From Emticicia sp. C21 (GTDB lineage: Bacteria > Bacteroidota > Bacteroidia > Cytophagales > Spirosomataceae): a DNA stretch of 64,000 bases. Location: positions 62,001 to 126,000 of the forward strand of contig NZ_QVMT01000007.1 of the NCBI RefSeq assembly GCF_003418935.1. The letters are read 5' to 3'. The notes below the pieces were generated by a model, which saw nothing but the letters and a program-made list of their open reading frames with translations, was not told where the DNA came from and searched no databases. A program made the position numbers and the translations under genes. The stretch's first letter is position 1. Each line of letters begins with the position of its first letter. Positions 1 to 64,000 of the stretch are shown here, one piece after another.

Positions 1-359
1 TCTTGATAGCACTCGTTTGTCTTGGGCTTACCGGAGTTTTAGCCATTAAAGGAGGAAGCATCGGCAAAAACTTAAATGATGTCTTTTCGTTTCTTGCCTA
101 TACCTCAATCACTATCATTCTATTCAGAACTATACCTCCATTAAACAAGTTTTTTCTGTGGGTATCAAAGTTCTCGTTTTCATTGTATCTGACACATATG
201 TTTTTATATGATTATCTGAACGCCACCTATGGTATCTCTTTTATGACTCCACTTGTAATGGTAATTTTACTGATAGTTACCTTAGCGTATAGCTACTATT
301 ATGACATCTTGTTGAATAAGGTAACTGGGGCAATCACAGGCACTAATAAGGAAAAGTAA
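1..359 (+). CDS. C-terminal fragment of a membrane acyltransferase (acyltransferase-3 type), cut by the window edge
   Basis: The frame is open to the window edge, so the gene begins upstream. The visible 118 residues hold three or four hydrophobic helices, with a conserved-looking helix around FSFSLYLTHMFLYDY. The pattern 'SFSLYLTH' near the last helices is typical of the OafA/YrhL acyltransferase-3 family, integral membrane enzymes that put acetyl or other acyl groups on extracellular sugars or lipids. The catalytic His of the family lies near the N terminus and is not visible here. A hairpin terminator follows about 70 bp after the stop. The substrate cannot be told from this fragment; another multi-pass membrane protein is possible. 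Confidence 0.6.
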   Translation, partial: LIALVCLGLTGVLAIKGGSIGKNLNDVFSFLAYTSITIILFRTIPPLNKFFLWVSKFSFSLYLTHMFLYDYLNATYGISFMTPLVMVILLIVTLAYSYYYDILLNKVTGAITGTNKEK

Positions 360-429
360 ATTGATTTTAAGTTTGTCTATAATACAGACACAACATACCA
401 GAATCGTTTCCAATATACCAGACAAAATT

Positions 430-456
430 AAAGCTACATTACGTGTAGCTTTTTTG
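430..456 (+). terminator. Rho-independent terminator after the acyltransferase gene
   Basis: A perfect 9-bp stem (AAAGCTACA at 430-438 with TGTAGCTTT at 444-452) with loop TTACG runs into a T tract. It sits between the end of the acyltransferase and the next gene on the same strand. Confidence 0.8.
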
Positions 457-509
457 CTTTAATCAATCTCATAGCATTATTTTGAAAGAAATTAAGACAA
501 TTAACAACT

Positions 510-1028
510 ATGCCAGTAGAATATAAAGTTTGCTCAAAAGAAGATATAACTCAATTAATTGCGGTAGCCATACAATCCTATAATGAACACTATATATATC
601 TTTGGCATGATGAGGGAAAAAACTATATAAAAAATAGTTTTAACACCGAACAGTTGTCAAAAGAAATACAGGATCCTAATGCTATTTTTTTCCTAGTTCT
701 TGTTAATAATGCACCAGCAGGTTTCGTAAAATTGAATATTGATAAAGCTATTGATTCTTATACTTCAGATGAAGCGCTTGAATTGGAACGCATTTATTTT
801 CTGAAAAATGCAGCAGGAAAAGGCTTGGGAAAAGAAACACTTTTAATGATTACAACATTTGCCAAAGACCGGGGTAAAAAGCTTATCTGGTTAAAAGCCA
901 TGAAAGGCGGTGAAGCGCAGGGGTTTTATCAAAAACAGGGATTTGAAATAATCAGCGAAACTATTTTAACTCTTCCTTATATAAAAGAAGAATATAGAGG
1001 AATGGTAGTGATGTTAAAGGAAATATAA
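510..1028 (+). CDS. GNAT family N-acetyltransferase
   Basis: A 172-residue protein of normal length for a stand-alone GNAT domain, expected to move an acetyl group from acetyl-CoA to an amine; the substrate is unknown. The acetyl-CoA loop is visible as AAGKGLGKETLL at about residues 103-114, preceded by the usual beta strand LERIYFL. The C-terminal part GFYQKQGFEIISE is the normal GNAT ending. The gene is followed without any gap by a convergent GNAT gene on the other strand (stop codons abut at 1028/1029). The two are not close copies. Start ATG at 510 is the only in-frame one near the domain start. Confidence 0.85.
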   Translation: MPVEYKVCSKEDITQLIAVAIQSYNEHYIYLWHDEGKNYIKNSFNTEQLSKEIQDPNAIFFLVLVNNAPAGFVKLNIDKAIDSYTSDEALELERIYFLKNAAGKGLGKETLLMITTFAKDRGKKLIWLKAMKGGEAQGFYQKQGFEIISETILTLPYIKEEYRGMVVMLKEI

Positions 1029-1511
1029 TCACACTTCCCGAAACATAATATAACTATCTACCAAGCCTAAATCCTGATGTCTGAAACCTTTAGGAGTTGT
1101 GCCGATAATACGGAAACCTAATTTTTGCCAGAGGTCTACAGCTGTTTTATTGGTACTTACCACAATATTAAACTGAATGCCATAATAGCCTTTTTCTTTG
1201 GCAAATTGCAGTGAATGCTCACATAGCAACCCTCCTATCCCCTTGCCCCGATGATTTGGGCTTACCATATAGCCACAATTAGCAATGTGATTCCCCAAAC
1301 CCAACTGGTTAGGTTTCATGAAATAAGTACCTATTATTTCATCATTCTCAACTGCTACGAATGTATCCATAACATCGGCAAACCAGTAAGCTTGCAAAGA
1401 AGATCTTGGAGTATCAGGGTTAAAAACATAGGTATCTCCTGTTTTTATAACACTAGAAAATATCTCCCATACGCCATCGTGGTCTGTTTCTTTAGCTTTT
1501 CTTATAAACAT
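1029..1511 (-). CDS. GNAT family N-acetyltransferase
   Basis: A 160-residue acetyltransferase. The acetyl-CoA pyrophosphate loop R88-G89-K90-G91-I92-G93 fits the RxxGxG/A motif, and the ending DLWQKLGFRIIGTTPKGFRH is typical of family members close to phosphinothricin and ribosomal-protein acetyltransferases. Related proteins in Bacteroidota are usually annotated only as GNAT; the acceptor is unknown. It is convergent with the GNAT gene at 510-1028. A TACTTTTG -7 element lies about 33 bp upstream of the ATG (1544-1551, minus strand), so it is probably transcribed alone. Confidence 0.85.
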   Translation of the reverse strand: MFIRKAKETDHDGVWEIFSSVIKTGDTYVFNPDTPRSSLQAYWFADVMDTFVAVENDEIIGTYFMKPNQLGLGNHIANCGYMVSPNHRGKGIGGLLCEHSLQFAKEKGYYGIQFNIVVSTNKTAVDLWQKLGFRIIGTTPKGFRHQDLGLVDSYIMFREV

Positions 1512-1543
1512 TTTCTTATCAATTTTCGCTGAAATTATTTTAG

Positions 1544-1551
1544 CAAAAGTA
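1544..1551 (-). promoter_or_regulatory. Candidate -7 promoter element for the GNAT gene at 1029-1511
   Basis: On the minus strand the bases read TACTTTTG, a full match to the Bacteroidota -7 form TAnnTTTG, placed 32 bp before the start codon. No clear TTTG lies 19-21 bp further upstream, so the call rests on the -7 element alone. Confidence 0.4.
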
Positions 1552-1612
1552 TCATTTCGACTTATATTACAGAATAATTGAGAGATATATTTTCTTCATA
1601 TTAGGCCAATAA

Positions 1613-1640
1613 AAAAGCTACACTATGGAGTGTAGCTTTT
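1613..1640 (-). terminator. Rho-independent terminator of the universal stress protein gene
   Basis: A perfect 12-bp stem (AAAAGCTACACT with AGTGTAGCTTTT) with a 4-base loop ATGG. On the minus strand it is followed by a T run (the A run at 1611-1616). It lies 18 bp after the stop of the universal stress protein gene. Its core matches the terminator at 430-456. Confidence 0.85.
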
Positions 1641-1658
1641 AACTAATCTTTATCAGGC

Positions 1659-2492
1659 CTATCCCTCAATATCATATACCAAAACCGGAATATCAGTCTT
1701 ATTAATAATCTCTTTTGATTTACTTGGGTTGATTAATTCTGATAAGAAATTATGATGATGCCCTGCTACTACCAATAAGTCTGCTTTATGTGTATGAGCC
1801 GAATTTAATAAACCCTCGCTAACATTGTCAGCCTTAATGGCTTCAAAAGCAAACTTCTCTTTCGAGAAACCATCCTGTATATCTTTCAATAATTGCTCAT
1901 CGTCCTGAACATTTAACTCAAAATCAGCATTTACTTTAATTAAGGTTACTTTTGAATGAAATTCTTTCCCAAATTTAAAGACCTTAGCCAATACGCTCTT
2001 CTCTTCTGATTCTAATTCAGTACCATAGATAATATTCTTGAAAGATGGTGTATGACTATTGGCCGGAACAATCAATACAGGTACGCTAGTGTTATTGACT
2101 ACACTCGTGGCGGTGCTTCCTGTTAATCTATCGAAAAAAGAAGTATCAGGTGTTTTGCCTACAATAATAAGGTCTGCTTTTTTAGTTTTGGCAAGATCGG
2201 CAATGCTCGCAGACAAACTTCCCACGATCATTTCACTGTGTGCCTTTACATGCTTTTCTTTTAAAGAATCTACAATTCCTTTTAATTGTAATTCATAATT
2301 CTTTATCATTTCCTCCTGCAACGTCGTTGGAGCTATGGTATCATAGGCCAGATTTGGGTCTAAAGGCACTACAGGAAAATAAATATGAGCAACCAATAAT
2401 TCGGCGTTGAACTGCTTGGCTAAAAATGTAGCGTATACTAAAGCGCTATCAGAGCTTTCTGAAAAATCTGTAGCTATTATTATTTTTTTCAT
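1659..2492 (-). CDS. Universal stress protein with two UspA domains
   Basis: The 277 residues hold two tandem Usp folds, about 1-145 and 150-277. The first opens with the usual IIIATDFSESSDSALVYA and carries the ATP-binding stretch GSTATSVVNNTSVPVLIV near its end. The second keeps the fold (VVAGHHH, TDIPVLVYD) but its nucleotide loop is degenerate (NPSKSKEIINK), so probably only one domain binds ATP. Tandem Usps are cytosolic stress or dormancy proteins whose exact task is usually unknown. The gene stands alone with its own terminator. Confidence 0.9.
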   Translation of the reverse strand: MKKIIIATDFSESSDSALVYATFLAKQFNAELLVAHIYFPVVPLDPNLAYDTIAPTTLQEEMIKNYELQLKGIVDSLKEKHVKAHSEMIVGSLSASIADLAKTKKADLIIVGKTPDTSFFDRLTGSTATSVVNNTSVPVLIVPANSHTPSFKNIIYGTELESEEKSVLAKVFKFGKEFHSKVTLIKVNADFELNVQDDEQLLKDIQDGFSKEKFAFEAIKADNVSEGLLNSAHTHKADLLVVAGHHHNFLSELINPSKSKEIINKTDIPVLVYDIEG

Positions 2493-2579
2493 GGATTTAT
2501 TGATTAATTGGATATACTAAAATAAGTCAAAAAATATATACCACCACGGTATTCAATATTAAGTATCTATAAAGTTTCC

Positions 2580-2587
2580 TACTTTTG
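2580..2587 (+). promoter_or_regulatory. Candidate -7 promoter element for the methyltransferase gene
   Basis: TACTTTTG matches TAnnTTTG exactly and lies 64 bp before the ATG at 2652. The -33 region has no clear TTTG, so the call is moderate. Confidence 0.35.
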
Positions 2588-2651
2588 TGTTTCTCATCTT
2601 TTTATACATATAAGCTATATACGCACACAATAGTTTTAGATTTTACACAAA

Positions 2652-3476
2652 ATGAATGCAGATAGATTAATTAGTTCAGAAATTGAAAATTTCTATACAC
2701 AAACTTCTGAAGAAGCCAGGCTACAATTAGGCTTAGGCCCTTTAGAGTTTGAACGCAATAAAGATTTAATTCAGCGGCATTTACCTGCTTCGAAAGGAGT
2801 AGTTTTAGATGTAGGCGGAGGCCCAGGAGCCTACTCAGAATGGCTATCTGGTATGGGCTATACGGTTCATCTGATTGACCCTGTGCCTAAGCATATTAAG
2901 CAAGCTAACAAAAGAGCCAATAGTCTGAAAAAACCATTTAAAGCTATTCTTGGTGAAGCAAGACAACTGAATTTTGCTGATGAATCGGTCGATACAGTTA
3001 TTCTACATGGTCCTTTGTATCATTTACAGGATAAACAAGCCAGAATAGCTGCCATACAAGAAGCTAAAAGAGTATTGAAGAAGAATGGCGTAATTCTAGG
3101 TTTTGCCATCAACTATGCAGCGTCAACGATTGCAGGACTCTTAAATGGCTTTATGCATGAGCCCGGCTTTATAGAAATGTGTAAGCAGGAATTATTAACA
3201 GGTGTTCATACGCCACCCAAGAGTATGCCCGGCTCATTAGCAGAAGCGTATTATCATAAACCCTCGCAATTGATTGAAGAGTTTAAAGAAGCAGGACTCG
3301 AATTTATCAATATCTATGCCGTAGAGGGTGTAGTCTGGTTGGATAAAAAGTATTTTGAAAGTAGAGGTGATGCTAAGAAAAAGCAGTCATTGATTGATTT
3401 ATTAACAATTACTGAAAGTGATCAGGCTTTGCTGGCCCTTAGTCCGCATATGATGATAGCCGCTAAGAAAATGTAA
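2652..3476 (+). CDS. Class I SAM-dependent methyltransferase
   Basis: A 274-residue protein with a Rossmann methyltransferase core. SAM-binding motif I is VLDVGGGPGAYS at residues 51-62, the acidic end of strand 2 is HLIDPVPKHI, and motif II-III is SVDTVILHGPLYHL followed by EAKRVLKKNGVILGF. The N-terminal 45 residues (IENFYTQTSEEARL) form the cap seen in Bacteroidota and Firmicutes enzymes annotated only as methyltransferases. The substrate is unknown. No partner gene lies beside it; the neighbours are transcribed separately. Confidence 0.85.
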   Translation: MNADRLISSEIENFYTQTSEEARLQLGLGPLEFERNKDLIQRHLPASKGVVLDVGGGPGAYSEWLSGMGYTVHLIDPVPKHIKQANKRANSLKKPFKAILGEARQLNFADESVDTVILHGPLYHLQDKQARIAAIQEAKRVLKKNGVILGFAINYAASTIAGLLNGFMHEPGFIEMCKQELLTGVHTPPKSMPGSLAEAYYHKPSQLIEEFKEAGLEFINIYAVEGVVWLDKKYFESRGDAKKKQSLIDLLTITESDQALLALSPHMMIAAKKM

Positions 3477-3553
3477 TATTGAAGCTTATTAGTACTAAGA
3501 AATTAGATTATGCTTAAAGTCGCGAATAAGCAAATATTTACTCATTCCCGATT

Positions 3554-3583
3554 TTTGTTTTAGCTATATATCTTTTATATTTG
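3554..3583 (+). promoter_or_regulatory. Promoter for the small gene at 3623-3832
   Basis: TTTG at 3554-3557 and TATATTTG at 3576-3583 are 18 bp apart, a full Bacteroidota-type promoter. Transcription would start near 3590, which rules out the TTG at 3581 as start codon and leaves ATG 3599 or ATG 3623. Confidence 0.55.
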
Positions 3584-3622
3584 GCTGTTATAAAACCTAT
3601 GCATATTTCAAAACTACCCGTA

Positions 3623-3832
3623 ATGGCCAATATTAAAAACTTTAAAGCTTTTTTAGCTAAACAGCAAAAAGACGAACCTACTTTCTCGCTTAGTGGAATC
3701 GAAGAAAAACTGGAATTGCCCTCCTTATTGCTCCAACATTTTCTGAAAGGCAGGAAAGACTTAGGAGAATACGCCGATAAAGTCATCGATTTTTTCTCGT
3801 CTATTGGCTACGACGATAATGTGGCTTATTAA
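3623..3832 (+). CDS. Small helical protein, possible helix-turn-helix, function unknown
   Basis: From ATG 3623 the product has 69 residues (MANIKNFKAFLAKQQ...). It is predicted all-helical. The part LELPSLLLQHFLKGRKDLGEYADKV looks like the helix-turn-helix of small Cro/lambda-type proteins (helix, turn, recognition-like helix), which would make it a DNA binder; this is inference. The frame is open from a TTG at 3581, but the promoter at 3554-3583 puts the RNA start near 3590, so I prefer ATG 3623 (ATG 3599 is the alternative, adding 8 residues). It converges on the AraC gene and ends 9 bp before it. Confidence 0.5.
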   Translation: MANIKNFKAFLAKQQKDEPTFSLSGIEEKLELPSLLLQHFLKGRKDLGEYADKVIDFFSSIGYDDNVAY

Positions 3833-3841
3833 ATAATCAGT

Positions 3842-4768
3842 TTATACTGGTCTACTATTCTCAATCGTTTTGCGGAATTGCAAGGGTGTTATGCCCTCGT
3901 ATTTCTTAAATAGTCTGCTAAAGTAGGATTGATCAAATAAACCTATTTCGGCAGCTATTTCACTAATGGATAAATTGCTTTGGTAGAGAAGTACTTTCGC
4001 CTCTAAAACAATGGTCTCGTCTATCCACTTAGTAGGTGATTTTCCTGTTGCTGCTTTGACAGATTTATTGAGATGATTGGGAGTTACATGCAATAAAGAA
4101 GCATAATCGCTAACGAGATGTCTGGTTTTAATATGTGTGAATAATAGTTCTCTGAATTTGTTCGAAATCTCAATGGCTTTTAATTGAACCATACCCGACA
4201 CCGCTTTATACATGCGGTTTACTTCACATAGCAAGGCTATCAGGTAAGATTGAATAATCTCACGATTTTGTAGTCCATTTGTTTCATAATCAACCAGAAT
4301 ACGCGCTAACAATTGTCTGATAAAACCGGAAGTCTGCGTATCCAGACTAATTTTCGGATTCCCCCAGGCTCGCAGAAATTCGAAATCTTTCAGCAAATCA
4401 TTTTTTGCCAGTTTTCCTATCATTACATCCTCATGGAAGTTGAATAGGTACCCTTTATTAATATCTACATTATCGAAAGAAAAAACCTGCCCTGCGGCCA
4501 CTACCAGACATTCATCTTTTACAATCTTATAGATTTCGCTACCTATTCGCATAATGGCTTCGCCCTCAGTGAGATAAATAAAGGTGTGTGTATTGGTTCG
4601 GGCAGGAGGCACAGGCAATTTCATCAGGCGGAGCATCTCCTCTACCCTTACTATAAAAAACTTATTATGCTCAGTTTTCAAGATGGCATCTAGCTGCGCT
4701 CCACTTTGTATAAAGTTACTCCGGTAAGATTCTGCATTAAAGGTTTTTATCTGACGATTCTTTGGCAA
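3842..4768 (-). CDS. AraC family transcriptional regulator
   Basis: A 308-residue regulator. The N-terminal half (about 35-130) is a cupin-like sensor fold (TFIYLTEGEAIMRIGSEIYKI), the middle is helical, and residues about 205-300 form the double AraC helix-turn-helix: VSDYASLLHVTPNHLNKSVK followed by ISEIAAEIGLFDQSYFSRLFKK. The gene lies 27 bp downstream of the secreted hydrolase gene at 4796-5635 on the same strand, so the two are probably one transcript and the hydrolase a likely target or partner. The effector is unknown. Confidence 0.9.
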   Translation of the reverse strand: MPKNRQIKTFNAESYRSNFIQSGAQLDAILKTEHNKFFIVRVEEMLRLMKLPVPPARTNTHTFIYLTEGEAIMRIGSEIYKIVKDECLVVAAGQVFSFDNVDINKGYLFNFHEDVMIGKLAKNDLLKDFEFLRAWGNPKISLDTQTSGFIRQLLARILVDYETNGLQNREIIQSYLIALLCEVNRMYKAVSGMVQLKAIEISNKFRELLFTHIKTRHLVSDYASLLHVTPNHLNKSVKAATGKSPTKWIDETIVLEAKVLLYQSNLSISEIAAEIGLFDQSYFSRLFKKYEGITPLQFRKTIENSRPV

Positions 4769-4795
4769 TTTTCTGATGGTCTTTACCTTAATACA

Positions 4796-5635
4796 CTATT
4801 CATTTTGAAAATGTTTCATCAGGAATTCAAAAATCTTATCAAAGTGTTTTAAGGGTTCTGTGTGGCCTCCCTCAATGACAATATGCTCATAATAATGGCT
4901 GGATTGTTTAGCCTGTAATCTGGCCACGATTGCCTCTGACATAGGAGTTGATCCCCACATTTCGTCTTTTGTAGCAGACATCAGCAAAACAGGCCCGTTA
5001 ATGTTTTCAACCTTTATCAAGGCTTTTTCAACGGCTACAGTATCTTTCAGCATCGTATCAAATGCTAAACGTAAATCACGTTTGATTAATGCAGGTATAG
5101 TTTCTTCTGAAACAGGTACATAGGGCACTTCTTTATCCTGGTATGTCCATGAAGAAGTAGATAAATGACTTGTTAGGCCCGGAAAAGCCACATGGCTTGG
5201 CACAATAGCTATTACACACGTAATATCCTTGAAATGACTAGCCAGAAGTAGTGCCAGTTCCCCTCCTTTTGAGCCACCTATTACAGCTATTTTGTCTTTA
5301 TCAATTTTCGGATTTTTTGCAGCTTCTATAATCGCATCATGTACTTTCTCCAGTGAAATACGATCTAAAGTATCAGGTGCACCTTTGGCACCAAAATAGC
5401 CTAATGCTAAAAAAGCATAACCTTTTTTGATAAACTCATCGCGTGTGGGTTTCCAATAATTACTAGCCCAGGGATTACCGCCTTCTGAGCCACCCAAGCC
5501 TACTATAAGGGTTTGCTTATCTGATTCTCCGACATATAATTGGCTGTTAACACCCGGAGTAGCTAGAGTTTGAGAGAAGCTCTTAAAATAAAAAATAGTG
5601 AGTAGAACTACGAGTAAAGATTTAAGATGATTCAT
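4796..5635 (-). CDS. Secreted alpha/beta-hydrolase, acyl-CoA thioester hydrolase / dienelactone hydrolase-like (BAAT C-terminal type)
   Basis: A 279-residue protein with a signal peptide (residues 1-21, ending SFSQ). The nucleophile elbow is GGSKGG with Ser122, and the C-terminal GGHTEP supplies His258. The run WGSTPMSEAI, the shape of the lid region and the spacing resemble the C-terminal domain of bile-acid-CoA:amino-acid N-acyltransferase/acyl-CoA thioesterases. In Bacteroidota such exported proteins hydrolyse unknown esters or thioesters outside the inner membrane; a CoA substrate is unlikely in the periplasm. The AraC regulator follows 27 bp later on the same strand. Confidence 0.75.
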   Translation of the reverse strand: MNHLKSLLVVLLTIFYFKSFSQTLATPGVNSQLYVGESDKQTLIVGLGGSEGGNPWASNYWKPTRDEFIKKGYAFLALGYFGAKGAPDTLDRISLEKVHDAIIEAAKNPKIDKDKIAVIGGSKGGELALLLASHFKDITCVIAIVPSHVAFPGLTSHLSTSSWTYQDKEVPYVPVSEETIPALIKRDLRLAFDTMLKDTVAVEKALIKVENINGPVLLMSATKDEMWGSTPMSEAIVARLQAKQSSHYYEHIVIEGGHTEPLKHFDKIFEFLMKHFQNE

Positions 5636-5711
5636 TTGATTGGTTGGTTAATGAAATACTGCACAAAATTGAATGCAATATTTCTCTTAACTTTTGACCT
5701 AAATCAAAAAA

Positions 5712-6275
5712 TCACTTTTCTGCTCTGATTCTGCTTAATGTTTCCTGAGTAATACCCAGATAAGAAGCTACCATCCCTAAAGGAATACGATGGTAGATGC
5801 CTTTATAAACCTCACAAAAATGTTCGTATTTTTCTTTAGCGGTAGTAAAGCGCATAGAAGTAATGCGCTCGATGAGATAACCGAACGTACTTCCCATAGA
5901 CAGGCGAGCATAACGCTCCATTTCAGGAAAATTATTAAACAAAAACATTAAATCGTGTACTTCCAGTATATAGACATCGGTTTGCTCAATGGCATCTATA
6001 TAATATAAGTCCAATTTATGCTGGATAAAACTACGTGGAGAATTCGTCCAGTCGCCCTCACAACTAAAATATTCACTCACTTCTCTCCCATCTTTCAGAA
6101 AATATATTCGCAACAGGCCTTTCTGAATAAAATAGCTTTTTGTGCATATTCTATCTGCCGAATGCAGCATCTCCCCTTTTGCAAAAGTCTTGAATGTAAT
6201 CCGCTTGGTAAGTTCTTCCTTAAGTTGAGCGCTTACCTTTATATATTGTCCAAAATGATTGAAAAATTCTGTCAT
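5712..6275 (-). CDS. Crp/Fnr family transcriptional regulator
   Basis: 187 residues: a cyclic-nucleotide-binding-type beta barrel at about 15-120 (LHSADRICTKSYFIQKGLLRIYF) and a compact C-terminal winged helix, of which PLGMVASYLGITQETLSRIR is the recognition part. The arginine and glutamate of a true cAMP pocket are not obvious, as is common in Bacteroidota members of this family, so the ligand is unknown. It is transcribed in the same direction as the small membrane genes upstream (6317-7069), 41 bp after them, and may share their transcript. Confidence 0.85.
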   Translation of the reverse strand: MTEFFNHFGQYIKVSAQLKEELTKRITFKTFAKGEMLHSADRICTKSYFIQKGLLRIYFLKDGREVSEYFSCEGDWTNSPRSFIQHKLDLYYIDAIEQTDVYILEVHDLMFLFNNFPEMERYARLSMGSTFGYLIERITSMRFTTAKEKYEHFCEVYKGIYHRIPLGMVASYLGITQETLSRIRAEK

Positions 6276-6316
6276 TCAGAAAGCGCTTAAATATTTACCT
6301 GTAAACAAAAAATTTC

Positions 6317-6613
6317 TCAATTCTGAAATAACTTCTTATCAGCCCAGAAAGTACCAAAAGGGATAACCGATACCAATAAAGCCAGGAGAGTTTTGCGGAT
6401 ATTCCAGTTTTGCTCAATTTTTATCTGAATAACAGCCAACACATATAGAATAAACAAAAGTCCATGAACCAAGCCGAAAGTTTTGTTAGGACCAGGATTA
6501 TCAAATGCGTACTTCAAAGGCATTGTGATAAACAAAATCACTAAAAACGATACTCCCTCTATAAAAGCCAATATGCGAAGTCTGCCTAATTGTGTTTTCA
6601 ATAAATTTAACAT
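6317..6613 (-). CDS. DUF3817 family small membrane protein
   Basis: 98 residues with three hydrophobic helices and the family landmarks RLRILAFIEGVSFL, MPLKYAF and VHGLLFILYVL. DUF3817 proteins are integral membrane proteins of unknown function; some lie next to transporters. The gene starts 12 bp after the four-helix membrane protein gene at 6626-7069, so the two are co-transcribed. Confidence 0.8.
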   Translation of the reverse strand: MLNLLKTQLGRLRILAFIEGVSFLVILFITMPLKYAFDNPGPNKTFGLVHGLLFILYVLAVIQIKIEQNWNIRKTLLALLVSVIPFGTFWADKKLFQN

Positions 6614-6625
6614 GGATGCGTATAT

Positions 6626-7069
6626 TTAAAAATTTCTTAAAAGAGGTCTGAACCACGGAATAGCCAGCAGAATAAGTACTAGAGCGACAGAGAAATAAAT
6701 AGTTATGGTTTTAAACTTAGCATAGTCTGAAGCTGCACGCTTGGCAATAGAGCTGCCAATGGTCATGACTACTATAGAACTGAACATTAAAGCGATGTGA
6801 TAAATTCCGAAGAACCAGATTTCATGATTGCCCCCTGAGCCGCTTTTCATAAAAAACCGGGTGATTGGGCTCAACAAAAAGTACAATGTAAACCCTATCA
6901 GTAATTGGGTATGGCTGATGGTACCAGCTAACACACGCGCAATGCTATCTGCTTTGGTAAAAGTGCGTTTGCTAATTAACCCATGAATGCTTCTGCCAAG
7001 CGAATAAAGCAGGCTTATTAAGACGAGCCAACGAAGAATAGAATGAAAAAAGACAAATATCTCGTACAT
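6626..7069 (-). CDS. Four-helix membrane protein, possibly cytochrome-b-like
   Basis: 147 residues with four predicted transmembrane helices. Histidines lie in the first helix (FFHSILRWLV), after the second (ISHTQLLIG) and in the third (YHIALMFSS). Such paired membrane histidines could hold haem, which is why relatives are sometimes labelled cytochrome b, but the evidence here is only helix and histidine placement. First gene of the transcript with DUF3817. A TAATTTTG element at 7089-7096 (minus strand) lies 19 bp before the ATG. Confidence 0.5.
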   Translation of the reverse strand: MYEIFVFFHSILRWLVLISLLYSLGRSIHGLISKRTFTKADSIARVLAGTISHTQLLIGFTLYFLLSPITRFFMKSGSGGNHEIWFFGIYHIALMFSSIVVMTIGSSIAKRAASDYAKFKTITIYFSVALVLILLAIPWFRPLLRNF

Positions 7070-7088
7070 AAACGCCTGATTTTTTGCA

Positions 7089-7096
7089 CAAAATTA
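7089..7096 (-). promoter_or_regulatory. Candidate -7 promoter element for the 7069-6317 membrane protein pair
   Basis: The minus strand reads TAATTTTG, a full TAnnTTTG match, leaving a leader of about 12 bases. No good -33 element was seen. Confidence 0.35.
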
Positions 7097-7174
7097 GTTC
7101 AATCATCTATCAGATGTTAGGATTGATAAAGCAAAAAACCGGACTTTTCAATCATTTTTCTTCACATGGTAATT

Positions 7175-7618
7175 TCAATCCGTATAATTATAAACCCACT
7201 CCAGCACATCTCCATCATCAGGGTCGTCTACTACGCCTATGCACGTAAAATTATTTTTCTCTAACACTCTGCACGAAAACTTGTTTTCCGGAAGTGTACG
7301 GGCAGTCACTCTTACGGAAGGGTCAGTTTTTAACGATAAATCAACCAATAATTTACAAATAGCTGTGCCGACTCCCCGGTTTTGGTATTTCTCCATCGTT
7401 CCATAGGCAATTTCTATTGTCTCATTTATAGGCTTACCTTTAATACCTGCACTACCGATTATAGTCTCATTTTCTTTCACAAAATAACAAATCCAGGGTG
7501 GTACAAACCCTACTTTTTCATAAAATTCAACCGTCATCTCTACTAATTCCTGGCATTCAGGGTTACGCATCAATTCCTCGTTTTCGTCCAGAAATTCTTT
7601 TATAGGTACTAATTCCAT
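7175..7618 (-). CDS. GNAT family N-acetyltransferase
   Basis: 147 residues. The acetyl-CoA loop is N80-R81-G82-V83-G84-T85-A86, and the core strand IEIAYGTMEKYQ precedes it. The ending (RTLPENKFSCRVLEKNNFTCIG) is the RimJ/RimL-like pattern of enzymes that acetylate protein N termini or small amines; the substrate is unknown. It is divergent from the sensor kinase gene, 314 bp away, with its own -7 element. Confidence 0.85.
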   Translation of the reverse strand: MELVPIKEFLDENEELMRNPECQELVEMTVEFYEKVGFVPPWICYFVKENETIIGSAGIKGKPINETIEIAYGTMEKYQNRGVGTAICKLLVDLSLKTDPSVRVTARTLPENKFSCRVLEKNNFTCIGVVDDPDDGDVLEWVYNYTD

Positions 7619-7932
7619 GATGGTAATAAATTCTTTTATAATAAAAACGCTCTTTTGTTTAAAATAAGGGCCAAAAGTACTGATTCTTCTGAAAAATCTT
7701 CATAGTTATTTATTCAAATTTATTATTTCTTTCCTATCACAGTCCTCTTTCAATCAAATTCCAAATAAATTACTTGGCATTATTTTTGCTAATTTTTCTT
7801 AAAAAAATACCAAACTTTATTTTACATTCATTTGCTGCTGGGTTTCATTCATCAGAAATGCCCTCTACAACTTTGCATAACTATTTTAAAAGAGTACATC
7901 TTAGCTAAGATCAGTCCTAATAAAATTACACC
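7619..7932. other. Divergent intergenic region between GNAT and the hybrid kinase
   Basis: No gene seen. On the minus strand, TACTTTTG (7672-7679) is a full TAnnTTTG match for the GNAT gene. On the plus strand, TATTTTTG (7781-7788) could start a long leader for the kinase gene, but no TTTG lies at the right distance. The region is very AT-rich. Confidence 0.45.
7672..7679 (-). promoter_or_regulatory. Candidate -7 promoter element for the GNAT gene at 7175-7618
   Basis: The minus strand reads TACTTTTG, matching TAnnTTTG, 54 bp before the ATG. The -33 box is not evident. Confidence 0.4.
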
Positions 7933-10900
7933 ATGAGTTACAAAGTTTTACTGTTTTCGTATTTCCTATTATTTAGTTCAGCTATCGGGCAAGTTGTTAA
8001 ACCCTCTTTCAGACATATTTCTACTAACGAAGGTCTGTCTCAGGGACATGTTACTGCTATTCTTAAAGATAAACAAGGTTTTATGTGGTTTTCTACTTAT
8101 GAAGGCCTCAATAAATTTGATGGGTATCGTTTTTTTATTTACAAACATTCTTCAGAAGATAGCCTAAGCTTACATAACAATATTGTCAATGATATTTTAG
8201 AAGATGATGCCGGAAATATATGGGTAGGTACAGCTACGGGGCTAGATAGATTTAACAGAGAAAAAGATAATTTCTCGCACTTCTTTGCTTCTAATAAAAC
8301 AGTAGTTATACACGAAATATTTCAGGATAGTAAGAAAAGAATCTGGTTGGGAACAACCGAGGGTTTGTATCTTATTAACAGTGCTAATGGTAGCTTTAAG
8401 GTTTTCAGACACGAATATAATAATAAAAATAGCCTGAGCGCAGGTGCCGTTGACACCATAGAAGAAGATAAAGACGGTAGTTTATGGGTAGGTACCCGTA
8501 GTGGATTGAATAAATTCAATCCTGAAACTCAAACTTTTGTCCACTATGTTAGCGACCCTAAAAACCCGAATAGTATAGGTGCTAACTGGATTAAGGCATT
8601 ATTCAGAGACAGCCAGAACAATATATGGATAGGAACACAACGAGGGGGTGTTTCTAAATACCACGTTAATAACGGTACTTTTACTAATTTTAAACATGAC
8701 CCTAAAAACCCGAATAGTATTGGCTATAACGACATTTTGTCGTTCATAGAAGATACTGCAGGAAATATATGGGTAGGTACCGAAAATGGTGGTATTAGTG
8801 TATATGGCGCGAAAACCAAGACTTTTCAGACTTTTCTGAATGATGCCAGTGATATAAGTAGCCTTAGCAATAATTCTGTATATGAATTATATATTGATGA
8901 TATTGGCAATATCTGGGTAGGTACGTATTCGGGAGGTGTTAATTTCCTACCGAAATTCGGTAATAAATTTGCCTTGTTAAAAGAGGGGAATCCCGTTAAT
9001 GGTCTGAAAAATAGCAGTATCCTGTCTATTGCCGGAGACAGTGAGGGAAATGTATGGCTAGGCACCGATGGAGGTGGATTAAGTTATTTCGACAAAAAGA
9101 AAAACACTTTTACTACCTACAAAAAACAACCATCAAACCCTAATAGTATTAATTCTGACTTTGTCACTTCGGTAGCACTGATAGATAAAGACCTCTTAGG
9201 AGTTGGTCTATATCTGGGAGGGTTTGATTTATTTAATAAAAAAACCGGCCAGTTTATCCATCATATGCCCGATAAAAATAATCCTAACAGTATTTCTTCT
9301 GAAAGTGTGTATGCTATACTAAAGGCGAGAGACGGAAATATATGGATTGGTACGTTGAGCGGCGGGCTTAGTTACTATGACAGAAAGACCAATAGTTTTA
9401 CCAACTATATTCATAAGCTAAATGACTCGAATAGTATCGCAGGCGATTTTGTAAGAGCGCTTTATGAAGATGATGACGGTATCTTATGGGTAGGAACAGA
9501 TAATAGTTTAGATGCTTTTGATAAAAACACTAAAAAATTCACTCACTTTACGCATAAAAGCAATGATAAGAAGAGCATTATCAATAACAATGTGCAAGTG
9601 ATAAAAGAAGCACAGAAGGGGTATTTATGGATCGGTACAACAGATGGCTTATCATTGTTTGATCTGAAAACAAAGACCTTTGAAAACATCAGTGAAAAAG
9701 ATGGCCTGCCAAATAATGTCATTAACGGAATTTTGAAAGATAAAAAGGGGAATCTCTGGATAAGCACTAATAAGGGGATTTCTAAATATACACCGTCTAC
9801 CAAAAAATTCCGTAATTATGGTATTTCAGATGGCTTGCAGGGAAACGAATTTAAACCTGCTTCGGCATTTCAGACAGTTGACGGGGAAATGTTTTTTGGT
9901 GGACCTGATGGTTTGAATACTTTTTATCCAGATAGTATGAAAGACAATACTTTCATTCCACCCGTGCATATTACCGACTTTCAGATTTTTAATAGAACGG
10001 TAGGTATTGACGAAAAGGGTTCTCCATTGACTAGTGCCATCAGCGAGACTAAGGAAATTACACTCACACATGAGCAGTCGGTCTTCTCGTTTGAGTTTTC
10101 AGCTCTGAATTATACTTTATCAAGAAAGAATCAATATGCTTACAAATTAGAGGGTTTTGATAAAGACTGGAATTATATAGGAAGCCGACGATCTGCCACT
10201 TATACCAACCTTGACCCTGGCACTTATACTTTTAGAGTAAAGGCTTCTAATAATGATGGCGTCTGGAACGAGGAAGGGACAGCTATAACTATCACAGTGC
10301 TACCCCCATTCTGGGAAACGTGGTGGTTCAGAACATTGCTGGTTGCAATTGTCATAGGTTCTGCCATAGGTTTTTACCGTTACAGAATTGGCCGGATAAA
10401 AGCACATAATGAAAAATTAGAAAAACAGGTTGAAACCAGAACAGCGCAACTACGTAAATCAACCGAAGAAGAACTGAAAGCCAGACAAGATGCTGAAAAA
10501 GCAAACCTTGCCAAAAGCATCTTTTTGGCTACTATGAGCCACGAGATACGTACACCACTGAATGGTATCATCGGTATGACCTCCCTGCTTGAAGAAACAG
10601 AACTGAACGAAGAGCAGAGAAACTACACTGATACGATACATACTTGTGGTGAAGGCTTATTGACAGTTATCAACGATATTCTCGACTTTTCTAAAATTGA
10701 GTCTGGTAATATGGAATTAGATGTCAAGGACTTTGACCTAAGACATTGTATTGAAGAAGTACTGGATATTTTTGCCGAAAAAGTAGCCAAATTGAATATT
10801 GACTTATTGTATCAGATCGACTGGGATGTGCCGATGCAAATTATTGGAGATAATCTGCGTTTGCGTCAGGTACTATTAAATCTTATTGGTAATGCTATTA

Positions 10901-12084
10901 AGTTTACCCATAAAGGAGAGATTTTTATCAGAGTCTTTTTGGTGAATACAGGGCCAAATGGGCAATTCGAATTAGGCTTCCAGGTAAAAGATACAGGCAT
11001 CGGTATCCCGGCTGATAAAATTGACAAGTTATTCAAGGCATTTTCTCAGGTTGATTCATCTACAACCCGTAAATATGGCGGCACCGGTTTAGGACTTGTC
11101 ATCAGTGAAAAACTAATCAAATTAATGGGCGGTGATATTAGTGTAAGAAGTGAAGTTGACAAAGGCACTATATTTACTTTTACCATAAAGACTGAAATAA
11201 GTTCGGTAAAGATATCTACTTTACCTTTCAATCTGGAGGTTTTAGAAAACAAGAGAGTTTTAGTAGTTGACGATAACCTAACTAACCTGAGCATTTTTAA
11301 AGGGCAGTTAGAACAATGGAAGATGATACCAACACTTTCGTCTTCTCCAAAAGAAGCATTGGATCTAGTAAAAGACAACAACTCTTTTGACATTATCATT
11401 AATGATATGCAAATGCCTGAGATGGATGGGGTTGAACTAGCCTTGGCTATTAAGAAAATAGCGCCAAAAATCCCGATCATGCTTTTGAGCTCTATTTCTG
11501 ATACTTTTTATAAAGAACACCCTGATTTATTCTGTTCGGTACTTACCAAGCCTGCCAAACAACATATTCTTTGTAGGAATATCCACAACCAGCTTCTATC
11601 TAAAGAGCAGCCTGTGGTAGTTGAGAAAATTAAGGGTATGGCCGCACAAAAACTATCTGTTGAGTTTGCAGCGCAGTACCCTATGCATATTCTGGTGGCA
11701 GAAGACTATATTATGAACCAGAAACTTGCACTGCGGGTATTAAGTAAACTAGGTTATGAAGCTGATCTGGCCGAAAATGGCATGGAAGTGTTAGAAGCTA
11801 TTAAGCATAAAGAATATGATGTGATTCTGATGGATGTTCAGATGCCTGAACTAGATGGCTTACAAGCAACGGAACTTATCAGAGCGCAGATGATTAATCA
11901 GCCTGTTATTATAGCCATGACTGCCAATGCCTTGCAGGAGAGCCGTGATGAATGTCTAAGAGCGGGTATGGACGATTATATAAGCAAACCAATAAATCTG
12001 GAATTTTTAGTGGCAGCATTAGAGAAATGGGGAACATTAATCAAGAAAAAATCCCAGGAACCCCTCGAATCAGAAATTGTATGA
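7933..12084 (+). CDS. Hybrid two-component sensor kinase with double seven-bladed propeller, HisKA/HATPase and two receiver domains
   Basis: 1383 residues. Order: signal peptide (1-19), fourteen propeller blades marked by [IL]W[VI]GTxxGL-type motifs (about 25-670, enough for two seven-bladed propellers), a Y_Y_Y domain (about 690-790), one membrane helix (about 798-817), a coiled linker, HisKA with phospho-acceptor His870 in [12 protein letters not shown], HATPase_c (N box GNAIKFTH, G1 DTGIGIP, G2 GGTGLGL), receiver 1 with Asp1158 and Lys in LTKPAK, receiver 2 with Asp1301 and ISKPI. The outside part probably senses a polymer or sugar, as in Bacteroidota HTCS proteins. Unlike those it ends after the second receiver, with no AraC helix-turn-helix and no Hpt domain, so an unlinked partner must give the output. 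Blade 9 ([10 protein letters not shown]) is degenerate. Confidence 0.95.
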
Positions 12085-12112
12085 TTGCCTATAGAGTGAT
12101 ATTGTGTCTGAT

Positions 12113-12143
12113 AAATGCTATTACTTTCGTAATAGCATTTTTT
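12113..12143. terminator. Bidirectional terminator between the hybrid kinase and the GH43 gene
   Basis: A perfect 12-bp stem (AAATGCTATTAC at 12113-12124 with GTAATAGCATTT at 12129-12140), loop TTTC, followed by T's on the plus strand. It lies 28 bp after the kinase stop and 17 bp before the convergent GH43 stop. Confidence 0.85.
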
Positions 12144-12159
12144 ATTTCCTCATCATTCA

Positions 12160-13197
12160 TTACTGACCTGATGGCTGGCTAATCTCTTTGTCTAAAGCTA
12201 TAGGGCTACCCAGATTTGGTGTACCGTCGGCATTCCAGGTGAAAGGTTGCATACGCGGTGAACGGTTATTGCCACATCCCTGTCCCGCTTCGGGGTTTGC
12301 ATGGTAGATTATCCAATGCTCTTTCCCATCCGGAGATTTAAAAAACGAATTATGTCCGGGAGCAAAAGCTTTACCCTCAGGGTTTGCTTTAAAGATAGGC
12401 TCCGCCGTCTTTTTCCATGAAGAAGCCTGCATTAAATCGGCGCTAGCATCAGCTTCTAATAGACCCAGAGTATAGTGGTCAGTCCAGCAACCACTTGCCG
12501 AAAATACTATAAATATCTTTTTGCTATCGTCTGATTGTCTTAAAAACTGAGGGCCTTCATTCACCACAGGTAAAGGGCCTGATCCCATTTTTTCCCATCT
12601 ATGTTCAGGAGTAGATATTTCTGTCCGAGTACCCTCTATCGTCCAAGGATTTTTCAATTTGGCTATATAAATATCCTGACTAACGTTTTCGGCTCCCTCC
12701 CAACCTGACCATATGGCGTATAATTGTTTGTTTACCTCAAAAATACTCATATCAATCGCCCAGCGATTAGTCGGATCGGTTATCTGCCCTTTGAATGTCC
12801 AGTTGGTAGTAGTTGGGTCAGCATCAGGGTTTTCTAATACATACATCCGATGGTTATCATTTTTGCCATCATCAGCCGCTACATATATATACCATTTGTC
12901 ATTCAGAAAATGTATTTCAGGAGCCCAAAGTTCTTTCGAATAATTACCGGAAGCAGGAGGCGTCCACACTACATGTCCCTCTGTTTTTGATAATTCGGCC
13001 AGATTCTTTGTTTTCCTAAGGGTAACATTTCTGCCCGTAGAATTACAATAATAATAGAATCCATCCTTGCGAATCACCCAAGGGTCAGGGCCGGTAGGTA
13101 ATAGTGGATTTTTGAAGGTAGTCTGGGCGTGGCATATACCCATACTCATTGAAAATAGCCCGATAGAAACGAGACTAAAAAAGCGATTTTTAGGCAT
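12160..13197 (-). CDS. Secreted glycoside hydrolase family 43
   Basis: 345 residues with a signal peptide (1-24, cut after CHA). The five-bladed propeller of GH43 is marked by the catalytic set: base Asp38 in TGPDPWV, pKa modulator Asp149 in WAIDMSIF, and acid Glu214 in NEGPQF. GH43 enzymes are inverting exo- or endo-acting arabinanases, arabinofuranosidases or xylosidases; the specificity cannot be read by eye. The length fits a single catalytic domain with no binding module and no sorting domain. There is no SusC/SusD pair nearby, so it is not part of a polysaccharide utilization locus in this window, though it faces a propeller sensor kinase. Confidence 0.9.
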   Translation of the reverse strand: MPKNRFFSLVSIGLFSMSMGICHAQTTFKNPLLPTGPDPWVIRKDGFYYYCNSTGRNVTLRKTKNLAELSKTEGHVVWTPPASGNYSKELWAPEIHFLNDKWYIYVAADDGKNDNHRMYVLENPDADPTTTNWTFKGQITDPTNRWAIDMSIFEVNKQLYAIWSGWEGAENVSQDIYIAKLKNPWTIEGTRTEISTPEHRWEKMGSGPLPVVNEGPQFLRQSDDSKKIFIVFSASGCWTDHYTLGLLEADASADLMQASSWKKTAEPIFKANPEGKAFAPGHNSFFKSPDGKEHWIIYHANPEAGQGCGNNRSPRMQPFTWNADGTPNLGSPIALDKEISQPSGQ

Positions 13198-13325
13198 GCT
13201 AAATAGGTTAAAAATAAAGATTGAATAGGAAAAACCTTAACTGGTTTTGAATAGCTAAATTATAACCAAGCAGTGGACTTATACAAATGAAGAGGAATTA
13301 TTTTTTCACCTTATAGTAAAAGGCA

Positions 13326-13350
13326 TAAAAAAAGGCGGTAGAACCGCCCT
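13326..13350 (-). terminator. Terminator after the small membrane protein at 13355-13537
   Basis: Stem GGCGGT/ACCGCC with a 3-base loop, followed on the minus strand by a T run (A's at 13327-13333). It starts 5 bp after the stop codon. Confidence 0.7.
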
Positions 13351-13354
13351 TATA

Positions 13355-13537
13355 TTAATGATGTCCTTCGTCGGCTTGTTTACGATCGTAGTTATTAGCG
13401 AAAGTAAAGCCCAGAAAGATAAAACCGAGTATAAAGACAAATAAATCGCCAAATACCCAAAGAATTGTCATACATAATAAAAAGATTACTAATGTAAGCC
13501 AGCTAGGAAGCTTTGTCGAGCCTGAATTGTTTGCCAT
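13355..13537 (-). CDS. Small two-helix membrane protein, function unknown
   Basis: 60 residues: a polar start (MANNSGSTKLPSW), two hydrophobic segments that almost merge (about 14-31 and 32-47), and a charged tail with KQADEGHH. It has its own terminator. It lies 63 bp after the lipoprotein gene on the same strand. No family recognised. Confidence 0.6.
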   Translation of the reverse strand: MANNSGSTKLPSWLTLVIFLLCMTILWVFGDLFVFILGFIFLGFTFANNYDRKQADEGHH

Positions 13538-13600
13538 AATTTATCTTGATACGTTAAATTCTGCCTGCAAGTTATGACATAAGTCCCAAAATTGAAAATA

Positions 13601-14026
13601 TTACTTAATTTTCTCGTAAAAAAATGAATTACCGTCTGCCAGCGTAGAGCCGATTGGTGCAGGTTGGTATAATACCAGATACTTCGGGGTTTCGGTAAAT
13701 GACATGAAAGAATAGGTTTTGCTATCTTCAAAAACCAGTTTATCTTTCTGATAAGTAGCTTTCTCATCTGTACTGATACTTACATCAGATTTCTCTATTA
13801 CTTTACCATCTTTTGTACGCGTATAAGTACCTTTCGAGGCATTAAAAGCCAGAATTTCTTCATAATCAGGCGTAAGTTCAGTTGGCCCCTGTGGAGATGG
13901 GAAACCAATCCCAATTTTCACCAGTTTCCACTCCCCGTTTATTTCATTTAATAGTGGGTCTGGTGCCGTATTTTCGCAAGAAGCTAAAAACAAAATAGTA
14001 CAGATAAGAATCAATGTAGTTTTCAT
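13601..14026 (-). CDS. Small lipoprotein, lipocalin-like (function unknown)
   Basis: 141 residues. The lipobox LASC gives a lipid-anchored Cys17. The mature part starts LLNEINGEWKLVKIG, the GxW start seen in lipocalin-like single-domain lipoproteins of Bacteroidota, then mostly beta strand. Probably outer-membrane anchored; ligand unknown. It sits between an MgtC-like gene (71 bp upstream, same strand) and the 60-residue membrane protein. Confidence 0.65.
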   Translation of the reverse strand: MKTTLILICTILFLASCENTAPDPLLNEINGEWKLVKIGIGFPSPQGPTELTPDYEEILAFNASKGTYTRTKDGKVIEKSDVSISTDEKATYQKDKLVFEDSKTYSFMSFTETPKYLVLYQPAPIGSTLADGNSFFYEKIK

Positions 14027-14097
14027 AATTTAATACAGTTTTTCATAATAGATTCTTTCTCATCTAAAAAGGTTGGAATCTGATAGTCAATTATTTA

Positions 14098-14745
14098 TCA
14101 AAAATCAAATTCCAGAATATCTGGATCATTTAATAAACTCTTGATGGCTTTTTCATGATTTTTTTCCGGTCCTCTCACCGTCCATGTTCCGCTTATTAAA
14201 TTATTTGATTTGGTCTGCATATTCCGTTCAGCTTCCAGGCCAAACTTTTCGAATTTATGCTCATAGTGTTTCAAAGTATCATTATTAAACTTGCAAACAA
14301 TACGATAGGTACGAATCAGGTTTCTTTTCTTGATAATGTTCTGCATGGGCACTAACCCATATAAAGCAAAAATAACCAGAGCCATCGCTGCAAAACCTGT
14401 TTCATAGAGTCCTTTACCGAATCCGACACACATACCTAAGGCAGCTGTAACCCATGCTGCCGCAGCGGTGGTAATACCTGTAATACGCCCACTTGAATTA
14501 TCTCTGAAAATGATTCCTCCCCCCACAAAACCAATGCCTGTAACAATATTAGCGGCAATACGCGAGGGATCAGAGCCTAATTTGATAGAAATCAATGTAA
14601 AAAGCGTAGAGCCTACACAAATCAATATCATGGTGCGTAGCCCGGCAGATTTACTATGATACTCTCTTTCAAAACCAATAATGGCCCCTGTACCTGCCGA
14701 AATCAGGAGTTTAATAACGTCTTCTGTAATAAATTCTATAAACAT
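14098..14745 (-). CDS. MgtC/SapB family membrane protein
   Basis: 215 residues. Five hydrophobic helices in the first 145 residues carry the family landmarks GAIIGFEREYHSKSAGLRT and GIGFVGGGIIF. The C-terminal 70 residues form a small soluble ACT-like domain (KHYEHKFEKFGLEAERNMQT). MgtC-type proteins help cells survive low magnesium or acid, in Salmonella by holding back the F-type ATP synthase and phosphate uptake; whether that applies here is unknown. No Mg-responsive leader or transporter gene lies beside it. Confidence 0.9.
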   Translation of the reverse strand: MFIEFITEDVIKLLISAGTGAIIGFEREYHSKSAGLRTMILICVGSTLFTLISIKLGSDPSRIAANIVTGIGFVGGGIIFRDNSSGRITGITTAAAAWVTAALGMCVGFGKGLYETGFAAMALVIFALYGLVPMQNIIKKRNLIRTYRIVCKFNNDTLKHYEHKFEKFGLEAERNMQTKSNNLISGTWTVRGPEKNHEKAIKSLLNDPDILEFDF

Positions 14746-14939
14746 AGTGTGTTGTAAGTAGCTAAAATACTAACAATTTAGCTTCCTGATTGTTATTGAG
14801 TAAAATACGTATGCCAACCAACGATATCAGAAAATAGTATTTTAGTATTTTCCGTAAAACTTAACACAAATTTTTTGTATTTTCTGAATACTTTGGTTGT
14901 ATTTGCAAATTATTTTAAAACATCTCCAAATAAATCCTT

Positions 14940-15341
14940 ATGAAAACTGATCTTAAACAAAAGGCCTCTGAAATTGCCGCTGCCCTAGCTGACGTGGTAA
15001 AAGGAGAAACAACCAACAAAAAGATTAAAAAGGCTATCGATAAAACTGCGAAAAAACTAGCGAAAAAAGTAGCTAAAGTTAAAAAAGAAGCAGAAAAAGA
15101 TAAGCAGAAAGAAGAAAAGAAAGCTTTAAAGAAAGTTGCTGAAAAAGCGAAGAAAGACAAGAAAAAAGATAAAAAGAAAGACGAAAAAGCACCGGCAGCA
15201 CCAAAAGCTGACTCGCCTAAGCCAACTCCCGCCCCCGCTCCTGAAGCGCCAAAGGCAGTAGCTCCAAAACCGGCTCCGGCTAAACCTGCTCCCGAAAAAC
15301 CAAAAGCAGTAGCGCCAAAACCAAAAGAAACAACAGCTTAA
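14940..15341 (+). CDS. Histone H1-like Lys/Ala/Pro-rich protein
   Basis: 133 residues of very low complexity. Residues 1-90 are strongly basic and helical (runs such as KKAIDKTAKKLAKKVAK), possibly a coiled coil. Residues 90-133 are a Pro-Ala-Lys tail with APKP/PAPAKP repeats, which is the style of eukaryotic linker-histone tails and of bacterial H1-like proteins (HctA, BpH1, AlgP). Binding to DNA or RNA is the natural guess, but a spacer in the envelope is possible since there is no defined domain. No signal peptide. It is transcribed alone, with a terminator about 200 bp downstream. Confidence 0.6.
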   Translation: MKTDLKQKASEIAAALADVVKGETTNKKIKKAIDKTAKKLAKKVAKVKKEAEKDKQKEEKKALKKVAEKAKKDKKKDKKKDEKAPAAPKADSPKPTPAPAPEAPKAVAPKPAPAKPAPEKPKAVAPKPKETTA

Positions 15342-15547
15342 GATTACAGCTTATCTATCTCAACTATTCATGATTAGTTTCACAAAATTAAACCTAAGTA
15401 TGTCAAGTGGTGGAGATAATCAATTTTTACTTGATTGAAGAATCCAGTTCAGGACTAAAAGTAAAGTGGTGAAGGCATACTCAGACCGTTTATTTTGAAA
15501 AGAAACTGGAAAGACATTTGTTCATTCATTATTTGAGTAAATTATCA

Positions 15548-15570
15548 GGGAGGTTTCGGCCTCCTTTTTA
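15548..15570 (+). terminator. Terminator before the SPFH-like gene
   Basis: GGAGG (15549-15553) pairs with CCTCC (15560-15564) around TTTCGG and runs into TTTTTAA. The 207 bp between the histone-like stop and this hairpin hold no gene that I can see, so the upstream transcript would have a long 3' end. Confidence 0.7.
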
Positions 15571-15590
15571 ATTATTAAAAATCAACAAAT

Positions 15591-16472
15591 ATGTTAAAAA
15601 CTGAGAAAACAATTTACAAGCTATTATTTGCACTGATGATGTCTTTTACTTTTTTTGGTATTGCTAAAGTCTTTAAGGATAATTACTTAATTAGTAGTTC
15701 GGGGTTTATGCAATCAGGTTTTATGGTATTGCTATTTATCGCCTTATGTCCGGCTAAATTTATCTGGAAAAAAAAGGCGCTTATTTTACTATTGACACCC
15801 GTTTTATACTCTTGTAATTATGCCAAATCAAATCAGCAGGTCGTAGTTTCAGCCGACTGCGGTATGACATGGAAGAAAATCAATGCAGGCGACGCTGTAC
15901 CTAAAGGTGTTGGTAATTATTGCTATATGAAAGTTGTTATGCCAAACTTTCCTATGCAAGGAGACAGCAGGTTTATTACTAATCTGAAAGACCGCGTAAG
16001 AGCGTTTGTTCATATAGATTACGATTATTCCATTACAGACCCATTGGCCTTTATTAAACAGGCAAAATATCTTGGCAAAGCTAACTCAAATGCTGATGAT
16101 GGAGAGGCGCTAGACCCATCTGCTTTTGAAGGAGCCGAAAACATGGTTATTGATAAAAGAATAAGGGATATTAGCAAAGACTTATTTATTACGGAAGATA
16201 TAGTCGAATTAGATCAATCAGAATTAGAAAATAGATTGTTCGACGCTTCCAATAAGGTTCTGGAGCAATTAGGCGTTCATCTTAATTTTATTACACTAAC
16301 CTTTGATTTAGACGAACAGACCCGACAGGCCATTGATGTTTCAACCGCTATGAAGATATATGAAAGTAAAGGCTTAACTGATGTTGGCAAACAGGTTATG
16401 ATTTCAAGAGCAGGAGCAACTAAAGTAAACATAGAAAATAAATTACCATCACAAGCCGTGGAAGAAAAATAA
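15591..16472 (+). CDS. SPFH/band-7-like membrane protein
   Basis: 293 residues. Two hydrophobic segments (about 10-30 and 41-76, split by a short basic KKK stretch) are followed by a soluble region with an SPFH-like beta core (VRAFVHIDYDYSITDPLAF) and the typical helical part (ENRLFDASNKVLEQLGVHL, then TFDLDEQTRQAIDVSTAMK). In band-7 proteins this region oligomerises into membrane rings. The second segment ends in LLTPVLYSCNYAK, so a lipid-anchored Cys after a long signal is an alternative reading. The family call is from layout only and is moderate. Its role is unknown; neighbours give no clue. Confidence 0.5.
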   Translation: MLKTEKTIYKLLFALMMSFTFFGIAKVFKDNYLISSSGFMQSGFMVLLFIALCPAKFIWKKKALILLLTPVLYSCNYAKSNQQVVVSADCGMTWKKINAGDAVPKGVGNYCYMKVVMPNFPMQGDSRFITNLKDRVRAFVHIDYDYSITDPLAFIKQAKYLGKANSNADDGEALDPSAFEGAENMVIDKRIRDISKDLFITEDIVELDQSELENRLFDASNKVLEQLGVHLNFITLTFDLDEQTRQAIDVSTAMKIYESKGLTDVGKQVMISRAGATKVNIENKLPSQAVEEK

Positions 16473-16605
16473 CCAAGTTACCTGGGAAAGGCTTTTTTAT
16501 CAGATTGAATTTTGATAAGTTTACAAATATTAATATATAGGTACCGGGCAAAGAAATATTATATACCTCTCAAGGATATAGATAAAAAATTGTGAATCAT
16601 TTTTG

Positions 16606-18342
16606 ATGAAAATCAATCTATCAAATCTCTATAGTTTCATAAAAAGGTGTAAATCCCTTCTGATTTACACCTTTTCCTTTATACTTCTTTCAACCTCTAA
16701 CGTTCTAGCCCAAAAGGCTAATGAATTGATCATTACCGAAATTATGGCTGACCCTACCCCCACTAAAGGTTTGCCGGAGAAAGAATATATCGAATTATAT
16801 AATCGCTCGGATAAAGCTATTAGTTTCAATCAATTGGTTCTTTTTTATAATGCTAGTTCTGTCAGATTTCCTGATGTGTCTATTCAGCCTAATGAATATA
16901 TAATTGTTACACATCGGAATAATGTGACGGATTTTCAGTCTTATGGCAAGGTAGTTGGTTTGAATAATTTCTCACTCAACAATACAGGCTCTACTTTAAT
17001 TATAAAGGATGCTAAAAACACTACGATCTTCTCGGTAACTTATTCTGATAAATGGCATACCCCAAACAAAGCGCAAGGCTTTGCTTTAGAAATGATTGAT
17101 AAAGATTTTCCTTGCAGAGAAGAGGGTAATTGGACTTCAAGCGAGGTCGCCTTACAAGGCACTCCTGGCAAAGAGAACTCAGTAAAAGCATCACAACCCG
17201 ATTTAACTCCTCCTGAATTGGTCAGATATGAATTAGAAAACTCTTCAGCTCTAAAACTTATCTTTTCTGAAAAATTAGATAGTCTTTCTACTATTAGTGT
17301 TAATGCGTATACGTTTGATAAATCATTAAAAATAGAAAGTATAAGCATTGAAAGCCCTCAAAATCAATATGTGCATCTGGGGCTTGCTACTCCATTACAA
17401 GCAAATACCCATTATACCCTTACAGCCAGAAATATAGCAGATTGTTCGGGCAATGTGCTGAAAGAAACTAACCTGCCAATAGCCAATGTCCAACCTGCCG
17501 ATTCGGGCGATGTGGTGATTAATGAGGTTTTATTTAATCCCCGTAGCGGTGGTGAAGATTTTGTTGAAATATATAACCGAAGCAATAAATTTATAAGTCT
17601 GAAAGACTGGGTTTTGACCAATATTGATGCTAACGGAGCAATAGGCAACAGCAGGCCTATCAGCAATATAAATTACATTTTACAGCCCAAGCAGTTCTTA
17701 GCACTAAGCAGAAGTGCTGCGATTATTAAGGCTCAATATTTCAAAGCGGTTTCAGAAAATATTCTGGAGATGGCTTCTATCCCTACATTTCCTGATGAAA
17801 GTGGAACGGTTATCCTACTTAATGGAAATAAAAAAGTCTTTGATAGATTTGATTATTCTGAGGACTTGCATCATGTTTTGATTGATAATAAATCAGGAGT
17901 TTCTCTGGAAAAATCAGATTATAACCTCCCCTCTTCTATACTTTCTAACTGGCATTCAGCAGCAGCTTCCGAGGGTTATGCGACACCTGGTTATACTAAC
18001 TCGCAAGCGACATTAACCAATGTAAAAAATGCTTTTACTATAGACCCTGAAATTTTCACACCTGATAGCGATGGTGCTGATGATATAACACAATTGAAAT
18101 TCACCTTGGATAGGCACGGATATTTAGCCAATGTTTACATTTTTGATATAAATGGCCGCATGCTGAAACAATTAGCCCAAAATCAGTTATTAAGTCCCAA
18201 GGACCAGATAACATGGGATGGTAAAAACGGCAATAATGATATAGTAGCCGTGGGGTATTATATAATTTTGGTAGAATTGTTTAATACCAATGGAGAAAAA
18301 CTGGAATTTAAAGGAAAGGTAGTAGTAGGAAGCAAATATTAA
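16606..18342 (+). CDS. Secreted lamin-tail-domain protein with a FlgD/CHU_C-like C terminus
   Basis: 578 residues from ATG 16606 (a TTG just upstream is ignored). A signal peptide ends NVLAQ near residue 35. The first lamin-tail domain is at about 40-190 (LIITEIMADPTPTKG, EYIELYNRS), then an Ig-like region with ELVRYELENSSALKLIFSEK, then a second lamin-tail domain (VINEVLFNPRSGGEDFVEIY) and a C-terminal fold (ANVYIFDINGRMLKQL, ITWDGKNGNND) like the gliding-associated C-terminal or FlgD Ig domain. Such proteins are exported surface proteins of Bacteroidota; whether the end is a type IX secretion signal is unclear. Its stop overlaps that of the convergent LuxR receptor gene. A perfect hairpin lies within the signal-peptide codons (see the repeat at 16642). 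Confidence 0.8.
   Translation: MKINLSNLYSFIKRCKSLLIYTFSFILLSTSNVLAQKANELIITEIMADPTPTKGLPEKEYIELYNRSDKAISFNQLVLFYNASSVRFPDVSIQPNEYIIVTHRNNVTDFQSYGKVVGLNNFSLNNTGSTLIIKDAKNTTIFSVTYSDKWHTPNKAQGFALEMIDKDFPCREEGNWTSSEVALQGTPGKENSVKASQPDLTPPELVRYELENSSALKLIFSEKLDSLSTISVNAYTFDKSLKIESISIESPQNQYVHLGLATPLQANTHYTLTARNIADCSGNVLKETNLPIANVQPADSGDVVINEVLFNPRSGGEDFVEIYNRSNKFISLKDWVLTNIDANGAIGNSRPISNINYILQPKQFLALSRSAAIIKAQYFKAVSENILEMASIPTFPDESGTVILLNGNKKVFDRFDYSEDLHHVLIDNKSGVSLEKSDYNLPSSILSNWHSAAASEGYATPGYTNSQATLTNVKNAFTIDPEIFTPDSDGADDITQLKFTLDRHGYLANVYIFDINGRMLKQLAQNQLLSPKDQITWDGKNGNNDIVAVGYYIILVELFNTNGEKLEFKGKVVVGSKY
16642..16675 (+). promoter_or_regulatory. Terminator-like hairpin inside the signal-peptide codons of the lamin-tail gene
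   Basis: A perfect 14-bp stem (AAAAGGTGTAAATC at 16642-16655 with GATTTACACCTTTT at 16662-16675), loop CCTTCT, ending in four T's then CCTTT. The shape is that of an intrinsic terminator, yet it lies at codons 13-24 of an uninterrupted frame. It could act as an attenuator or merely protect or slow the message. No start codon lies just after it. Confidence 0.5.
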
Positions 18343-19802
18343 AGCCAACCTCTTTCTATCGCGACTTTTACAGCTTCTGCCTTACTACTGATTTCAAGTT
18401 TCTGGTAAATATTTTTCAGATGGGTACGCACTGTATGCGGACTAATAAACATCGCATCGCTAATATCCTGATAGGTAAAACCCTTGGCAAATGCAGTTAG
18501 TATCTCTATCTCACGCTTAGAAAGCGCCTCTTTTTCCATTACAAGCTTTTTCTCAACTATTTCAACTGCTTGTGTCTGCACTTCAACATCGGTATTTTGC
18601 TTTAGGTTAGTAAATAAGTATTCTTTTACTCTCACAACCATCGCTACCGATAAAATGATGATTTCGAATAAAAAACCGAATAAATAGGCATAGGGTTGTA
18701 CAATCCAGATGTCGAAAATATGATTGAAGTATTGGGGTAAAATATAAGAAAGAATTGGCGGAATAACTGAAATGAGATAAATGCGTGACATGGTATTTTT
18801 GCGAACCGAGGCCAATACAGTCAGGTAAAGGAAAGACAAAACGGTGATAAAGAAAATGCGAGCCGTCCAACCAGAAAATTGTACATAGGCATCAGAGACT
18901 CCTGCAATCCAGAGTGGTGAAAAAAGTGAGGGCAATAATAAAGCCCAGAATATAATGCTCATTACACGGAGCGTGCGTTCAAAAAAAGGTCGGTCAGCTA
19001 ATGAGAGTTTTGTAAAGGCAATTACAAACAGGATACTCCAGAAAAATACACTATAACTGAAATATTGTGTTAAATCTACTACACTATTCCTCTGGAAATT
19101 AGCAGGAAGATATTCATATAAGAATCCATCCAGGTGCAGAAAAACCAAGATAAGGCTTAATACATACATGCCATAGAAATAGAAAATCCGCATATTGAGC
19201 AGGTAGGCTATAAGGAAATTTCCTACTACTGCTAAAATCAGAATTCCTATAATAATACCCCAGAAGAAATTAAGCTGTCTATCACTTTTTTCAAAAGCCT
19301 TTGGGTTCCAGATAATAATCGGGAACTTGATAGAGTTCAACACGTTCTTACCTTTCAGATAAATAGTATACCTCTCTCCGGCTTTCAGGTGTATCGGAAA
19401 AACAAAATCCCTATGCACATAAGGGCGATTGATAATGGGAGTAAGACAACTAAGATTTTCAAAAGACTGGACGATTTTTCCTTTCTGAACCAGATAAAAA
19501 TTCAATTTATCAAAAATCGCACTATTCACATGAAATAGATACTGGCTCTCTACTTTGCTTCCTACCTCAAGCCTCACCCATCCTATTCGTTTTCCCCAGC
19601 CCAGATTAGGGATTCCTACTTTCGATAAATGAAAATACTCCTGCTTGGCTTCTATGAGGTTATCAATTGTAATGGCATTAGATGAATCTTTCAGAACAAA
19701 CATATTCTCTTTAATCTCCTGTTTCTGCAAACTATTATCCAGCCAGATCGTGCTCTGGCAGAAAGTAGTAATGGGTAGTAAAAAAAGGAGTAGCAAGCGC
19801 AT
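18339..19802 (-). CDS. Membrane receptor: 7TM-DISM sensor fused to a LuxR-type helix-turn-helix
   Basis: 487 residues. Order: signal peptide (1-16), an outside jelly-roll sensor (7TMR-DISMED2-like, about 20-170), seven hydrophobic helices (about 180-395), a short coiled linker, and a LuxR/GerE helix-turn-helix at about 425-487 (LSKREIEILTAFAKGFTYQDI, then HTVRTHLKNIYQKL). It is a one-component receptor whose DNA-binding domain stays at the membrane. The ligand may be a carbohydrate, as in other DISMED2 receptors. The gene is convergent with the lamin-tail gene and divergent from the surface-protein block at 19908-24264, which it may control; that is inference from position. Confidence 0.9.
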   Translation of the reverse strand: MRLLLLFLLPITTFCQSTIWLDNSLQKQEIKENMFVLKDSSNAITIDNLIEAKQEYFHLSKVGIPNLGWGKRIGWVRLEVGSKVESQYLFHVNSAIFDKLNFYLVQKGKIVQSFENLSCLTPIINRPYVHRDFVFPIHLKAGERYTIYLKGKNVLNSIKFPIIIWNPKAFEKSDRQLNFFWGIIIGILILAVVGNFLIAYLLNMRIFYFYGMYVLSLILVFLHLDGFLYEYLPANFQRNSVVDLTQYFSYSVFFWSILFVIAFTKLSLADRPFFERTLRVMSIIFWALLLPSLFSPLWIAGVSDAYVQFSGWTARIFFITVLSFLYLTVLASVRKNTMSRIYLISVIPPILSYILPQYFNHIFDIWIVQPYAYLFGFLFEIIILSVAMVVRVKEYLFTNLKQNTDVEVQTQAVEIVEKKLVMEKEALSKREIEILTAFAKGFTYQDISDAMFISPHTVRTHLKNIYQKLEISSKAEAVKVAIERGWL

Positions 19803-19907
19803 TTATTCTGGGTTTTGTGGCAATTTAAGTAAAATACCACAAATGCGGTATTGAATTATGCCATAATCTACACCTCATTTGCAAAAGATTTCTCAACAAG
19901 AATAGCT

Positions 19908-20195
19908 ATGAAAAAACCTAAGCTGCTTTTGCCTGACCTGAAAATACTGTTACAAAACCAAAACTTTATATTACAGTACCCGACCGAGACAGAGCCACGT
20001 TTTCAAGCATTTTTTGAAAGCGTTGAAATGTTGGCTCTGTTAAATAAAATCAGTTTAAAGAAACGCCTGAGCAGCCAGATTTATTTAGCCATGATTCATT
20101 TCCAATTCAAAGATTTTATTCAATTAAGCTCCCCTGGCCGGTGGCAACTATCCCTATTAGTATTGATTGGAAGAACTTTGGGTTACCGAATTTAA
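19908..20195 (+). CDS. Small basic protein, function unknown
   Basis: 95 residues from ATG 19908 (MKKPKLLLPD...); an upstream in-frame ATG at 19851 would add 19 residues but lies in the divergent promoter region. Mixed helix and strand, no signal peptide, and no family that I recognise. It ends 12 bp before the S74 fibre gene, so the two are probably one transcript. Confidence 0.45.
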   Translation: MKKPKLLLPDLKILLQNQNFILQYPTETEPRFQAFFESVEMLALLNKISLKKRLSSQIYLAMIHFQFKDFIQLSSPGRWQLSLLVLIGRTLGYRI

Positions 20196-20207
20196 ACAAA
20201 CAAAACC

Positions 20208-22316
20208 ATGAAAAAAACCTTACTATTATTGATGCTACTGCCTACCATACTATTAGGCCAGAACTACACTATTCAGAATAATACCAATAGTCTTATTCTG
20301 ACACCACAGGGTATCCAAACTCAAAAAGATAAGGGAAGCTATCTCTTGAACGATAATGTTTCGCTAGGCTACGATGCTCTTAAAAACAATAAAGCGTATA
20401 GTGGCATTGGTGTGGGCAATACCGCTATTGGTTTTCAGGCACTCAGAGATAATGCCATTGACTCTTTAGGTGGCACTTATGGCTTTTACAATATTGGTAT
20501 AGGTTCCAATGCTTTATTACAAAACCAGACAGGGTATCTGAATACCGCCATCGGAACTGATGCACTATCACTAGGTACTTTAGCCAGAAGAAATATAGCC
20601 ATAGGTGCATCAGCCGGGAGAGATATAGATGCCGATTATAATATTGCCATTGGTGTAAATGCCATGAGTGGGCGAAAATATGGGAATAGAAACACTGTTA
20701 TTGGTCATGAAGCGGGTGTATTTTCAGGCTCTCCTACAACCGTTGATAGTGCGAATGTATTGATAGGCTACAAAGCGGGCTCAGGCATTAGCTTAGGAAG
20801 CAATAAACTTTACATCGCCAATTCAGAAACCACTAACCCATTAATCTGGGGAGATTTCAATTTGAAGTACTTGGGTATAAGTGGAAAGGTAGGTATCAAC
20901 ACCAAAACACCTGCTAACAATCTTCATGTAAATGAGGCTTTTGCTGCTAATAATTTTGCTTCCTTTACAAATAGCATTACCGGTTCAACTGTTAATGATG
21001 GACTTATTGTGGGTATTACAGGCGCAGCTGATGCCTATATTCTGCAAAAAGAGAATAAAAGCCTTTTTTTTGGCACAAATAATTCGGTAGCCATGGGTAT
21101 CAGGTCTACCGGTAACGTTAGCATCGGAGGCGCTCCTGCTGATTTCAAACTTCAGATATTTAATGGTGACCTGGCTATCACGAATCAGCTTGATAATAAG
21201 CATTGGATACTAGGCTATAATGCCAGTGCCGATTATTTTGGCATATTTGAGCAACTACTCGCAGCACCTCGACTCGTCATCGCTAATGGTGGCAATGTGG
21301 GTATTGGCACTTCTACCCCTACCAGTAAATTACAGGTAAGCAATGGCATTTTCACCTTACACAATTCGGCTGATAACAAGCGTTGGTCATTGGGATATGA
21401 CGCAACTGACGACTATTTTTATATTGATGAACTAGGTATTGCCCGCAGGTTTTATATCAAAAACGGAGGTAATGTGGGTATAGGACTGGATAATCCCTCT
21501 GAAATGCTTCACGTTTGGGACAATATTCAATCGTGGAATTACTATGCTGAAAATAATATTGGTATCCGCACAACTAACCCGGATTTCCCCTTAGAAATTA
21601 ATGGAGCCTCTAATCGTAATTATAGTTATGGTTATCTGAATAGTACCGCTCATACCGGTACGGCATCCGGGGCAAATGATTATTCTATGAAAGCTTCGCA
21701 CCGGATATTAGCTACAGAATTTAACGCCTATTCTGACGCCCGCCATAAGAAAGTATTAAGCTTAGCTGATAATAAGCAGGATTTAGCCCTCCTGAATCAA
21801 TTACAGGTAAAGCACTATCAATACATTGACACCATTAGCAAAAGCAACTCACCAAAGTATGGCTTTATAGCTCAGGAAGTGGAAAAAGTTCTGCCCGAGG
21901 CTGTTACAAAAATCGGCACTGAATATATACCTGATATGTTTTGCCTAGCTACAAAAACAATATTTGATGAAGGTAAACATGAGCTCTATATCACATTACC
22001 TACTGCCCATAGTTATCAGAAAGGTGATATGATAAAAATTATTACTAACAAGGAGCACTTTAAAACCGTGTCCCAAATAATTGACAATCAAACAATTGTA
22101 GTGGGAAACTGGTTAGAGAAAACAGATAAAGTTTTTATCTTTGGTAAAAAAGTAAAGGATTTCCGCACAGTTGATTACGACAGAATCTTCACACTAGGTA
22201 TAAGTGCCATTCAGGAACTGAATAGAGAGCTGGAAAACATGAAAACAGCCTACGAACATAGGCTCTCGGCACTTGAAACGAAAATGAATAGTATTCTCAA
22301 CCAAAACGGAAAATAA
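20208..22316 (+). CDS. Secreted fibre-like protein with YadA-type head repeats and an S74 intramolecular chaperone
   Basis: 702 residues. A signal peptide (1-17, LLGQ) is followed by repeats NTAIGFQAL / NIGIGSNALL / NTAIGTDAL / NIAIGASAG / NIAIGVNAM (about 80-170) like the beta-roll of trimeric autotransporter heads, then VGIGTxTPxxKLxV modules typical of fibre shafts. The C-terminal part (about 500-620) is a peptidase S74 domain: Ser509-Asp510-Ala511-Arg512-His513-Lys514 is the SDxRxK self-cleavage motif, then YGFIAQEVEKVLPEAV. In phage tailspikes this domain helps a trimer fold and then cuts itself off. No phage genes lie near, so this is a host surface or matrix fibre. A coiled coil (ELNRELENMKTAYEHRLSALE) ends the protein. 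Confidence 0.85.
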   Translation: MKKTLLLLMLLPTILLGQNYTIQNNTNSLILTPQGIQTQKDKGSYLLNDNVSLGYDALKNNKAYSGIGVGNTAIGFQALRDNAIDSLGGTYGFYNIGIGSNALLQNQTGYLNTAIGTDALSLGTLARRNIAIGASAGRDIDADYNIAIGVNAMSGRKYGNRNTVIGHEAGVFSGSPTTVDSANVLIGYKAGSGISLGSNKLYIANSETTNPLIWGDFNLKYLGISGKVGINTKTPANNLHVNEAFAANNFASFTNSITGSTVNDGLIVGITGAADAYILQKENKSLFFGTNNSVAMGIRSTGNVSIGGAPADFKLQIFNGDLAITNQLDNKHWILGYNASADYFGIFEQLLAAPRLVIANGGNVGIGTSTPTSKLQVSNGIFTLHNSADNKRWSLGYDATDDYFYIDELGIARRFYIKNGGNVGIGLDNPSEMLHVWDNIQSWNYYAENNIGIRTTNPDFPLEINGASNRNYSYGYLNSTAHTGTASGANDYSMKASHRILATEFNAYSDARHKKVLSLADNKQDLALLNQLQVKHYQYIDTISKSNSPKYGFIAQEVEKVLPEAVTKIGTEYIPDMFCLATKTIFDEGKHELYITLPTAHSYQKGDMIKIITNKEHFKTVSQIIDNQTIVVGNWLEKTDKVFIFGKKVKDFRTVDYDRIFTLGISAIQELNRELENMKTAYEHRLSALETKMNSILNQNGK

Positions 22317-22317
22317 C

Positions 22318-23340
22318 ATGAAAACTATCCTATTATTACTATTACTGCCCACTTTACTTTTTGCACAGATAGATTCAAAAGTACAAGCCGGTAAAACTTC
22401 TCTTGTCGGTAAATGGACAAATAACCAATTCGGTTTTGCCATGGTGCTACAACTCAATGCCGATGGAAGTGGCAAGTTTGATGAAGAAAAAATCACCTAC
22501 ACATCTACAGCTACCATACTATCAATGAAACAGGATGGTGAAACAACCAATTATAAATACGTTTTACAAAATGGACAATTAACGCTTTCAGGCGGAGATT
22601 TAGATGCACCTATCACTTTTGCCAAAGGTGATGGCGCCACGAATACTGCTACCGCTGTTCAGAAATCTACTCCTACTACCTCACCATCAACCAAATCCGG
22701 TGGTTCATCTATTGTTGGTACCTGGTCAGGCAATGGAGAAACGATGGTTTTCCAAGCAAGTGGACAAGGTTCGTATAATGGGGTTGGTTTTCAGTACAAT
22801 ACATCGGGCAATAATGTATCTATCACCGGAGCCACAGGCACTACTACCTTGCAATATGCAGTCAATGGCAATTATCTGACTTTAAGTGGCAATGGCACAA
22901 CAGCTATTCTGCAAAAAGGCACAGCCAATGGATCAACAGCAGGCGGATATGGGCAAACATCGACTGGCAATTCAGGCGGAGGTGGTGGTATAGACCAGAG
23001 TATTGTAGGTAAATGGTGCTGGGCAAATACTTCTTCTACTTCGTCAAGTAGCTATAATAGTACCAAATGTATTGTCATTAATGGCAACGGCTCTTATGAA
23101 TATTATGCCGAGGGCTCAATCAGTGGATACGGTGGTGGTGGTTATGGAGGGTCAAACAGTAAAAGTTCTGATAGAGGGACCTGGAAACTGGAGGGAAACA
23201 GAATACACGTGCAATCTCAGGCAGAGGGATACAAAGTGTATTCTTTTGAAAAGCGGAATCACCCGAAAAATGGAGATCCAATGATAGTGATTGATGGAGA
23301 CACTTATGTAACCTATTACAAAAAAGCTCCCTGGAGATGA
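22318..23340 (+). CDS. Secreted protein with three VGxW lipocalin-like modules
   Basis: 340 residues. Signal peptide 1-16 (LLFAQ). Three modules start with the same pattern: SLVGKWTNN (about 27), SIVGTWSGN (about 130) and SIVGKWCWA (about 228). The first two continue with a short beta-rich domain ending in LTLSGG or LTLSGN. Linkers are rich in Thr/Ser/Gly, and the last one has the glycine run GYGGGGYGG. The layout suggests repeats of a small lipocalin-like (DUF5640-style) barrel. Function unknown. It starts 1 bp after the fibre gene, and its stop overlaps the start of the next gene (ATGA at 23337), so it is translationally linked to both. Confidence 0.65.
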   Translation: MKTILLLLLLPTLLFAQIDSKVQAGKTSLVGKWTNNQFGFAMVLQLNADGSGKFDEEKITYTSTATILSMKQDGETTNYKYVLQNGQLTLSGGDLDAPITFAKGDGATNTATAVQKSTPTTSPSTKSGGSSIVGTWSGNGETMVFQASGQGSYNGVGFQYNTSGNNVSITGATGTTTLQYAVNGNYLTLSGNGTTAILQKGTANGSTAGGYGQTSTGNSGGGGGIDQSIVGKWCWANTSSTSSSSYNSTKCIVINGNGSYEYYAEGSISGYGGGGYGGSNSKSSDRGTWKLEGNRIHVQSQAEGYKVYSFEKRNHPKNGDPMIVIDGDTYVTYYKKAPWR

Positions 23341-23747
23341 GATATACCCAAGCACGCCAGCCATTTTACATCCGTAATAGTGCTTATATTATCTTAAGTA
23401 CAGGCTTACTATTTCTATTAGGTGCAATATTTATCTATAGTAGTCAATATGCTTTTATGAAAGAAGCGCGTAAAACCACAGGTCTTGTAACAGGTTTTGA
23501 TATACCCAAAGGTAAAGTGCTCAAAAGACCAGTTATTGAATTTTATACTTCTGCCCAAAAAAAGCATACTTACTATCATTCAGAGGGAACGAATCCTCCG
23601 AAATACAAGAAAGGTGAGGAAGTAATAGTATATTACAATCCGCTGAATCCTGAAGATGTGAGTTTGGGATATAGCTTCATTCCCATGATTATCCTGAGCA
23701 TATTCGGGTTGGTATTTACAGGAGTGGGTATAGCTATACGAAGATAA
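23337..23747 (+). CDS. DUF3592 family membrane protein
   Basis: 136 residues: a membrane helix at about 12-34, a small outside or periplasmic beta domain with VIEFYTSAQKKHTYYHSEGTNPPKYKKGEEVIVYYNP, and a second helix at about 115-133. The YNPxNPEDV ending of the beta domain is the DUF3592 hallmark. Function unknown. The start overlaps the stop of the VGxW gene (ATGA). A paralogue lies 80 bp further on. Confidence 0.8.
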   Translation: MRYTQARQPFYIRNSAYIILSTGLLFLLGAIFIYSSQYAFMKEARKTTGLVTGFDIPKGKVLKRPVIEFYTSAQKKHTYYHSEGTNPPKYKKGEEVIVYYNPLNPEDVSLGYSFIPMIILSIFGLVFTGVGIAIRR

Positions 23748-23769
23748 GTATATGCATAAACACTGAATA

Positions 23770-23788
23770 GACGATTTAAAAAATCGTC
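23770..23788. terminator. Hairpin between the two DUF3592 genes, possible terminator
   Basis: An 8-bp stem GACGATTT/AAATCGTC with loop AAA. The T tract after it is weak (ATACATATT), so it may only reduce read-through or mark the end of the upstream transcript. Confidence 0.4.
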
Positions 23789-23826
23789 ATACATATTAAA
23801 CCTTATTATCATATATTATACAAATC

Positions 23827-24264
23827 ATGAACAAAACAGACCCTCTCAGATATGTAATGCTCCTTTTCCTGCTTATAGGCGTTGGTTTTCTTGGTGGAGC
23901 TATCTATTCCTATATCTCTCACAAAAATTTCATGGCATCAGCCACTAAAACTAGTGGAAGAGTCATAAACCTACACTCCAATAGAAGAGGCAGTAAGGCT
24001 CCTGTGGTTGAGTATAGCGATGCCAGTGGCAAAGCCCATTTTTATTACCACAATGTCTATACGAAACCTTCTGCTTATGATTTGGGCGAAACTGTAGAAC
24101 TCTACTTTAGTCCTGCGGATCCTGAAGATGCTACTATGGGTGGCATTTCAGTAATGGCTATTATTTTTGGGTTTATAGGCTTCATCTTTACCTTAATATC
24201 AGTTGTTTGTATCAAGGTTTTTTGGAATCAACCAGCAGTCATCTTACCTCAAAAACGTTATTAG
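23827..24264 (+). CDS. DUF3592 family membrane protein (paralogue)
   Basis: 145 residues with the same layout as its neighbour at 23337: N-terminal helix, beta domain (VVEYSDASGKAHFYYH, VELYFSPADPEDATMGG), C-terminal helix. The shared YFSPADPEDA/YYNPLNPEDV motif shows that the two are tandem paralogues that have diverged. Function unknown. Confidence 0.8.
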   Translation: MNKTDPLRYVMLLFLLIGVGFLGGAIYSYISHKNFMASATKTSGRVINLHSNRRGSKAPVVEYSDASGKAHFYYHNVYTKPSAYDLGETVELYFSPADPEDATMGGISVMAIIFGFIGFIFTLISVVCIKVFWNQPAVILPQKRY

Positions 24265-24277
24265 TTCTTGCAGTGCA

Positions 24278-24418
24278 TTATCTCAGTTTCTTGCTCTGTC
24301 TTTGGGTCATTAAATTATTTCTGTAATTTCTCTGCTCTTCACGCTCTAAATGTATACCGTAGGCAGAGACGCATCCTAATGCTACAACTTGCGAAACTAT
24401 AAATAATACAACTATCAT
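24278..24418 (-). CDS. Doubtful small membrane peptide or lipoprotein ORF
   Basis: From the ATG at 24418 the frame gives 46 residues: a hydrophobic stretch MIVVLFIVSQVVALGCVSAY, whose ALGC could be a lipobox, then a charged tail (LEREEQRNYRNN, RQSKK). That is how small bacterial membrane peptides look, but nothing else supports it; the longer 103-codon frame upstream of the ATG reads as noise. It converges on the DUF3592 gene. Confidence 0.25.
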   Translation of the reverse strand: MIVVLFIVSQVVALGCVSAYGIHLEREEQRNYRNNLMTQRQSKKLR

Positions 24419-24484
24419 GGCTTTAAATGTTTTACATAATATATATATCAAAACATTTGCCAAGTCAGAAAACAGCCTAAAAAT

Positions 24485-24518
24485 CAGTTTTTTGGGGAAC
24501 GAGTTCCCCAAAAAACTG
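24485..24518. terminator. Perfect 15-bp hairpin, probable bidirectional terminator
   Basis: Left arm 24485-24499 and right arm 24504-24518 pair perfectly, with loop CGAG. Each arm holds GGGG/CCCC next to a run of six T or A, so the T tract is inside the stem. It lies 220 bp after the second DUF3592 gene. Confidence 0.55.
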
Positions 24519-24704
24519 TGAATTTGTGTGATTATGCCTCCGTATAGCTTTAACTCTCCACTTATCAAGAATCCTCTATAGACGTACAACGACTCAATAA
24601 TAATTTAGCAGGTAGTCTTAACAATGATTCAAGACAGGAATATCTGGATTTCATAATTTTCGATTATCTTGCATCTAAGGATTTACTTATTCATAGTTAT
24701 TCAA

Positions 24705-25592
24705 ATGAAAAACATCTACTTCATCACTCTACTTCTATTAATTGGTATGCAGTCTTTGGCACAAATAAGCCCATCAGAAAAATTTAAGAATGAAATACAG
24801 GCAAAACTTAGTACAGTTGAGGGAGAATTTGCCGTAGCCTTTAAGGATTTACAGACAGGAAAAACGTTATTTATCAACGAAAAAGACAATTTTCATGCAG
24901 CCAGTACCATGAAAACCCCTGTCATGATAGAGGTTTTTAAACAGGCACGAGCAGGAAAGTTCAAATTATCTGACTCGATTGTAGTGAAGAATGAATTTAA
25001 AAGCATTGTAGATGGCAGCTCATACAGTTTAGATATTACCGACGATAGCGCGGATGATATGTATAAAAAAATCGGCAGAAAAATGACTATCTACGACCTC
25101 ACCTATCAGATGATTATCGTGAGCAGTAATCTGGCAACGAATATTCTGATTGATCTGGTTGATGCCAAAAATGCCAACGCCACCATGCGCACTTTAGGAG
25201 CCAATGATATTCAGGTATTACGCGGGGTTGAAGATAATAAAGCGTTTAAATTAGGCATGAATAATACGGTTACCGCCTATGACCTCATGACTATTTTTGA
25301 AAAACTAGCTCAGGAAAAGGTAGTAAGCCCGGAGGATTCAAAAGGCATGATTAAAATATTACTTGACCAGAAATTCAGAGAAAAAATACCTGCTAAACTG
25401 CCTGCAGAAGTAAAAGTAGCCCACAAAACAGGTTCCATTACTGGCGTACAGAATGACTCCGGCATTGTATACTTACCCGATGGCAGAAAATATGTACTGG
25501 TACTGCTTTCAAGAAAATTAAAAGATGAGAAAAAGGGTGTTGAAGCCCTTGCAGATGTTTCAAGAATGATATTTGATAATTTTCAACACTGA
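24705..25592 (+). CDS. Exported class A beta-lactamase-like serine hydrolase
   Basis: 295 residues from ATG 24705, where a clean signal peptide begins (cut near LAQ, residue 20); the frame is open 36 bases further up, without support. The three penicillin-recognising motifs are present: S67-T68-M69-K70, S140-S141-N142 in place of SDN, and K241-T242-G243. Glu176 in LRGVEDNKAF may be the deacylating Glu of class A enzymes. The family (Beta-lactamase2) includes real beta-lactamases and housekeeping hydrolases of unknown substrate; resistance cannot be claimed from sequence. It is convergent with uvrC, and their stops nearly touch. Confidence 0.85.
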   Translation: MKNIYFITLLLLIGMQSLAQISPSEKFKNEIQAKLSTVEGEFAVAFKDLQTGKTLFINEKDNFHAASTMKTPVMIEVFKQARAGKFKLSDSIVVKNEFKSIVDGSSYSLDITDDSADDMYKKIGRKMTIYDLTYQMIIVSSNLATNILIDLVDAKNANATMRTLGANDIQVLRGVEDNKAFKLGMNNTVTAYDLMTIFEKLAQEKVVSPEDSKGMIKILLDQKFREKIPAKLPAEVKVAHKTGSITGVQNDSGIVYLPDGRKYVLVLLSRKLKDEKKGVEALADVSRMIFDNFQH

Positions 25593-27407
25593 TTAACTCT
25601 CTTTCTCCAAAAACTCCTTAATGCGGTGCGTTTTGTCTTTGCCTACTAATTCAATTAGAGCCTCATCAGGCGCATTCTTGATATTAGAAATAGTCTTGAA
25701 GTGTTTCAAAACTTTGGTTGCTGTTAACTTTCCAATACCCGGTGCGCTTTCCAGACTACTTATCAGGAAGTTCTGACTACGGCGGTCACGGTGGTGCGTG
25801 ATACCAAAACGGTGGGCTTCATCACGGCAACGCTGAATCAGTTTCAAAGACTCAGATTTTTTATCAATATATAATGGTAACGTATCTTCCGGGAAATAGA
25901 TTTCTTCCAGACGTTTGGCAATTCCTATAATCGGGATTTCGCCATATAAACTTATTTCTTTGAGTGCTTCACAAGCCGCTGATAATTGCCCTTTTCCACC
26001 ATCAATAATTATTAAATCAGGCAAATCAGCTTTTTCTGCCAATAATCTTGTATAGCGTCTTGTCACTACCTCCTTCATCGTAGCAAAGTCGTTAGGCCCC
26101 TGTACGGTTCTCGGAATATAATGCCGATACTCTTTTGGTGAAGGCTGTCCGTTAATAAAGCAAACCATAGCCGACACCGGATTAGTGCCTTGTATATTAG
26201 AGTTATCAAAGCATTCAATATGACGCGGCAGGTTTTTCAATTGTAAATCCTGTTTCAGTTTCACCAATACACGGTCACGCTTATTAGTTGCTCCGCTAGC
26301 AGCAATGGCCTCTCTCTCTGCTTTTTCCTTTCTGAAATACACCACATTTTTCAACGACATATCCAACAACTTACGCTTATCCCCTATCTGTGGCACCGAA
26401 ATATCCACTTTCATATCTATCGTTACAGGAATATTTGTCACTATCTCTTTCGTTGTGCTTTCGTATTGCTGACGAAGCTCCACAATAAACATCACCAGAA
26501 TTTCTTCGTCTGTTTCCTCCAGTTTTTTCTTTACATCTAAAGTCTGTGTGAGCGTAATTGTCCCATTAATGACTTTCAGATAATTGATGTAGGCCGTTGT
26601 TTCATCAGAAGTGATACTGAATACATCTAAATCCTTAATAGCCGGATTCACTACCGTTGCCTTGCTCTGGTAGTTTTGCAGAAAATCAAGTTTCAGTTTA
26701 AACTGATGCGCCTCCTCAAATGCCAGCTTTTGGGCAGACTCCTGCATCCGCTGTTCAAAGTACTGTTTAGCCGGAGCCAGGTTACCCCTTAGGATATTAT
26801 GCACCTGCTCAATCTCTTTGATATAATCAGCTTCCGTTTGCAGATTTTCACAGGGCCCTTTACAATTACCTATATGATATTCGAGGCATACCTTGAATTT
26901 TCTGGCATCAATATTTTCCTGTGAAAGATTTAGGTTACAGGTACGAATGGTATATAACTGGCTGAACATTTCGAGCAAAGCATACATCGCTTTTGAATTA
27001 ACAAAAGGCCCGTATAATTTCCCTCTAGATTTATCTTCTATACGCCTGGTAGTAATTACTCTCGGAAAACGCTCGTTGGTTACGCATACATAAGGATACA
27101 TTTTATCATCCCGCAGTAGAATATTATAGCGCGGCTGATATTTCTTAATCAGTGTATTTTCAAGTAGAAGTGCGTCAAATTCGGTGGGAACAATCGTAAA
27201 TTCCAGTTTCCGGATACTTACTACCAAACGACGCGTCTTTTTATCGTGGCGATTAAAATTAGCAAAATAACTGGTTACTCTGTTTTTTAAATTCTTGGCT
27301 TTTCCAACGTAAATCACTTCTCCATCGTCGCCAAAATAACGATACACGCCTGGCTCTTCGGGTACTCTTCCCAACTCTGTTTTATAATCAAAAATTATCT
27401 CAGACAT
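25593..27407 (-). CDS. uvrC: UvrABC nucleotide excision repair subunit C
   Basis: 604 residues, the usual length. Order: GIY-YIG nuclease at about 13-95 (PGVYRYFGDDGEVIYVGKAK) making the 3' cut, a Cys-bearing linker (CLEYHIGNCKGPC), the UVR motif for UvrB contact (about 205-240), the RNase-H-like nuclease for the 5' cut (IECFDNSNIQGT, IIDGGKGQLSAA, HRFGITHHRDRR), and a C-terminal helix-hairpin-helix pair (SAPGIGKLTATKVLKHF). It works with UvrA and UvrB, which are not in this window. No SOS box was identified. Confidence 0.97.
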   Translation of the reverse strand: MSEIIFDYKTELGRVPEEPGVYRYFGDDGEVIYVGKAKNLKNRVTSYFANFNRHDKKTRRLVVSIRKLEFTIVPTEFDALLLENTLIKKYQPRYNILLRDDKMYPYVCVTNERFPRVITTRRIEDKSRGKLYGPFVNSKAMYALLEMFSQLYTIRTCNLNLSQENIDARKFKVCLEYHIGNCKGPCENLQTEADYIKEIEQVHNILRGNLAPAKQYFEQRMQESAQKLAFEEAHQFKLKLDFLQNYQSKATVVNPAIKDLDVFSITSDETTAYINYLKVINGTITLTQTLDVKKKLEETDEEILVMFIVELRQQYESTTKEIVTNIPVTIDMKVDISVPQIGDKRKLLDMSLKNVVYFRKEKAEREAIAASGATNKRDRVLVKLKQDLQLKNLPRHIECFDNSNIQGTNPVSAMVCFINGQPSPKEYRHYIPRTVQGPNDFATMKEVVTRRYTRLLAEKADLPDLIIIDGGKGQLSAACEALKEISLYGEIPIIGIAKRLEEIYFPEDTLPLYIDKKSESLKLIQRCRDEAHRFGITHHRDRRSQNFLISSLESAPGIGKLTATKVLKHFKTISNIKNAPDEALIELVGKDKTHRIKEFLEKES

Positions 27408-27710
27408 AAACTCCTACAATATTATCTCACTAATTAAATATTAACAGTATGACTGGTTAATGTGTTCAAAATCTAACGAATACTTATATGCATTTAGCCT
27501 TTATTTTTTAACAAAAAACTAAATTAAGTACAAAGCCTCAATAAATTGATAATATTGGCTGAATTTCCATGAATCAGGTGAGTTTTTAATATAATTAATA
27601 TAAACTGAATAATATTTGCTTATACGGTTTATGTTCTTTACACTTGTTATACGACTAGAATCTATTGTGTATATAAAGTTTGATAGCAGGCTACCTCAAA
27701 ACTCATTCAA
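27408..27710. other. Divergent intergenic region between uvrC and the AraC regulator
   Basis: AT-rich with no gene. It holds the promoter at 27615-27646 for the AraC gene. For uvrC, the minus strand has a one-mismatch -7 element (TAATATTG, 27429-27436 region), too weak to call. Confidence 0.45.
27615..27646 (+). promoter_or_regulatory. Promoter for the AraC family gene at 27711
   Basis: TTTG at 27615-27618 and TACACTTG at 27639-27646 (one mismatch to TAnnTTTG) are 20 bp apart, giving a leader of about 58 bases. Confidence 0.5.
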
Positions 27711-28448
27711 ATGACAAAACAAATCTATAATCCGTTTATTCTTGCACTGAAAGCTTACAATCTTACTGTGGAAATCCACCATCATTCTGCTTATCAGATT
27801 GTTTTGTCAAATGATAGTCCCTTTACTTCAACTATTAACGGAAAATTATACGAAGGCATTCATGGCTTTCTGATTAAACCACACGTTACTCATTTGTGCA
27901 ATGCCGAAAAAGGGACGTTAAGTATTTTAAACATAGAACCTTATTCAACTATTGGTTTAAAGCTTTCAGGCAGATTCGGCAAGAATCAAGATTATATCGT
28001 TTTTAACTCTAAAACCGATATATATACTTTTTTTCAAATCAAAGAAGATAGTTTTGATATTTATACAATCATTAACGCTTTACTTTTAAAACTATCAACA
28101 ACTAATTACGATGAAAGAGTGACAAAAATAGTAGAATACATCAAAGCCAATTTCTTCGAACAAGATATAACCCCACAAACTTTTGCTGATATCGTTTTTC
28201 TTTCCCCCTCTCGTTTAGCTTCACTTTTTAAACAACAAACAGGCAGCAGTTTGTCTAAATATCTATTATGGACAAGGTTGCGTCAGGCCGTTTATCTGGC
28301 ACTTGCTGAAAAAGACAGAACCCTTACTGACATTGCCTACGATACAGGTTTTTACGATTTGCCTCAACTCAATAAGTATATGTATGAAATGTTTGGCATG
28401 CCGCCCAAAGCCCTAAAGCAGAACAGTGATTTGATACAAGTTTATTAG
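27711..28448 (+). CDS. AraC family transcriptional regulator
   Basis: 245 residues. A cupin-like N-terminal sensor (HHHSAYQIVLSNDSPFTSTING) is followed by the double AraC helix-turn-helix at about 145-240: PQTFADIVFLSPSRLASLFK and LTDIAYDTGFYDLPQLNKYM. It precedes a quinone-reductase-like oxidoreductase (52 bp) and a cupin protein, all on one strand, so it probably controls both. The effector is unknown. Confidence 0.9.
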   Translation: MTKQIYNPFILALKAYNLTVEIHHHSAYQIVLSNDSPFTSTINGKLYEGIHGFLIKPHVTHLCNAEKGTLSILNIEPYSTIGLKLSGRFGKNQDYIVFNSKTDIYTFFQIKEDSFDIYTIINALLLKLSTTNYDERVTKIVEYIKANFFEQDITPQTFADIVFLSPSRLASLFKQQTGSSLSKYLLWTRLRQAVYLALAEKDRTLTDIAYDTGFYDLPQLNKYMYEMFGMPPKALKQNSDLIQVY

Positions 28449-28500
28449 TGCGGGGGTTTGCAATTTTGTGCTATCATTTAAACAATTAAATAAAAGCACA

Positions 28501-29445
28501 ATGAAAGCAATAGTATATCAAAAGTTTGGAAACACAGATGTTTTGCAAACCATAGAAGAGCCTAAACCTTCTATTCAATCAGATCAGGTTCTGGTAAAAA
28601 TAAAAGTAGTATCCATTAATCCTTTAGACTGGAAAATCAGAAAAGGAGAAATGAAACTGATGTCAGGCTCTAAGTTCCCTAAGCATACAGGAACTGATTT
28701 TGCTGGTATCATTGAAGAGACAGGAACATCAGTATCTGGTTTCAAAAAAGGAGATGAGGTTTTTGGAACAGTAAAAAATAATATGAAAGATGGTGCACTA
28801 GCCGAATATATTGCTGTGCCTACTACATCAGTCTGGAAAAAACCTATACACATCAATTTTGCACAATCTGCCTCTATTCCCACAGTTGGTGCCGCGGCTG
28901 TAACAGCATTGCAAAAAATGGGAAACATTCATGCACAAACTGAAATTCTGGTAAATGGTGCAACAGGTGGTTTCGGCATGTTCTTGCTACAATTATTAAA
29001 ACAAAAGCAGGCAAACATAACGGCAGTTACCAGTACAAAAGCCATTGCCTTTGCAAAAAAATGGGGAGCAGATATAGTAGTTGATTATACGAAAGAAAAT
29101 ATTCTTACTCAAAACAAAGCCTATGATATCGTAATTGATTTATCAGGTAAAATGGGTTATGCAAATGCTAAACAGATGATGAAATCTAAAGCCTTATTTT
29201 TAAACCCGACACCAAAACCTATTGAAATTCCCACTTCGCTTTTTAAAAATTTATTTACGAGCAAAAAACATATAGTCGTTCTTTCAAATCCATCCACAGA
29301 AAACATGGATATTCTGCTAGATGCAGTCAACAATGGGTTACAAATTGAAGTAAGTAAAGTGTTTCCATTTGCTCAATCTAAAGAAGCTTATCAATATGCT
29401 GAGCAAGGCGGTTATATCGGTAAAGTAGTTATAGAATTCAATTAA
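28501..29445 (+). CDS. NADP-dependent oxidoreductase of the quinone reductase type (zinc-free MDR)
   Basis: 314 residues from ATG 28501 (MKAIVYQKFGNTDV), the canonical family start; the frame is open 33 bases upstream. GroES-like domain at about 1-125 (HTGTDFAGIIEETG) and Rossmann domain with the nucleotide loop VNGATGGFGMFLLQL. The zinc ligands of alcohol dehydrogenases are absent. Family members reduce quinones or alpha,beta-unsaturated carbonyls using NADPH. The regulator upstream and the cupin downstream suggest an inducible detoxification unit; the substrate is unknown. Confidence 0.9.
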   Translation: MKAIVYQKFGNTDVLQTIEEPKPSIQSDQVLVKIKVVSINPLDWKIRKGEMKLMSGSKFPKHTGTDFAGIIEETGTSVSGFKKGDEVFGTVKNNMKDGALAEYIAVPTTSVWKKPIHINFAQSASIPTVGAAAVTALQKMGNIHAQTEILVNGATGGFGMFLLQLLKQKQANITAVTSTKAIAFAKKWGADIVVDYTKENILTQNKAYDIVIDLSGKMGYANAKQMMKSKALFLNPTPKPIEIPTSLFKNLFTSKKHIVVLSNPSTENMDILLDAVNNGLQIEVSKVFPFAQSKEAYQYAEQGGYIGKVVIEFN

Positions 29446-29511
29446 GCAGTCTTCTAAAGAATCGGTAAAAGCAATAAAATATAAAAACAATCTATCTAAA
29501 TAGTAATATAT

Positions 29512-30006
29512 ATGAAAAGCAATATTAAAATCATAAAAGAAAATAACGGGAAGCATTTCTCTGTAGTCGGTGACACTTATCGAACTATTATTTCAGGCAA
29601 ACAAACCAATGGCGAATATGCCATAATTGATATGCTGGTTCCTCTGGATGGAGGTCCCCCACCCCATGCGCACGCATCATTTCATGAGTCATTTTATATC
29701 GTTGACGGAGAGCTTGAATTTAAAACAGAGGATGGAAAATACATAGCCAGAAAGGGCGACTTGGTAAACATTCCGAAAGGCGGCGCAATACATAGCTTTA
29801 AAAATACAAGTAAAGCTATGGCTCATCTGCTATGTACGGTTGTTCCTGCCGGATTGGACGATTTTTTCGAAGAAATTGGTACACCAGTAGAAGAAGGAGA
29901 ATTTTTACCACCCCATCATTTGAGTGAAGAAGAGATAAAAAAAGTAGTGGCAATTGCAGGAAAATACGGTCAGGTTTTATATCCACCTGATTATCTGGAT
30001 AAATAA
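29512..30006 (+). CDS. Single-domain cupin protein
   Basis: 164 residues. Cupin motif 1 is visible as PPPHAHASFHESFYIVDGELEF (two His plus Glu/His as metal ligands) and motif 2 as GDLVNIPKGGAIHSFKN. That fits a metal-binding quercetinase- or AraC-sensor-like small cupin, either a dioxygenase or an isomerase; no substrate can be named. It follows the oxidoreductase by 66 bp on the same strand. Confidence 0.85.
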   Translation: MKSNIKIIKENNGKHFSVVGDTYRTIISGKQTNGEYAIIDMLVPLDGGPPPHAHASFHESFYIVDGELEFKTEDGKYIARKGDLVNIPKGGAIHSFKNTSKAMAHLLCTVVPAGLDDFFEEIGTPVEEGEFLPPHHLSEEEIKKVVAIAGKYGQVLYPPDYLDK

Positions 30007-30258
30007 ATAAATAAATACAATCCGTCTCAAAAAGATGTTTCAGAAACGTGTAATCAGATAGTATGAAAATCACAAACAACAGCTAAAAAAATTGAAAATA
30101 ATTTTAATTGTTTGTGACTTTCTGAAAAAACGCCGTCTAAATAGGCAAACAAATGAATGTTGTGATTAATAACCTTTGCTTGTTTAGTGTCCAAACCCCT
30201 ATAATTTACATTTCTAGCTTTATTGCTGTATACACTTACACTAAGAAATATTATCGAG

Positions 30259-30285
30259 AAGCCAGCTTTTGAAAGCTGGCTTTTT
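30259..30285 (+). terminator. Strong Rho-independent terminator
   Basis: AAGCCAGCTTT (30259-30269) and AAAGCTGGCTT (30272-30282) form an 11-bp stem with a 2-base apex, followed by TTTATTTT. It lies 250 bp after the cupin stop, so either the cupin message has a long tail or a short RNA ends here. Confidence 0.85.
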
Positions 30286-30309
30286 ATTTTCAAAAAATTC
30301 TATCAAACA

Positions 30310-30341
30310 TTTGGATAATATCAGAATCTGCGTTTACTTTG
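30310..30341 (+). promoter_or_regulatory. Candidate promoter for the DUF1361-dgkA operon
   Basis: TTTG at 30310-30313 and TACTTTG at 30335-30341 are 21 bp apart. The -7 element is one base short of TAnnTTTG. Transcription would start about 20 bases before the ATG at 30369. Confidence 0.4.
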
Positions 30342-30368
30342 CATTACAAAGTTCTTTTTAAATAAATC

Positions 30369-31064
30369 ATGAATCTAAAGAAGATTACTATCTCTTTTAC
30401 TGTTAGTCGCCCAACCCTGAGTCTGGTTTTACTAACACTCCTGAGTTTTGTGCTTTTGATTGCAGGTGTTATTAAAACACAGCAATTAAGAGGTATATAT
30501 TTATTATGGAATCTATTCCTGGCCTGGGTGCCTTTATTTTTTGCCCTGGTAGCACGCAGGTCTCAATCTTCGGATCGAATCTCTATAAAGTTTCGCCAGC
30601 CTGTTATTTATCTGTGCCTGGCGCTATGGCTCTTGTTTTTTCCGAACTCACCTTATATCATTACTGATCTAATTCACTTGACCGAATCGCAAAGACATAT
30701 CCTTTGGTTTGATTCTGTAAGTTTCTTTATAGTTGCTCTGGCAGGACTAACCACAGGTTTATATTCTATGTATGTCGCACATCAGATTGTTCAAAGAATT
30801 ACCAGTAAGTTCTGGGCATGGAGTATTCTATCCATTAGTGTAGTATTATCCGGTTTTGGCTTATATTTAGGTCGGTTTGTTCGTTTCAATAGCTGGGATT
30901 TGTTTACAGACCCTATTTTTCTGTTCCGGAAATCTTTTCAGGAATTACAGAATCCCCTGGCTATTCAAACAACTATGGTGTTTTCATTAGTAGTGATGGT
31001 GTTATATGTTTCTTTAAATCTGTTGATTCCTCCGTCATATGAACGTACCAAAAATGTTGCGTAG
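30369..31064 (+). CDS. DUF1361 membrane protein
   Basis: 231 residues with about six membrane helices. Landmarks: LFLAWVPLFFAL, LFFPNSPYIITDLIHL and GFGLYLGRFVRFNSWDL, all typical of DUF1361. Function unknown; related proteins are found in Firmicutes and Bacteroidota. The start of the diacylglycerol kinase gene overlaps its end by 26 bp. Confidence 0.85.
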   Translation: MNLKKITISFTVSRPTLSLVLLTLLSFVLLIAGVIKTQQLRGIYLLWNLFLAWVPLFFALVARRSQSSDRISIKFRQPVIYLCLALWLLFFPNSPYIITDLIHLTESQRHILWFDSVSFFIVALAGLTTGLYSMYVAHQIVQRITSKFWAWSILSISVVLSGFGLYLGRFVRFNSWDLFTDPIFLFRKSFQELQNPLAIQTTMVFSLVVMVLYVSLNLLIPPSYERTKNVA

Positions 31065-31398
31065 TTTTAAGTTTGCCTTTCAGGGTATAGGGGTGCTGAT
31101 GCAGGAAAATAACGCCAGATTTCACCTGTTTGCTACAGTTGTGGTAATTCTGACAGGTTTGCTGGTAGGTTTAAGCAGTGCTGAGTGGTCGGTCACATGT
31201 ATTATAATCGGATTGGTGTGGGTAGCAGAGGCATTCAATACTGCTTTAGAGAAATTATGTGACTTTGTGACGACGGAACAACACCCATTAATCGGAAAAG
31301 TAAAAGATTTATCAGCCGCCGCAGTTTTAATTATTTCCTGCGTTGCGGTAATTATCGGAATTATTATATTTTTGCCTAAAATATTAGCTAATCTATGA
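31039..31398 (+). CDS. dgkA: Diacylglycerol kinase family protein (DgkA / undecaprenol kinase type)
   Basis: 119 residues with three membrane helices. The catalytic signature VAEAFNTALEKLCDFV (E-x-x-NTAxE-x-x-D) is complete, as is KDLSAAAVL in the third helix. In Gram-positive and many other bacteria this family phosphorylates undecaprenol to recycle the lipid carrier; in E. coli it acts on diacylglycerol. The gene overlaps DUF1361 by 26 bp, and its stop overlaps the ATG of the next gene (ATGA), so translation is coupled along the operon. Confidence 0.92.
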   Translation: MNVPKMLRSFKFAFQGIGVLMQENNARFHLFATVVVILTGLLVGLSSAEWSVTCIIIGLVWVAEAFNTALEKLCDFVTTEQHPLIGKVKDLSAAAVLIISCVAVIIGIIIFLPKILANL

Positions 31399-32006
31399 AC
31401 GAACACCTTGAACAACTCAAAGAGATCCGCTCGATGATGGAACGCTCCTCTAAGTTCCTATCACTTAGCGGGCTGTCAGGTATTTCGGCAGGTATTTGTG
31501 CTTTAGCAGGTGCTTGGTATGCACATCAGAAAATTCATGTGGATGCACTTTATCATTTATTTGACCCACAAGTAAGAGAAGAAATAGTTCCTCTATTAGT
31601 GATAGATGCACTGATAGTACTTATTTCTGCTTTAGTAACGGGAGCTTTCTTTACCATACGCAGAGCCAGAAAAAAAGGATTTAAAATGTGGAATTCAACT
31701 TCAAAGCGTTTGTTGGTTAGTATGCTGATACCACTTCTGGCCGGAGGTGCTTTCTGTATAGCAATGCTTTATCATGGCTTTTTCTGGTTATGTTTCCCGG
31801 CCACGTTAATTTTTTATGGTATTGCTTTAGTCAATGCCAGTAGATATACCGTTCACGACACATTTTATTTAGGTATCAGCGAAATCATTATAGGAATAAT
31901 AGCCCTATTTTTGGCGCAGTGGAATCTTAATTTCTGGGCATTAGGTTTTGGTGTGCTTCATATCATTTATGGAGCAGTGGTGTATTTTAGGTACGAAACA
32001 AAATAG
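31395..32006 (+). CDS. Integral membrane protein, partner of the winged-helix regulator
   Basis: 203 residues. A short helical start (EQLKEIRSMMERSSKFLSLSG) is followed by five or six membrane helices. Proteins with this opening regularly lie just before a MarR/ArsR-like winged-helix gene in Bacteroidota, as here (39 bp gap). Function unknown; it may hold or modulate the regulator at the membrane, which is inference. Confidence 0.65.
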   Translation: MNEHLEQLKEIRSMMERSSKFLSLSGLSGISAGICALAGAWYAHQKIHVDALYHLFDPQVREEIVPLLVIDALIVLISALVTGAFFTIRRARKKGFKMWNSTSKRLLVSMLIPLLAGGAFCIAMLYHGFFWLCFPATLIFYGIALVNASRYTVHDTFYLGISEIIIGIIALFLAQWNLNFWALGFGVLHIIYGAVVYFRYETK

Positions 32007-32045
32007 TTATTTGTCAGGCGAATAACTCTCGCTTGACGCTGAGTT

Positions 32046-32339
32046 ATGAATTTATTACAGAATTTTAATAAAGCATTTGAAAGCAAGGCCCGATTAGGTA
32101 TTATGTCGGTGCTGATGGTCAATGATGAACTTTCTTTCAATAATATGAAAGAACTATTGTCGCTGACCGATGGTAATCTGGCTACACATTTGAGGGCATT
32201 GGAAGAAGCAAATTATATATCTTTTAAGAAAGAGTTTATCGGTCGTAAACCAAGCACAGTATATTCAGTAACGGACGAGGGGAAACAGGCTTTTAATGAG
32301 CATTTAAATGAATTAGAAAAATTCATTCGAGGTGCTTGA
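32046..32339 (+). CDS. Winged-helix transcriptional regulator (HTH_34 / ArsR-MarR-like)
   Basis: 97 residues, a single winged helix. The core is SKARLGIMSVLMVNDELSFN, then NMKELLSLTDGNLATHLRAL (recognition helix) and the wing KKEFIGRKPSTVYSVTDEG. Such regulators are usually repressors of their own locus. Its stop codon lies within the -33 box of the exosortase N promoter, so it is a good candidate regulator of that unit. Confidence 0.88.
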   Translation: MNLLQNFNKAFESKARLGIMSVLMVNDELSFNNMKELLSLTDGNLATHLRALEEANYISFKKEFIGRKPSTVYSVTDEGKQAFNEHLNELEKFIRGA

Positions 32340-32366
32340 TTATAATTTTTTTATCTTTTAACTTTG
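32336..32366 (+). promoter_or_regulatory. Promoter of the exosortase N unit
   Basis: TTG at 32336-32338 and TAACTTTG at 32359-32366 (full TAnnTTTG match) are 20 bp apart. Transcription would start near 32373, 25 bases before the ATG at 32398. Confidence 0.6.
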
Positions 32367-32397
32367 AAAAACAAAGTACTTTTAAATAACCAAGATT

Positions 32398-33936
32398 ATG
32401 TCTTCTACTAACCTCAAAGTTTTAGCACTTGCATTACTGACTATTCTCTTTAATTATTTTTTCTGGGAGGAAAAAGTAGGAATTAACCTACCACTATTTA
32501 GTAGTTTATTAATTGGTTCACTTATATATTCTGACAAAATAAAGCTTGATTCTCTAGCAATAAAAGTTGCCTTAGGCCTCACAATCTTTACCGGAATTTT
32601 GGTGGTAATACACAATTCTGTGATAAGTGTATTTACTCACTTTTTTTCTTTCATTGTATTAGTTGGTTTTTTGCATCGCCCTCAACTGACAAGTGTAAGT
32701 AGTGCCATGTTTCAGTTTGGTGTAAATGCCCTGATGAGTACATTTGAACCCATTATTTTATTGGCTAGTACAAACAATCATCGCAACAGAAATACCAGCA
32801 AGTTCAATTGGGTTTTTAGAATTACAAAGCTATTAATTATACCAGTAGTGGTCTTCTTTATTTTTCTCTCAATTTTTAAGGCTGCTAATCCAATTTTCAG
32901 CAATATGCTGGACACAACCTTTTCAGGATTTTTTCAGGCATTCAATCAATTCTTTTACTCCCTCTCCCTTCCACATCTGATATTTATTCTTTTTGGGGCA
33001 TTTATCATTATTTGTGTTTTAAAAAACTGGGAAAGAGCGAAAGGTATTCACAAACTTTTTCAATTTCAAAGTCCAAAGATTTTACAATCCCCCGAAAATC
33101 TCAATGAGACTAATGCAAAAAACGAGTATAAAACAGCTTTAATACTTATTTGCTCTGTAAACGTATTGCTCCTTATCATCAATATTATCGATATACGGTT
33201 CATCTGGTTTAATGTAGGTGGAGATTTGAAATCTGCAGTGGAATTATCACAACTAGTACATAATGGTACTTACCTGTTAATCTTCAGTATCCTTCTCTCA
33301 ATTGCCATCTTGCTTTTCTATTTCCGGAAAGACCTGAACTTCCTATCAGATAATAAATGGCTTATTACTGCATCGTATATCTGGATTATCCAGAATGGTA
33401 TTCTGGTTATTTCAGTTCTATTACGCAACTACGAGTATATTATCAATTACGGATTGACACATAAACGTATTGGGGTTTTCTTCTTTCTATTGCTTACTTC
33501 TGCCGGATTAGTGCTGATGTGGCTGAAAATCAAAAAGCTGTATTCATTCCTCCACTTGTTTAAACAAGCAGGTTGGGTATTCTACATAGCATTTATAAGT
33601 CTGGCAATTTTCGATTGGGACAGTATGATTGCCCGATATAATCTAAGCACACAGAGTGCTGCTAATATTGATTACAAATATTTATATGACCTCTCTAATA
33701 GAACACTTCCTATTCTTTACGAAAATAAAGAGAAAATAATAGAACGAATTAAGCAGAAGCCTGCTATGGATCATGAAAAGGAAATTAATAAGCTAAACAA
33801 TAAGATAAAAAGATACTTATCCGAGCAACAAGGTTATACCTGGGTTTCATGGGATTTATCCAATAGCAAAGCTGTCGACTATTTTAAAGATAAGAAATTA
33901 GAGGATTACACTCCTCCTGTGACAAAAAACCAATAA
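32398..33936 (+). CDS. DUF4153/DUF4173-type polytopic membrane protein of the exosortase N cluster
   Basis: 512 residues, about twelve membrane helices, with a soluble C-terminal tail of about 100 residues (from KYLYDLSNRTLPILYENKEKI). The layout and the helices FRITKLLIIPVVVFFIFLSIF and YIWIIQNGILVISVLLRNYEYI fit the DUF4153/DUF4173 group. First gene of the unit; the VIT gene follows after 19 bp. In other Bacteroidota this kind of protein accompanies exosortase N (known association); its job is unknown. Confidence 0.75.
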   Translation: MSSTNLKVLALALLTILFNYFFWEEKVGINLPLFSSLLIGSLIYSDKIKLDSLAIKVALGLTIFTGILVVIHNSVISVFTHFFSFIVLVGFLHRPQLTSVSSAMFQFGVNALMSTFEPIILLASTNNHRNRNTSKFNWVFRITKLLIIPVVVFFIFLSIFKAANPIFSNMLDTTFSGFFQAFNQFFYSLSLPHLIFILFGAFIIICVLKNWERAKGIHKLFQFQSPKILQSPENLNETNAKNEYKTALILICSVNVLLLIINIIDIRFIWFNVGGDLKSAVELSQLVHNGTYLLIFSILLSIAILLFYFRKDLNFLSDNKWLITASYIWIIQNGILVISVLLRNYEYIINYGLTHKRIGVFFFLLLTSAGLVLMWLKIKKLYSFLHLFKQAGWVFYIAFISLAIFDWDSMIARYNLSTQSAANIDYKYLYDLSNRTLPILYENKEKIIERIKQKPAMDHEKEINKLNNKIKRYLSEQQGYTWVSWDLSNSKAVDYFKDKKLEDYTPPVTKNQ

Positions 33937-33955
33937 ATCTTCGATTACACATCTT

Positions 33956-36472
33956 ATGGAAACAATTAAAGCGCCGGGCAATCGGGCAGAGGAACTTATT
34001 GCCCAACCAAAAAAACATTGGTATGATTATGTCCCCACCATTGAATATTTTTTTGGACTGCTGTTACTTCTCTTATCGTTATCTGTTCTCATCTGGACAC
34101 ATGAAAAACGAGAGTTTGCAATGGCTTTTGTTACACAGATTTTTGCTGTAGCTTATACTGTTTTCTTATTGTTTACTGGCAAAATGAAAGTAATCTGGAA
34201 AGAACAACCAAAAGAATATCTGGCTTATCGTTTACTCGCCTGGCAGATATGGATTGTTAGTTGCTTTACATTAAATCGGGTGGTTGAGGTATTTCAGGAG
34301 TCAACCGATTGGCTTTCAGTAGCGCTTGTTCTTTCTTGTTTGACTAATATCCTGTTTTATTGGGAGCCTCAAATGCAAAAAAGGTTTAAAGAGATATTAT
34401 ATATCTTTTGTGCTACCTCAACCGTTCTATGGGCTTACTTTACACTTTATACTGTCTGGTTATATCCCGTTAGCTTTATACTTATTCTTTTCTTAGGGCT
34501 TGGGTTTCATTCATTCGTTCCTCTTTTTTTATTGATTGCTCACGTCAAACTGCTTAAAAGAGTCTGGCATTCACACAACAATGCTATCCTGTTTGGAATC
34601 CTCACACCTATTGCCTTCACCATCTTTTTTGTCGTTCAATGGAATATCACGCAAAACAAAATTCAGGAGGCTTATCAGAAGTCTTTTACATCGACAACCG
34701 ATGAGGTTCCAAACTGGGTAGCAGTAGCCCAGAAAGTAGAAAATAACTGGATCACAGAGCGTATCTTAAAAGGAGATTTACTGTATCAGAATTTTGATAA
34801 CAGATTCAGTTTTATGCCAACAATAGGCAATTTTGAAAGATTGCAACATGACCCTTTGGTGATGACGGCCTCACTTTTCAGTCAAAAGCTGGCTATAGAG
34901 AACGATGAGAAAATTAAAATATTAGGGGCTATACAGGATATAAGCCACGAAACCCAGGTAAGACTCTGGTCGGGCGATCAATTGGTAACACAAGATATTA
35001 TTACTCAAGCCAGAATCTATCCTGAATATAGAATGGCTTATACAGAGAAAACACTCACTATTGCCAATACTGCTCAAAATTCATGGCAAACACAAGAAGC
35101 CATCTATACATTTTATCTACCTGAAGGTTCGGTAGCAACCTCTCTTTCACTCTGGATAAATGGTAAAGAAGAAAAAGGCTACCTGACTACCAAATCGAAA
35201 GCTCAAGCGGCCTATACAACTATTGTTGGGGTTGAAAGCCGGGACCCTTCTGTTGTCCATTGGCAAGAGGGCAATACTTTAAGTGTACGTGTCTTCCCTT
35301 GCACATCACAAGAAACAAGACGGGTGAAAATAGGTATTACCTCTCCGCTTAAAGAAAATAATGGGGAGTTAATTTATGAGAACATTTATTTTAAAGGTCC
35401 GGAGGCCAGTAGCGCAAAAGAAATCGTAAAAATAGATTTTTCTCAACCCGTAGAAAACCTGTCTAATCCCTGGAATACTACCTCAACGGGTACAATTGAA
35501 GATAGTGGAAGCTACAAACCTTACTGGAAATTAAGTTTTAGTACGCCACAACTTTCAAAAAAGCCATTCAGCTTTCAGGGTAAAAGCTATACATTATCAT
35601 CATTGGATATTCAGAAAGAAGCCTTTCAGCCTGAAGCTATTTACTTAGATGTCAATGGAGAGTGGAGTAAATCAGAATTTGATGACCTTTACAAGACTTT
35701 CAAAAATGGTTCTTTATTAGTCTGGAAAGATGGTTTCATTCAACTAAATGAACACAATAAAGATATGCTGTTTTATGAATTAAAAGAGAATAATTTCAGC
35801 CTTTTTCCCCTATACCGGATTCCCACAACAAGTGCAAAATGTTTATTGATTACCAAAGGAACACTTAAAGCCCCTAACTTGAAAGATCTGGAAGGCAGTA
35901 ACTTTTCAGCCTCTATCAAAAATACGAATACAGACAAAGGACCTATTCAAATCGCATCTTTGAATGAAACGTTGTCGCCCTATTTAAAAACTTTAAAAGA
36001 GCTAGGCGTGATTGCTGTTAATCAGACTACTATCGAGCAATTGAAAAAAGGAGAAATCTACAAGATTCTCCCCTCTCCTACCCAAACCTCTGTCAATATT
36101 GAAAATGCCAATATGCAGATTAAGGAGATATCTGCAACAAACGAAAAGACGGATGCGCCCGACCATCTGCTTCGATTGTACGCTTACAACCATATCATGC
36201 AGCAAATCGGGGCAAACTATTTCAAACAAGACTATCTTTCTGACACGCTGATTCAGGAGGCTGCTACGGCTAATATCGTTACCCCCATTTCAAGCCTGAT
36301 TGTATTAGAAGCGAAGGAAGATTATGAGCGTTTTGATATAAAGAAAAGTGAGAATAGTCTTGAAAATGCCACACTGAAATCATCCGGCTCAGTACCGGAG
36401 CCACATGAATGGCTATTGATTATTACGTTTGCCTGCGTAGTCCTTTATTTCCTCTTAAAGCGGTTCTTATAA
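33956..36472 (+). CDS. XrtN-system VIT-domain protein with a PEP-type C-terminal sorting signal
   Basis: 838 residues. Residues about 20-225 hold some six membrane helices. A VIT (inter-alpha-trypsin inhibitor) domain spans about 355-465, with the hallmark TTKSKAQAAYTTIVGVESRD and VHWQEGNTLSVRVFP. The C terminus is a textbook tripartite sorting tag: V813-P814-E815-P816-H817-E818-W819, a hydrophobic helix (820-834), and a basic end (K835-R836). The exosortase that should cut here is encoded 1 bp downstream. The protein is thus the likely, perhaps only, substrate of XrtN. No von Willebrand A domain with MIDAS is seen after the VIT domain, as often found elsewhere. Function unknown. Confidence 0.88.
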   Translation: METIKAPGNRAEELIAQPKKHWYDYVPTIEYFFGLLLLLLSLSVLIWTHEKREFAMAFVTQIFAVAYTVFLLFTGKMKVIWKEQPKEYLAYRLLAWQIWIVSCFTLNRVVEVFQESTDWLSVALVLSCLTNILFYWEPQMQKRFKEILYIFCATSTVLWAYFTLYTVWLYPVSFILILFLGLGFHSFVPLFLLIAHVKLLKRVWHSHNNAILFGILTPIAFTIFFVVQWNITQNKIQEAYQKSFTSTTDEVPNWVAVAQKVENNWITERILKGDLLYQNFDNRFSFMPTIGNFERLQHDPLVMTASLFSQKLAIENDEKIKILGAIQDISHETQVRLWSGDQLVTQDIITQARIYPEYRMAYTEKTLTIANTAQNSWQTQEAIYTFYLPEGSVATSLSLWINGKEEKGYLTTKSKAQAAYTTIVGVESRDPSVVHWQEGNTLSVRVFPCTSQETRRVKIGITSPLKENNGELIYENIYFKGPEASSAKEIVKIDFSQPVENLSNPWNTTSTGTIEDSGSYKPYWKLSFSTPQLSKKPFSFQGKSYTLSSLDIQKEAFQPEAIYLDVNGEWSKSEFDDLYKTFKNGSLLVWKDGFIQLNEHNKDMLFYELKENNFSLFPLYRIPTTSAKCLLITKGTLKAPNLKDLEGSNFSASIKNTNTDKGPIQIASLNETLSPYLKTLKELGVIAVNQTTIEQLKKGEIYKILPSPTQTSVNIENANMQIKEISATNEKTDAPDHLLRLYAYNHIMQQIGANYFKQDYLSDTLIQEAATANIVTPISSLIVLEAKEDYERFDIKKSENSLENATLKSSGSVPEPHEWLLIITFACVVLYFLLKRFL

Positions 36473-36473
36473 A

Positions 36474-37772
36474 ATGTTTAGAGCTATTATTAGTCCAAAA
36501 GCAGGTTTCCTTATAGCTTATATAGCCTTATTTATCTGTATAAGCTATAAGGGGTATTTTTTAGGTGATACTATTTTTCTATTAGGGCTGGGCATCCTGA
36601 CGTATGTTTTGAAAACGGGTGCATTAGGTAGCAAAAGTACCCGCTTTCTTATCCCGACTTTATTCCTGGCGATTGTATCTTTCTACGTGCCTACTTTTTC
36701 AATCAGGTATCTGTTATTGATAGTAGCTTTATTATTTTGTTTTGAGACGCTATTTGGAAAGTTGAGTGAGCTGGCATTTCTTGTGCTTTTGCTTATGTCT
36801 CCCCTTTTCAGGTATGTATCTGAAAGTTTTACTTTTCCGATACGTATATGGTTGAGCGAAATTAGCGGACAGATACTTGCATTTCTTCATTTACCTGTAG
36901 AAATCAATGGTAATCTGATTATACTAAGCGGTAACGATTTTTTAGTCGATGCCGCTTGCACAGGTCTGCAAATGCTTGGACTGTCATTTTTATTGTGCAT
37001 CTTTTTATTAGCCTACTATCAGGACGTTTATCAGAGGCGAATCGCATTTGGCTGGCAGTTATTGACTTTAACTATCACTTTTTTATTCAATATTTTCAGC
37101 AACCTATGCAGAATCCTGCTCCTGATTATTTTCAGAATTACACCGGATAATTTCTTACATGACCTATTAGGCATTTGCTGTTTGCTGGTGTATGTCTGGC
37201 TACCTATGGTCTGGATTACCAAACAAATTGCTATAAGACAAACTGTTAAACCAAAAGAGCTAAAAGTTGAGGAAACAAGGCTAAGTCAATGGCTCGTTAA
37301 TAGCTTATTCCTATCAGTTACAGCCTATTTAGTTCTATCATTCGCAGGTGCAACAACAGCCCAAGAGCTAACATCAGCAGAGAAAAAAGGAAAACCCAGT
37401 TATCAGATAAAGATCTTAAAGACCGGCATCACCCAACTAAAAAGTGATAAAGCCCTAATATATCTCAAACCGATTCCTGACTTTTATTCAGGTGAACATA
37501 GCCCCATCTTCTGTTGGAAAGGGAGCGGCTATGCCTTTAAAAATATTAAAGAAGAAGTAGTACAAAGTTATCCTATTTATACAGGTGTATTAATCAACAA
37601 AAAGGATAAACTCTACACCGCCTGGTGGTTTACGAATGGGGAAATTATCACAAACAGCCAGTTAGATTGGCGATGGAGAGTGTTGAAAGGGGAACATAAA
37701 TTTGAACTTATTAATGTAACAGCAAATTCAGAGCATGGATTAAAGAAAGTAATTGCAGAGTGGCTAAAATAG
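36474..37772 (+). CDS. xrtN: Exosortase N (transpeptidase-like membrane protease)
   Basis: 432 residues. About eight helices form the exosortase core, with the three active-site residues in place: Cys162 in DAACTGLQML, Arg213 in NLCRILLL, His229 in DNFLHDLLGI. After residue 280 a soluble domain follows (LSFAGATTAQEL, then YQIKILKTGITQLK and AWWFTNGEI), comparable to the EpsI-like domain fused to some exosortases. Exosortases cut PEP-type tags and are thought to join the protein to a sugar or lipid anchor. The gene begins 1 bp after the VIT protein and ends just before a strong terminator. Confidence 0.92.
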   Translation: MFRAIISPKAGFLIAYIALFICISYKGYFLGDTIFLLGLGILTYVLKTGALGSKSTRFLIPTLFLAIVSFYVPTFSIRYLLLIVALLFCFETLFGKLSELAFLVLLLMSPLFRYVSESFTFPIRIWLSEISGQILAFLHLPVEINGNLIILSGNDFLVDAACTGLQMLGLSFLLCIFLLAYYQDVYQRRIAFGWQLLTLTITFLFNIFSNLCRILLLIIFRITPDNFLHDLLGICCLLVYVWLPMVWITKQIAIRQTVKPKELKVEETRLSQWLVNSLFLSVTAYLVLSFAGATTAQELTSAEKKGKPSYQIKILKTGITQLKSDKALIYLKPIPDFYSGEHSPIFCWKGSGYAFKNIKEEVVQSYPIYTGVLINKKDKLYTAWWFTNGEIITNSQLDWRWRVLKGEHKFELINVTANSEHGLKKVIAEWLK

Positions 37773-37793
37773 TTTGTTTAGGGGTTAGCAAGC

Positions 37794-37829
37794 AAAATCC
37801 ATATAGTTTTATATGGGTTTTCTTTTTTA
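37794..37829 (+). terminator. Terminator of the exosortase N unit
   Basis: A 12-bp stem (AAAATCCATATA with TATATGGGTTTT, one T-G pair) and loop GTTT, followed by CTTTTTTA. It begins 22 bp after the xrtN stop. Confidence 0.85.
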
Positions 37830-37844
37830 TAGGTTACCTAAACA

Positions 37845-37875
37845 AATTGAGCCTGCTTTGATAGCAGGCTCAATT
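37845..37875. terminator. Perfect 13-bp inverted repeat, possible terminator for the Bax-inhibitor gene
   Basis: AATTGAGCCTGCT pairs with AGCAGGCTCAATT around TTGAT. It sits 20 bp beyond the stop of the minus-strand gene at 37895. No strong T tract follows on that strand, so its action as a terminator is likely but not certain. Confidence 0.55.
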
Positions 37876-37894
37876 GAACAAGTTTTACTGAGCT

Positions 37895-38614
37895 CTATTT
37901 ACGAGAGATTTTCGCTAATAATTTCAGGATTTCAAGGTAAAGCCAGATAATCGTTACCATTAATCCAAAAGCCGAATACCACTCCATATATTTAGGTGCA
38001 CGCATGGCTGCACCTTGCTCTATCAGATGAAAATCGATAATCAGGTTCATCGCTGCAATAGTTACTACAACCAACGAGAAAATAATACCCACAGTACCTC
38101 CCTGATGAATATAAGGCATACTGATACCAAACATTCCTAATATCCATGTCAATAAATAAACCAGGAAAATAGCGCCTGTAGCGGCTGTTACACCAAAGAT
38201 AAATTGTTGGGTAGCTTGTAATATTCTGGTTTTATACAAAAACCACATAATCAATACCACTCCGAAAGTCAAGCCTGCTGCCATGAAGGCTAAATCCTGA
38301 AAAATAGCCGAGATAGCACCGATAGCCAAGCCTTCTAATAGGGCATAAGTAGGTGCTAATTGTGGAGCCCACTCTTTTTTAAATGCCAGTACGATAGCGC
38401 ACAACAACCCTCCGATACAACCTGCCGGAATAAGCATGGGTGCAATGCCCCATCCTTCTAATAAGCCGATCCATGATACAGCCGAAGAGGCCAAAAGGAT
38501 AAATAATAAAATACCAACTTTAGTTAGGGTACTTTGTACATTCATCACCTCGCTATTGTCTTGAGCGAAGTCGATTTTGGTAAATGTTTTTTCCGAAAAT
38601 GCCGGATTAGCCAT
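37895..38614 (-). CDS. Bax inhibitor-1 / YccA family membrane protein
   Basis: 239 residues with seven helices. The N-terminal part (NPAFSEKTFTKIDFAQ) and FGVTAATGAIFLVYLLTWILG identify the Bacteroidota branch of the family; the C-terminal WYSAFGLMVTIIWLYLEILKLL carries the conserved Glu. In bacteria YccA binds FtsH and slows it, and other homologues behave as calcium-leak channels; either is possible. Transcribed alone. Confidence 0.92.
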   Translation of the reverse strand: MANPAFSEKTFTKIDFAQDNSEVMNVQSTLTKVGILLFILLASSAVSWIGLLEGWGIAPMLIPAGCIGGLLCAIVLAFKKEWAPQLAPTYALLEGLAIGAISAIFQDLAFMAAGLTFGVVLIMWFLYKTRILQATQQFIFGVTAATGAIFLVYLLTWILGMFGISMPYIHQGGTVGIIFSLVVVTIAAMNLIIDFHLIEQGAAMRAPKYMEWYSAFGLMVTIIWLYLEILKLLAKISRK

Positions 38615-38706
38615 AGTTAAAATTGTTTAGGATGTAAAAACAGTTTGAATTCTCATTTCAAGTCATTACAAATAAAGCTACTTTTTTTGAATTTGCAAAC
38701 AGCCTT

Positions 38707-38744
38707 AAAAGCGCAGAATGAACGTAAGCTAACCTTGCGCTTTT
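38707..38744 (-). terminator. Terminator of the alpha-2-macroglobulin gene
   Basis: AAAAGCGCA (38707-38715) pairs with TGCGCTTTT (38736-38744) around a 20-base loop. It lies 11 bp after the stop on the minus strand and runs into a short T stretch. Confidence 0.6.
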
Positions 38745-38754
38745 CTTACTATTA

Positions 38755-41700
38755 TTATTCTACTGTAACAGTTCCACCACCGTTATAGCTATGGTATTCA
38801 CCATTATACATGGCATCTGCAGCCACTGGACCAATAATGAATTTGCCACGAGAAACTACTCTGACTAAATAATAGAAACTACGCTCGGTGCCATCTGCTG
38901 TGGTATAGAAGTTAATTCTATCGTCTCTTATATCGAAATGTTGTGGTGAAGAGGCATTCTTTATCCAGGTCATTTCACGGTCTTCGTTCAGGCGAGGATT
39001 TTCTATTTCAAAAGCTGCCGGTAACATATCCGTTACCACTACGTTTTCTATTGGGGTCGTTCCACTGATACTTACTTTCACCACCACCAACTGATTTTGC
39101 TTGAATTGATTCGCTGAAAGCGGTTGACCAGTACGGCTAAAGAACTGACGGCGCACTTTCAGGAAGTTGTCTTCTTCTACATATTTTCCGGTGGCACTTA
39201 ACCCCTCCTGTTGTGCAAAATAGTATAAGGCACCTTTACCTTTGGCATTAATGGAAACTGTTTTTCCAACCAGACCCTTATCTAAAGATAAATCAGCACC
39301 CGTAAAATTAGCCAGTTGTTTATTATCTGCCAATAAAGTGGCCGTTACATTAGATTCGCCATTGCGTTTAGCAATTTTACCCAAAGCCAGGAAGCTAAAT
39401 ACTGATTCCTGTGTTGACAAATAGCGGGTATTCTTAATTGCCTGAGATAGTACTCTCGCCATTTTTGGAATCTGCAAATTTTGAGGGTCAGACTCTACTA
39501 AACTATTTAATGAAATTGCCAGATTACGAATAGGTGAAGAGAAACTACCGCCTGTTTCTTTAGTGGTACTTTCCATCAGATAATCTTTAGGAATCAATTG
39601 TTTCGCACTGCTTTCATCGCCAATCTGTGCAAAGCCTGACCCTAGCATATAGCGTGTATCAATCGTTAACAGATTCTCATTCGATTTATAATAGTTCATC
39701 ACTGGTTGATTAGCCTTACCTGCCAATGCTAATGTATAAAGCGAATATATCATACCACGTTTGGCAATTGTACGGGTATTGTATGTGCCGTTTTCAACAT
39801 AAATATATTCTAACTCGGTAGTCTCCTGCATTGAGGTTTTAGTGGTCAGATAATCCAACATCCGGTTCAGAATATTCTCGTTTATCTCATAATCTGCTTT
39901 CTTTGCTTCTAGCAGGAAGTGAGCAGCAAAGATGGTTCCCCACCAGCTTTCGTAATCACTGCCCGGCCAATAGCTCAATCCACCACTGGCTAGTTGCATA
40001 CTCTCAATTTTACGGATAGCTGCCTGCACATTAAACTGTGGGTTCCAGTCATTATCACCTTTCAGACCTATTGATTTCGATTTTGTAGCGATAGTTTTGG
40101 TGAAATCAGCAAAGTACAATTGTGGAAATGCTTTAGCAACTGTTTGCTCTATACAACCATGTGGATAGCCCAGCAAGTAATCTAATTCTTTGGCAAACTG
40201 TACCATTGGTGAGCGACTCACCAATAAACTTGCCTGTGCAGAACCCGGCATACAATCATTGGCTAAACTAACTGAGGCAGTTTTGCCTGCCAGTACATCG
40301 CCCGAAAATGAACTTTTCAAAAGCGAAGTGCTTGGCCTGATTGTCAGGTCAATACTTTCTGAGAATTTTTCTTTGAAGCCATTCACGGTTACTGCAATGC
40401 TTCCCGTACCAATAGCGGCCGGAGCCTTTACAGTAAATAAGGTTCTCACTTCTTTCCCTGCCGGAATACTAAGAGATTGATTATTCTGGCTTTGGAGAGT
40501 CAAGCCTCCTGTCAGATTCACCGCTGTACTCACAGTCGTATTGCTCTTGGTAGTATTTGTAATCGTAACCGGAATAATCACCTCATCATTCGGACTCAAG
40601 AATCTTGGTGCACCTGTGCTAATCACAATCGGGTCCTTTACTTTCATATTGGTATTAGCCGAACCAAACGCCTCATCGTTATAGGCAACAGCCATAATTC
40701 TTAAATCACCAGAAAACTGCGGTATATCAAATTCGAACTGCGCTTCCCCACTTGAATTGGTTTTCAGAATACCACTCCAGATAGCCACCAGTTTAGTACG
40801 GCCATTGCTTAACGGATTTACTCTCTTCTCCAGATTATATCCATCCCCCCCGATACTACTATTGCTAGATAGTGACAATTCAGGGAACAAGAATTGATAC
40901 AAATCGTGACTGCTGACTTCCAATGCCTGTTTCTGATAGAAATAATTATAAATATCCGGTGTTTTGAAATTTTTGATTTGTAGTATACCTTCATCTACCA
41001 CTGCCACCGTCAATTCTGTATTAGATTTACTCTTGACTGTAATTTTCTGTTTACGTTTTGAACGAGACTCAGTGGCAGCTACAATCTGGACTGGGAGCAA
41101 ATTACTTGGTTTCTCCACTTTCATAGGAGCAAACCCATGTGCTACTGTCAGTGGCATATCAATCCCTTTCATCGGACGAATCAAAGTAGCCGTTACATAT
41201 ACATTCGGCAACATATCTTCTGTTACTTTCACCTCTACCTCTGCCGATTTTTTATCGGTTTCAATATAAAAATGTTCTAATACTTTGTTTCTTTCAACAG
41301 TCACCAACATTTTTCCGGCAAATGGTGTTTTCATCAGAATCTTAGCATTATCGCCCACCTGATACTTTTCTTTATCCATTTCCATTAATACTTGTCCCTC
41401 ATTGCTTACTTCAAAAGAGCTATTCGAAGTACTACCATAACCGTAAGCATAGAAACCTTGGGTGGCATAACTTTCAGCATCAGGTTTATAGATACGGATT
41501 TCATACTCGCCTGATACTTGTGGAATAAACTTAATGCTTGCTTTACCGCCTGAAAAATCTACTTCTTTGGTCTGCGCTAATTTTTCCTGACGTTTCGAAT
41601 TATAGCGGATAACACCATCCGTTTTTTCAACCACAGTCTGGTATTCTATGCGGTAAATATCTATCGTTGCGCGTGTTTTATTCTGTATTTTACCCTCAGT

Positions 41701-44214
41701 AGTAAGTGCCACCAATGGGATAGCTATTGGTACGTGTGTGCCTACATAATAATCGGGTAAGCCAATACCGAAGAATGTTTCCTGCGTAAATACATCAAAA
41801 CGTTTCATACGGTTGAGCGGGCGACCTGTTTCATCAAAAACAGTCACAAAGACTTTTCCCTCCAACACACCCATATCTTTATAAGTAGCAGGAATCTCAA
41901 AGCTCTGTGCCCCTATTCCGTTTTCATTGGTTACACCCTGACGTACATCATTATTAAATTTGGTATCGTTCTGAATATCAAAGCTATAATTCTCAAAGCC
42001 TTTGGCTGAAAATACCTTTCTTTTCAGACTGAAATCCATTTCATAATTACGATTGGAAGCCGGAGGACCAAACAAATTAGTGGCTATGGCCTGAATTGAC
42101 ACTGTTTCACCTGAGCGATAGGTATCCTTTGCTGATAAATCTACCTTAATGCGGTCAGGCATAAATTCCTCCACACTGATAGATTTTGAAGTGAGTAATA
42201 CATCATTACCGTTATAGACTTCAATCGAATAATTACCTGTAACAGCCGCACGGTCGAGCGGAATAGATGTATCAACAGCCCCTTGTCCATTGGTATTTTT
42301 CAGGAATGATTTAAACTCCCGTCCATTGGGCAATAGAATCTTAATTTTTAACGGAATTTCCTCTGCCGAAGTCCATTTACTGTCTCTTACTACCGTATTG
42401 AAATGAACCGTTTCACCCGGACGATAAATATCACGGTCACCATACACAAAAGCATCATAACCACTGGCATTGGCTCTTTTGCCCTCTACCTCAAAGCGTG
42501 AGGTTTCTACCTGCGTATCTTCCAGAAGCATATAATTAAAATCTTCTTCCGTACGAGCGGTAACCATTGCCACACTAAAATTCGGGGCTTTTTCCAACAA
42601 TTTCTCAAAAACTACTACGCCCTTGCTATCGGTTTTCAGGGTTTCAATGATCTGGTTATTCGAACTAATCAGATTTACTTCTACATTGCCTATTGCCTTT
42701 GCATCAATTATCGAGTTCACAAATACCATTACCTCATTGCCACTGTCTGATTTCTTGGCAATAATACCTATATCTGAAACCGATACCAGTTTACTGGCAT
42801 TGAAATAATATTCATCGTTTGAGTTAAGATTAACCAGATATACCCCTCTCAATTTGCTTTGGTCAGGCAGAGGCATATTTAAAACCGATGTGCCATGAAT
42901 TTTCGGCAAATTGCCTGTTTCTATGGTTCTATCCAGAATCACATCGCTATAAAATCCCTGACCATCATCATTATAGGTAAAGCCGTTACGGGTACTGCTT
43001 TCACCATCATAATAGTAGTCTTCGTAGCGATTGTTGCGTAAATAAGACAAGATATTGTTCTCATATACCTTCAACACCTTTACTTTTACTTTAGGAATAT
43101 TAGTAACCCTGACACCTATATTACGGCTACCTTTAGAGGAGAGATATAAACCTTTTTTATTCGTAAATTCAAGGCTGGCAGGCATTTCGCCAAAGAATAA
43201 GTCTTTAGTATAATTTCCATCCAGTTTTGCGCCTAATGTGCCGCGAAGATTATCTTTGATAGTAAGTGTATATGCTTCCGTTGTACTGAAATAGCCTTTA
43301 ATAATAAAACCGTTTTCAGTCGCTTCAGTTTGGGTTTCTACCGCAGGCTCAATAGTGTATGAATCTTTCAGTTTACCATCAGTAATTTGCTGGGTAGTAA
43401 TCACTTTTACAAATCCTTGGTTACCCTCGAAACCTGTTTCTACATCAACTACTTTTACATCATAAGGTGAGGGTACTACGCCATCTAATGTATAGGTTTG
43501 TTGAGTGCTTGCCCCCCCACCTGACATCTTCAAACCTTTTTCTATGTTTGCAGTTAAAGGCGTTTCATCTTTTGAGGATAGAGCATCATTTAATGCCAAT
43601 AATATCTTATTATCATTACCTGTATTATTGATAATGTAATTTTTATCAGCATTCTCAACTTTTAGTTTTAACAGACTGCTCAAATCATTTTTCTGAACAG
43701 GATAATTAAAGTCAATCTTCACTTTAGCAGTTGGCTTGCCATCTGCTCCTTTCATCCAGTAACTTTCTATCTTTTGTGGTTGAAGAAATGGTGTATGAAA
43801 TTCCACCGTTTCATTATCCAGGCTATAGTTTTTAGTAGCAGATTTATTTAATAAAGGCTTGCTTAAAACAGCTTTATAAGCAGTGGCAGGTTTGAAGCCA
43901 TTGCTTGGCGAAAACACCAGTTCGTTCTTGGCTGTCCACTTGAATACCCCTTCCACTTTAGGTTCTATCTTCACATATTCCACAGCTTCCCAATTATCCA
44001 GATCCTTATCTCCTACCAGGTCTTTATTGAAGGTAAAAACAAGGTTCTGGGCCTGCTGAATCTCGTCTTCGAAATTGCGGGCAGAGATGCCTACTTCGTT
44101 CAATTTTGAGCAACTGCTGATGTAAATTGTTGTACTGATGGTAAAAAAAGAAAGGATAAAAATATTCAACAATCCTAAAGATTTAGGCTTGACACTGAAT
44201 AGCGGAGATTCCAT
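38755..44214 (-). CDS. Alpha-2-macroglobulin family lipoprotein with an intact thioester motif
   Basis: 1819 residues. An N-terminal hydrophobic segment ends in YISSC35, a lipobox for a lipid anchor. Macroglobulin MG2-type domains (DIYRPGETVHFNTVVRD) follow, then the A2M domain (KLVAIWSGILKTNSSGEAQF), and the thioester domain with Cys1354-Ile-Glu-Gln1357 in GYPHGCIEQ. In bacteria such proteins trap proteases that enter the periplasm, linking to them through the thioester, often with the repair synthase PbpC. Here no pbpC is near. The length fits the large bacterial type (YfhM-like is 1650). The single gene has its own terminator; a TATTTTTG element (44286-44293, minus strand) may be the promoter. 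Confidence 0.93.
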   Translation of the reverse strand: MESPLFSVKPKSLGLLNIFILSFFTISTTIYISSCSKLNEVGISARNFEDEIQQAQNLVFTFNKDLVGDKDLDNWEAVEYVKIEPKVEGVFKWTAKNELVFSPSNGFKPATAYKAVLSKPLLNKSATKNYSLDNETVEFHTPFLQPQKIESYWMKGADGKPTAKVKIDFNYPVQKNDLSSLLKLKVENADKNYIINNTGNDNKILLALNDALSSKDETPLTANIEKGLKMSGGGASTQQTYTLDGVVPSPYDVKVVDVETGFEGNQGFVKVITTQQITDGKLKDSYTIEPAVETQTEATENGFIIKGYFSTTEAYTLTIKDNLRGTLGAKLDGNYTKDLFFGEMPASLEFTNKKGLYLSSKGSRNIGVRVTNIPKVKVKVLKVYENNILSYLRNNRYEDYYYDGESSTRNGFTYNDDGQGFYSDVILDRTIETGNLPKIHGTSVLNMPLPDQSKLRGVYLVNLNSNDEYYFNASKLVSVSDIGIIAKKSDSGNEVMVFVNSIIDAKAIGNVEVNLISSNNQIIETLKTDSKGVVVFEKLLEKAPNFSVAMVTARTEEDFNYMLLEDTQVETSRFEVEGKRANASGYDAFVYGDRDIYRPGETVHFNTVVRDSKWTSAEEIPLKIKILLPNGREFKSFLKNTNGQGAVDTSIPLDRAAVTGNYSIEVYNGNDVLLTSKSISVEEFMPDRIKVDLSAKDTYRSGETVSIQAIATNLFGPPASNRNYEMDFSLKRKVFSAKGFENYSFDIQNDTKFNNDVRQGVTNENGIGAQSFEIPATYKDMGVLEGKVFVTVFDETGRPLNRMKRFDVFTQETFFGIGLPDYYVGTHVPIAIPLVALTTEGKIQNKTRATIDIYRIEYQTVVEKTDGVIRYNSKRQEKLAQTKEVDFSGGKASIKFIPQVSGEYEIRIYKPDAESYATQGFYAYGYGSTSNSSFEVSNEGQVLMEMDKEKYQVGDNAKILMKTPFAGKMLVTVERNKVLEHFYIETDKKSAEVEVKVTEDMLPNVYVTATLIRPMKGIDMPLTVAHGFAPMKVEKPSNLLPVQIVAATESRSKRKQKITVKSKSNTELTVAVVDEGILQIKNFKTPDIYNYFYQKQALEVSSHDLYQFLFPELSLSSNSSIGGDGYNLEKRVNPLSNGRTKLVAIWSGILKTNSSGEAQFEFDIPQFSGDLRIMAVAYNDEAFGSANTNMKVKDPIVISTGAPRFLSPNDEVIIPVTITNTTKSNTTVSTAVNLTGGLTLQSQNNQSLSIPAGKEVRTLFTVKAPAAIGTGSIAVTVNGFKEKFSESIDLTIRPSTSLLKSSFSGDVLAGKTASVSLANDCMPGSAQASLLVSRSPMVQFAKELDYLLGYPHGCIEQTVAKAFPQLYFADFTKTIATKSKSIGLKGDNDWNPQFNVQAAIRKIESMQLASGGLSYWPGSDYESWWGTIFAAHFLLEAKKADYEINENILNRMLDYLTTKTSMQETTELEYIYVENGTYNTRTIAKRGMIYSLYTLALAGKANQPVMNYYKSNENLLTIDTRYMLGSGFAQIGDESSAKQLIPKDYLMESTTKETGGSFSSPIRNLAISLNSLVESDPQNLQIPKMARVLSQAIKNTRYLSTQESVFSFLALGKIAKRNGESNVTATLLADNKQLANFTGADLSLDKGLVGKTVSINAKGKGALYYFAQQEGLSATGKYVEEDNFLKVRRQFFSRTGQPLSANQFKQNQLVVVKVSISGTTPIENVVVTDMLPAAFEIENPRLNEDREMTWIKNASSPQHFDIRDDRINFYTTADGTERSFYYLVRVVSRGKFIIGPVAADAMYNGEYHSYNGGGTVTVE

Positions 44215-44285
44215 GGAAGTGATGTTTTAATAGGTGTTCAACGGTACAATTAACGTAAGAAATTCGGGAAATTGTAGACCAAAGC

Positions 44286-44293
44286 CAAAAATA
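44286..44293 (-). promoter_or_regulatory. Candidate -7 promoter element for the alpha-2-macroglobulin gene
   Basis: The minus strand reads TATTTTTG, a full TAnnTTTG match, about 70 bp before the ATG. No -33 box was seen. Confidence 0.35.
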
Positions 44294-44328
44294 TTTCTTT
44301 TATTTTATCTAATGAAAAAATAGAGAAC

Positions 44329-44364
44329 TTTGGCTTTTACTTCTCGGAATTTCAACTATATTTG
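44329..44364 (+). promoter_or_regulatory. Candidate promoter for the helical protein gene at 44385
   Basis: TATATTTG at 44357-44364 matches TAnnTTTG and sits 20 bp before the ATG. The nearest TTTG is at 44329-44332, 24 bp upstream, rather far. Confidence 0.4.
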
Positions 44365-44384
44365 TTTGACTAAAAAATCTACCA

Positions 44385-45104
44385 ATGAGAAAAACATTCA
44401 CCTTTCTTTTGCTTATCCTATTAGTAAGAAGCAGTAATGAGGAATTAACACAAATCGAAGTTTTGCGATTTTATTCCAGGCTATATGACTCCGGCTTTAA
44501 GCCTAATCATGCCATTTTAAAGAACGAGACCAGCTCAATTAAAGCTTTCTATGTCTTAAAAGAACAAAGGAAACATTATGACGAATTATTGGACGAAATT
44601 GATATCCTGTTTCCATTAGAGAATTTCCCTGAACAAGAAAGAACAGAAGCCGACCAAAAATACAGGGCTTTTGTTCAATCTCACCCTAACGAAGCATTCC
44701 TACCGATTATCAGAAACAGGTATTCAAAATTCATGTTGGTGAATTTCAGGTTATTAGAAACTGACAATTATGAGCAGATAAAGTATTATACAAACGAACT
44801 CATCGGAGCCAAATCAGACAAGCATGAATTATTGATAGAAAGTTTGAAAAGGCTGAAAGGAAATATTGCAATTGATGATTTTAATCAATTGAAAAAAAAT
44901 ACAATTACTATGCTGAAAGAACAGCAAGAGTCGGAGGCAAATCAGTTAATCAAGTTTCGAAAGAAGATAGATGAATTGGTAGCCAGATATAAAAAAACAG
45001 GTAAAAAACCCACAAGGTTTTTTGTAGATGAATTAGAAAGACAAATAAGAAAACTGGAAGAGAATACAATTGCTTGTATGATAGAAGAGGTAGAAACTAT
45101 CTAA
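44385..45104 (+). CDS. Exported helical protein, function unknown
   Basis: 239 residues. A short hydrophobic start ([17 protein letters not shown]) could be a signal peptide, though it lacks a clear cleavage site. The rest is charged and almost all helix, with coiled-coil-like stretches at about 165-235 ([32 protein letters not shown]). The pattern [15 protein letters not shown] resembles the helical redox-protein partners of Bacteroidota, but I cannot assign a family. Its stop shares the bases CTAA with the stop of the convergent lptB gene. Confidence 0.6.
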
Positions 45105-45838
45105 ATTTTACGTTTCAACTCAAAATGTTGACCTAAATATACCTTTCTCACCAACTCATCACTAGCCAGCTCTTCTGCCGTTCCCTGACGAAGAATCTTG
45201 CCTTCGAAAAGCAGATAAGCTCTATCGGTGATAGAAAGGGTTTCATTTACATTATGGTCAGTTATCAGAATACCAATATTGCGGTGTTTAAGCTTAGCCA
45301 CAATGCCCTGAATTTCTTCTACAGCAATAGGGTCAACTCCTGCAAAGGGTTCATCTAGCAAAATAAACTTAGGATCAACGGCTAAGGCTCGGGCAATCTC
45401 AGTCCTACGACGTTCTCCACCTGAACAGACAATTCCTTTATTTTTACGAACATGGGTTAAACTGAATTCTTCTAGCAGATATTCGGTTTTTTCTTTGCGT
45501 TCCGCTTTAGATAATTGTGGTTTGGCTAATTCCAATACCCCCAGAATATTTTCTTCTACGGTTAATTGTCTGAAAACCGAGGGCTCCTGCGCCAGATAAC
45601 CTACACCCAATTTGGCGCGTTTATACATGGGCAAAGAAGTAATGTCTAAATCGTCGAGCCATACCTTACCACTATTAGGCTTTACCAAACCCGTAGCCAT
45701 ATAAAACGAAGTAGTCTTTCCGGCTCCATTAGGACCCAAAAGTCCCACAATCTCGCCCTGACCGACCTGATAACTTACATTATTATTAACTAAACGTTGT
45801 CCGTATTTTTTAATAAGGTTTTCTGTCCGTAGAATCAT
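45101..45838 (-). CDS. lptB: LPS export ABC transporter ATP-binding protein LptB
   Basis: 245 residues, the usual length. Walker A GPNGAGKT at 35-42, signature C138-S-G-G-E142, Walker B ILLDEP at 159-164 with catalytic Glu163, and H-loop His195 in ITDHN. The sequence [18 protein letters not shown] is the LptB Q-loop hallmark. LptB powers the extraction of lipopolysaccharide by LptFG; those genes are not here, as is common in Bacteroidota. A -7 element (TAGTTTTG) lies 28 bp upstream. Confidence 0.96.
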
Positions 45839-45865
45839 TTCTTTCTATTACACCCATTTCTTTTG

Positions 45866-45873
45866 CAAAACTA
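45866..45873 (-). promoter_or_regulatory. Candidate -7 promoter element for lptB
   Basis: The minus strand reads TAGTTTTG, a full TAnnTTTG match. The leader would be about 20 bases. Confidence 0.4.
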
Positions 45874-45919
45874 ACGCCTTTTTTGCAGAATTCTTGTTAA
45901 TATTTATTAAATCTAACGT

Positions 45920-47338
45920 CTATCTGGCAAAACCTAATTTCAGAGAAAAATTAATAACAGAATTTGTAGTAGTGCGCGTATCCGGATTTGGAGGTTCTAT
46001 AGGAAAAGTAAGTCTTTGTTGCAGGATATTAGTACTTATGTCTAAGAAAGATCTACGATTGGTCTGCAACTGATAACCAATACTTACTCCTCCACTTAAT
46101 TCTTTTGTTTGATAATTGTTAGTCAAACTAGAGCTACTACCTATACTGCTAAACCATTGTTTCTGGAACCTATAACTGCCAAGTACCCCAATATATAAAC
46201 CATTCAGGTTACTTGCTGTTTTCCCTTTAACAATACGATTTTTCATACCGATATAGTAACGTAACTGTTCTGCAATTTCAAAATTATAAGCAATATAATT
46301 CTGTAATTCCTTAGAGAAAGTAGGACGTGTTCTTATATCTCTGATTATACCCATATCAGTATAAACAGTATCCAATTTACTCCCTGTTGGATTATGAATA
46401 AAACTATTATAGAATTCTGATTTTACATTTGAATTAATTGAAAAAGGGGAGCGGCCTATTTTTCGTTCGTAAGCAATATCTAAATTCAGGTTCTGAAAGT
46501 ATCTGTCAAGATAGAGGGTATTATTTAAGTTAACTTTAAACAATTGCTTAACCTCATAATTGCATTGAAGAAAGTCGCAGGAATTACTGGTTGTTCTTTT
46601 TTTGAGCGGAAGAAATAACCCCAAGCCAGCTTGAGCATTGCTTGAAATAAACAAAGTAGTTGCAGTTTTACCCGATAAAGTGCCGTCAACCAAAAAATTA
46701 TTATTGTCTATAACGGACTTTTTACCATGTTTTATTCCTACTGAAACACCATAGTTTACGTTATTCCCCAATTGCCAGCCCCAATTGAAACTATAAGTAG
46801 AAGTAGCTCTGAACAGAAAAATTCCGGCACCAAAATCGGCAAAGGGCATAAATAAATTACTATATCTAAACGGATTGGCTTCAACTTTTAGACTCAAATA
46901 CTTTCCCGTTATATTGGGCTGCTGTTTACCTTCTTCCACTCTTTCTTTCATACGATAATACCATCTAGCTTCTAAACCAATATCAGCGTTCCAGAAAATA
47001 TCTTCTTTTGCCCTATTTCCGCTAAAACTGGCAATAAGAGATTTATCACCACTTATTTTTTGTTCAAAATGTAAAGTTGGATTTAAACCCCTGATAAAAT
47101 TCCTAATAGGATAAGGAGCCTTATCTGCCGTATTAATTCCAGGTATTCCATTAAGACTTATTCTCAATGCACTCTTCACAACCCGATTATTGCCAAACGC
47201 TTTTTCATATTCATCAATCAAAGTTGTCTTTTCAAAACTTTGAACTTTCTCTTCTGAATAGCTGATATTTACGCTATCCTTTTGCGCTATTGCCCGTAGT
47301 GGAGAAAGAAAAAGTATAAATAGAATGAGGTTTCTCAT
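45920..47338 (-). CDS. Outer-membrane beta-barrel protein of the sigma-factor operon, function unknown
   Basis: 472 residues from ATG 47338, where a proper signal peptide starts (MRNLILFILFLSPLRAIAQ); an ATG six codons earlier overlaps the previous gene. The mature part is rich in alternating strands (NLNGLYIGVLGSYRFQKQW, LSGGVSIGYQLQ) and ends FSLKLGFAR, with the terminal aromatic-plus-Arg look of an outer-membrane barrel. No family recognised. It is the last gene of the operon with an ECF sigma factor, so it may report or mend envelope damage. Confidence 0.6.
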   Translation of the reverse strand: MRNLILFILFLSPLRAIAQKDSVNISYSEEKVQSFEKTTLIDEYEKAFGNNRVVKSALRISLNGIPGINTADKAPYPIRNFIRGLNPTLHFEQKISGDKSLIASFSGNRAKEDIFWNADIGLEARWYYRMKERVEEGKQQPNITGKYLSLKVEANPFRYSNLFMPFADFGAGIFLFRATSTYSFNWGWQLGNNVNYGVSVGIKHGKKSVIDNNNFLVDGTLSGKTATTLFISSNAQAGLGLFLPLKKRTTSNSCDFLQCNYEVKQLFKVNLNNTLYLDRYFQNLNLDIAYERKIGRSPFSINSNVKSEFYNSFIHNPTGSKLDTVYTDMGIIRDIRTRPTFSKELQNYIAYNFEIAEQLRYYIGMKNRIVKGKTASNLNGLYIGVLGSYRFQKQWFSSIGSSSSLTNNYQTKELSGGVSIGYQLQTNRRSFLDISTNILQQRLTFPIEPPNPDTRTTTNSVINFSLKLGFAR

Positions 47339-47352
47339 AACAAGGTCGTTTA

Positions 47353-48237
47353 TCAATTAATAGAAATATTTCCGAAAGAGTTTTGTATGTTAATTTTAGA
47401 TATGGCTGAGAGATTATAAGTAGCGGCTTTACTGTCATCTGTGTTATGGAGCCAGTTAAAACCATCAGGCAAAGACATTTTACCATATTTAGACTCTATA
47501 TTAAAGCCATGATTCTGCAAGGGTATTTTCATACTGATTTCAGTCTTTTTCGCATTAATTGTTAGTGATTTAAGATTAGCTACTGATTCAATCTCTATTT
47601 TTCCGTATTGCGCATTGATGATATTTATTCCACTCAATTGCTGAAAGAATAATTCGGAGCGTTCTGATTTAATTGTACTTGTACCGCTGAAGCTCTTGCT
47701 ATGCACCTCTCCATAATAGGTCTCCAGTTTAGCATTTCCCTCTGCTTTCTGTAAATCAAGAATACAGAACTCTGACCTGATATTTAACTGACTATATTTA
47801 CCCTGTACCAGCACTTTCCCGAAACTATTCTTAATACTAACTTTCAGGTTTTCTGGTAAATGGATTATATATTTTGCCTTGAAGTTAGAACCTGGCTTTT
47901 CAGCATTACTTTTAATCACTAAATAGTTGCGTAACAGTATTTTGTCAGCCACTTTATCTGCTACATACTTCATCATTTCCAAATCATTTTTAGCAGTATT
48001 CCGGTCAGGATGTTTGGCTATCAGCTCAATTCTGGCTTGAATTTCATCTTTCTCCCACGAAATTAGCTCTATATCAGCTTTTTCGGCTTCTACTATAAGA
48101 TTTGGAGTAATCGGGAAAGACTTTTCAATACCCTTGGTAACCACCTGCAAGGTGGTCTGGGCTTTTGATTGTTGTAGCAAAAGCAAGCCCAGAAGCAAGG
48201 GTTTTAGCAAGCATATATATGTTTGTATTTTCTTCAT
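47353..48237 (-). CDS. Secreted DUF4097-like beta-helix adhesin-type protein
   Basis: 294 residues with a signal peptide (1-26, LQQSKAQ). The mature part is a regular series of short strands (VSIKNSFGKVLVQGKYSQLN, then AKLETYYGEVHSKSFSG and INAQYGKIEIES), the repeating beta-helix of DUF4097/GIN-type proteins that are exported to the outer membrane. Function unknown. It lies 15 bp after the candidate anti-sigma gene and 14 bp before the barrel gene. Confidence 0.65.
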   Translation of the reverse strand: MKKIQTYICLLKPLLLGLLLLQQSKAQTTLQVVTKGIEKSFPITPNLIVEAEKADIELISWEKDEIQARIELIAKHPDRNTAKNDLEMMKYVADKVADKILLRNYLVIKSNAEKPGSNFKAKYIIHLPENLKVSIKNSFGKVLVQGKYSQLNIRSEFCILDLQKAEGNAKLETYYGEVHSKSFSGTSTIKSERSELFFQQLSGINIINAQYGKIEIESVANLKSLTINAKKTEISMKIPLQNHGFNIESKYGKMSLPDGFNWLHNTDDSKAATYNLSAISKINIQNSFGNISIN

Positions 48238-48252
48238 TTACCTTAAACAGAT

Positions 48253-48795
48253 TTATATCTTCATTGCCATTTTTCTGATTATATCAGCTTTTTGTTGTTC
48301 GATGATCGACAATTGTGCCATCAATTCAGGTTCGGTATTATAGGCTCCAACCGCTTCTTTTAATTGTACACTCGCCAGATTCAATTCTTCTAATTCTGTC
48401 TTTAATTCCTTAAATTCCGGATTCTGGCATATATAGGTTTGCTCTTTGCAATAGGCCACTATCATTTCATATTGCTTCTGACTATCGTCAGTAGGGCTTA
48501 ACAATAATTGTTTATCAAGTTTTTCCTGCGAATAACTAATGTCAGGGCTTTCCCAGGGCTTATATAACATCAAACCTGCTATCAGCAAAACAGATGCGGC
48601 GATGGATGCCCATTTCCATAGAATTATCTTTGGTTTGTGTAGATTTAGTTCTTGATTAATAGCACTCCATACTTCTTCAGTCGGCTCAAATTCAGGTAAT
48701 CGCCCGATGGCTTTTTGCAAGACATCCTTATTAAGACCTGCCTCAATTTTTTTCCAGACTTCATCCGACGGCTCATATTCGGGTAATTGATACAT
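48253..48795 (-). CDS. Candidate anti-sigma factor with one membrane helix
   Basis: 180 residues. The cytosolic N terminus has a clear internal duplication: LPEYEPSDEVWKKIEAGL (about 4-21) and LPEFEPTEEVWSAINQEL (about 33-50). One membrane helix follows at about 63-80 (WASIAASVLLIAGLMLY), then a periplasmic helical part with possible coiled coil. It lies 4 bp after the ECF sigma gene, which is the normal place of an anti-sigma factor. The zinc HxxxCxxC motif of ZAS-type factors is absent. Confidence 0.7.
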   Translation of the reverse strand: MYQLPEYEPSDEVWKKIEAGLNKDVLQKAIGRLPEFEPTEEVWSAINQELNLHKPKIILWKWASIAASVLLIAGLMLYKPWESPDISYSQEKLDKQLLLSPTDDSQKQYEMIVAYCKEQTYICQNPEFKELKTELEELNLASVQLKEAVGAYNTEPELMAQLSIIEQQKADIIRKMAMKI

Positions 48796-48799
48796 AGTT

Positions 48800-49306
48800 T
48801 CAATTTTTAAGCATTTCTCTCAATTTCTTTTTGGCATAAAAAAGCTGCGACTTCGAGGTTCCTTCTGATACTCCTAGCATCTCTGCCGTTTCTTTATGAG
48901 TATATCCTTCAATTTCTATGAGGATAAAAACAGTCCGAAACCCCTCTGGTAAAACCTGAATGGCTTTTTCAAGATATTCGGCATTGATAGAGTCTCCCCA
49001 ATCAACCGAAGTTTCTTCGGGTATCTCTCCTATTATCTGCCACATCTTTGGTTTTTCTAATTTCCGGTAAGCTTTGCGCACCACAATTGCACGGATCCAC
49101 GCGCCTAAAGTAGCTTCACCTCTAAAATTTTCTAATTTTCTGAAGACATCCAGGAACGCATCCTGTAGCACATCGTTAGCATCATCGAAGTCGTTCGTGA
49201 GCCTGTACGCCAAAGTGTACATAGCTCGCTTATAACGATCGTAAAGCGTTCGTTGGGCAAATCGATTGTTCTCTAAGCAGGCCTTGATAAGTTCAGCTTC
49301 AGTCAT
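48800..49306 (-). CDS. ECF RNA polymerase sigma factor
   Basis: 168 residues. Region 2 is at about 15-75 (YTLAYRLTNDFDDANDVLQDAFLDVF) and region 4 at about 110-165 (LPEGFRTVFILIEIEGYTHK, then VSEGTSKSQLFYAKKKLREML). Region 1.1 and 3 are missing, as in ECF factors. The operon of four genes (sigma, anti-sigma-like, DUF4097-like, barrel) points to an envelope-stress response. The fold-back element lies just upstream. Confidence 0.95.
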   Translation of the reverse strand: MTEAELIKACLENNRFAQRTLYDRYKRAMYTLAYRLTNDFDDANDVLQDAFLDVFRKLENFRGEATLGAWIRAIVVRKAYRKLEKPKMWQIIGEIPEETSVDWGDSINAEYLEKAIQVLPEGFRTVFILIEIEGYTHKETAEMLGVSEGTSKSQLFYAKKKLREMLKN

Positions 49307-49691
49307 TCAAAAAAGATTAGTGCTACTTTATTATAAAGTGCCGTAGAAGATGCAGAATGGTTGTATGAAGAAGAATATTTTTTTAAATAATTTCATAGTC
49401 ATGCTTTTTTAGTAGGAAGTTGTTTAGGATTTTAATTTCTTTTTAAAAATAGTGGTGTTTTGAGCGAACCGAATCAAATGATAAAGCCGGAATGGAATTC
49501 AATAGCAAAGCTATTGATGAAATCATTTGATGTAGGTGCAGCCAAAACAATGCATTTTTAAATGAAAGAAATAATCCTAAGCAACTTCTAATACTAAGAT
49601 AGAGAAATGCAGTTAATTTTGTTGAAAGTCTTACTGATTACTTATCTAATTATTTATTAGTACTCCCGATAGATTTAATTCTGTTAATCTT
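49307..49691. other. Divergent intergenic region dominated by a fold-back element
   Basis: Between the ECF sigma gene and the Crp/Fnr gene. Half of it is the inverted-repeat element at 49409-49597. The rest is AT-rich. TAGATTTA at 49670-49677 is a one-mismatch -7 element for the Crp/Fnr gene. Confidence 0.6.
49409..49597. repeat. 189-bp fold-back (MITE-like) inverted-repeat element
   Basis: The two ends are near mirror images: the left arm begins TTAGTA then GGAAGTTGTTTAGGATT, and the right arm, read on the other strand, begins TTAGTATTAGAAGTTGCTTAGGATT. Matches continue inward with gaps (TTTAAAAAT, GTTTTG), then a perfect ATCAAATGAT/ATCATTTGAT (49473-49482 and 49522-49531) and a perfect inner hairpin TCAATAGC-AAA-GCTATTGA (49499-49517). 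There is no room for a transposase and no obvious target duplication. It could be a small non-autonomous mobile element, or a structured RNA or operator region. Confidence 0.6.
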
Positions 49692-50276
49692 ATGTCAGAG
49701 CCGTTTCCACAACTTAAGCAATTAGTTTTTGGTATTAATCCGATATCTGAGGATGATTGGGATGAGTTCTCAAAATTATGGAAACCTTTTTCCTCCAAAA
49801 GGAAGGAAATTATTACAGCTATAGGCGAAAGAGAGAAGTATCTATATTTTGTAGCAAAGGGAGTACAGAGAGTATATTATTTTGATGAACAAAACCGCGA
49901 GGCAACTTTGGTTTTTACGTATAATCCCTCCTTTGGTGGTGTACTCGATTCATTATTACTCCAAACGGAGTCAAGATATTTTTATGAGACGCTCACACCC
50001 TCTGTTTTTTTAAGAGCGCCTTTTTCTGAATTACAAGTATTAATGCAAACCAGACCCGCTATTGAGATACTCATCAGACAAGGCATTACTCATACCATTT
50101 CCGGCTTATTGACGCGGTTGGTGGAATTGCAATGTTATTCATCAGAAGAACGTTTCACGCAATTACTCCATCGTAGCCCTCATATTCTACAGTTGGTTCC
50201 TCATAAATATCTGGCTAATTACCTGGGTATTGATGCAACAAATTTCAGTAAGTTTATTAATAAAATAAAGATTTAG
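49692..50276 (+). CDS. Crp/Fnr family transcriptional regulator
   Basis: 194 residues. Cyclic-nucleotide-binding barrel at about 20-120 (KYLYFVAKGVQRVYYFDEQNREATLVF) and a C-terminal winged helix with VPHKYLANYLGIDATNFSKFINKI. The start ATG 49692 fits the family. The ligand is unknown. Followed 93 bp later by a DinB gene on the same strand. Confidence 0.85.
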   Translation: MSEPFPQLKQLVFGINPISEDDWDEFSKLWKPFSSKRKEIITAIGEREKYLYFVAKGVQRVYYFDEQNREATLVFTYNPSFGGVLDSLLLQTESRYFYETLTPSVFLRAPFSELQVLMQTRPAIEILIRQGITHTISGLLTRLVELQCYSSEERFTQLLHRSPHILQLVPHKYLANYLGIDATNFSKFINKIKI

Positions 50277-50369
50277 GGTTCATTCTATTTAATGTTGGTA
50301 TTTACCAAGATTATTATCACCCAAGCTTCCCACTTTTGCATCACAATCTTTATTAAATCATTGAACGAA

Positions 50370-50942
50370 ATGGGCAAAATAGATAAAATACAATTGATAG
50401 AATCTCTGGAAAATGAGGTAGAAAAACATCTGCAGATAACCATACATACCTTTCAGAACCTAAATGTAGAAGTTCTGTTACAAATACCTGACAATGGCGG
50501 TTGGAGTATTACCCAATGCTTCGAACACCTGAATAGTTATGGGCGTTATTACCTACCTCAAATCGAAATTGGTTTAGATACAAACATAGCAAAGTCGTCA
50601 ATCGATACTTTTAAAGGCTCATGGACAGGAAGTTATTTTACTAAAATGATGCTGCCATCAAACACCAAAAAGTATAAGGCATTTAAAGACCATATCCCAG
50701 CTTCGAATCTTGATTCACATGCCGTGTTAGCCGAATTTATTGAGCAGCAGGAGACTTTATTAAATAATCTGAAACAAGCCCGCAATGCCGACTTAGATAA
50801 AATCTACATACCGATTTCTATTGCCAGATGGATAAAATTAAAATTAGGCGATGTATTTCAGTTCGTGATTGCTCATGATGAAAGGCATATACAACAGGCG
50901 CAAAGAGTATTGGCGGGAGTTAAAGATTTGCAGAAGGTTTAA
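50370..50942 (+). CDS. DinB family protein
   Basis: 190 residues from ATG 50370 (MGKIDKIQLIESLE); an upstream in-frame ATG at 50292 would add a hydrophobic stretch alien to the family, and a -7-like CACTTTTG at 50330-50337 supports the later start. A four-helix bundle with the metal triad of the DinB superfamily: His53 (CFEHLNS), then His169 and His173 (HDERH). Family members include thiol transferases that use bacillithiol or mycothiol, and others of unknown role. The neighbouring Crp/Fnr regulator may control it. Confidence 0.85.
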   Translation: MGKIDKIQLIESLENEVEKHLQITIHTFQNLNVEVLLQIPDNGGWSITQCFEHLNSYGRYYLPQIEIGLDTNIAKSSIDTFKGSWTGSYFTKMMLPSNTKKYKAFKDHIPASNLDSHAVLAEFIEQQETLLNNLKQARNADLDKIYIPISIARWIKLKLGDVFQFVIAHDERHIQQAQRVLAGVKDLQKV

Positions 50943-50946
50943 GCAG

Positions 50947-50976
50947 TTGTGTTACATCTGAGTGGACGTAACACAA
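50947..50976. terminator. Hairpin between convergent genes, possible terminator
   Basis: TTGTGTTAC (50947-50955) pairs with GTAACACAA (50968-50976) around 12 bases. No T tract follows, so its strength is doubtful. Confidence 0.45.
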
Positions 50977-50985
50977 TTGGAATTA

Positions 50986-51594
50986 CTATTCATCTTCCAA
51001 TTCAAGAGGAATCAAATCAAAAAAGGTGTCTTTACCCAAATGTTGACAATACTTATCAGCTAAATACATTAAATCATCTGACTTTTCTAATGTACCATTC
51101 CATCTACCGAACAATTGTGTAAACACAGGTCTTGCTACCGAAAAAATTCGTTTTCTATCATCAATAAGAGTGAAATACATACTTTCAAAATATCTTTTCC
51201 ATTTTTTAGTTTCTCCATACATTTCTTTTGCTTCTTCTGCCGTGAGATTTTCTTCTTGCCCAGCTAAAGAATTGAATTGTGAGTGAAAGACAATTATTTG
51301 ATTACTTTCAACGAAAATCATAAAATCATTAAAAGCTGATAATTCTCTTACGGCATCTTCAACTATTAGTCGTTCTTGCTCTGTAATTTTTTTTGGAATC
51401 TTTTTTCTAAAAATTACACGCCCTTCTTCAGGTAATTCTACTACCTCAAATCCATTTGGAATTTCTTCAATAAGATCAGTATACCCGGCCTTATTTTTTA
51501 CTATATAGTATCTTATTTTTCCTTTTGCAGTTTCTACTGCTCTGAAATAATGGTCTTCTTCTTTGCGATTTGTATATTTAAATGGTATGGGCAT
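50986..51594 (-). CDS. Conserved-looking protein, function unknown
   Basis: 202 residues, no signal peptide, no membrane helix. N-terminal beta-rich part (RYYIVKNKAGYTDLIEEIP), then a helical stretch (TEQERLIVEDAVRELSAFNDF), and a mixed C-terminal part. No family recognised. It lies downstream of recJ on the same strand, 84 bp apart, so it may belong to that transcript. Confidence 0.55.
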   Translation of the reverse strand: MPIPFKYTNRKEEDHYFRAVETAKGKIRYYIVKNKAGYTDLIEEIPNGFEVVELPEEGRVIFRKKIPKKITEQERLIVEDAVRELSAFNDFMIFVESNQIIVFHSQFNSLAGQEENLTAEEAKEMYGETKKWKRYFESMYFTLIDDRKRIFSVARPVFTQLFGRWNGTLEKSDDLMYLADKYCQHLGKDTFFDLIPLELEDE

Positions 51595-51678
51595 TATTCA
51601 TTTGGGTTAAACAATGGAGAGCTCTATGTTCTTTTTCGGACGAGTGTAACTAATTCCGCTTGAGCATAATACACACAG

Positions 51679-53394
51679 CTAATATTTAATATCTTTCAAC
51701 ATCAATTGAAGTGTAGTTTTATTGTTAAAAGTATTTTCTTCAATCTGATAGGCAATTCTGAAATATTTTTGTTCGGTTAATCTTTTATAATGCTCCTCTA
51801 CCATTCCGAAGCCAACAGCGGTAAATGTTGCCCCGGTTTCTTCTTCGAAAAGTTCCAGTTTTAAGTGCCTTTCTTTCATAACTCTTGGTGCGTACTTCAG
51901 GGATAAGTTCTCTGTCACAAAGACAGGCTGCATATTTTCTGGCCCGAAAGGAGCCATCTGATTGGTAATACGGTGAAATTTAGGGGAGATATCAGACAAT
52001 TTGATTTTTAAATCTATATTGATGACTGGTGTCAGTTGCTCTTCTGTAATATACTTCGCTACAATTTTGTCAAACTCTTGCTGAAAGGGTTGAATATTAC
52101 CGATAGGTAGCATCATACCTGCGGCATGTTTATGTCCACCAAATTGTTCTAATAAATGAGAACATTCTTCAATAGCAGCATACAAATCAAACCCGGATAC
52201 TGACCTGGCCGAGCCTGCGGCCATTGTTTCTTTGGTTTTAGTAAAAATAATAGTTGGGCGATAATATTTTTCAATACATCGGCTAGCTACAATGCCAATA
52301 ACCCCCTTATGCCAGTCCTCTCTGTAAAGCACCGTACTTTTAGCAGTATTCAATAACCAGGCATCTTTTTCTATCATAGCCAGTGCTTCATCGGTCATAC
52401 GGGTATCGTGGCCACGGCGTTCTACATTATGCTTTTGTATTTCGTGGGCAAACTCTAAGGCTTCATCAAAATTATCCGATAATAACAACTTTACAGAAGC
52501 TTTGGCGTGTTTGATACGACCTGCTGCATTGATACGAGGCCCTAAGATAAAGACCACATTTTCAATGGTCATATTGCTTGTGAAACCCGCCACATCTTTC
52601 AAAGCCTTTAAGCCTGTTCTTGGATTTTCATTCAGCTTTTTTAAACCATAATAAGCCAAAATACGGTTTTCACCTGTAATGGGTACAATATCGGAGGCTA
52701 TACTTACTACGCATAAATCAATGAACTCGTAGAGTTTTTCTAGAGCTATATTATTCTTTAAACAATACGCTTGCAATAGTTTAAATCCTACTCCATTACC
52801 TGTCAATTCTTTGTAGGGATATGCACAATCCTTGCGTTTGGGGTCAAGTACAGCCACTGCCTCTGGCAAATGGTCGTCGGGCTCATGGTGGTCGCAGACA
52901 ATAAAATCAATATTAAATTTCTCTTTGGCTATTTGTACTTTGTCCTGTGCTTTGATACCGCAGTCTAAACAGATAATCAAAGAAACCCCTTGCTCGGAAG
53001 CCCATTCAATGCCCTGCAAAGAAACGCCATATCCTTCTGTGTAGCGGTCAGGATTATAATATTCTAGGTTATCATAGAAAGTTGATAAAAAGCCATACAC
53101 CAGGGCTACAGCCGTAGTACCATCTACATCATAATCACCATAAATCATGATTTTCTGATGCTGGCTGATAGCTTCTTCTATACGTGTAACGGCATTGGCC
53201 ATATCTGCCATCAGGAATGGGTCGTGCAATTGTTGTAATTGCGGGCGAAAGAAGTTTTTTGCCTGCTCAAAATCATAAATTCCCCTTTGTACCAGCATAC
53301 TGGCAAGGGTTTCTTCCACACTTATTTCTTTAGCTAATGATTTAACTATCTCACGGTCAGGAACAGGTTTATATGACCACCTCTTTTCAGACAT
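51679..53394 (-). CDS. recJ: Single-stranded-DNA-specific exonuclease RecJ
   Basis: 571 residues, normal length. DHH motifs: D87-Y-D89-V-D91 (YGDYDVDG), D168-H169-H170 (CDHHEPDD); DHHA1 part with GGHKHAAGMML at about 415-430, and an OB fold at the C terminus (PFGPENMQPVFVTENLSL). RecJ degrades single-stranded DNA 5' to 3' in recombination and mismatch repair. The gene follows fadJ by 36 bp, with an 18-bp palindrome between. Confidence 0.96.
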   Translation of the reverse strand: MSEKRWSYKPVPDREIVKSLAKEISVEETLASMLVQRGIYDFEQAKNFFRPQLQQLHDPFLMADMANAVTRIEEAISQHQKIMIYGDYDVDGTTAVALVYGFLSTFYDNLEYYNPDRYTEGYGVSLQGIEWASEQGVSLIICLDCGIKAQDKVQIAKEKFNIDFIVCDHHEPDDHLPEAVAVLDPKRKDCAYPYKELTGNGVGFKLLQAYCLKNNIALEKLYEFIDLCVVSIASDIVPITGENRILAYYGLKKLNENPRTGLKALKDVAGFTSNMTIENVVFILGPRINAAGRIKHAKASVKLLLSDNFDEALEFAHEIQKHNVERRGHDTRMTDEALAMIEKDAWLLNTAKSTVLYREDWHKGVIGIVASRCIEKYYRPTIIFTKTKETMAAGSARSVSGFDLYAAIEECSHLLEQFGGHKHAAGMMLPIGNIQPFQQEFDKIVAKYITEEQLTPVINIDLKIKLSDISPKFHRITNQMAPFGPENMQPVFVTENLSLKYAPRVMKERHLKLELFEEETGATFTAVGFGMVEEHYKRLTEQKYFRIAYQIEENTFNNKTTLQLMLKDIKY

Positions 53395-53414
53395 TTCTCT
53401 CTCGTTATTCGTGC

Positions 53415-53432
53415 AATTACGCTAGCGTAATT
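53415..53432. repeat. Perfect 18-bp palindrome at the fadJ-recJ junction
   Basis: AATTACGCTAGCGTAATT overlaps the fadJ stop codon and lies 21 bp before the recJ start. The length and symmetry suit a dimeric repressor site or a short RNA hairpin. Confidence 0.5.
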
Positions 53433-55575
53433 ATAATTTTTTTACTAATTCTTTTTGTCGTGCTGTCAGTCTGAATCGCTCTCCATAGGTATCAGCCAAT
53501 CTATCAGATTCTTTCAGGAATGTGTCTACTCCTACAAAATCAGGAAAATTCAGTGTACCACCCGCATAAGCCGGGAATCCCCAGGCTAGAATAGAACCTA
53601 TATTCCCATCTAGTTTAGTAATCAACACGCCCTCATCTATACAACGAATAGATTCTACAGACTGGCGATACAACAAACGTTTTTTTACTTCCTCAATATC
53701 TGGTTGATTATCTGAAACAGGGAAATATTCTGTCAACCCCTCCCACAGATATTTCTTTCCGTCAGCAGGATATTCATAGAAACCTTTTTTATTCTTCTTC
53801 CCTAATCTGCCTAGATCTTCTACCATCAGTTTAGTTACCTGATAGGTAGAATCATCTTCTCCTAAAGCGCCATCATTAATAGCTTGTTTTGAGATTTTCA
53901 GGGCCAAATCCAATGCTACTTCATCAGAAACTGCTAAAGCCCCTACGGGCATTCCAGCGTTTTTTCCGGCATTTTCAATCAGTATCGGGTCGACGCCATC
54001 TTTTAATAAAGCAATGCCCTCAGAAGTATAAGTACCAAAACAGCGGGAAGTATAAAATCCTCTTGAATCATTAACAACAATAGGTGTCTTTCTGATTTTC
54101 TTCACATAATCTACCGCCAATGCCACGGCATAATCAGAAGTTTCTTTTCCTCGTATCAACTCTACCAACATCATTTTATCTACCGGAGAAAAGAAATGAA
54201 TCCCAATAAAATTCTCAGGCTTTGCCGATGCTTGTGCCAGACCTGAAATCGGAAGTGTTGAGGTATTTGAACCAAATACACCCCCCTCAGCCAACATCGG
54301 TTCTGCTTCTTTAGTAACCGTAGCTTTCAATTCGCGGTTTTCAAAGACCGCTTCTATAATCAAATCACAACCTCTCAAATCTTCTGCCTTATCAGTTGTC
54401 TTTATCAGGCTTAATAATTGCTCACCTTTCTCGGCCGTTGTTTTTCCTTTCTCAATACCTTTTTGTATCAAGGTTCTTGAATAATCTTTGCCTTTTTCTG
54501 CCCCTTCTACACTCACATCTTTCAGCACCACTTCAATACCGGCCATAGCCGATACATAAGCAATGCCAGAACCCATAAAGCCTGCGCCTAAAATACCCAG
54601 TTTCTTTACCTCAGTTTTGGGTACATCTTTCGGGCGACTTGCACCTTTATCGGCTTCGTTTTTCCCTAAAAACATCACTCCTATCAAGTTTTTGGCTTCT
54701 TTTGAAGTGGCTACTTTTACGAAATGTCTTACCTCTACAGCAATGGCTCTATCCATATTTACCTGCAAGCCCTCATATACACAAGACAGGATCTCAATTG
54801 GTGCAGGATAATTACCTTTGGTCTTATCCATAATCATGGCTGTGCCACCAGCAAAAGTCCGCATACCCGTCGGCGATTGCACATTGCCACCTGGTACTTT
54901 ATAGTTTTCACGGGCTTTAATTGCCCCCGTTTTCTTATCAATTTCGTCCCAAGGCTGTATAGCATTCGGGTTGGCCAATATCCATTTAATAGCTTTCTCC
55001 ATCAATTCTTCTCTGGTTGAAGCCAAATCGTTTACTATCCCATAGCCTAACGCTTCTTTGGGGCTTACTCGTTTCCCCTCAACCATCAACATCAAAGCCT
55101 GTTCCATGCCTATGATACGTGGTAAGCGTTGGGTACCGCCCCCACCGGGCAATAAACCTAATTGCACTTCCGGTAAGCCGATTTGTGCTTTCGGATTATC
55201 TAAGGCAATGCGATAATGACAAGAAAGGCAAACTTCATATCCACCTCCCAGAGCTGTACCATTCATGGCTGCTACAACAGGTTTACCACAGGTTTCCAGT
55301 CTACGAAAGATATTATTAAAATCAAGCGAGAATTTATAGGTTTCAGAAGGGTCTTTATCGTTGTTTTTCAAAAGCATTTTCACATCAGCCCCTGCAATGA
55401 ATTCGTTTTTTTCAGAGGTAATTACAATACCTTTCACTTCCGGATCGGCATAAGCATTTTGCAGGTGCGATTCAAATTCAGGAATAGAAATATCATTCAA
55501 TACGTTCATGGGCGAGGTGGTCATGTTCCAACTGATAATCGCCACATTGTTTTCAATTTTATAATTAATTTCCAT
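53431..55575 (-). CDS. fadJ: Bifunctional enoyl-CoA hydratase / 3-hydroxyacyl-CoA dehydrogenase
   Basis: 714 residues, as in the FadB/FadJ alpha subunit. Crotonase part at 1-190 with both catalytic glutamates: Glu114 in GGGYEVCL and Glu136 in LPEVQLGL; then the dehydrogenase part with the NAD loop GILGAGFMGSGIA at about 328-340, the GIHFFSPVDKM His motif, and the C-terminal helical domain. It catalyses the second and third steps of fatty acid beta-oxidation. The thiolase and acyl-CoA dehydrogenase genes are not next to it. Its ATG is 2 bp after the stop of a nucleotidyltransferase gene. fadB is the alternative name. Confidence 0.93.
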   Translation of the reverse strand: MEINYKIENNVAIISWNMTTSPMNVLNDISIPEFESHLQNAYADPEVKGIVITSEKNEFIAGADVKMLLKNNDKDPSETYKFSLDFNNIFRRLETCGKPVVAAMNGTALGGGYEVCLSCHYRIALDNPKAQIGLPEVQLGLLPGGGGTQRLPRIIGMEQALMLMVEGKRVSPKEALGYGIVNDLASTREELMEKAIKWILANPNAIQPWDEIDKKTGAIKARENYKVPGGNVQSPTGMRTFAGGTAMIMDKTKGNYPAPIEILSCVYEGLQVNMDRAIAVEVRHFVKVATSKEAKNLIGVMFLGKNEADKGASRPKDVPKTEVKKLGILGAGFMGSGIAYVSAMAGIEVVLKDVSVEGAEKGKDYSRTLIQKGIEKGKTTAEKGEQLLSLIKTTDKAEDLRGCDLIIEAVFENRELKATVTKEAEPMLAEGGVFGSNTSTLPISGLAQASAKPENFIGIHFFSPVDKMMLVELIRGKETSDYAVALAVDYVKKIRKTPIVVNDSRGFYTSRCFGTYTSEGIALLKDGVDPILIENAGKNAGMPVGALAVSDEVALDLALKISKQAINDGALGEDDSTYQVTKLMVEDLGRLGKKNKKGFYEYPADGKKYLWEGLTEYFPVSDNQPDIEEVKKRLLYRQSVESIRCIDEGVLITKLDGNIGSILAWGFPAYAGGTLNFPDFVGVDTFLKESDRLADTYGERFRLTARQKELVKKL

Positions 55576-55577
55576 TT

Positions 55578-56051
55578 TTAGGGTTGAATTATGTGCTTTG
55601 TAATGATTTCTGCTTTTGCTAAATCTTTTGCCCGACCGAAAAGCCGGAATATCCGCTCTTGTGCTTTGAGCGTAGGTATTCTGATAGATAATTGATTGAT
55701 GCTTAACTCAAAATAATCCTCTATTTGTGTTTTTTGCCATTTTTCTTCATGAAATACCTCTAACTCTCCCATCACTTCTACCAAAACTTTATCCGATTGA
55801 AACCGACCGAAATTAGAACGAAACTTATCTGAATCTTTGGGTGCATACTCTCCTACTTTATTGGCTTGCCATTGCTTTTTTAAAAAGTCAGCATCACGAG
55901 ATGAAGTCAACAAATCAATATCATCTGTTGTTTCCAAAGGAATCCCTGCCAAAACCAGAGCCGAACTCCCAATGATATAGAAAGGGTCTTGTAGTTTCAA
56001 CAAATCATCAGATAAAAAGGTAATTAATTGTTCTATTTTCTCTGCTAACAT
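55578..56051 (-). CDS. Nucleotidyltransferase-fold protein (DUF6036-like)
   Basis: 157 residues. The minimal nucleotidyltransferase signature is there: IIGSSALVLAGIPLETTDDIDLLT, with the GS and the DxD pair, plus a downstream acidic VLVEVMGELEVF. Such small proteins include toxin-antitoxin components (AbiEii, MNT) and folding remnants of unknown function. It lies 2 bp before fadJ, which is an unexpected pairing. It has a likely promoter and a palindrome just upstream. Confidence 0.75.
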   Translation of the reverse strand: MLAEKIEQLITFLSDDLLKLQDPFYIIGSSALVLAGIPLETTDDIDLLTSSRDADFLKKQWQANKVGEYAPKDSDKFRSNFGRFQSDKVLVEVMGELEVFHEEKWQKTQIEDYFELSINQLSIRIPTLKAQERIFRLFGRAKDLAKAEIITKHIIQP

Positions 56052-56070
56052 ACGAGAATAACTTCAATAA

Positions 56071-56086
56071 AGTATGCAAGCATACT
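56071..56086. promoter_or_regulatory. Palindrome AGTATGC-AA-GCATACT, candidate operator
   Basis: A perfect 7+7 palindrome that covers the expected transcription start of the nucleotidyltransferase-fadJ-recJ operon, directly below the -7 element at 56093-56100 and 20 bp before the ATG. This is the classic place of a repressor site. Confidence 0.45.
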
Positions 56087-56092
56087 GTTATG

Positions 56093-56100
56093 CAAATATA
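56093..56100 (-). promoter_or_regulatory. Candidate -7 promoter element of the nucleotidyltransferase-fadJ-recJ operon
   Basis: The minus strand reads TATATTTG, a full TAnnTTTG match. A TTTG lies at 56126-56129 on the minus strand, 25 bp upstream, slightly far. Confidence 0.45.
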
Positions 56101-56156
56101 GAAAATTATGCGTAAGGTATTTTGCCAAATATTATAAATTTTAGCCGAAGAACATT

Positions 56157-56189
56157 TTTGTTGTGTGAGTCAATAAATTGATATTTTTG
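56157..56189 (+). promoter_or_regulatory. Orphan promoter facing the 3' end of DUF1304
   Basis: TTTG at 56157-56160 and TATTTTTG at 56182-56189 are 21 bp apart, a very good promoter, yet only a 28-codon frame (56194-56280) follows on this strand before the convergent DUF1304 gene. Confidence 0.45.
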
Positions 56190-56246
56190 CCACAATGTAC
56201 ACAATTTACACACGGGGACGCCCAGTCAATGTCACACTATTCTCAA

Positions 56247-56609
56247 TCAGGCAAATAATGTTGCAAGTAAAGCCAGAATAGCTGGTAATGCTTGTACAAC
56301 AAAGATTCTTTTACTTGCTGAAATAGCACCATAGATGCCTGCCACTATCACACAACCTAGGAAGAAATAGGCTACATTTTTACTCCAAATGGCATCATTT
56401 ATCAGTAAAGACCATATTAAACCTGCTGACAGGAACCCATTATATAAGCCTTGATTGGCAGCTAAAGAGACTGTTTTCGGGAACAACTCTTTCGGAAAGT
56501 TTTTAAATACTTTAGGCCCTCTGGTTGTCCAGGCAAACATTTCGAGGTATAAAATATAGATATGTTCAAGGGCTACTACGCCAATCAGAATTTTAGAGAC
56601 TATTTCCAT
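56247..56609 (-). CDS. DUF1304 family membrane protein
   Basis: 120 residues with four membrane helices. Landmarks ALEHIYILYLEMFAWTT and NQGLYNGFLSAGLIWSLL are the DUF1304 core. Function unknown in bacteria. It lies 52 bp after the LD-carboxypeptidase gene on the same strand. Confidence 0.88.
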   Translation of the reverse strand: MEIVSKILIGVVALEHIYILYLEMFAWTTRGPKVFKNFPKELFPKTVSLAANQGLYNGFLSAGLIWSLLINDAIWSKNVAYFFLGCVIVAGIYGAISASKRIFVVQALPAILALLATLFA

Positions 56610-56661
56610 AGGTTTTGTGTTCAGAGGTTATTGATTACAAGGTAATTATTTTAAGCGACAT

Positions 56662-57567
56662 TTATCTAAATGTCAGAACACTTTTCGATTCGTCTACTGC
56701 TAGCGTTGCCGCTCTACCACAAGGAATTGACCAGTTAGCGGTATCATGCCCGGTCGGGAAACCATAACAAACTGGATAATTATACTCTGCTACGTGTTCG
56801 GCAATAATTTCGTAGGCCGTTTTTCCGAAAGGTTCGTCATTTTCTTTACTATCAGTAAATGAACCAACAATTAACCCTTTCAAATTGCGAAGTTTACCCG
56901 CTCGTTTCAACTGAATCATCATTCGGTCGATATTATAGAGATATTCACTTACATCCTCAATAAATAAGATTTTCCCATCCCAGTTAATGTCCGACGGAGA
57001 ACCTACGAGATGAGCCAATAAACAAAGATTTCCGCCAATTATCTGCCCTTGTCCCATGCCAAATCTATCCAATTCATTGCCACCAATCTCATACTTCTGA
57101 CTCTCACCATAAAGAAAAGCCCGTAGGGTTTCCAATGAATAGTCGTCTTTCAAAAAGGTCTTAGGCATAGGTGCATGCAAACTCTGAAAACCCAAAGACT
57201 GAATATGACTATGAACAGCCGTAATATCCGAAAAACCAACAACCCATTTAGGACTTTGCTGAAAAATCGTAAAATCTACGCTATCTATAATACGTGAACT
57301 GCCATACCCCCCTCGCGCAGAAAAGATAACCTTGATAGACGTATCGTCCAGCATTTTCTGAAAATCTCTGGCACGTACTTTATCTGTTCCGGCAAAGCCA
57401 AAATAACTGGCACTGACCGACTCGCCAACTACAACTTTTAAACCCCAGTTATCCTGCATCAACTGAATAGCAGGCTGAATATCATCAGAATTCAGTTTAC
57501 TGGCTAGTGCTACTATAGCTACTTTATCACCTTTTTGTAAGAATGGTGGGGCAATTAATGATTTCAA
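56662..57567 (-). CDS. LD-carboxypeptidase (peptidase family S66, LdcA/MccF)
   Basis: 301 residues, normal length. The S66 triad is visible: Ser113 in GFSDITAVH, the Glu in LFIEDVSEYLYNIDRM and the His in GFPTGHDTANW; ARGGYGSSRIID precedes the Ser. LdcA trims the terminal D-Ala from murein tetrapeptides in recycling, while MccF-like members break microcin C analogues. It starts 13 bp after the potassium channel gene ends. No signal peptide, so cytosolic. Confidence 0.92.
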   Translation of the reverse strand: MKSLIAPPFLQKGDKVAIVALASKLNSDDIQPAIQLMQDNWGLKVVVGESVSASYFGFAGTDKVRARDFQKMLDDTSIKVIFSARGGYGSSRIIDSVDFTIFQQSPKWVVGFSDITAVHSHIQSLGFQSLHAPMPKTFLKDDYSLETLRAFLYGESQKYEIGGNELDRFGMGQGQIIGGNLCLLAHLVGSPSDINWDGKILFIEDVSEYLYNIDRMMIQLKRAGKLRNLKGLIVGSFTDSKENDEPFGKTAYEIIAEHVAEYNYPVCYGFPTGHDTANWSIPCGRAATLAVDESKSVLTFR

Positions 57568-57580
57568 ATCTGTTTTATTT

Positions 57581-58540
57581 TTAATAATTCAAGTCAGCAG
57601 GTTTATAATTGCCTACTTTCTTTAAATCTAATATATAAGCTTCGTTACCATCGTCTTCAACCATCGACGTAAATTTCGCACCCCATACAAGTTCTTCTGT
57701 CTTGTAAGAGTGTCTCACATAGACAGCATCTGCAAAGGTATCATCTATGCCTTGAATAGCAATCATAAATTCTGCATCGCTGGTAGTTAATGATTCCGGT
57801 GTTTCATTATACAGAGGACTATCCTCTGTCAATGGATGAACAATTGTCCAGTCTGTAGGAAAAAAGTTAACCTTCGCCCTTTCTAAAGGTAAGGCATAAT
57901 ATCTTCTGTTAGGTACGCCATTTCTTACCTCAATCTTCGAAAAAACCATGCTCACTTCCATATTAATCAACTGATTACTTCTTTCATTCACCATTCTGAA
58001 CATCAAGGCATTGATATTCAGATAAGGGGCAATCAGAGCATTTCCGCTAAATAAAATACGAGCCGTAGGTCTTGAAAAGCGCCCATACAACAGACCCGTA
58101 ACGATGGCAAACATCATCAAACCCATTAAGGATTCCAGGCTTGATACCCAACTGGCTGCAAAACCATCAGGCGAAATGCGACCATAGCCTACGGTAGTGA
58201 GCGACTGCGCACTAAAAAAGAAAGCATCCCAAAATTGTGAGTGGGTGCTTGTCATATTTACTCCAATCAGGTGTTCTACGCCTATCAGATAATAGGTTAT
58301 GGCAAAAATAAAATTGAGCAGGAGATAAACCAGCAATACAATGAGGAAAAAAACTTTCCAGGGCATCATAATAAAGCGGTTGTAAATATTCAACCATGCT
58401 TCAAATGATTGGCCTTTCCGTTTGACATTGAATTGCCCGTCTTGTTTAAGGAGTCTTTTCCGTCGGTCAGTTAGTTTGGTGCCAAAGCCTAAATCCTGAC
58501 GGTTACGTTCGTTTTCGACGAGTACATTTTTCTTACTCAT
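57581..58540 (-). CDS. Inward rectifier (Kir-type) potassium channel
   Basis: 319 residues from ATG 58540; an ATG 15 codons upstream exists but would fall before the probable transcription start. Two membrane helices flank the pore with the selectivity filter TVGYG (116-120). The cytosolic part is the immunoglobulin-like Kir domain (INMEVSMVFSKIEVRNG, then TSMVEDDGNEAYILDL). KirBac channels pass K+ and are controlled by lipids or pH. The pore helix SAQSLTTVGYG and the slide helix before TM1 (KVFFLIVLLVY) are standard. Confidence 0.93.
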   Translation of the reverse strand: MSKKNVLVENERNRQDLGFGTKLTDRRKRLLKQDGQFNVKRKGQSFEAWLNIYNRFIMMPWKVFFLIVLLVYLLLNFIFAITYYLIGVEHLIGVNMTSTHSQFWDAFFFSAQSLTTVGYGRISPDGFAASWVSSLESLMGLMMFAIVTGLLYGRFSRPTARILFSGNALIAPYLNINALMFRMVNERSNQLINMEVSMVFSKIEVRNGVPNRRYYALPLERAKVNFFPTDWTIVHPLTEDSPLYNETPESLTTSDAEFMIAIQGIDDTFADAVYVRHSYKTEELVWGAKFTSMVEDDGNEAYILDLKKVGNYKPADLNY

Positions 58541-58623
58541 GGTGTTCAGACGTTTCTTAGGGTAATTGTTAATTGTTTGTAGCAATTTAACAAAATAGTA
58601 CCTGAAAAAGGTTTAGAAACACT

Positions 58624-58929
58624 TTATAAAAAAATCACATCGTCAACTACTGACTCACCTACGTCTTTGTTAACCAGGTCAATCAGTTTGGTTTTAGCCA
58701 TAAAAAGCTCCTGACGTAAAGGAGAGGAATCAATGCGAAGATATAATACCCGATTTTTTACGTAAATTTCTTTAGTGCGGGAAGCGATAACCTTACCCAT
58801 CATACGCTCCCAGAAAGCCTGGAGATAAGTTTCATTGAACTTAGACTTCAGATTAAAAGTCCTCAGAAATGCTTCGATGGCATCTTTTAAAGGCGTGGCC
58901 TGCGAACGACGGGCGGTTTCTGATGGCAT
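58624..58929 (-). CDS. DUF721 (DciA-like) protein
   Basis: 101 residues. The fold is the short DUF721/DciA domain: YLQAFWERMMGKVIASRTKEIYVKNRVLYLRIDSSPLRQELF. DciA is the ancestral loader of the replicative helicase DnaB in bacteria that lack DnaC. Bacteroidota members are short like this one. The gene stands alone on this strand, 83 bp before the channel gene. Confidence 0.85.
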   Translation of the reverse strand: MPSETARRSQATPLKDAIEAFLRTFNLKSKFNETYLQAFWERMMGKVIASRTKEIYVKNRVLYLRIDSSPLRQELFMAKTKLIDLVNKDVGESVVDDVIFL

Positions 58930-58953
58930 CGGTCAATGAATTAGTGTAAGGGG

Positions 58954-58996
58954 TTAGCTATGAGATAGTCAGGCTATATAACTATCTCATAGCTAA
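58954..58996. repeat. Perfect 16-bp inverted repeat
   Basis: TTAGCTATGAGATAGT (58954-58969) and ACTATCTCATAGCTAA (58981-58996) with an 11-base loop. There is no T tract on either side, so it is not a normal intrinsic terminator. It lies between the DUF721 and YbbR-like genes and may stop or process the YbbR transcript. Confidence 0.6.
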
Positions 58997-59043
58997 TATG
59001 ATAAAAAATTATGGATAATACAAATGATATATCCGAAAATCGA

Positions 59044-59697
59044 TTACTTCAATAATTCTGCTACCTCAAAACTTACTGTAGCCTGATTGGCACTGGTTTT
59101 CACCAACGGGTTTTTCGGTAATGGAATGCTTATCTTATCATCGAAATTAATAGCCAGATTTTTAGCTGGTATTTTCAGATAAAAAGTATCCTGATATGCC
59201 TTTAAAGCTGAAGCAGGTCCTTCTACTACAATCTCTGCAGGTACTACAGTAATCAGGCTAGATATTACAAAGTTTTTCTCTAAATCTACACCCAGACTAT
59301 CAACTTTCAACATCACTTTCTTTATATACTTCTTTTCGAAATTCAAAGCGAAGGTATCCGTAACAATATAGTTGATCTTTGAATCTTTCAGCTTTGCAGA
59401 AAGTTTTTCTGACAAAACCGTTGCGTTTAGTTGTCTTTCGCTTTCGGGATGTTCAACCTCATATAAAAGAGGAGAATCATTGAGAGAAAGATTATCCTTT
59501 AACAAATTCCACCCTGTACTCGACAAACTTACTCTGATAGTTTTAGGCAATGGAGTAGTTGGAATATAGCGTGAATCGTCGTATATTATCTCTAATGGAT
59601 AATTGATCTTGGTTGTGTAGCCTGACTTATTCAGGGCATGTAATAGCCAGAATATAGCAGCCACAAAAAAACACAAGACTAATGTTTTGAAATTCAT
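59044..59697 (-). CDS. YbbR-like membrane-anchored protein
   Basis: 217 residues: an N-terminal membrane helix (LVLCFFVAAIFWLLHAL), then about two beta-rich YbbR-type repeats (YPLEIIYDDSRYIPTTPLP, then VVPAEIVVEGPASALKAY). In other bacteria YbbR/CdaR binds and tunes the c-di-AMP cyclase CdaA. Here the partner is not seen. It stands in the same run as yajC, DUF1573, YtxH and nusB, a conserved Bacteroidota order. Confidence 0.75.
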   Translation of the reverse strand: MNFKTLVLCFFVAAIFWLLHALNKSGYTTKINYPLEIIYDDSRYIPTTPLPKTIRVSLSSTGWNLLKDNLSLNDSPLLYEVEHPESERQLNATVLSEKLSAKLKDSKINYIVTDTFALNFEKKYIKKVMLKVDSLGVDLEKNFVISSLITVVPAEIVVEGPASALKAYQDTFYLKIPAKNLAINFDDKISIPLPKNPLVKTSANQATVSFEVAELLK

Positions 59698-59750
59698 ACA
59701 ATATTAAGGCGCTTGCACGGCTATTTATTCACTCGCAAATTAAGAGCCTC

Positions 59751-60029
59751 TTATTTTTTTCTTGCGATTGATGTTTTTTCAAAAGTCAATCTTGCACCAC
59801 CACCTGCCGAAATCGTAACGGTAGTTTCATCTTTCGATACTATTTTACCATGCATTCCGCCAAACGTTACTACTTCATCTCCTTCTTTCAATTCTTCTAC
59901 CATTTTCTTCTGGTCTTGTGATTTTTTCTGTTGCGGACGTATCATAAAGAAATAGAATACCGCAATCATGCCGACCATCATTATTATCGAAAACATTCCG
60001 TTTCCGCCTTGTGCTTGTAAGAGTACCAT
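59751..60029 (-). CDS. yajC: Preprotein translocase subunit YajC
   Basis: 92 residues: one membrane helix near the N terminus (MFSIIMMVGMIAVFYFFMI) followed by RPQQKKSQDQKKMVEELKEGDEVV, the YajC signature. YajC sits with SecDF at the Sec translocon. SecDF is not in this window. The gene follows the DUF1573 gene by 21 bp. Confidence 0.95.
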   Translation of the reverse strand: MVLLQAQGGNGMFSIIMMVGMIAVFYFFMIRPQQKKSQDQKKMVEELKEGDEVVTFGGMHGKIVSKDETTVTISAGGGARLTFEKTSIARKK

Positions 60030-60050
60030 TGGTTTATCTTTTAGTGGGGG

Positions 60051-60545
60051 TTATTTCAATACTTTTTTTACTTTATCTAATAGCGCTTGCGCTGAGTCAG
60101 ATTTCTGACTCGACAATACTTCGGCTGTAAACGACAGCACCGTTTGAGGCGGCGCAGCATTAGAAAAAACGGTTACAAATTTTTTGTTGACACCTACTTT
60201 ACCTAGGCTATTAAAACGCACAACAATCTTGTCTTTCTGCCCCACTCCTACCGGAGCATCAGGTTTTGAAGCTACTGTGCAGCCACATTGCACCTGTACA
60301 TTCAGAATTTGCAGCGGACTCTTGCCTGTATTTTTAAATACAAACTCATGCTCTTTTATATCTCCTTCTTTCAGGGTACCGAAATCGAAGCTTTCCTGCT
60401 CAAATTCAATCTTAGGAGCATTTGCCAAAGCAGCCAATGAGTCTTCGCTGCTCATACTACCTCCTTTCGAATCAACCAGGTTACAAGAGAAATTCAGACC
60501 GCCCAAAATTACCACCGTAAACAAGGCTAGGAGTACTTTTTTCAT
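60051..60545 (-). CDS. DUF1573 lipoprotein
   Basis: 164 residues. The signal peptide ends at FSC22, a lipobox. The mature part is a single DUF1573 Ig-like domain (IEFEQESFDFGTLKEGDIKEHEFVF, with VQCGCTVASKPDAP). DUF1573 is very common in Bacteroidota; function unknown. Confidence 0.92.
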   Translation of the reverse strand: MKKVLLALFTVVILGGLNFSCNLVDSKGGSMSSEDSLAALANAPKIEFEQESFDFGTLKEGDIKEHEFVFKNTGKSPLQILNVQVQCGCTVASKPDAPVGVGQKDKIVVRFNSLGKVGVNKKFVTVFSNAAPPQTVLSFTAEVLSSQKSDSAQALLDKVKKVLK

Positions 60546-60573
60546 TATTTTATAATTAAACTTTAAGGTCTGA

Positions 60574-60894
60574 TTAGTTTCTTGATTTTATCTGGTTCAT
60601 CAAAGACTCAACATCTTCCAATAGTTTTTCGGCTTTCTGACGAGCCTCACTTACTACTTTTTGTCCTTCTGCTTTGGCAGAACTATCACCGCCTACTACT
60701 TCCATCGCTACTTCGTCTCCTCTTTCAACCAAGTCATTGATAAATTTCTGTAATTGTTCACGATATCTCGACAAACGGTATGATAGTTTATCACGTGTAA
60801 TTTCTCCTTTATCAGGTGCATATAAAACACCCAAAGCGGCTCCTGTTGCCACACCCACTAAAAATGAAATAAATGTTCTTGATGAATTGCTCAT
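60574..60894 (-). CDS. YtxH domain protein
   Basis: 106 residues: a glycine-rich membrane helix at the start (FLVGVATGAALGVLYAP) and DKGEITRDKLSYRL, the YtxH core, then a helical tail. YtxH proteins are small stress-linked membrane proteins in Firmicutes and Bacteroidota. Confidence 0.88.
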   Translation of the reverse strand: MSNSSRTFISFLVGVATGAALGVLYAPDKGEITRDKLSYRLSRYREQLQKFINDLVERGDEVAMEVVGGDSSAKAEGQKVVSEARQKAEKLLEDVESLMNQIKSRN

Positions 60895-60988
60895 AATACC
60901 CGTGTCCCTGATGGGATATTTAATAATGGATAATCATTTGATTCTTGTTCCGACAGTAAATTAAATGCTTAGTGTCGGAATATTCAAT

Positions 60989-62125
60989 TTATTTATTGTC
61001 TAACATTCCTCTTCCGCTTTTGCGAATTCTACCAGACTCTTTCAGTTCTTTAGAAAGACTATCCAGAATACCATTTACAAACTGGCCACTTTTCGGAGTG
61101 CTATAATCTTTGGCTATTTCAATGATTTCGTTGATAGTTACTTTGACCGGAATGCTAGGATAATTCAACATTTCAACCAAAGCCATTTTCAACAATATCT
61201 GGTCAGTTTCTGAAATACGCTCTATTTCCCAGTTTTTCAACTTCGGAATCAGAATTTCTTCCAGGTCTTTTTCTTCCAGAATACTTTTGCGATACAAAGT
61301 TTGTAAAAAATCTTTTCTTTCATTCCATTCTTCGTCTAAAAGAGCAATTTTAAATTTGCCGTCTTCTACAAATGACTGAAATGTGTGCGTAATAGCCGAG
61401 CGAAGTGTTTCAATATCGTCAATCCAATACAAATCCTGTTTCTCGAAATACTCTGATGTCAATTCATTTTTCAGAATCACATTTTTCAACAGGTATTTTA
61501 AAAACGAGAAGTCTTCTTCTAAAGTATGATTTTTCTTGGCACAATACTCTGTATAATGTGAATTGTTGCGCAATACCTCACGATACAATTTAGCAATCAA
61601 TACCTGTTCGGTACTCCAATTGACATTACGACGGATGGCTTGTGTTTCGAGTAATCTTTCCTGACGAAGTTTTTTGATTATCTGATTGTCTGATAATTTA
61701 GATTGGGTAGCATTTCTGTCATCTGCTTCGGCGCGATCGGCCAATTCGATGAAGAGCAATAAAATTTGTAGATATAATTCGTAGACCTTTTCGGCCTCAA
61801 GTACCATTCTACCGGCATAGTGTTCAATGTCTTTTTTGTTTTTAAGCAGAAAGAAATCTCTGGCTTTCTCTACCGACATTTTCACTTCTTGTGGAGCAGT
61901 AAAATCATCTTCCTCACGGCGGGAAAACTCTTCCTGAAGCAATTGTTGTCCTAATTTTTTGTATCCCTCTAGTTTCTCGCGGTCCTGAAATTCCATTGAA
62001 TTCAAGTCCGGCGCGAAATCATCTGCAATGAGGTCTAATGATAACTGGAAATTCGCACCCTCAGCTTGTTTATAAGCATATAAGGCTTGCATCGCACGAA
62101 TCCGTATGAGGCGTCTGTTAAGCAT
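60989..62125 (-). CDS. nusB: Transcription antitermination factor NusB (long Bacteroidota form)
   Basis: 378 residues. The NusB domain proper lies at about 250-370 (YRKSILEEKDLEEILIPKLKNW, then RISETDQILLKMALVEML and INEIIEIAKDYSTPKSGQFVNGILD). NusB is otherwise about 140 residues; the extra 240 N-terminal residues begin RRLIRIRAMQALYAYKQ, which is itself the normal N terminus of NusB, so the extra part is an internal helical insertion. NusB with NusE binds boxA RNA during rRNA transcription. A TAATTTTG element lies at 62155-62162 (minus strand). Confidence 0.93.
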   Translation of the reverse strand: MLNRRLIRIRAMQALYAYKQAEGANFQLSLDLIADDFAPDLNSMEFQDREKLEGYKKLGQQLLQEEFSRREEDDFTAPQEVKMSVEKARDFFLLKNKKDIEHYAGRMVLEAEKVYELYLQILLLFIELADRAEADDRNATQSKLSDNQIIKKLRQERLLETQAIRRNVNWSTEQVLIAKLYREVLRNNSHYTEYCAKKNHTLEEDFSFLKYLLKNVILKNELTSEYFEKQDLYWIDDIETLRSAITHTFQSFVEDGKFKIALLDEEWNERKDFLQTLYRKSILEEKDLEEILIPKLKNWEIERISETDQILLKMALVEMLNYPSIPVKVTINEIIEIAKDYSTPKSGQFVNGILDSLSKELKESGRIRKSGRGMLDNK

Positions 62126-62154
62126 GGGTGTTCAAAGAACGATTTAATAAGCCG

Positions 62155-62162
62155 CAAAATTA
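62155..62162 (-). promoter_or_regulatory. Candidate -7 promoter element for nusB
   Basis: The minus strand reads TAATTTTG, a full TAnnTTTG match, 29 bp before the ATG. No -33 element was found. Confidence 0.35.
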
Positions 62163-62400
62163 ATAAAAATTCAGGAGATTGCCTAAAGCCATGTGTTGGA
62201 ATTTGTTATTTCACCATCTTGTACCTATAAACAAAGTACTATTTTCACTTCAGTTTCAGCATGAATTTTGTTAGACTTTTCTATCGAAGAAATATTGGAA
62301 TTATTATATAATATTTCGTCTTAAATTTCATTATAATAAAACATCTGCCCGATGTAGTAAAATTGACACCTCTCTGAATGTATCCTTACCGGGCAAATGC

Positions 62401-62430
62401 TTGAAATAATCAGATTTTTTATTAGATTTG
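62401..62430 (+). promoter_or_regulatory. Promoter of the S41 peptidase gene
   Basis: TTG at 62401-62403 and TAGATTTG at 62423-62430 (full TAnnTTTG match) are 19 bp apart. The RNA would start about 14 bases before the ATG at 62451. Confidence 0.6.
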
Positions 62431-62450
62431 AGGAAGAATCTTAGCCTGCG

Positions 62451-63944
62451 ATGAAAAGAATTTTTACTTATATCCTGACACATTTACTCCTTTTCAGTAG
62501 TTTATTTGCTTTTGCCCAAACGTACTCAGGCGAGCAGATTAAAGAAGATCTGTCTTCATTGAAAAATGAAATTGAGAAGTATCATCCCGACCCTTACAAA
62601 TATATTTCCAAAGAAAAATATCAGTCTCTACACGATTCTATTGCCGGAACCATCAAAGGCCGAATGTCTTTACGCGAGGCCTATTTTGCTCTTTTACCTA
62701 TGGTACAAGCCATTGGTTGCGGGCACACCCATATGATGCTTGACCGGCGTCTGCTGGCTAAAAGTGCCTCCTCTTCAGAAAGGCCCAAGTACTTCCCATT
62801 CAGTGTTCGCTTCATTAATGACCAGTTATTAGTATCAAGAAATTACTCGGCCGATAAAAAGATAACCCGTGGTGCAGAAATCTTAGAAATTGATGGGCAG
62901 CCTGTTAAGAAGATTATAGAAAGTTTAGAGAAAAAATCCTATTATAACGGCGATGGCATTAATCCGAATGCCCGAAAATACTATGCCATCCGTGAATTCA
63001 GGAAATTGTACTATTTATGGAAAGGTGAGCAGGAGACTTTTTCTATTAGCTACCGTAAACAAGGCCAGGAAAAACCAAAAACTACTAAAATAGATGCCAA
63101 AGATACCTATTTTATGGAAAAAATGATGGAAACGCGCTATCCCGATGTTGACGAAGATACTACGGGTATGGTATCTTATCGGGTTATTGATTCTACAAAA
63201 AAAGTAGCAATGGTTGATGTGCGCTCGTTCATGTATGATTTTAATAGTATGAGCAGAGGGAATTTTGAGGGTGAAACCAAGAAGATTTTCAGGAAATTGC
63301 ATGAGAACAAAATCGAAAATCTGATTCTTGATTTGAGGGGCAATTCGGGTGGATTGCTGGAATATTCTATTTTCTTGCTCCGCTACTTTACCAATCAACC
63401 TTTTGATGCTTATCGCTTGGGTTTCCGGGATGAAAGTTTGAAAAAACTCAAACAGGATTATAAGAAGTTTGATGGCGGCTATGCCAAAGAAGCGGCTACC
63501 AGATTAAATACAGAGTTTTCGGTCAGAAATCAGGATGGTTTCTTAGAAAGTAAATATGTGCAGAAACAACGTCCGCACGATGAATTCAGATTTAATAAAA
63601 ATGTATATGTCTTAATGAACGGAGGTACTTTCTCTGCCGCAGCATTGCTGGTATCTAAACTACATAATATGGGCGTAGGTACTTATGTGGGCATGAGTTG
63701 TGGTGGTGCCTACGATGGTTGCTCGGCAGCTCAGTTTTCAACGATTCAATTGCCTAATACATCTTTAGAAATATCGCTACCTTTAGGAAGAATCCTCTAT
63801 AATGTGGACGCTAAGAAATATGATAAGCCTATTCTACAACCTGACTTTGAGGTAAGCGCCAATCTGGATGATTTCCTGAAAAACGAAGATACCGTACTGA
63901 AGTTCACTTTAAATCTGATTAAAAACAACGTCAAAATCAGATAA
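62451..63944 (+). CDS. Exported S41 family peptidase (C-terminal processing type)
   Basis: 497 residues. A signal peptide (1-23, LFAFAQ), a helical N-terminal part with ALLPMVQAIGCGHTHM, a PDZ-like region (SADKKITRGAEILEIDGQPV), and the S41 core: NLILDLRGNSGGLLEY at about 281-296 and nucleophile Ser395 in NGGTFSAAAL. The spacing to the next Lys (404) does not fit the Ser-Lys dyad of CtpA, so the Ser-His-Glu scheme of tricorn-like members, or a non-peptidase role, is possible. Probably periplasmic. The gene stands alone. Confidence 0.85.
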   Translation: MKRIFTYILTHLLLFSSLFAFAQTYSGEQIKEDLSSLKNEIEKYHPDPYKYISKEKYQSLHDSIAGTIKGRMSLREAYFALLPMVQAIGCGHTHMMLDRRLLAKSASSSERPKYFPFSVRFINDQLLVSRNYSADKKITRGAEILEIDGQPVKKIIESLEKKSYYNGDGINPNARKYYAIREFRKLYYLWKGEQETFSISYRKQGQEKPKTTKIDAKDTYFMEKMMETRYPDVDEDTTGMVSYRVIDSTKKVAMVDVRSFMYDFNSMSRGNFEGETKKIFRKLHENKIENLILDLRGNSGGLLEYSIFLLRYFTNQPFDAYRLGFRDESLKKLKQDYKKFDGGYAKEAATRLNTEFSVRNQDGFLESKYVQKQRPHDEFRFNKNVYVLMNGGTFSAAALLVSKLHNMGVGTYVGMSCGGAYDGCSAAQFSTIQLPNTSLEISLPLGRILYNVDAKKYDKPILQPDFEVSANLDDFLKNEDTVLKFTLNLIKNNVKIR

Positions 63945-64000
63945 TCTACTTTTTTTCGTTAGATCAATACTTGCAGATTAACCTATCTGTCTGCTTAATT

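Follow-up and report, generated by a model that had tools for sequence, protein, structure and literature searches.

We propose that exosortase N (XrtN) and the VIT protein encoded beside it form an envelope module controlled by an HTH_34 regulator, in which XrtN would cut, and perhaps conjugate, the C terminus of an inner-membrane protein. This is the best explanation overall for the locus found in the window (the whole 64,000-nucleotide stretch of the Emticicia sp. C21 genome analyzed here), and we regard it as moderately probable. A short, highly specific operator links this pair of one enzyme and one substrate with a candidate regulator, and also with genes for the envelope and for polysaccharides.

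The first-pass annotation described three genes, encoding a DUF4153/4173 membrane protein, a VIT protein with a PEP-type tag and an exosortase, as a self-contained unit with its own promoter and terminator. The three ORFs, all on the + strand, agree with that description in position and spacing: a DUF4153 membrane protein (32398-33936; 512 aa) is followed after 19 bp by the XrtN-system VIT protein (TIGR04477; 33956-36472; 838 aa) and, 1 bp further on, by exosortase N (TIGR04476; 36474-37772; 432 aa). The product of the first gene matches DUF4153 (PF13687, 3e-43), with no DUF4173 match listed. The intrinsic terminator hairpin on the + strand at 37794-37829 was missed by a consensus terminator scan, but folding against shuffled sequences upholds it (−12.4 kcal/mol, z −4.8; none of 200 shuffles as good).

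The exosortase scored 349.5 bits against TIGR04476 (cut-off 200), and Cys162, Arg213 and His229, named earlier as its triad, were unvarying in all 42 aligned XrtN sequences (some rows near-duplicates), with no loss in any aligned relative; its identity as an exosortase N is supported. From sequence, XrtN is a putative protease or transpeptidase. Its C-terminal domain (approximately residues 300-432) gave no direct match to EpsI (PF11984 or TIGR02914) at E-values up to 1. A 196-aa protein from another locus bridges the two, matching both PF11984 (3.5e-7) and the C-terminal part of the XrtN model (1.2e-6), and through this intermediate sequence the domain is classed as EpsI-like. A structure model of XrtN (pLDDT 85) retrieved nothing from the PDB by Foldseek at an E-value of 0.001 or better, and searching the PDB at the sequence level with an XrtN profile gave no match either.

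The VIT protein scored 918.3 bits against TIGR04477 (cut-off 250) and consists of seven N-terminal helices (a crude hydropathy scan flagged only four segments), an ectodomain with VIT and vWA-like parts, a flexible linker and a C-terminal sorting tag (residues 812-838; 36389-36469, + strand). The tag is as first described: VPEPHEW, preceded here by a serine, then a hydrophobic helix, then KR. Among 48 aligned VIT rows, some of them near-duplicates, VPEP and the following E-W were unvarying in all 44 that had residues there. In Foldseek searches the modeled ectodomain resembles inter-alpha-inhibitor heavy chain 1 (ITIH1; 6fpy and 6fpz) with an E-value of 5e-15 over 580 columns, although TM-scores were modest (0.31-0.32 by query, 0.39-0.41 by target), with an rmsd of about 10 Å and 11-12% identity; heavy chain H4 also gave a weak, collinear match at the sequence level (E 0.094). 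A MIDAS function for the vWA part was rejected as unsupported, because the metal-site residues of ITIH1 are not conserved: at the D-x-S-x-S site D565 is present in 47 of 48 rows, but position 567 is N in 45 of 48 and position 569 is a mix of S, A and E. The VIT protein also matched TIGR04286 (MSEP-CTERM; 4.6e-27, 94 bits, under the cut-off of 150) and, weakly and far under cut-off, TIGR03788 (marine proteobacterial sortase target; 1.4e-4).

Several lines of evidence bear on the earlier claim that this exosortase has a single, dedicated substrate. The genome of the window encodes only one exosortase, and searching 20 XrtN-positive genomes with a profile of the C-terminal tag turned up a single strong match per genome; the best of the remaining matches anywhere had an E-value of 0.125. 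VPEP-coding matches in the window's genome numbered 65, corresponding to 64 distinct contexts when repeats were collapsed and the window's own was included; only the window's had all three of a stop codon 15-45 codons downstream, 30 or more open codons ahead of it and a strongly hydrophobic segment. Tags deviating from V-P-E-P were covered by the profile search alone, which gave no second protein. Neither the context screen nor the profile gave another tagged protein in this genome, in keeping with the claim. With one substrate, the system offers a simple setting for studying how an exosortase acts on a C terminus.

The distribution of the two families points the same way. TIGR04476 and TIGR04477 were over cut-off in the same 5 of 395 genomes of the phylum, XrtN adjoins the VIT gene in 38 of 43 loci (tblastn identified 37 and a profile one more, L059; a further 3 were cut or broken at a contig end), and distances among VIT proteins co-vary with those among XrtN proteins (r 0.88 for 42 sequences; none of 2000 permutations as high). 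The two VIT loci without a neighboring XrtN were L050 and L062, with 676 bp and 975 bp of contig remaining, respectively; the gene after VIT in L062 encodes a PF02397 sugar transferase. We conclude that VIT and XrtN are almost certainly a dedicated pair, as the first-pass annotation had supposed.

VIT and XrtN are missing together from five same-genus genomes. One of these (G465) retains a putative remnant of the xrtN 3′ end, and no clear remnant was seen in four further genomes (G440, G419, G453 and G476). The score of the remnant was reached by free local alignment in 5 of 2000 shuffles, so its reading rests on the anchored position, for which 0 of 20,000 shuffles scored as high; of 3780 other 31-base stretches taken from VIT-XrtN, none scored as well. 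Because G465 keeps this end of xrtN, the pair was probably lost there.

DUF4153, in contrast, does not travel with the pair. Upstream on the + strand lies an operon encoding a DUF1361 membrane protein (PF07099; 30369-31064), a DAGK-family kinase (PF01219; 31039-31398), a conserved polytopic membrane protein with no Pfam family over cut-off (here MP203; 31395-32006) and an HTH_34 winged-helix regulator (PF13601; 32046-32339). This operon is retained in all five same-genus genomes without VIT-XrtN, with DUF4153 beside MP203-HTH_34 in four, whereas the fifth has CreD at that position. Searches by tblastn with the window's DUF4153, which may miss distant members, found it in only 1 of 43 VIT loci, and of 15 family loci 2 place it in the interval from HTH_34 to VIT. 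Judged by this gene order, DUF4153 is part of the HTH_34 operon, not of the XrtN pair, and the description of a self-contained three-gene unit fails on this point and on the palindrome described below, which is common to HTH_34-linked genes across the phylum. HTH_34 accompanies MP203 in 40 of 40 fetched loci, and CreD (PF06123) occurs with them in 14 of the 40, in some directly behind the operator; by its recurrence in these sequences, HTH_34 plus MP203 is a conserved Bacteroidota cassette.

The promoter proposed upstream of DUF4153, a TTG-N20-TAnnTTTG match at 32336-32366 on the + strand, exists, and all 6 same-genus loci whose gap was compared conserve its core, the palindrome differing by at most 1 mismatch. 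The motif alone is weak: the loose −33/−7 pattern has 11 matches on the + strand of the window where about 4.9 would be expected, and a sigma-70 scan did not list this match. Its −7 box overlaps the palindrome ACTTTGNNNNNCAAAGTNCTTT (ACTTTGN5CAAAGTNCTTT), of which the window has 2 copies against 0.15 expected. Both are exact and on the + strand, one at 30336-30357, 33 bp upstream of DUF1361 at the head of the HTH_34 operon, and one at 32361-32382, upstream of DUF4153-VIT-XrtN. Across the 6.64 Mb genome there are just 5 exact copies: one at each of the two operons in the window, and one each at a polysaccharide cluster of the Wzm/Wzt type, a PF00144 hydrolase gene and DUF2809.

Of 58 VIT loci, 44 have the palindrome close to the start of VIT at up to 1 mismatch, and all 40 fetched MP203-HTH_34 loci have it, whereas the reversed control was found in none of either set. 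Of these 40 loci, 37 have it upstream of the first gene of the operon and 31 have it downstream of HTH_34; the genes behind HTH_34 that carry it are CreD, DUF4153, VIT-XrtN or XrtK-MSEP. Among the VIT loci, 26 of the 33 in which no HTH_34 was found still had it near VIT. No site within 2 mismatches was present in 13 of the 58 VIT loci, among which the window and L032 are counted because their site lies before DUF4153. One XrtN-positive genome (G109) had no palindrome genome-wide at up to 1 mismatch and none near its VIT gene. Another genome (G190) has the operator-headed polysaccharide cluster and no XrtN; thus the cluster does not need XrtN. Loci for exosortase K (XrtK) and MSEP-CTERM carried the palindrome in 2 of 7 cases and lacked it in 5. 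On balance we consider a shared operator regulon across the phylum very probable, and co-location makes HTH_34 its likely binder.

Two other readings of these data were weighed. The palindrome might not be an operator but might instead extend the promoters of sigma-A genes, as the TAnnTTTG −7 box (consensus from PMC9723704) overlaps with its left half; however, the five exact copies genome-wide, the absence of the palindrome from all 17 VIT-profile loci without XrtK, even at 2 mismatches, and a spacer position not used for selection that is A in 91% of 110 sites make this very improbable. Only slightly less improbable is that VIT-XrtN is a mobile insertion that landed by chance behind the HTH_34 operon. 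Its patchy occurrence (the pair was over cut-off in 15 of 101 family genomes and 2 of 7 same-genus genomes listed) is what such an insertion would leave, but the operator goes with VIT even where no HTH_34 is near, and the xrtN remnant in G465 suggests loss.

In the HTH_34-controlled module that we favor, HTH_34 would repress by covering the promoter, given the overlap of palindrome and −7 box, and a membrane signal through MP203 would relieve repression; SdpR and SdpI offer an analogy for a regulator with a membrane signal partner. The VIT protein would insert by its seven N-terminal helices, with the heavy-chain-like ectodomain in the periplasm and the tag helix stapling the other end, KR inside. 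Cys162 of XrtN would then cut at VPEP and the helix would be removed, a cleavage that we consider highly likely. With the N-terminal helices still in place, cutting could not by itself release the protein; it would free the C terminus of the ectodomain, which might then be joined to a lipid or glycan through an amine or hydroxyl group and so tie an inner-membrane protein covalently to envelope material. The proposal that enzymes of this superfamily act as transpeptidases suggests such a transfer. Conjugation instead of plain cleavage is, in our judgment, slightly short of an even chance, and surface polysaccharide as the acceptor is unlikely.

XrtN may instead only clip the C-terminal helix, letting the ectodomain swing free or change partner with nothing attached. 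The helical N terminus would hold the protein in the inner membrane regardless of the tag, and the gene maps show no acceptor-making gene common to all XrtN loci. If the cut were constitutive, however, simply leaving the tag helix out of the protein would have the same effect, and a dedicated enzyme whose Cys/Arg/His triad is unvarying and which carries a fused EpsI-like domain points to something beyond cleavage; we give this reading about one chance in three. Surface display, in which a second protease parts the seven-helix portion from the ectodomain and XrtN routes the latter outward, as thought for PEP-CTERM systems, would fit the ties of exosortases to exopolysaccharide clusters and of XrtF to biofilm (PMC10936215), as well as the operator before the Wzm/Wzt-type cluster. 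It seems distinctly improbable, since the XrtK substrate family has the same helices-plus-VIT layout.

The VIT-XrtN pairing is already catalogued as a named NCBIfam system, TIGR04476 with TIGR04477, both of which the window pair matches far over cut-off in adjacent genes. New relative to that naming are the operator, the candidate HTH_34 regulon, the EpsI-like domain, the one-substrate count and the heavy-chain-like ectodomain; none of these appeared in the literature searched, which lay mostly outside subscription journals and yielded no paper, regulator or role for XrtN and no description of the operator or a phylum-wide regulon. A catalogued but unstudied pair thus seems to gain a concrete role open to testing, being switched on with surface-polysaccharide and envelope-maintenance genes. 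Exosortase K (TIGR04287) and MSEP-CTERM (TIGR04286) are likewise a neighbor pair, with N-terminal helices and VIT in the substrate and the operator at some loci, but the enzyme is smaller (166 aa in L254), its gene precedes that of the substrate and the tag differs by name. TIGR03788 offers another VIT protein with a dedicated C-terminal transpeptidase, although these proteins are paired with a sortase, not an exosortase, and are not known to be polytopic.

In Flavobacterium johnsoniae, xrtF (Fjoh_1448) and its neighbor Fjoh_1449 are reported as both required for colonization in a screen and linked to biofilm (PMC10936215); XrtF is also a Bacteroidota exosortase with a neighbor gene, but of another exosortase family, and the available text of that paper names no VIT partner. 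CreD, an envelope membrane protein for which an envelope role is reported in Stenotrophomonas (PMC4689548), is positioned with MP203-HTH_34 like DUF4153, although it belongs to a different family. More speculatively, and we think improbably as a whole, Bacteroidota might use one HTH_34/MP203 envelope switch, acting through this operator, to drive outputs that can replace one another: CreD, DUF4153, polysaccharide operons of the ABC type and two dissimilar exosortase pairs (XrtN-VIT and XrtK-MSEP). The substrates of these pairs, inner-membrane proteins bearing inter-alpha-inhibitor-like ectodomains, would be joined covalently at the C terminus to a co-regulated envelope glycan. Such joining would parallel the C-terminal ester by which inter-alpha-inhibitor heavy chains are attached in animals to the glycans chondroitin sulfate and hyaluronan (PMC7170535).

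Three ORFs lie 19 bp and 1 bp apart and are followed by a terminator, as read in the first-pass annotation. The protein of the first (32398-33936) is DUF4153 (PF13687); the second (33956-36472) was assigned to TIGR04477, 'XrtN system VIT domain-containing protein' (here VIT), and the third (36474-37772) to TIGR04476, 'exosortase N' (XrtN), in agreement with the annotated exosortase and VIT partner. The enzyme-substrate pairing is thus already catalogued in NCBIfam, and the pair falls within a family already defined computationally; judged by title and abstract, a full-text literature search found no paper on exosortase N or XrtN. The catalytic triad that had been noted (Cys162, Arg213 and His229) is unchanged in all 42 aligned XrtN sequences, and V-P-E-P-x-E-W of the C-terminal sorting signal (tag) is invariant in the 44 VIT rows, of 48, that have residues there. 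H342, P344 and C347 in the XrtN C-terminal domain are also invariant. This domain itself gave no match to EpsI models, but a 196-aa exosortase-associated protein from another genome matches both PF11984 (DUF3485; 3.5e-7) and the C-terminal part of the XrtN model (1.2e-6), with a weak match to TIGR02914 EpsI (5e-4). Given this intermediate, XrtN probably carries an EpsI-type domain as a C-terminal fusion.

The Emticicia sp. C21 genome (6.64 Mb, 33 contigs, 99.9% complete) contains one exosortase by both TIGR04476 and PF09721. One apparent substrate had been proposed, and this was borne out genome-wide: among 65 VPEP-coding matches, read in 64 distinct contexts, only the VIT of the window has the tag layout. 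A tag profile built from 17 sequences gave one strong match in each of 20 XrtN-positive genomes (best E per genome ≤2.7e-10), the next best match in any genome having an E of 0.125. The co-occurrence check gave the same picture, with TIGR04476 and TIGR04477 over cut-off in the same 5 of 395 phylum genomes. XrtN adjoins VIT in 38 of 43 genome_contigs loci (37 by tblastn and one by profile, L059, where the contig stops inside the XrtN gene); in three of the 43 (L067, L071 and L072) a contig end truncates or interrupts VIT, and no XrtN was found in the 676 bp and 975 bp 3′ of VIT in L050 and L062, respectively. Distances among VIT and among XrtN proteins are correlated (r 0.88 over 42 sequences, a value that none of 2000 permutations reached).

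Several single loci differ in detail. In genome G421 the strong tag match sits in a broken VIT gene (L192:6868-7931) without most of its ectodomain, the tag still legible and the xrtN triad kept, which reflects either substrate decay ahead of enzyme decay or an assembly fault. VIT has an intact tag both in L050 (7981-10215; from a Chlorobi-labelled bin, with 676 bp of contig left behind the gene) and in L062 (2-2752), where the next gene encodes a bacterial sugar transferase (PF02397), the type of enzyme with which surface polysaccharide synthesis begins. A VIT-XrtN pair also occurs outside Bacteroidota, in a Leptospiraceae-labelled bin (L074), possibly by contamination.

The first-pass observation was right and its interpretation half right. 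DUF4153 lies outside the pair, against the proposed self-contained three-gene unit: it stays with the operon of the winged-helix regulator HTH_34 (32046-32339) in genomes without VIT-XrtN. Genome G465, apparently Emticicia as judged by the E. agri locus L032 (VIT identity 80%), has the order of the window, DUF1361-DAGK-MP203-HTH_34-DUF4153-BaxI-A2M, with VIT-XrtN absent (MP203, 31395-32006, is a polytopic membrane protein without a Pfam family). The operon with DUF4153 is likewise kept without the pair in G440, G419 and G453 of the same genus, and in G476, also without the pair, CreD stands where DUF4153 would. The stretch 5′ of the shared terminator in G465 resembles the last xrtN codons (matched by 0 of 20000 shuffles when the alignment is anchored and by 5 of 2000 when it is local and free), so VIT-XrtN was probably once present there and then lost. 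Among 15 fetched family loci (L178 and L179 duplicate L032 and L034), VIT follows HTH_34 with no intervening DUF4153 in 9, one being the broken G421 gene; DUF4153 intervenes in 2 (L178 and L183), and HTH_34 was not found in 4. A BaxI-family membrane protein (37895-38614) adjoins an 1819-aa protein (38755-44214, reverse strand), and both are in place in G465. We take the latter, with its GCIEQ thioester-type motif, to be bacterial alpha-2-macroglobulin-like.

The gap 5′ of DUF4153 contains the palindrome ACTTTG-N5-CAAAGT-N-CTTT (32361-32382), a candidate HTH_34 operator present with ≤1 mismatch in each of the 6 same-genus loci whose gap was read; an exact copy lies upstream of DUF1361 (30336-30357). 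The left half of the palindrome shares bases with the −7 box and, because the Flavobacterium sigma-A promoters described in PMC9723704 carry TAnnTTTG at −12 to −5, binding of a protein there should prevent initiation. Of the 58 VIT loci scored, once 3 partial loci and 2 duplicates were set aside, 44 have the operator (≤1 mismatch) close to the start of VIT, against 0 for the reversed control; so do 26 of the 33 where HTH_34 was not found, counts that are not independent because several loci share one genus, and for which some contigs are short. Because their site precedes DUF4153, the window and L032 are scored as negative in this count. All 40 MP203-HTH_34 loci contain the operator (control, 0 of 40), ≤400 bp upstream of the operon head in 37, ≤400 bp 3′ of HTH_34 in 31 and at both places in 28. 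The second spacer base, which played no part in selecting the 110 sites at ≤1 mismatch, is A in 91% of them. Genome-wide scans found sites in 5 of 6 genomes (none in G109), the window's genome having 5 exact sites and 2 more that differ at one base (reversed control, 3 at ≤1 mismatch). Literature searches found no description of the operator or regulon.

MP203 was found in 68 of 198 phylum genomes searched. HTH_34 is present with it in all 40 loci fetched from these 68, which at E 1e-5 have CreD in 14, DUF4153 in 8 and VIT or XrtN in none; given these differing neighbours, we conclude that HTH_34/MP203 is an old Bacteroidota cassette with a varying downstream gene. Elsewhere in the window's genome the operator heads the gene for a serine hydrolase of the PF00144 family, where two sites lie in tandem, and those for an SLBB/Poly_export protein and DUF2809; the remaining one-mismatch site is followed by a DoxX-like protein. 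The SLBB gene opens a cluster encoding an ABC-2 permease, an ABC ATPase, a DegT aminotransferase and five glycosyltransferases (ten ORFs scanned), and in G190, of another genus, the operator precedes export genes in the same order. Sites in G465 precede ORFs resembling the SLBB, DUF2809 and hydrolase genes, of which only the DUF2809-like ORF was family-scanned. L142 (contig C4, 2455-3394) holds a second membrane-protein and HTH_34 pair of its genome, lying ahead of a small 180-aa ORF.

XrtK-MSEP is a sister pair that shares the regulon of VIT-XrtN. In G289, MP203 and HTH_34 are followed by a one-mismatch operator at the start of exosortase K; behind this come an MSEP-CTERM protein and a second site, with CreD farther along. 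Of the 24 loci retrieved through matches to the TIGR04477 profile, 7 have XrtK-MSEP, with the operator upstream of xrtK in 2 of these (L254 and, exact, L294); none of the 17 without XrtK had an operator, even at 2 mismatches. In L254 (3862-4344) a second operator lies ahead of a 151-aa gene behind MSEP-CTERM that had no NCBIfam match. In L263 and L271, from two other genera, the operator precedes mutually similar membrane proteins (at least 417 and 349 aa as read), that of L271 after a small ORF.

With the operator and its regulon, a unit that lacked an explanation becomes testable; in it, HTH_34 would act as a repressor, MP203 would relay a membrane signal and XrtN would cut VIT at VPEP. An AlphaFold2 model of VIT (37-sequence alignment, mean pLDDT 84) begins with seven long helices, followed by a VIT beta domain and a vWA-like domain; a linker of low order (pLDDT under 50 at 803-805 and 808-814) then leads to a final helix (816-837). 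We take the seven helices to be transmembrane; a crude hydropathy scan flags only four of them. They would keep the protein in the inner membrane, in which case tag cleavage alone could not serve release, and the most economical purpose of the cut would be to free or conjugate the C terminus of the ectodomain. The polysaccharide cluster, which G190 keeps without XrtN, and a likeness to inter-alpha-inhibitor heavy chains make a glycan an attractive, if hypothetical, acceptor. VIT matched heavy chain 1 (HC1) by Foldseek at E 5e-15 over 580 columns with 11-12% identity (TM-score 0.31-0.32 by query, 0.39-0.41 by target), and its profile gave two weak collinear stretches with heavy chain H4 (E 0.094). 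The HC1 Mg site described in PMC7170535 (Asp298, Ser300, Ser302 and Asp403) is not preserved in VIT, 45 of the 48 aligned sequences carrying Asn at position 567; according to the same source, an ester bond joins the C termini of HC1 and HC2 to the GalNAc of chondroitin sulfate.
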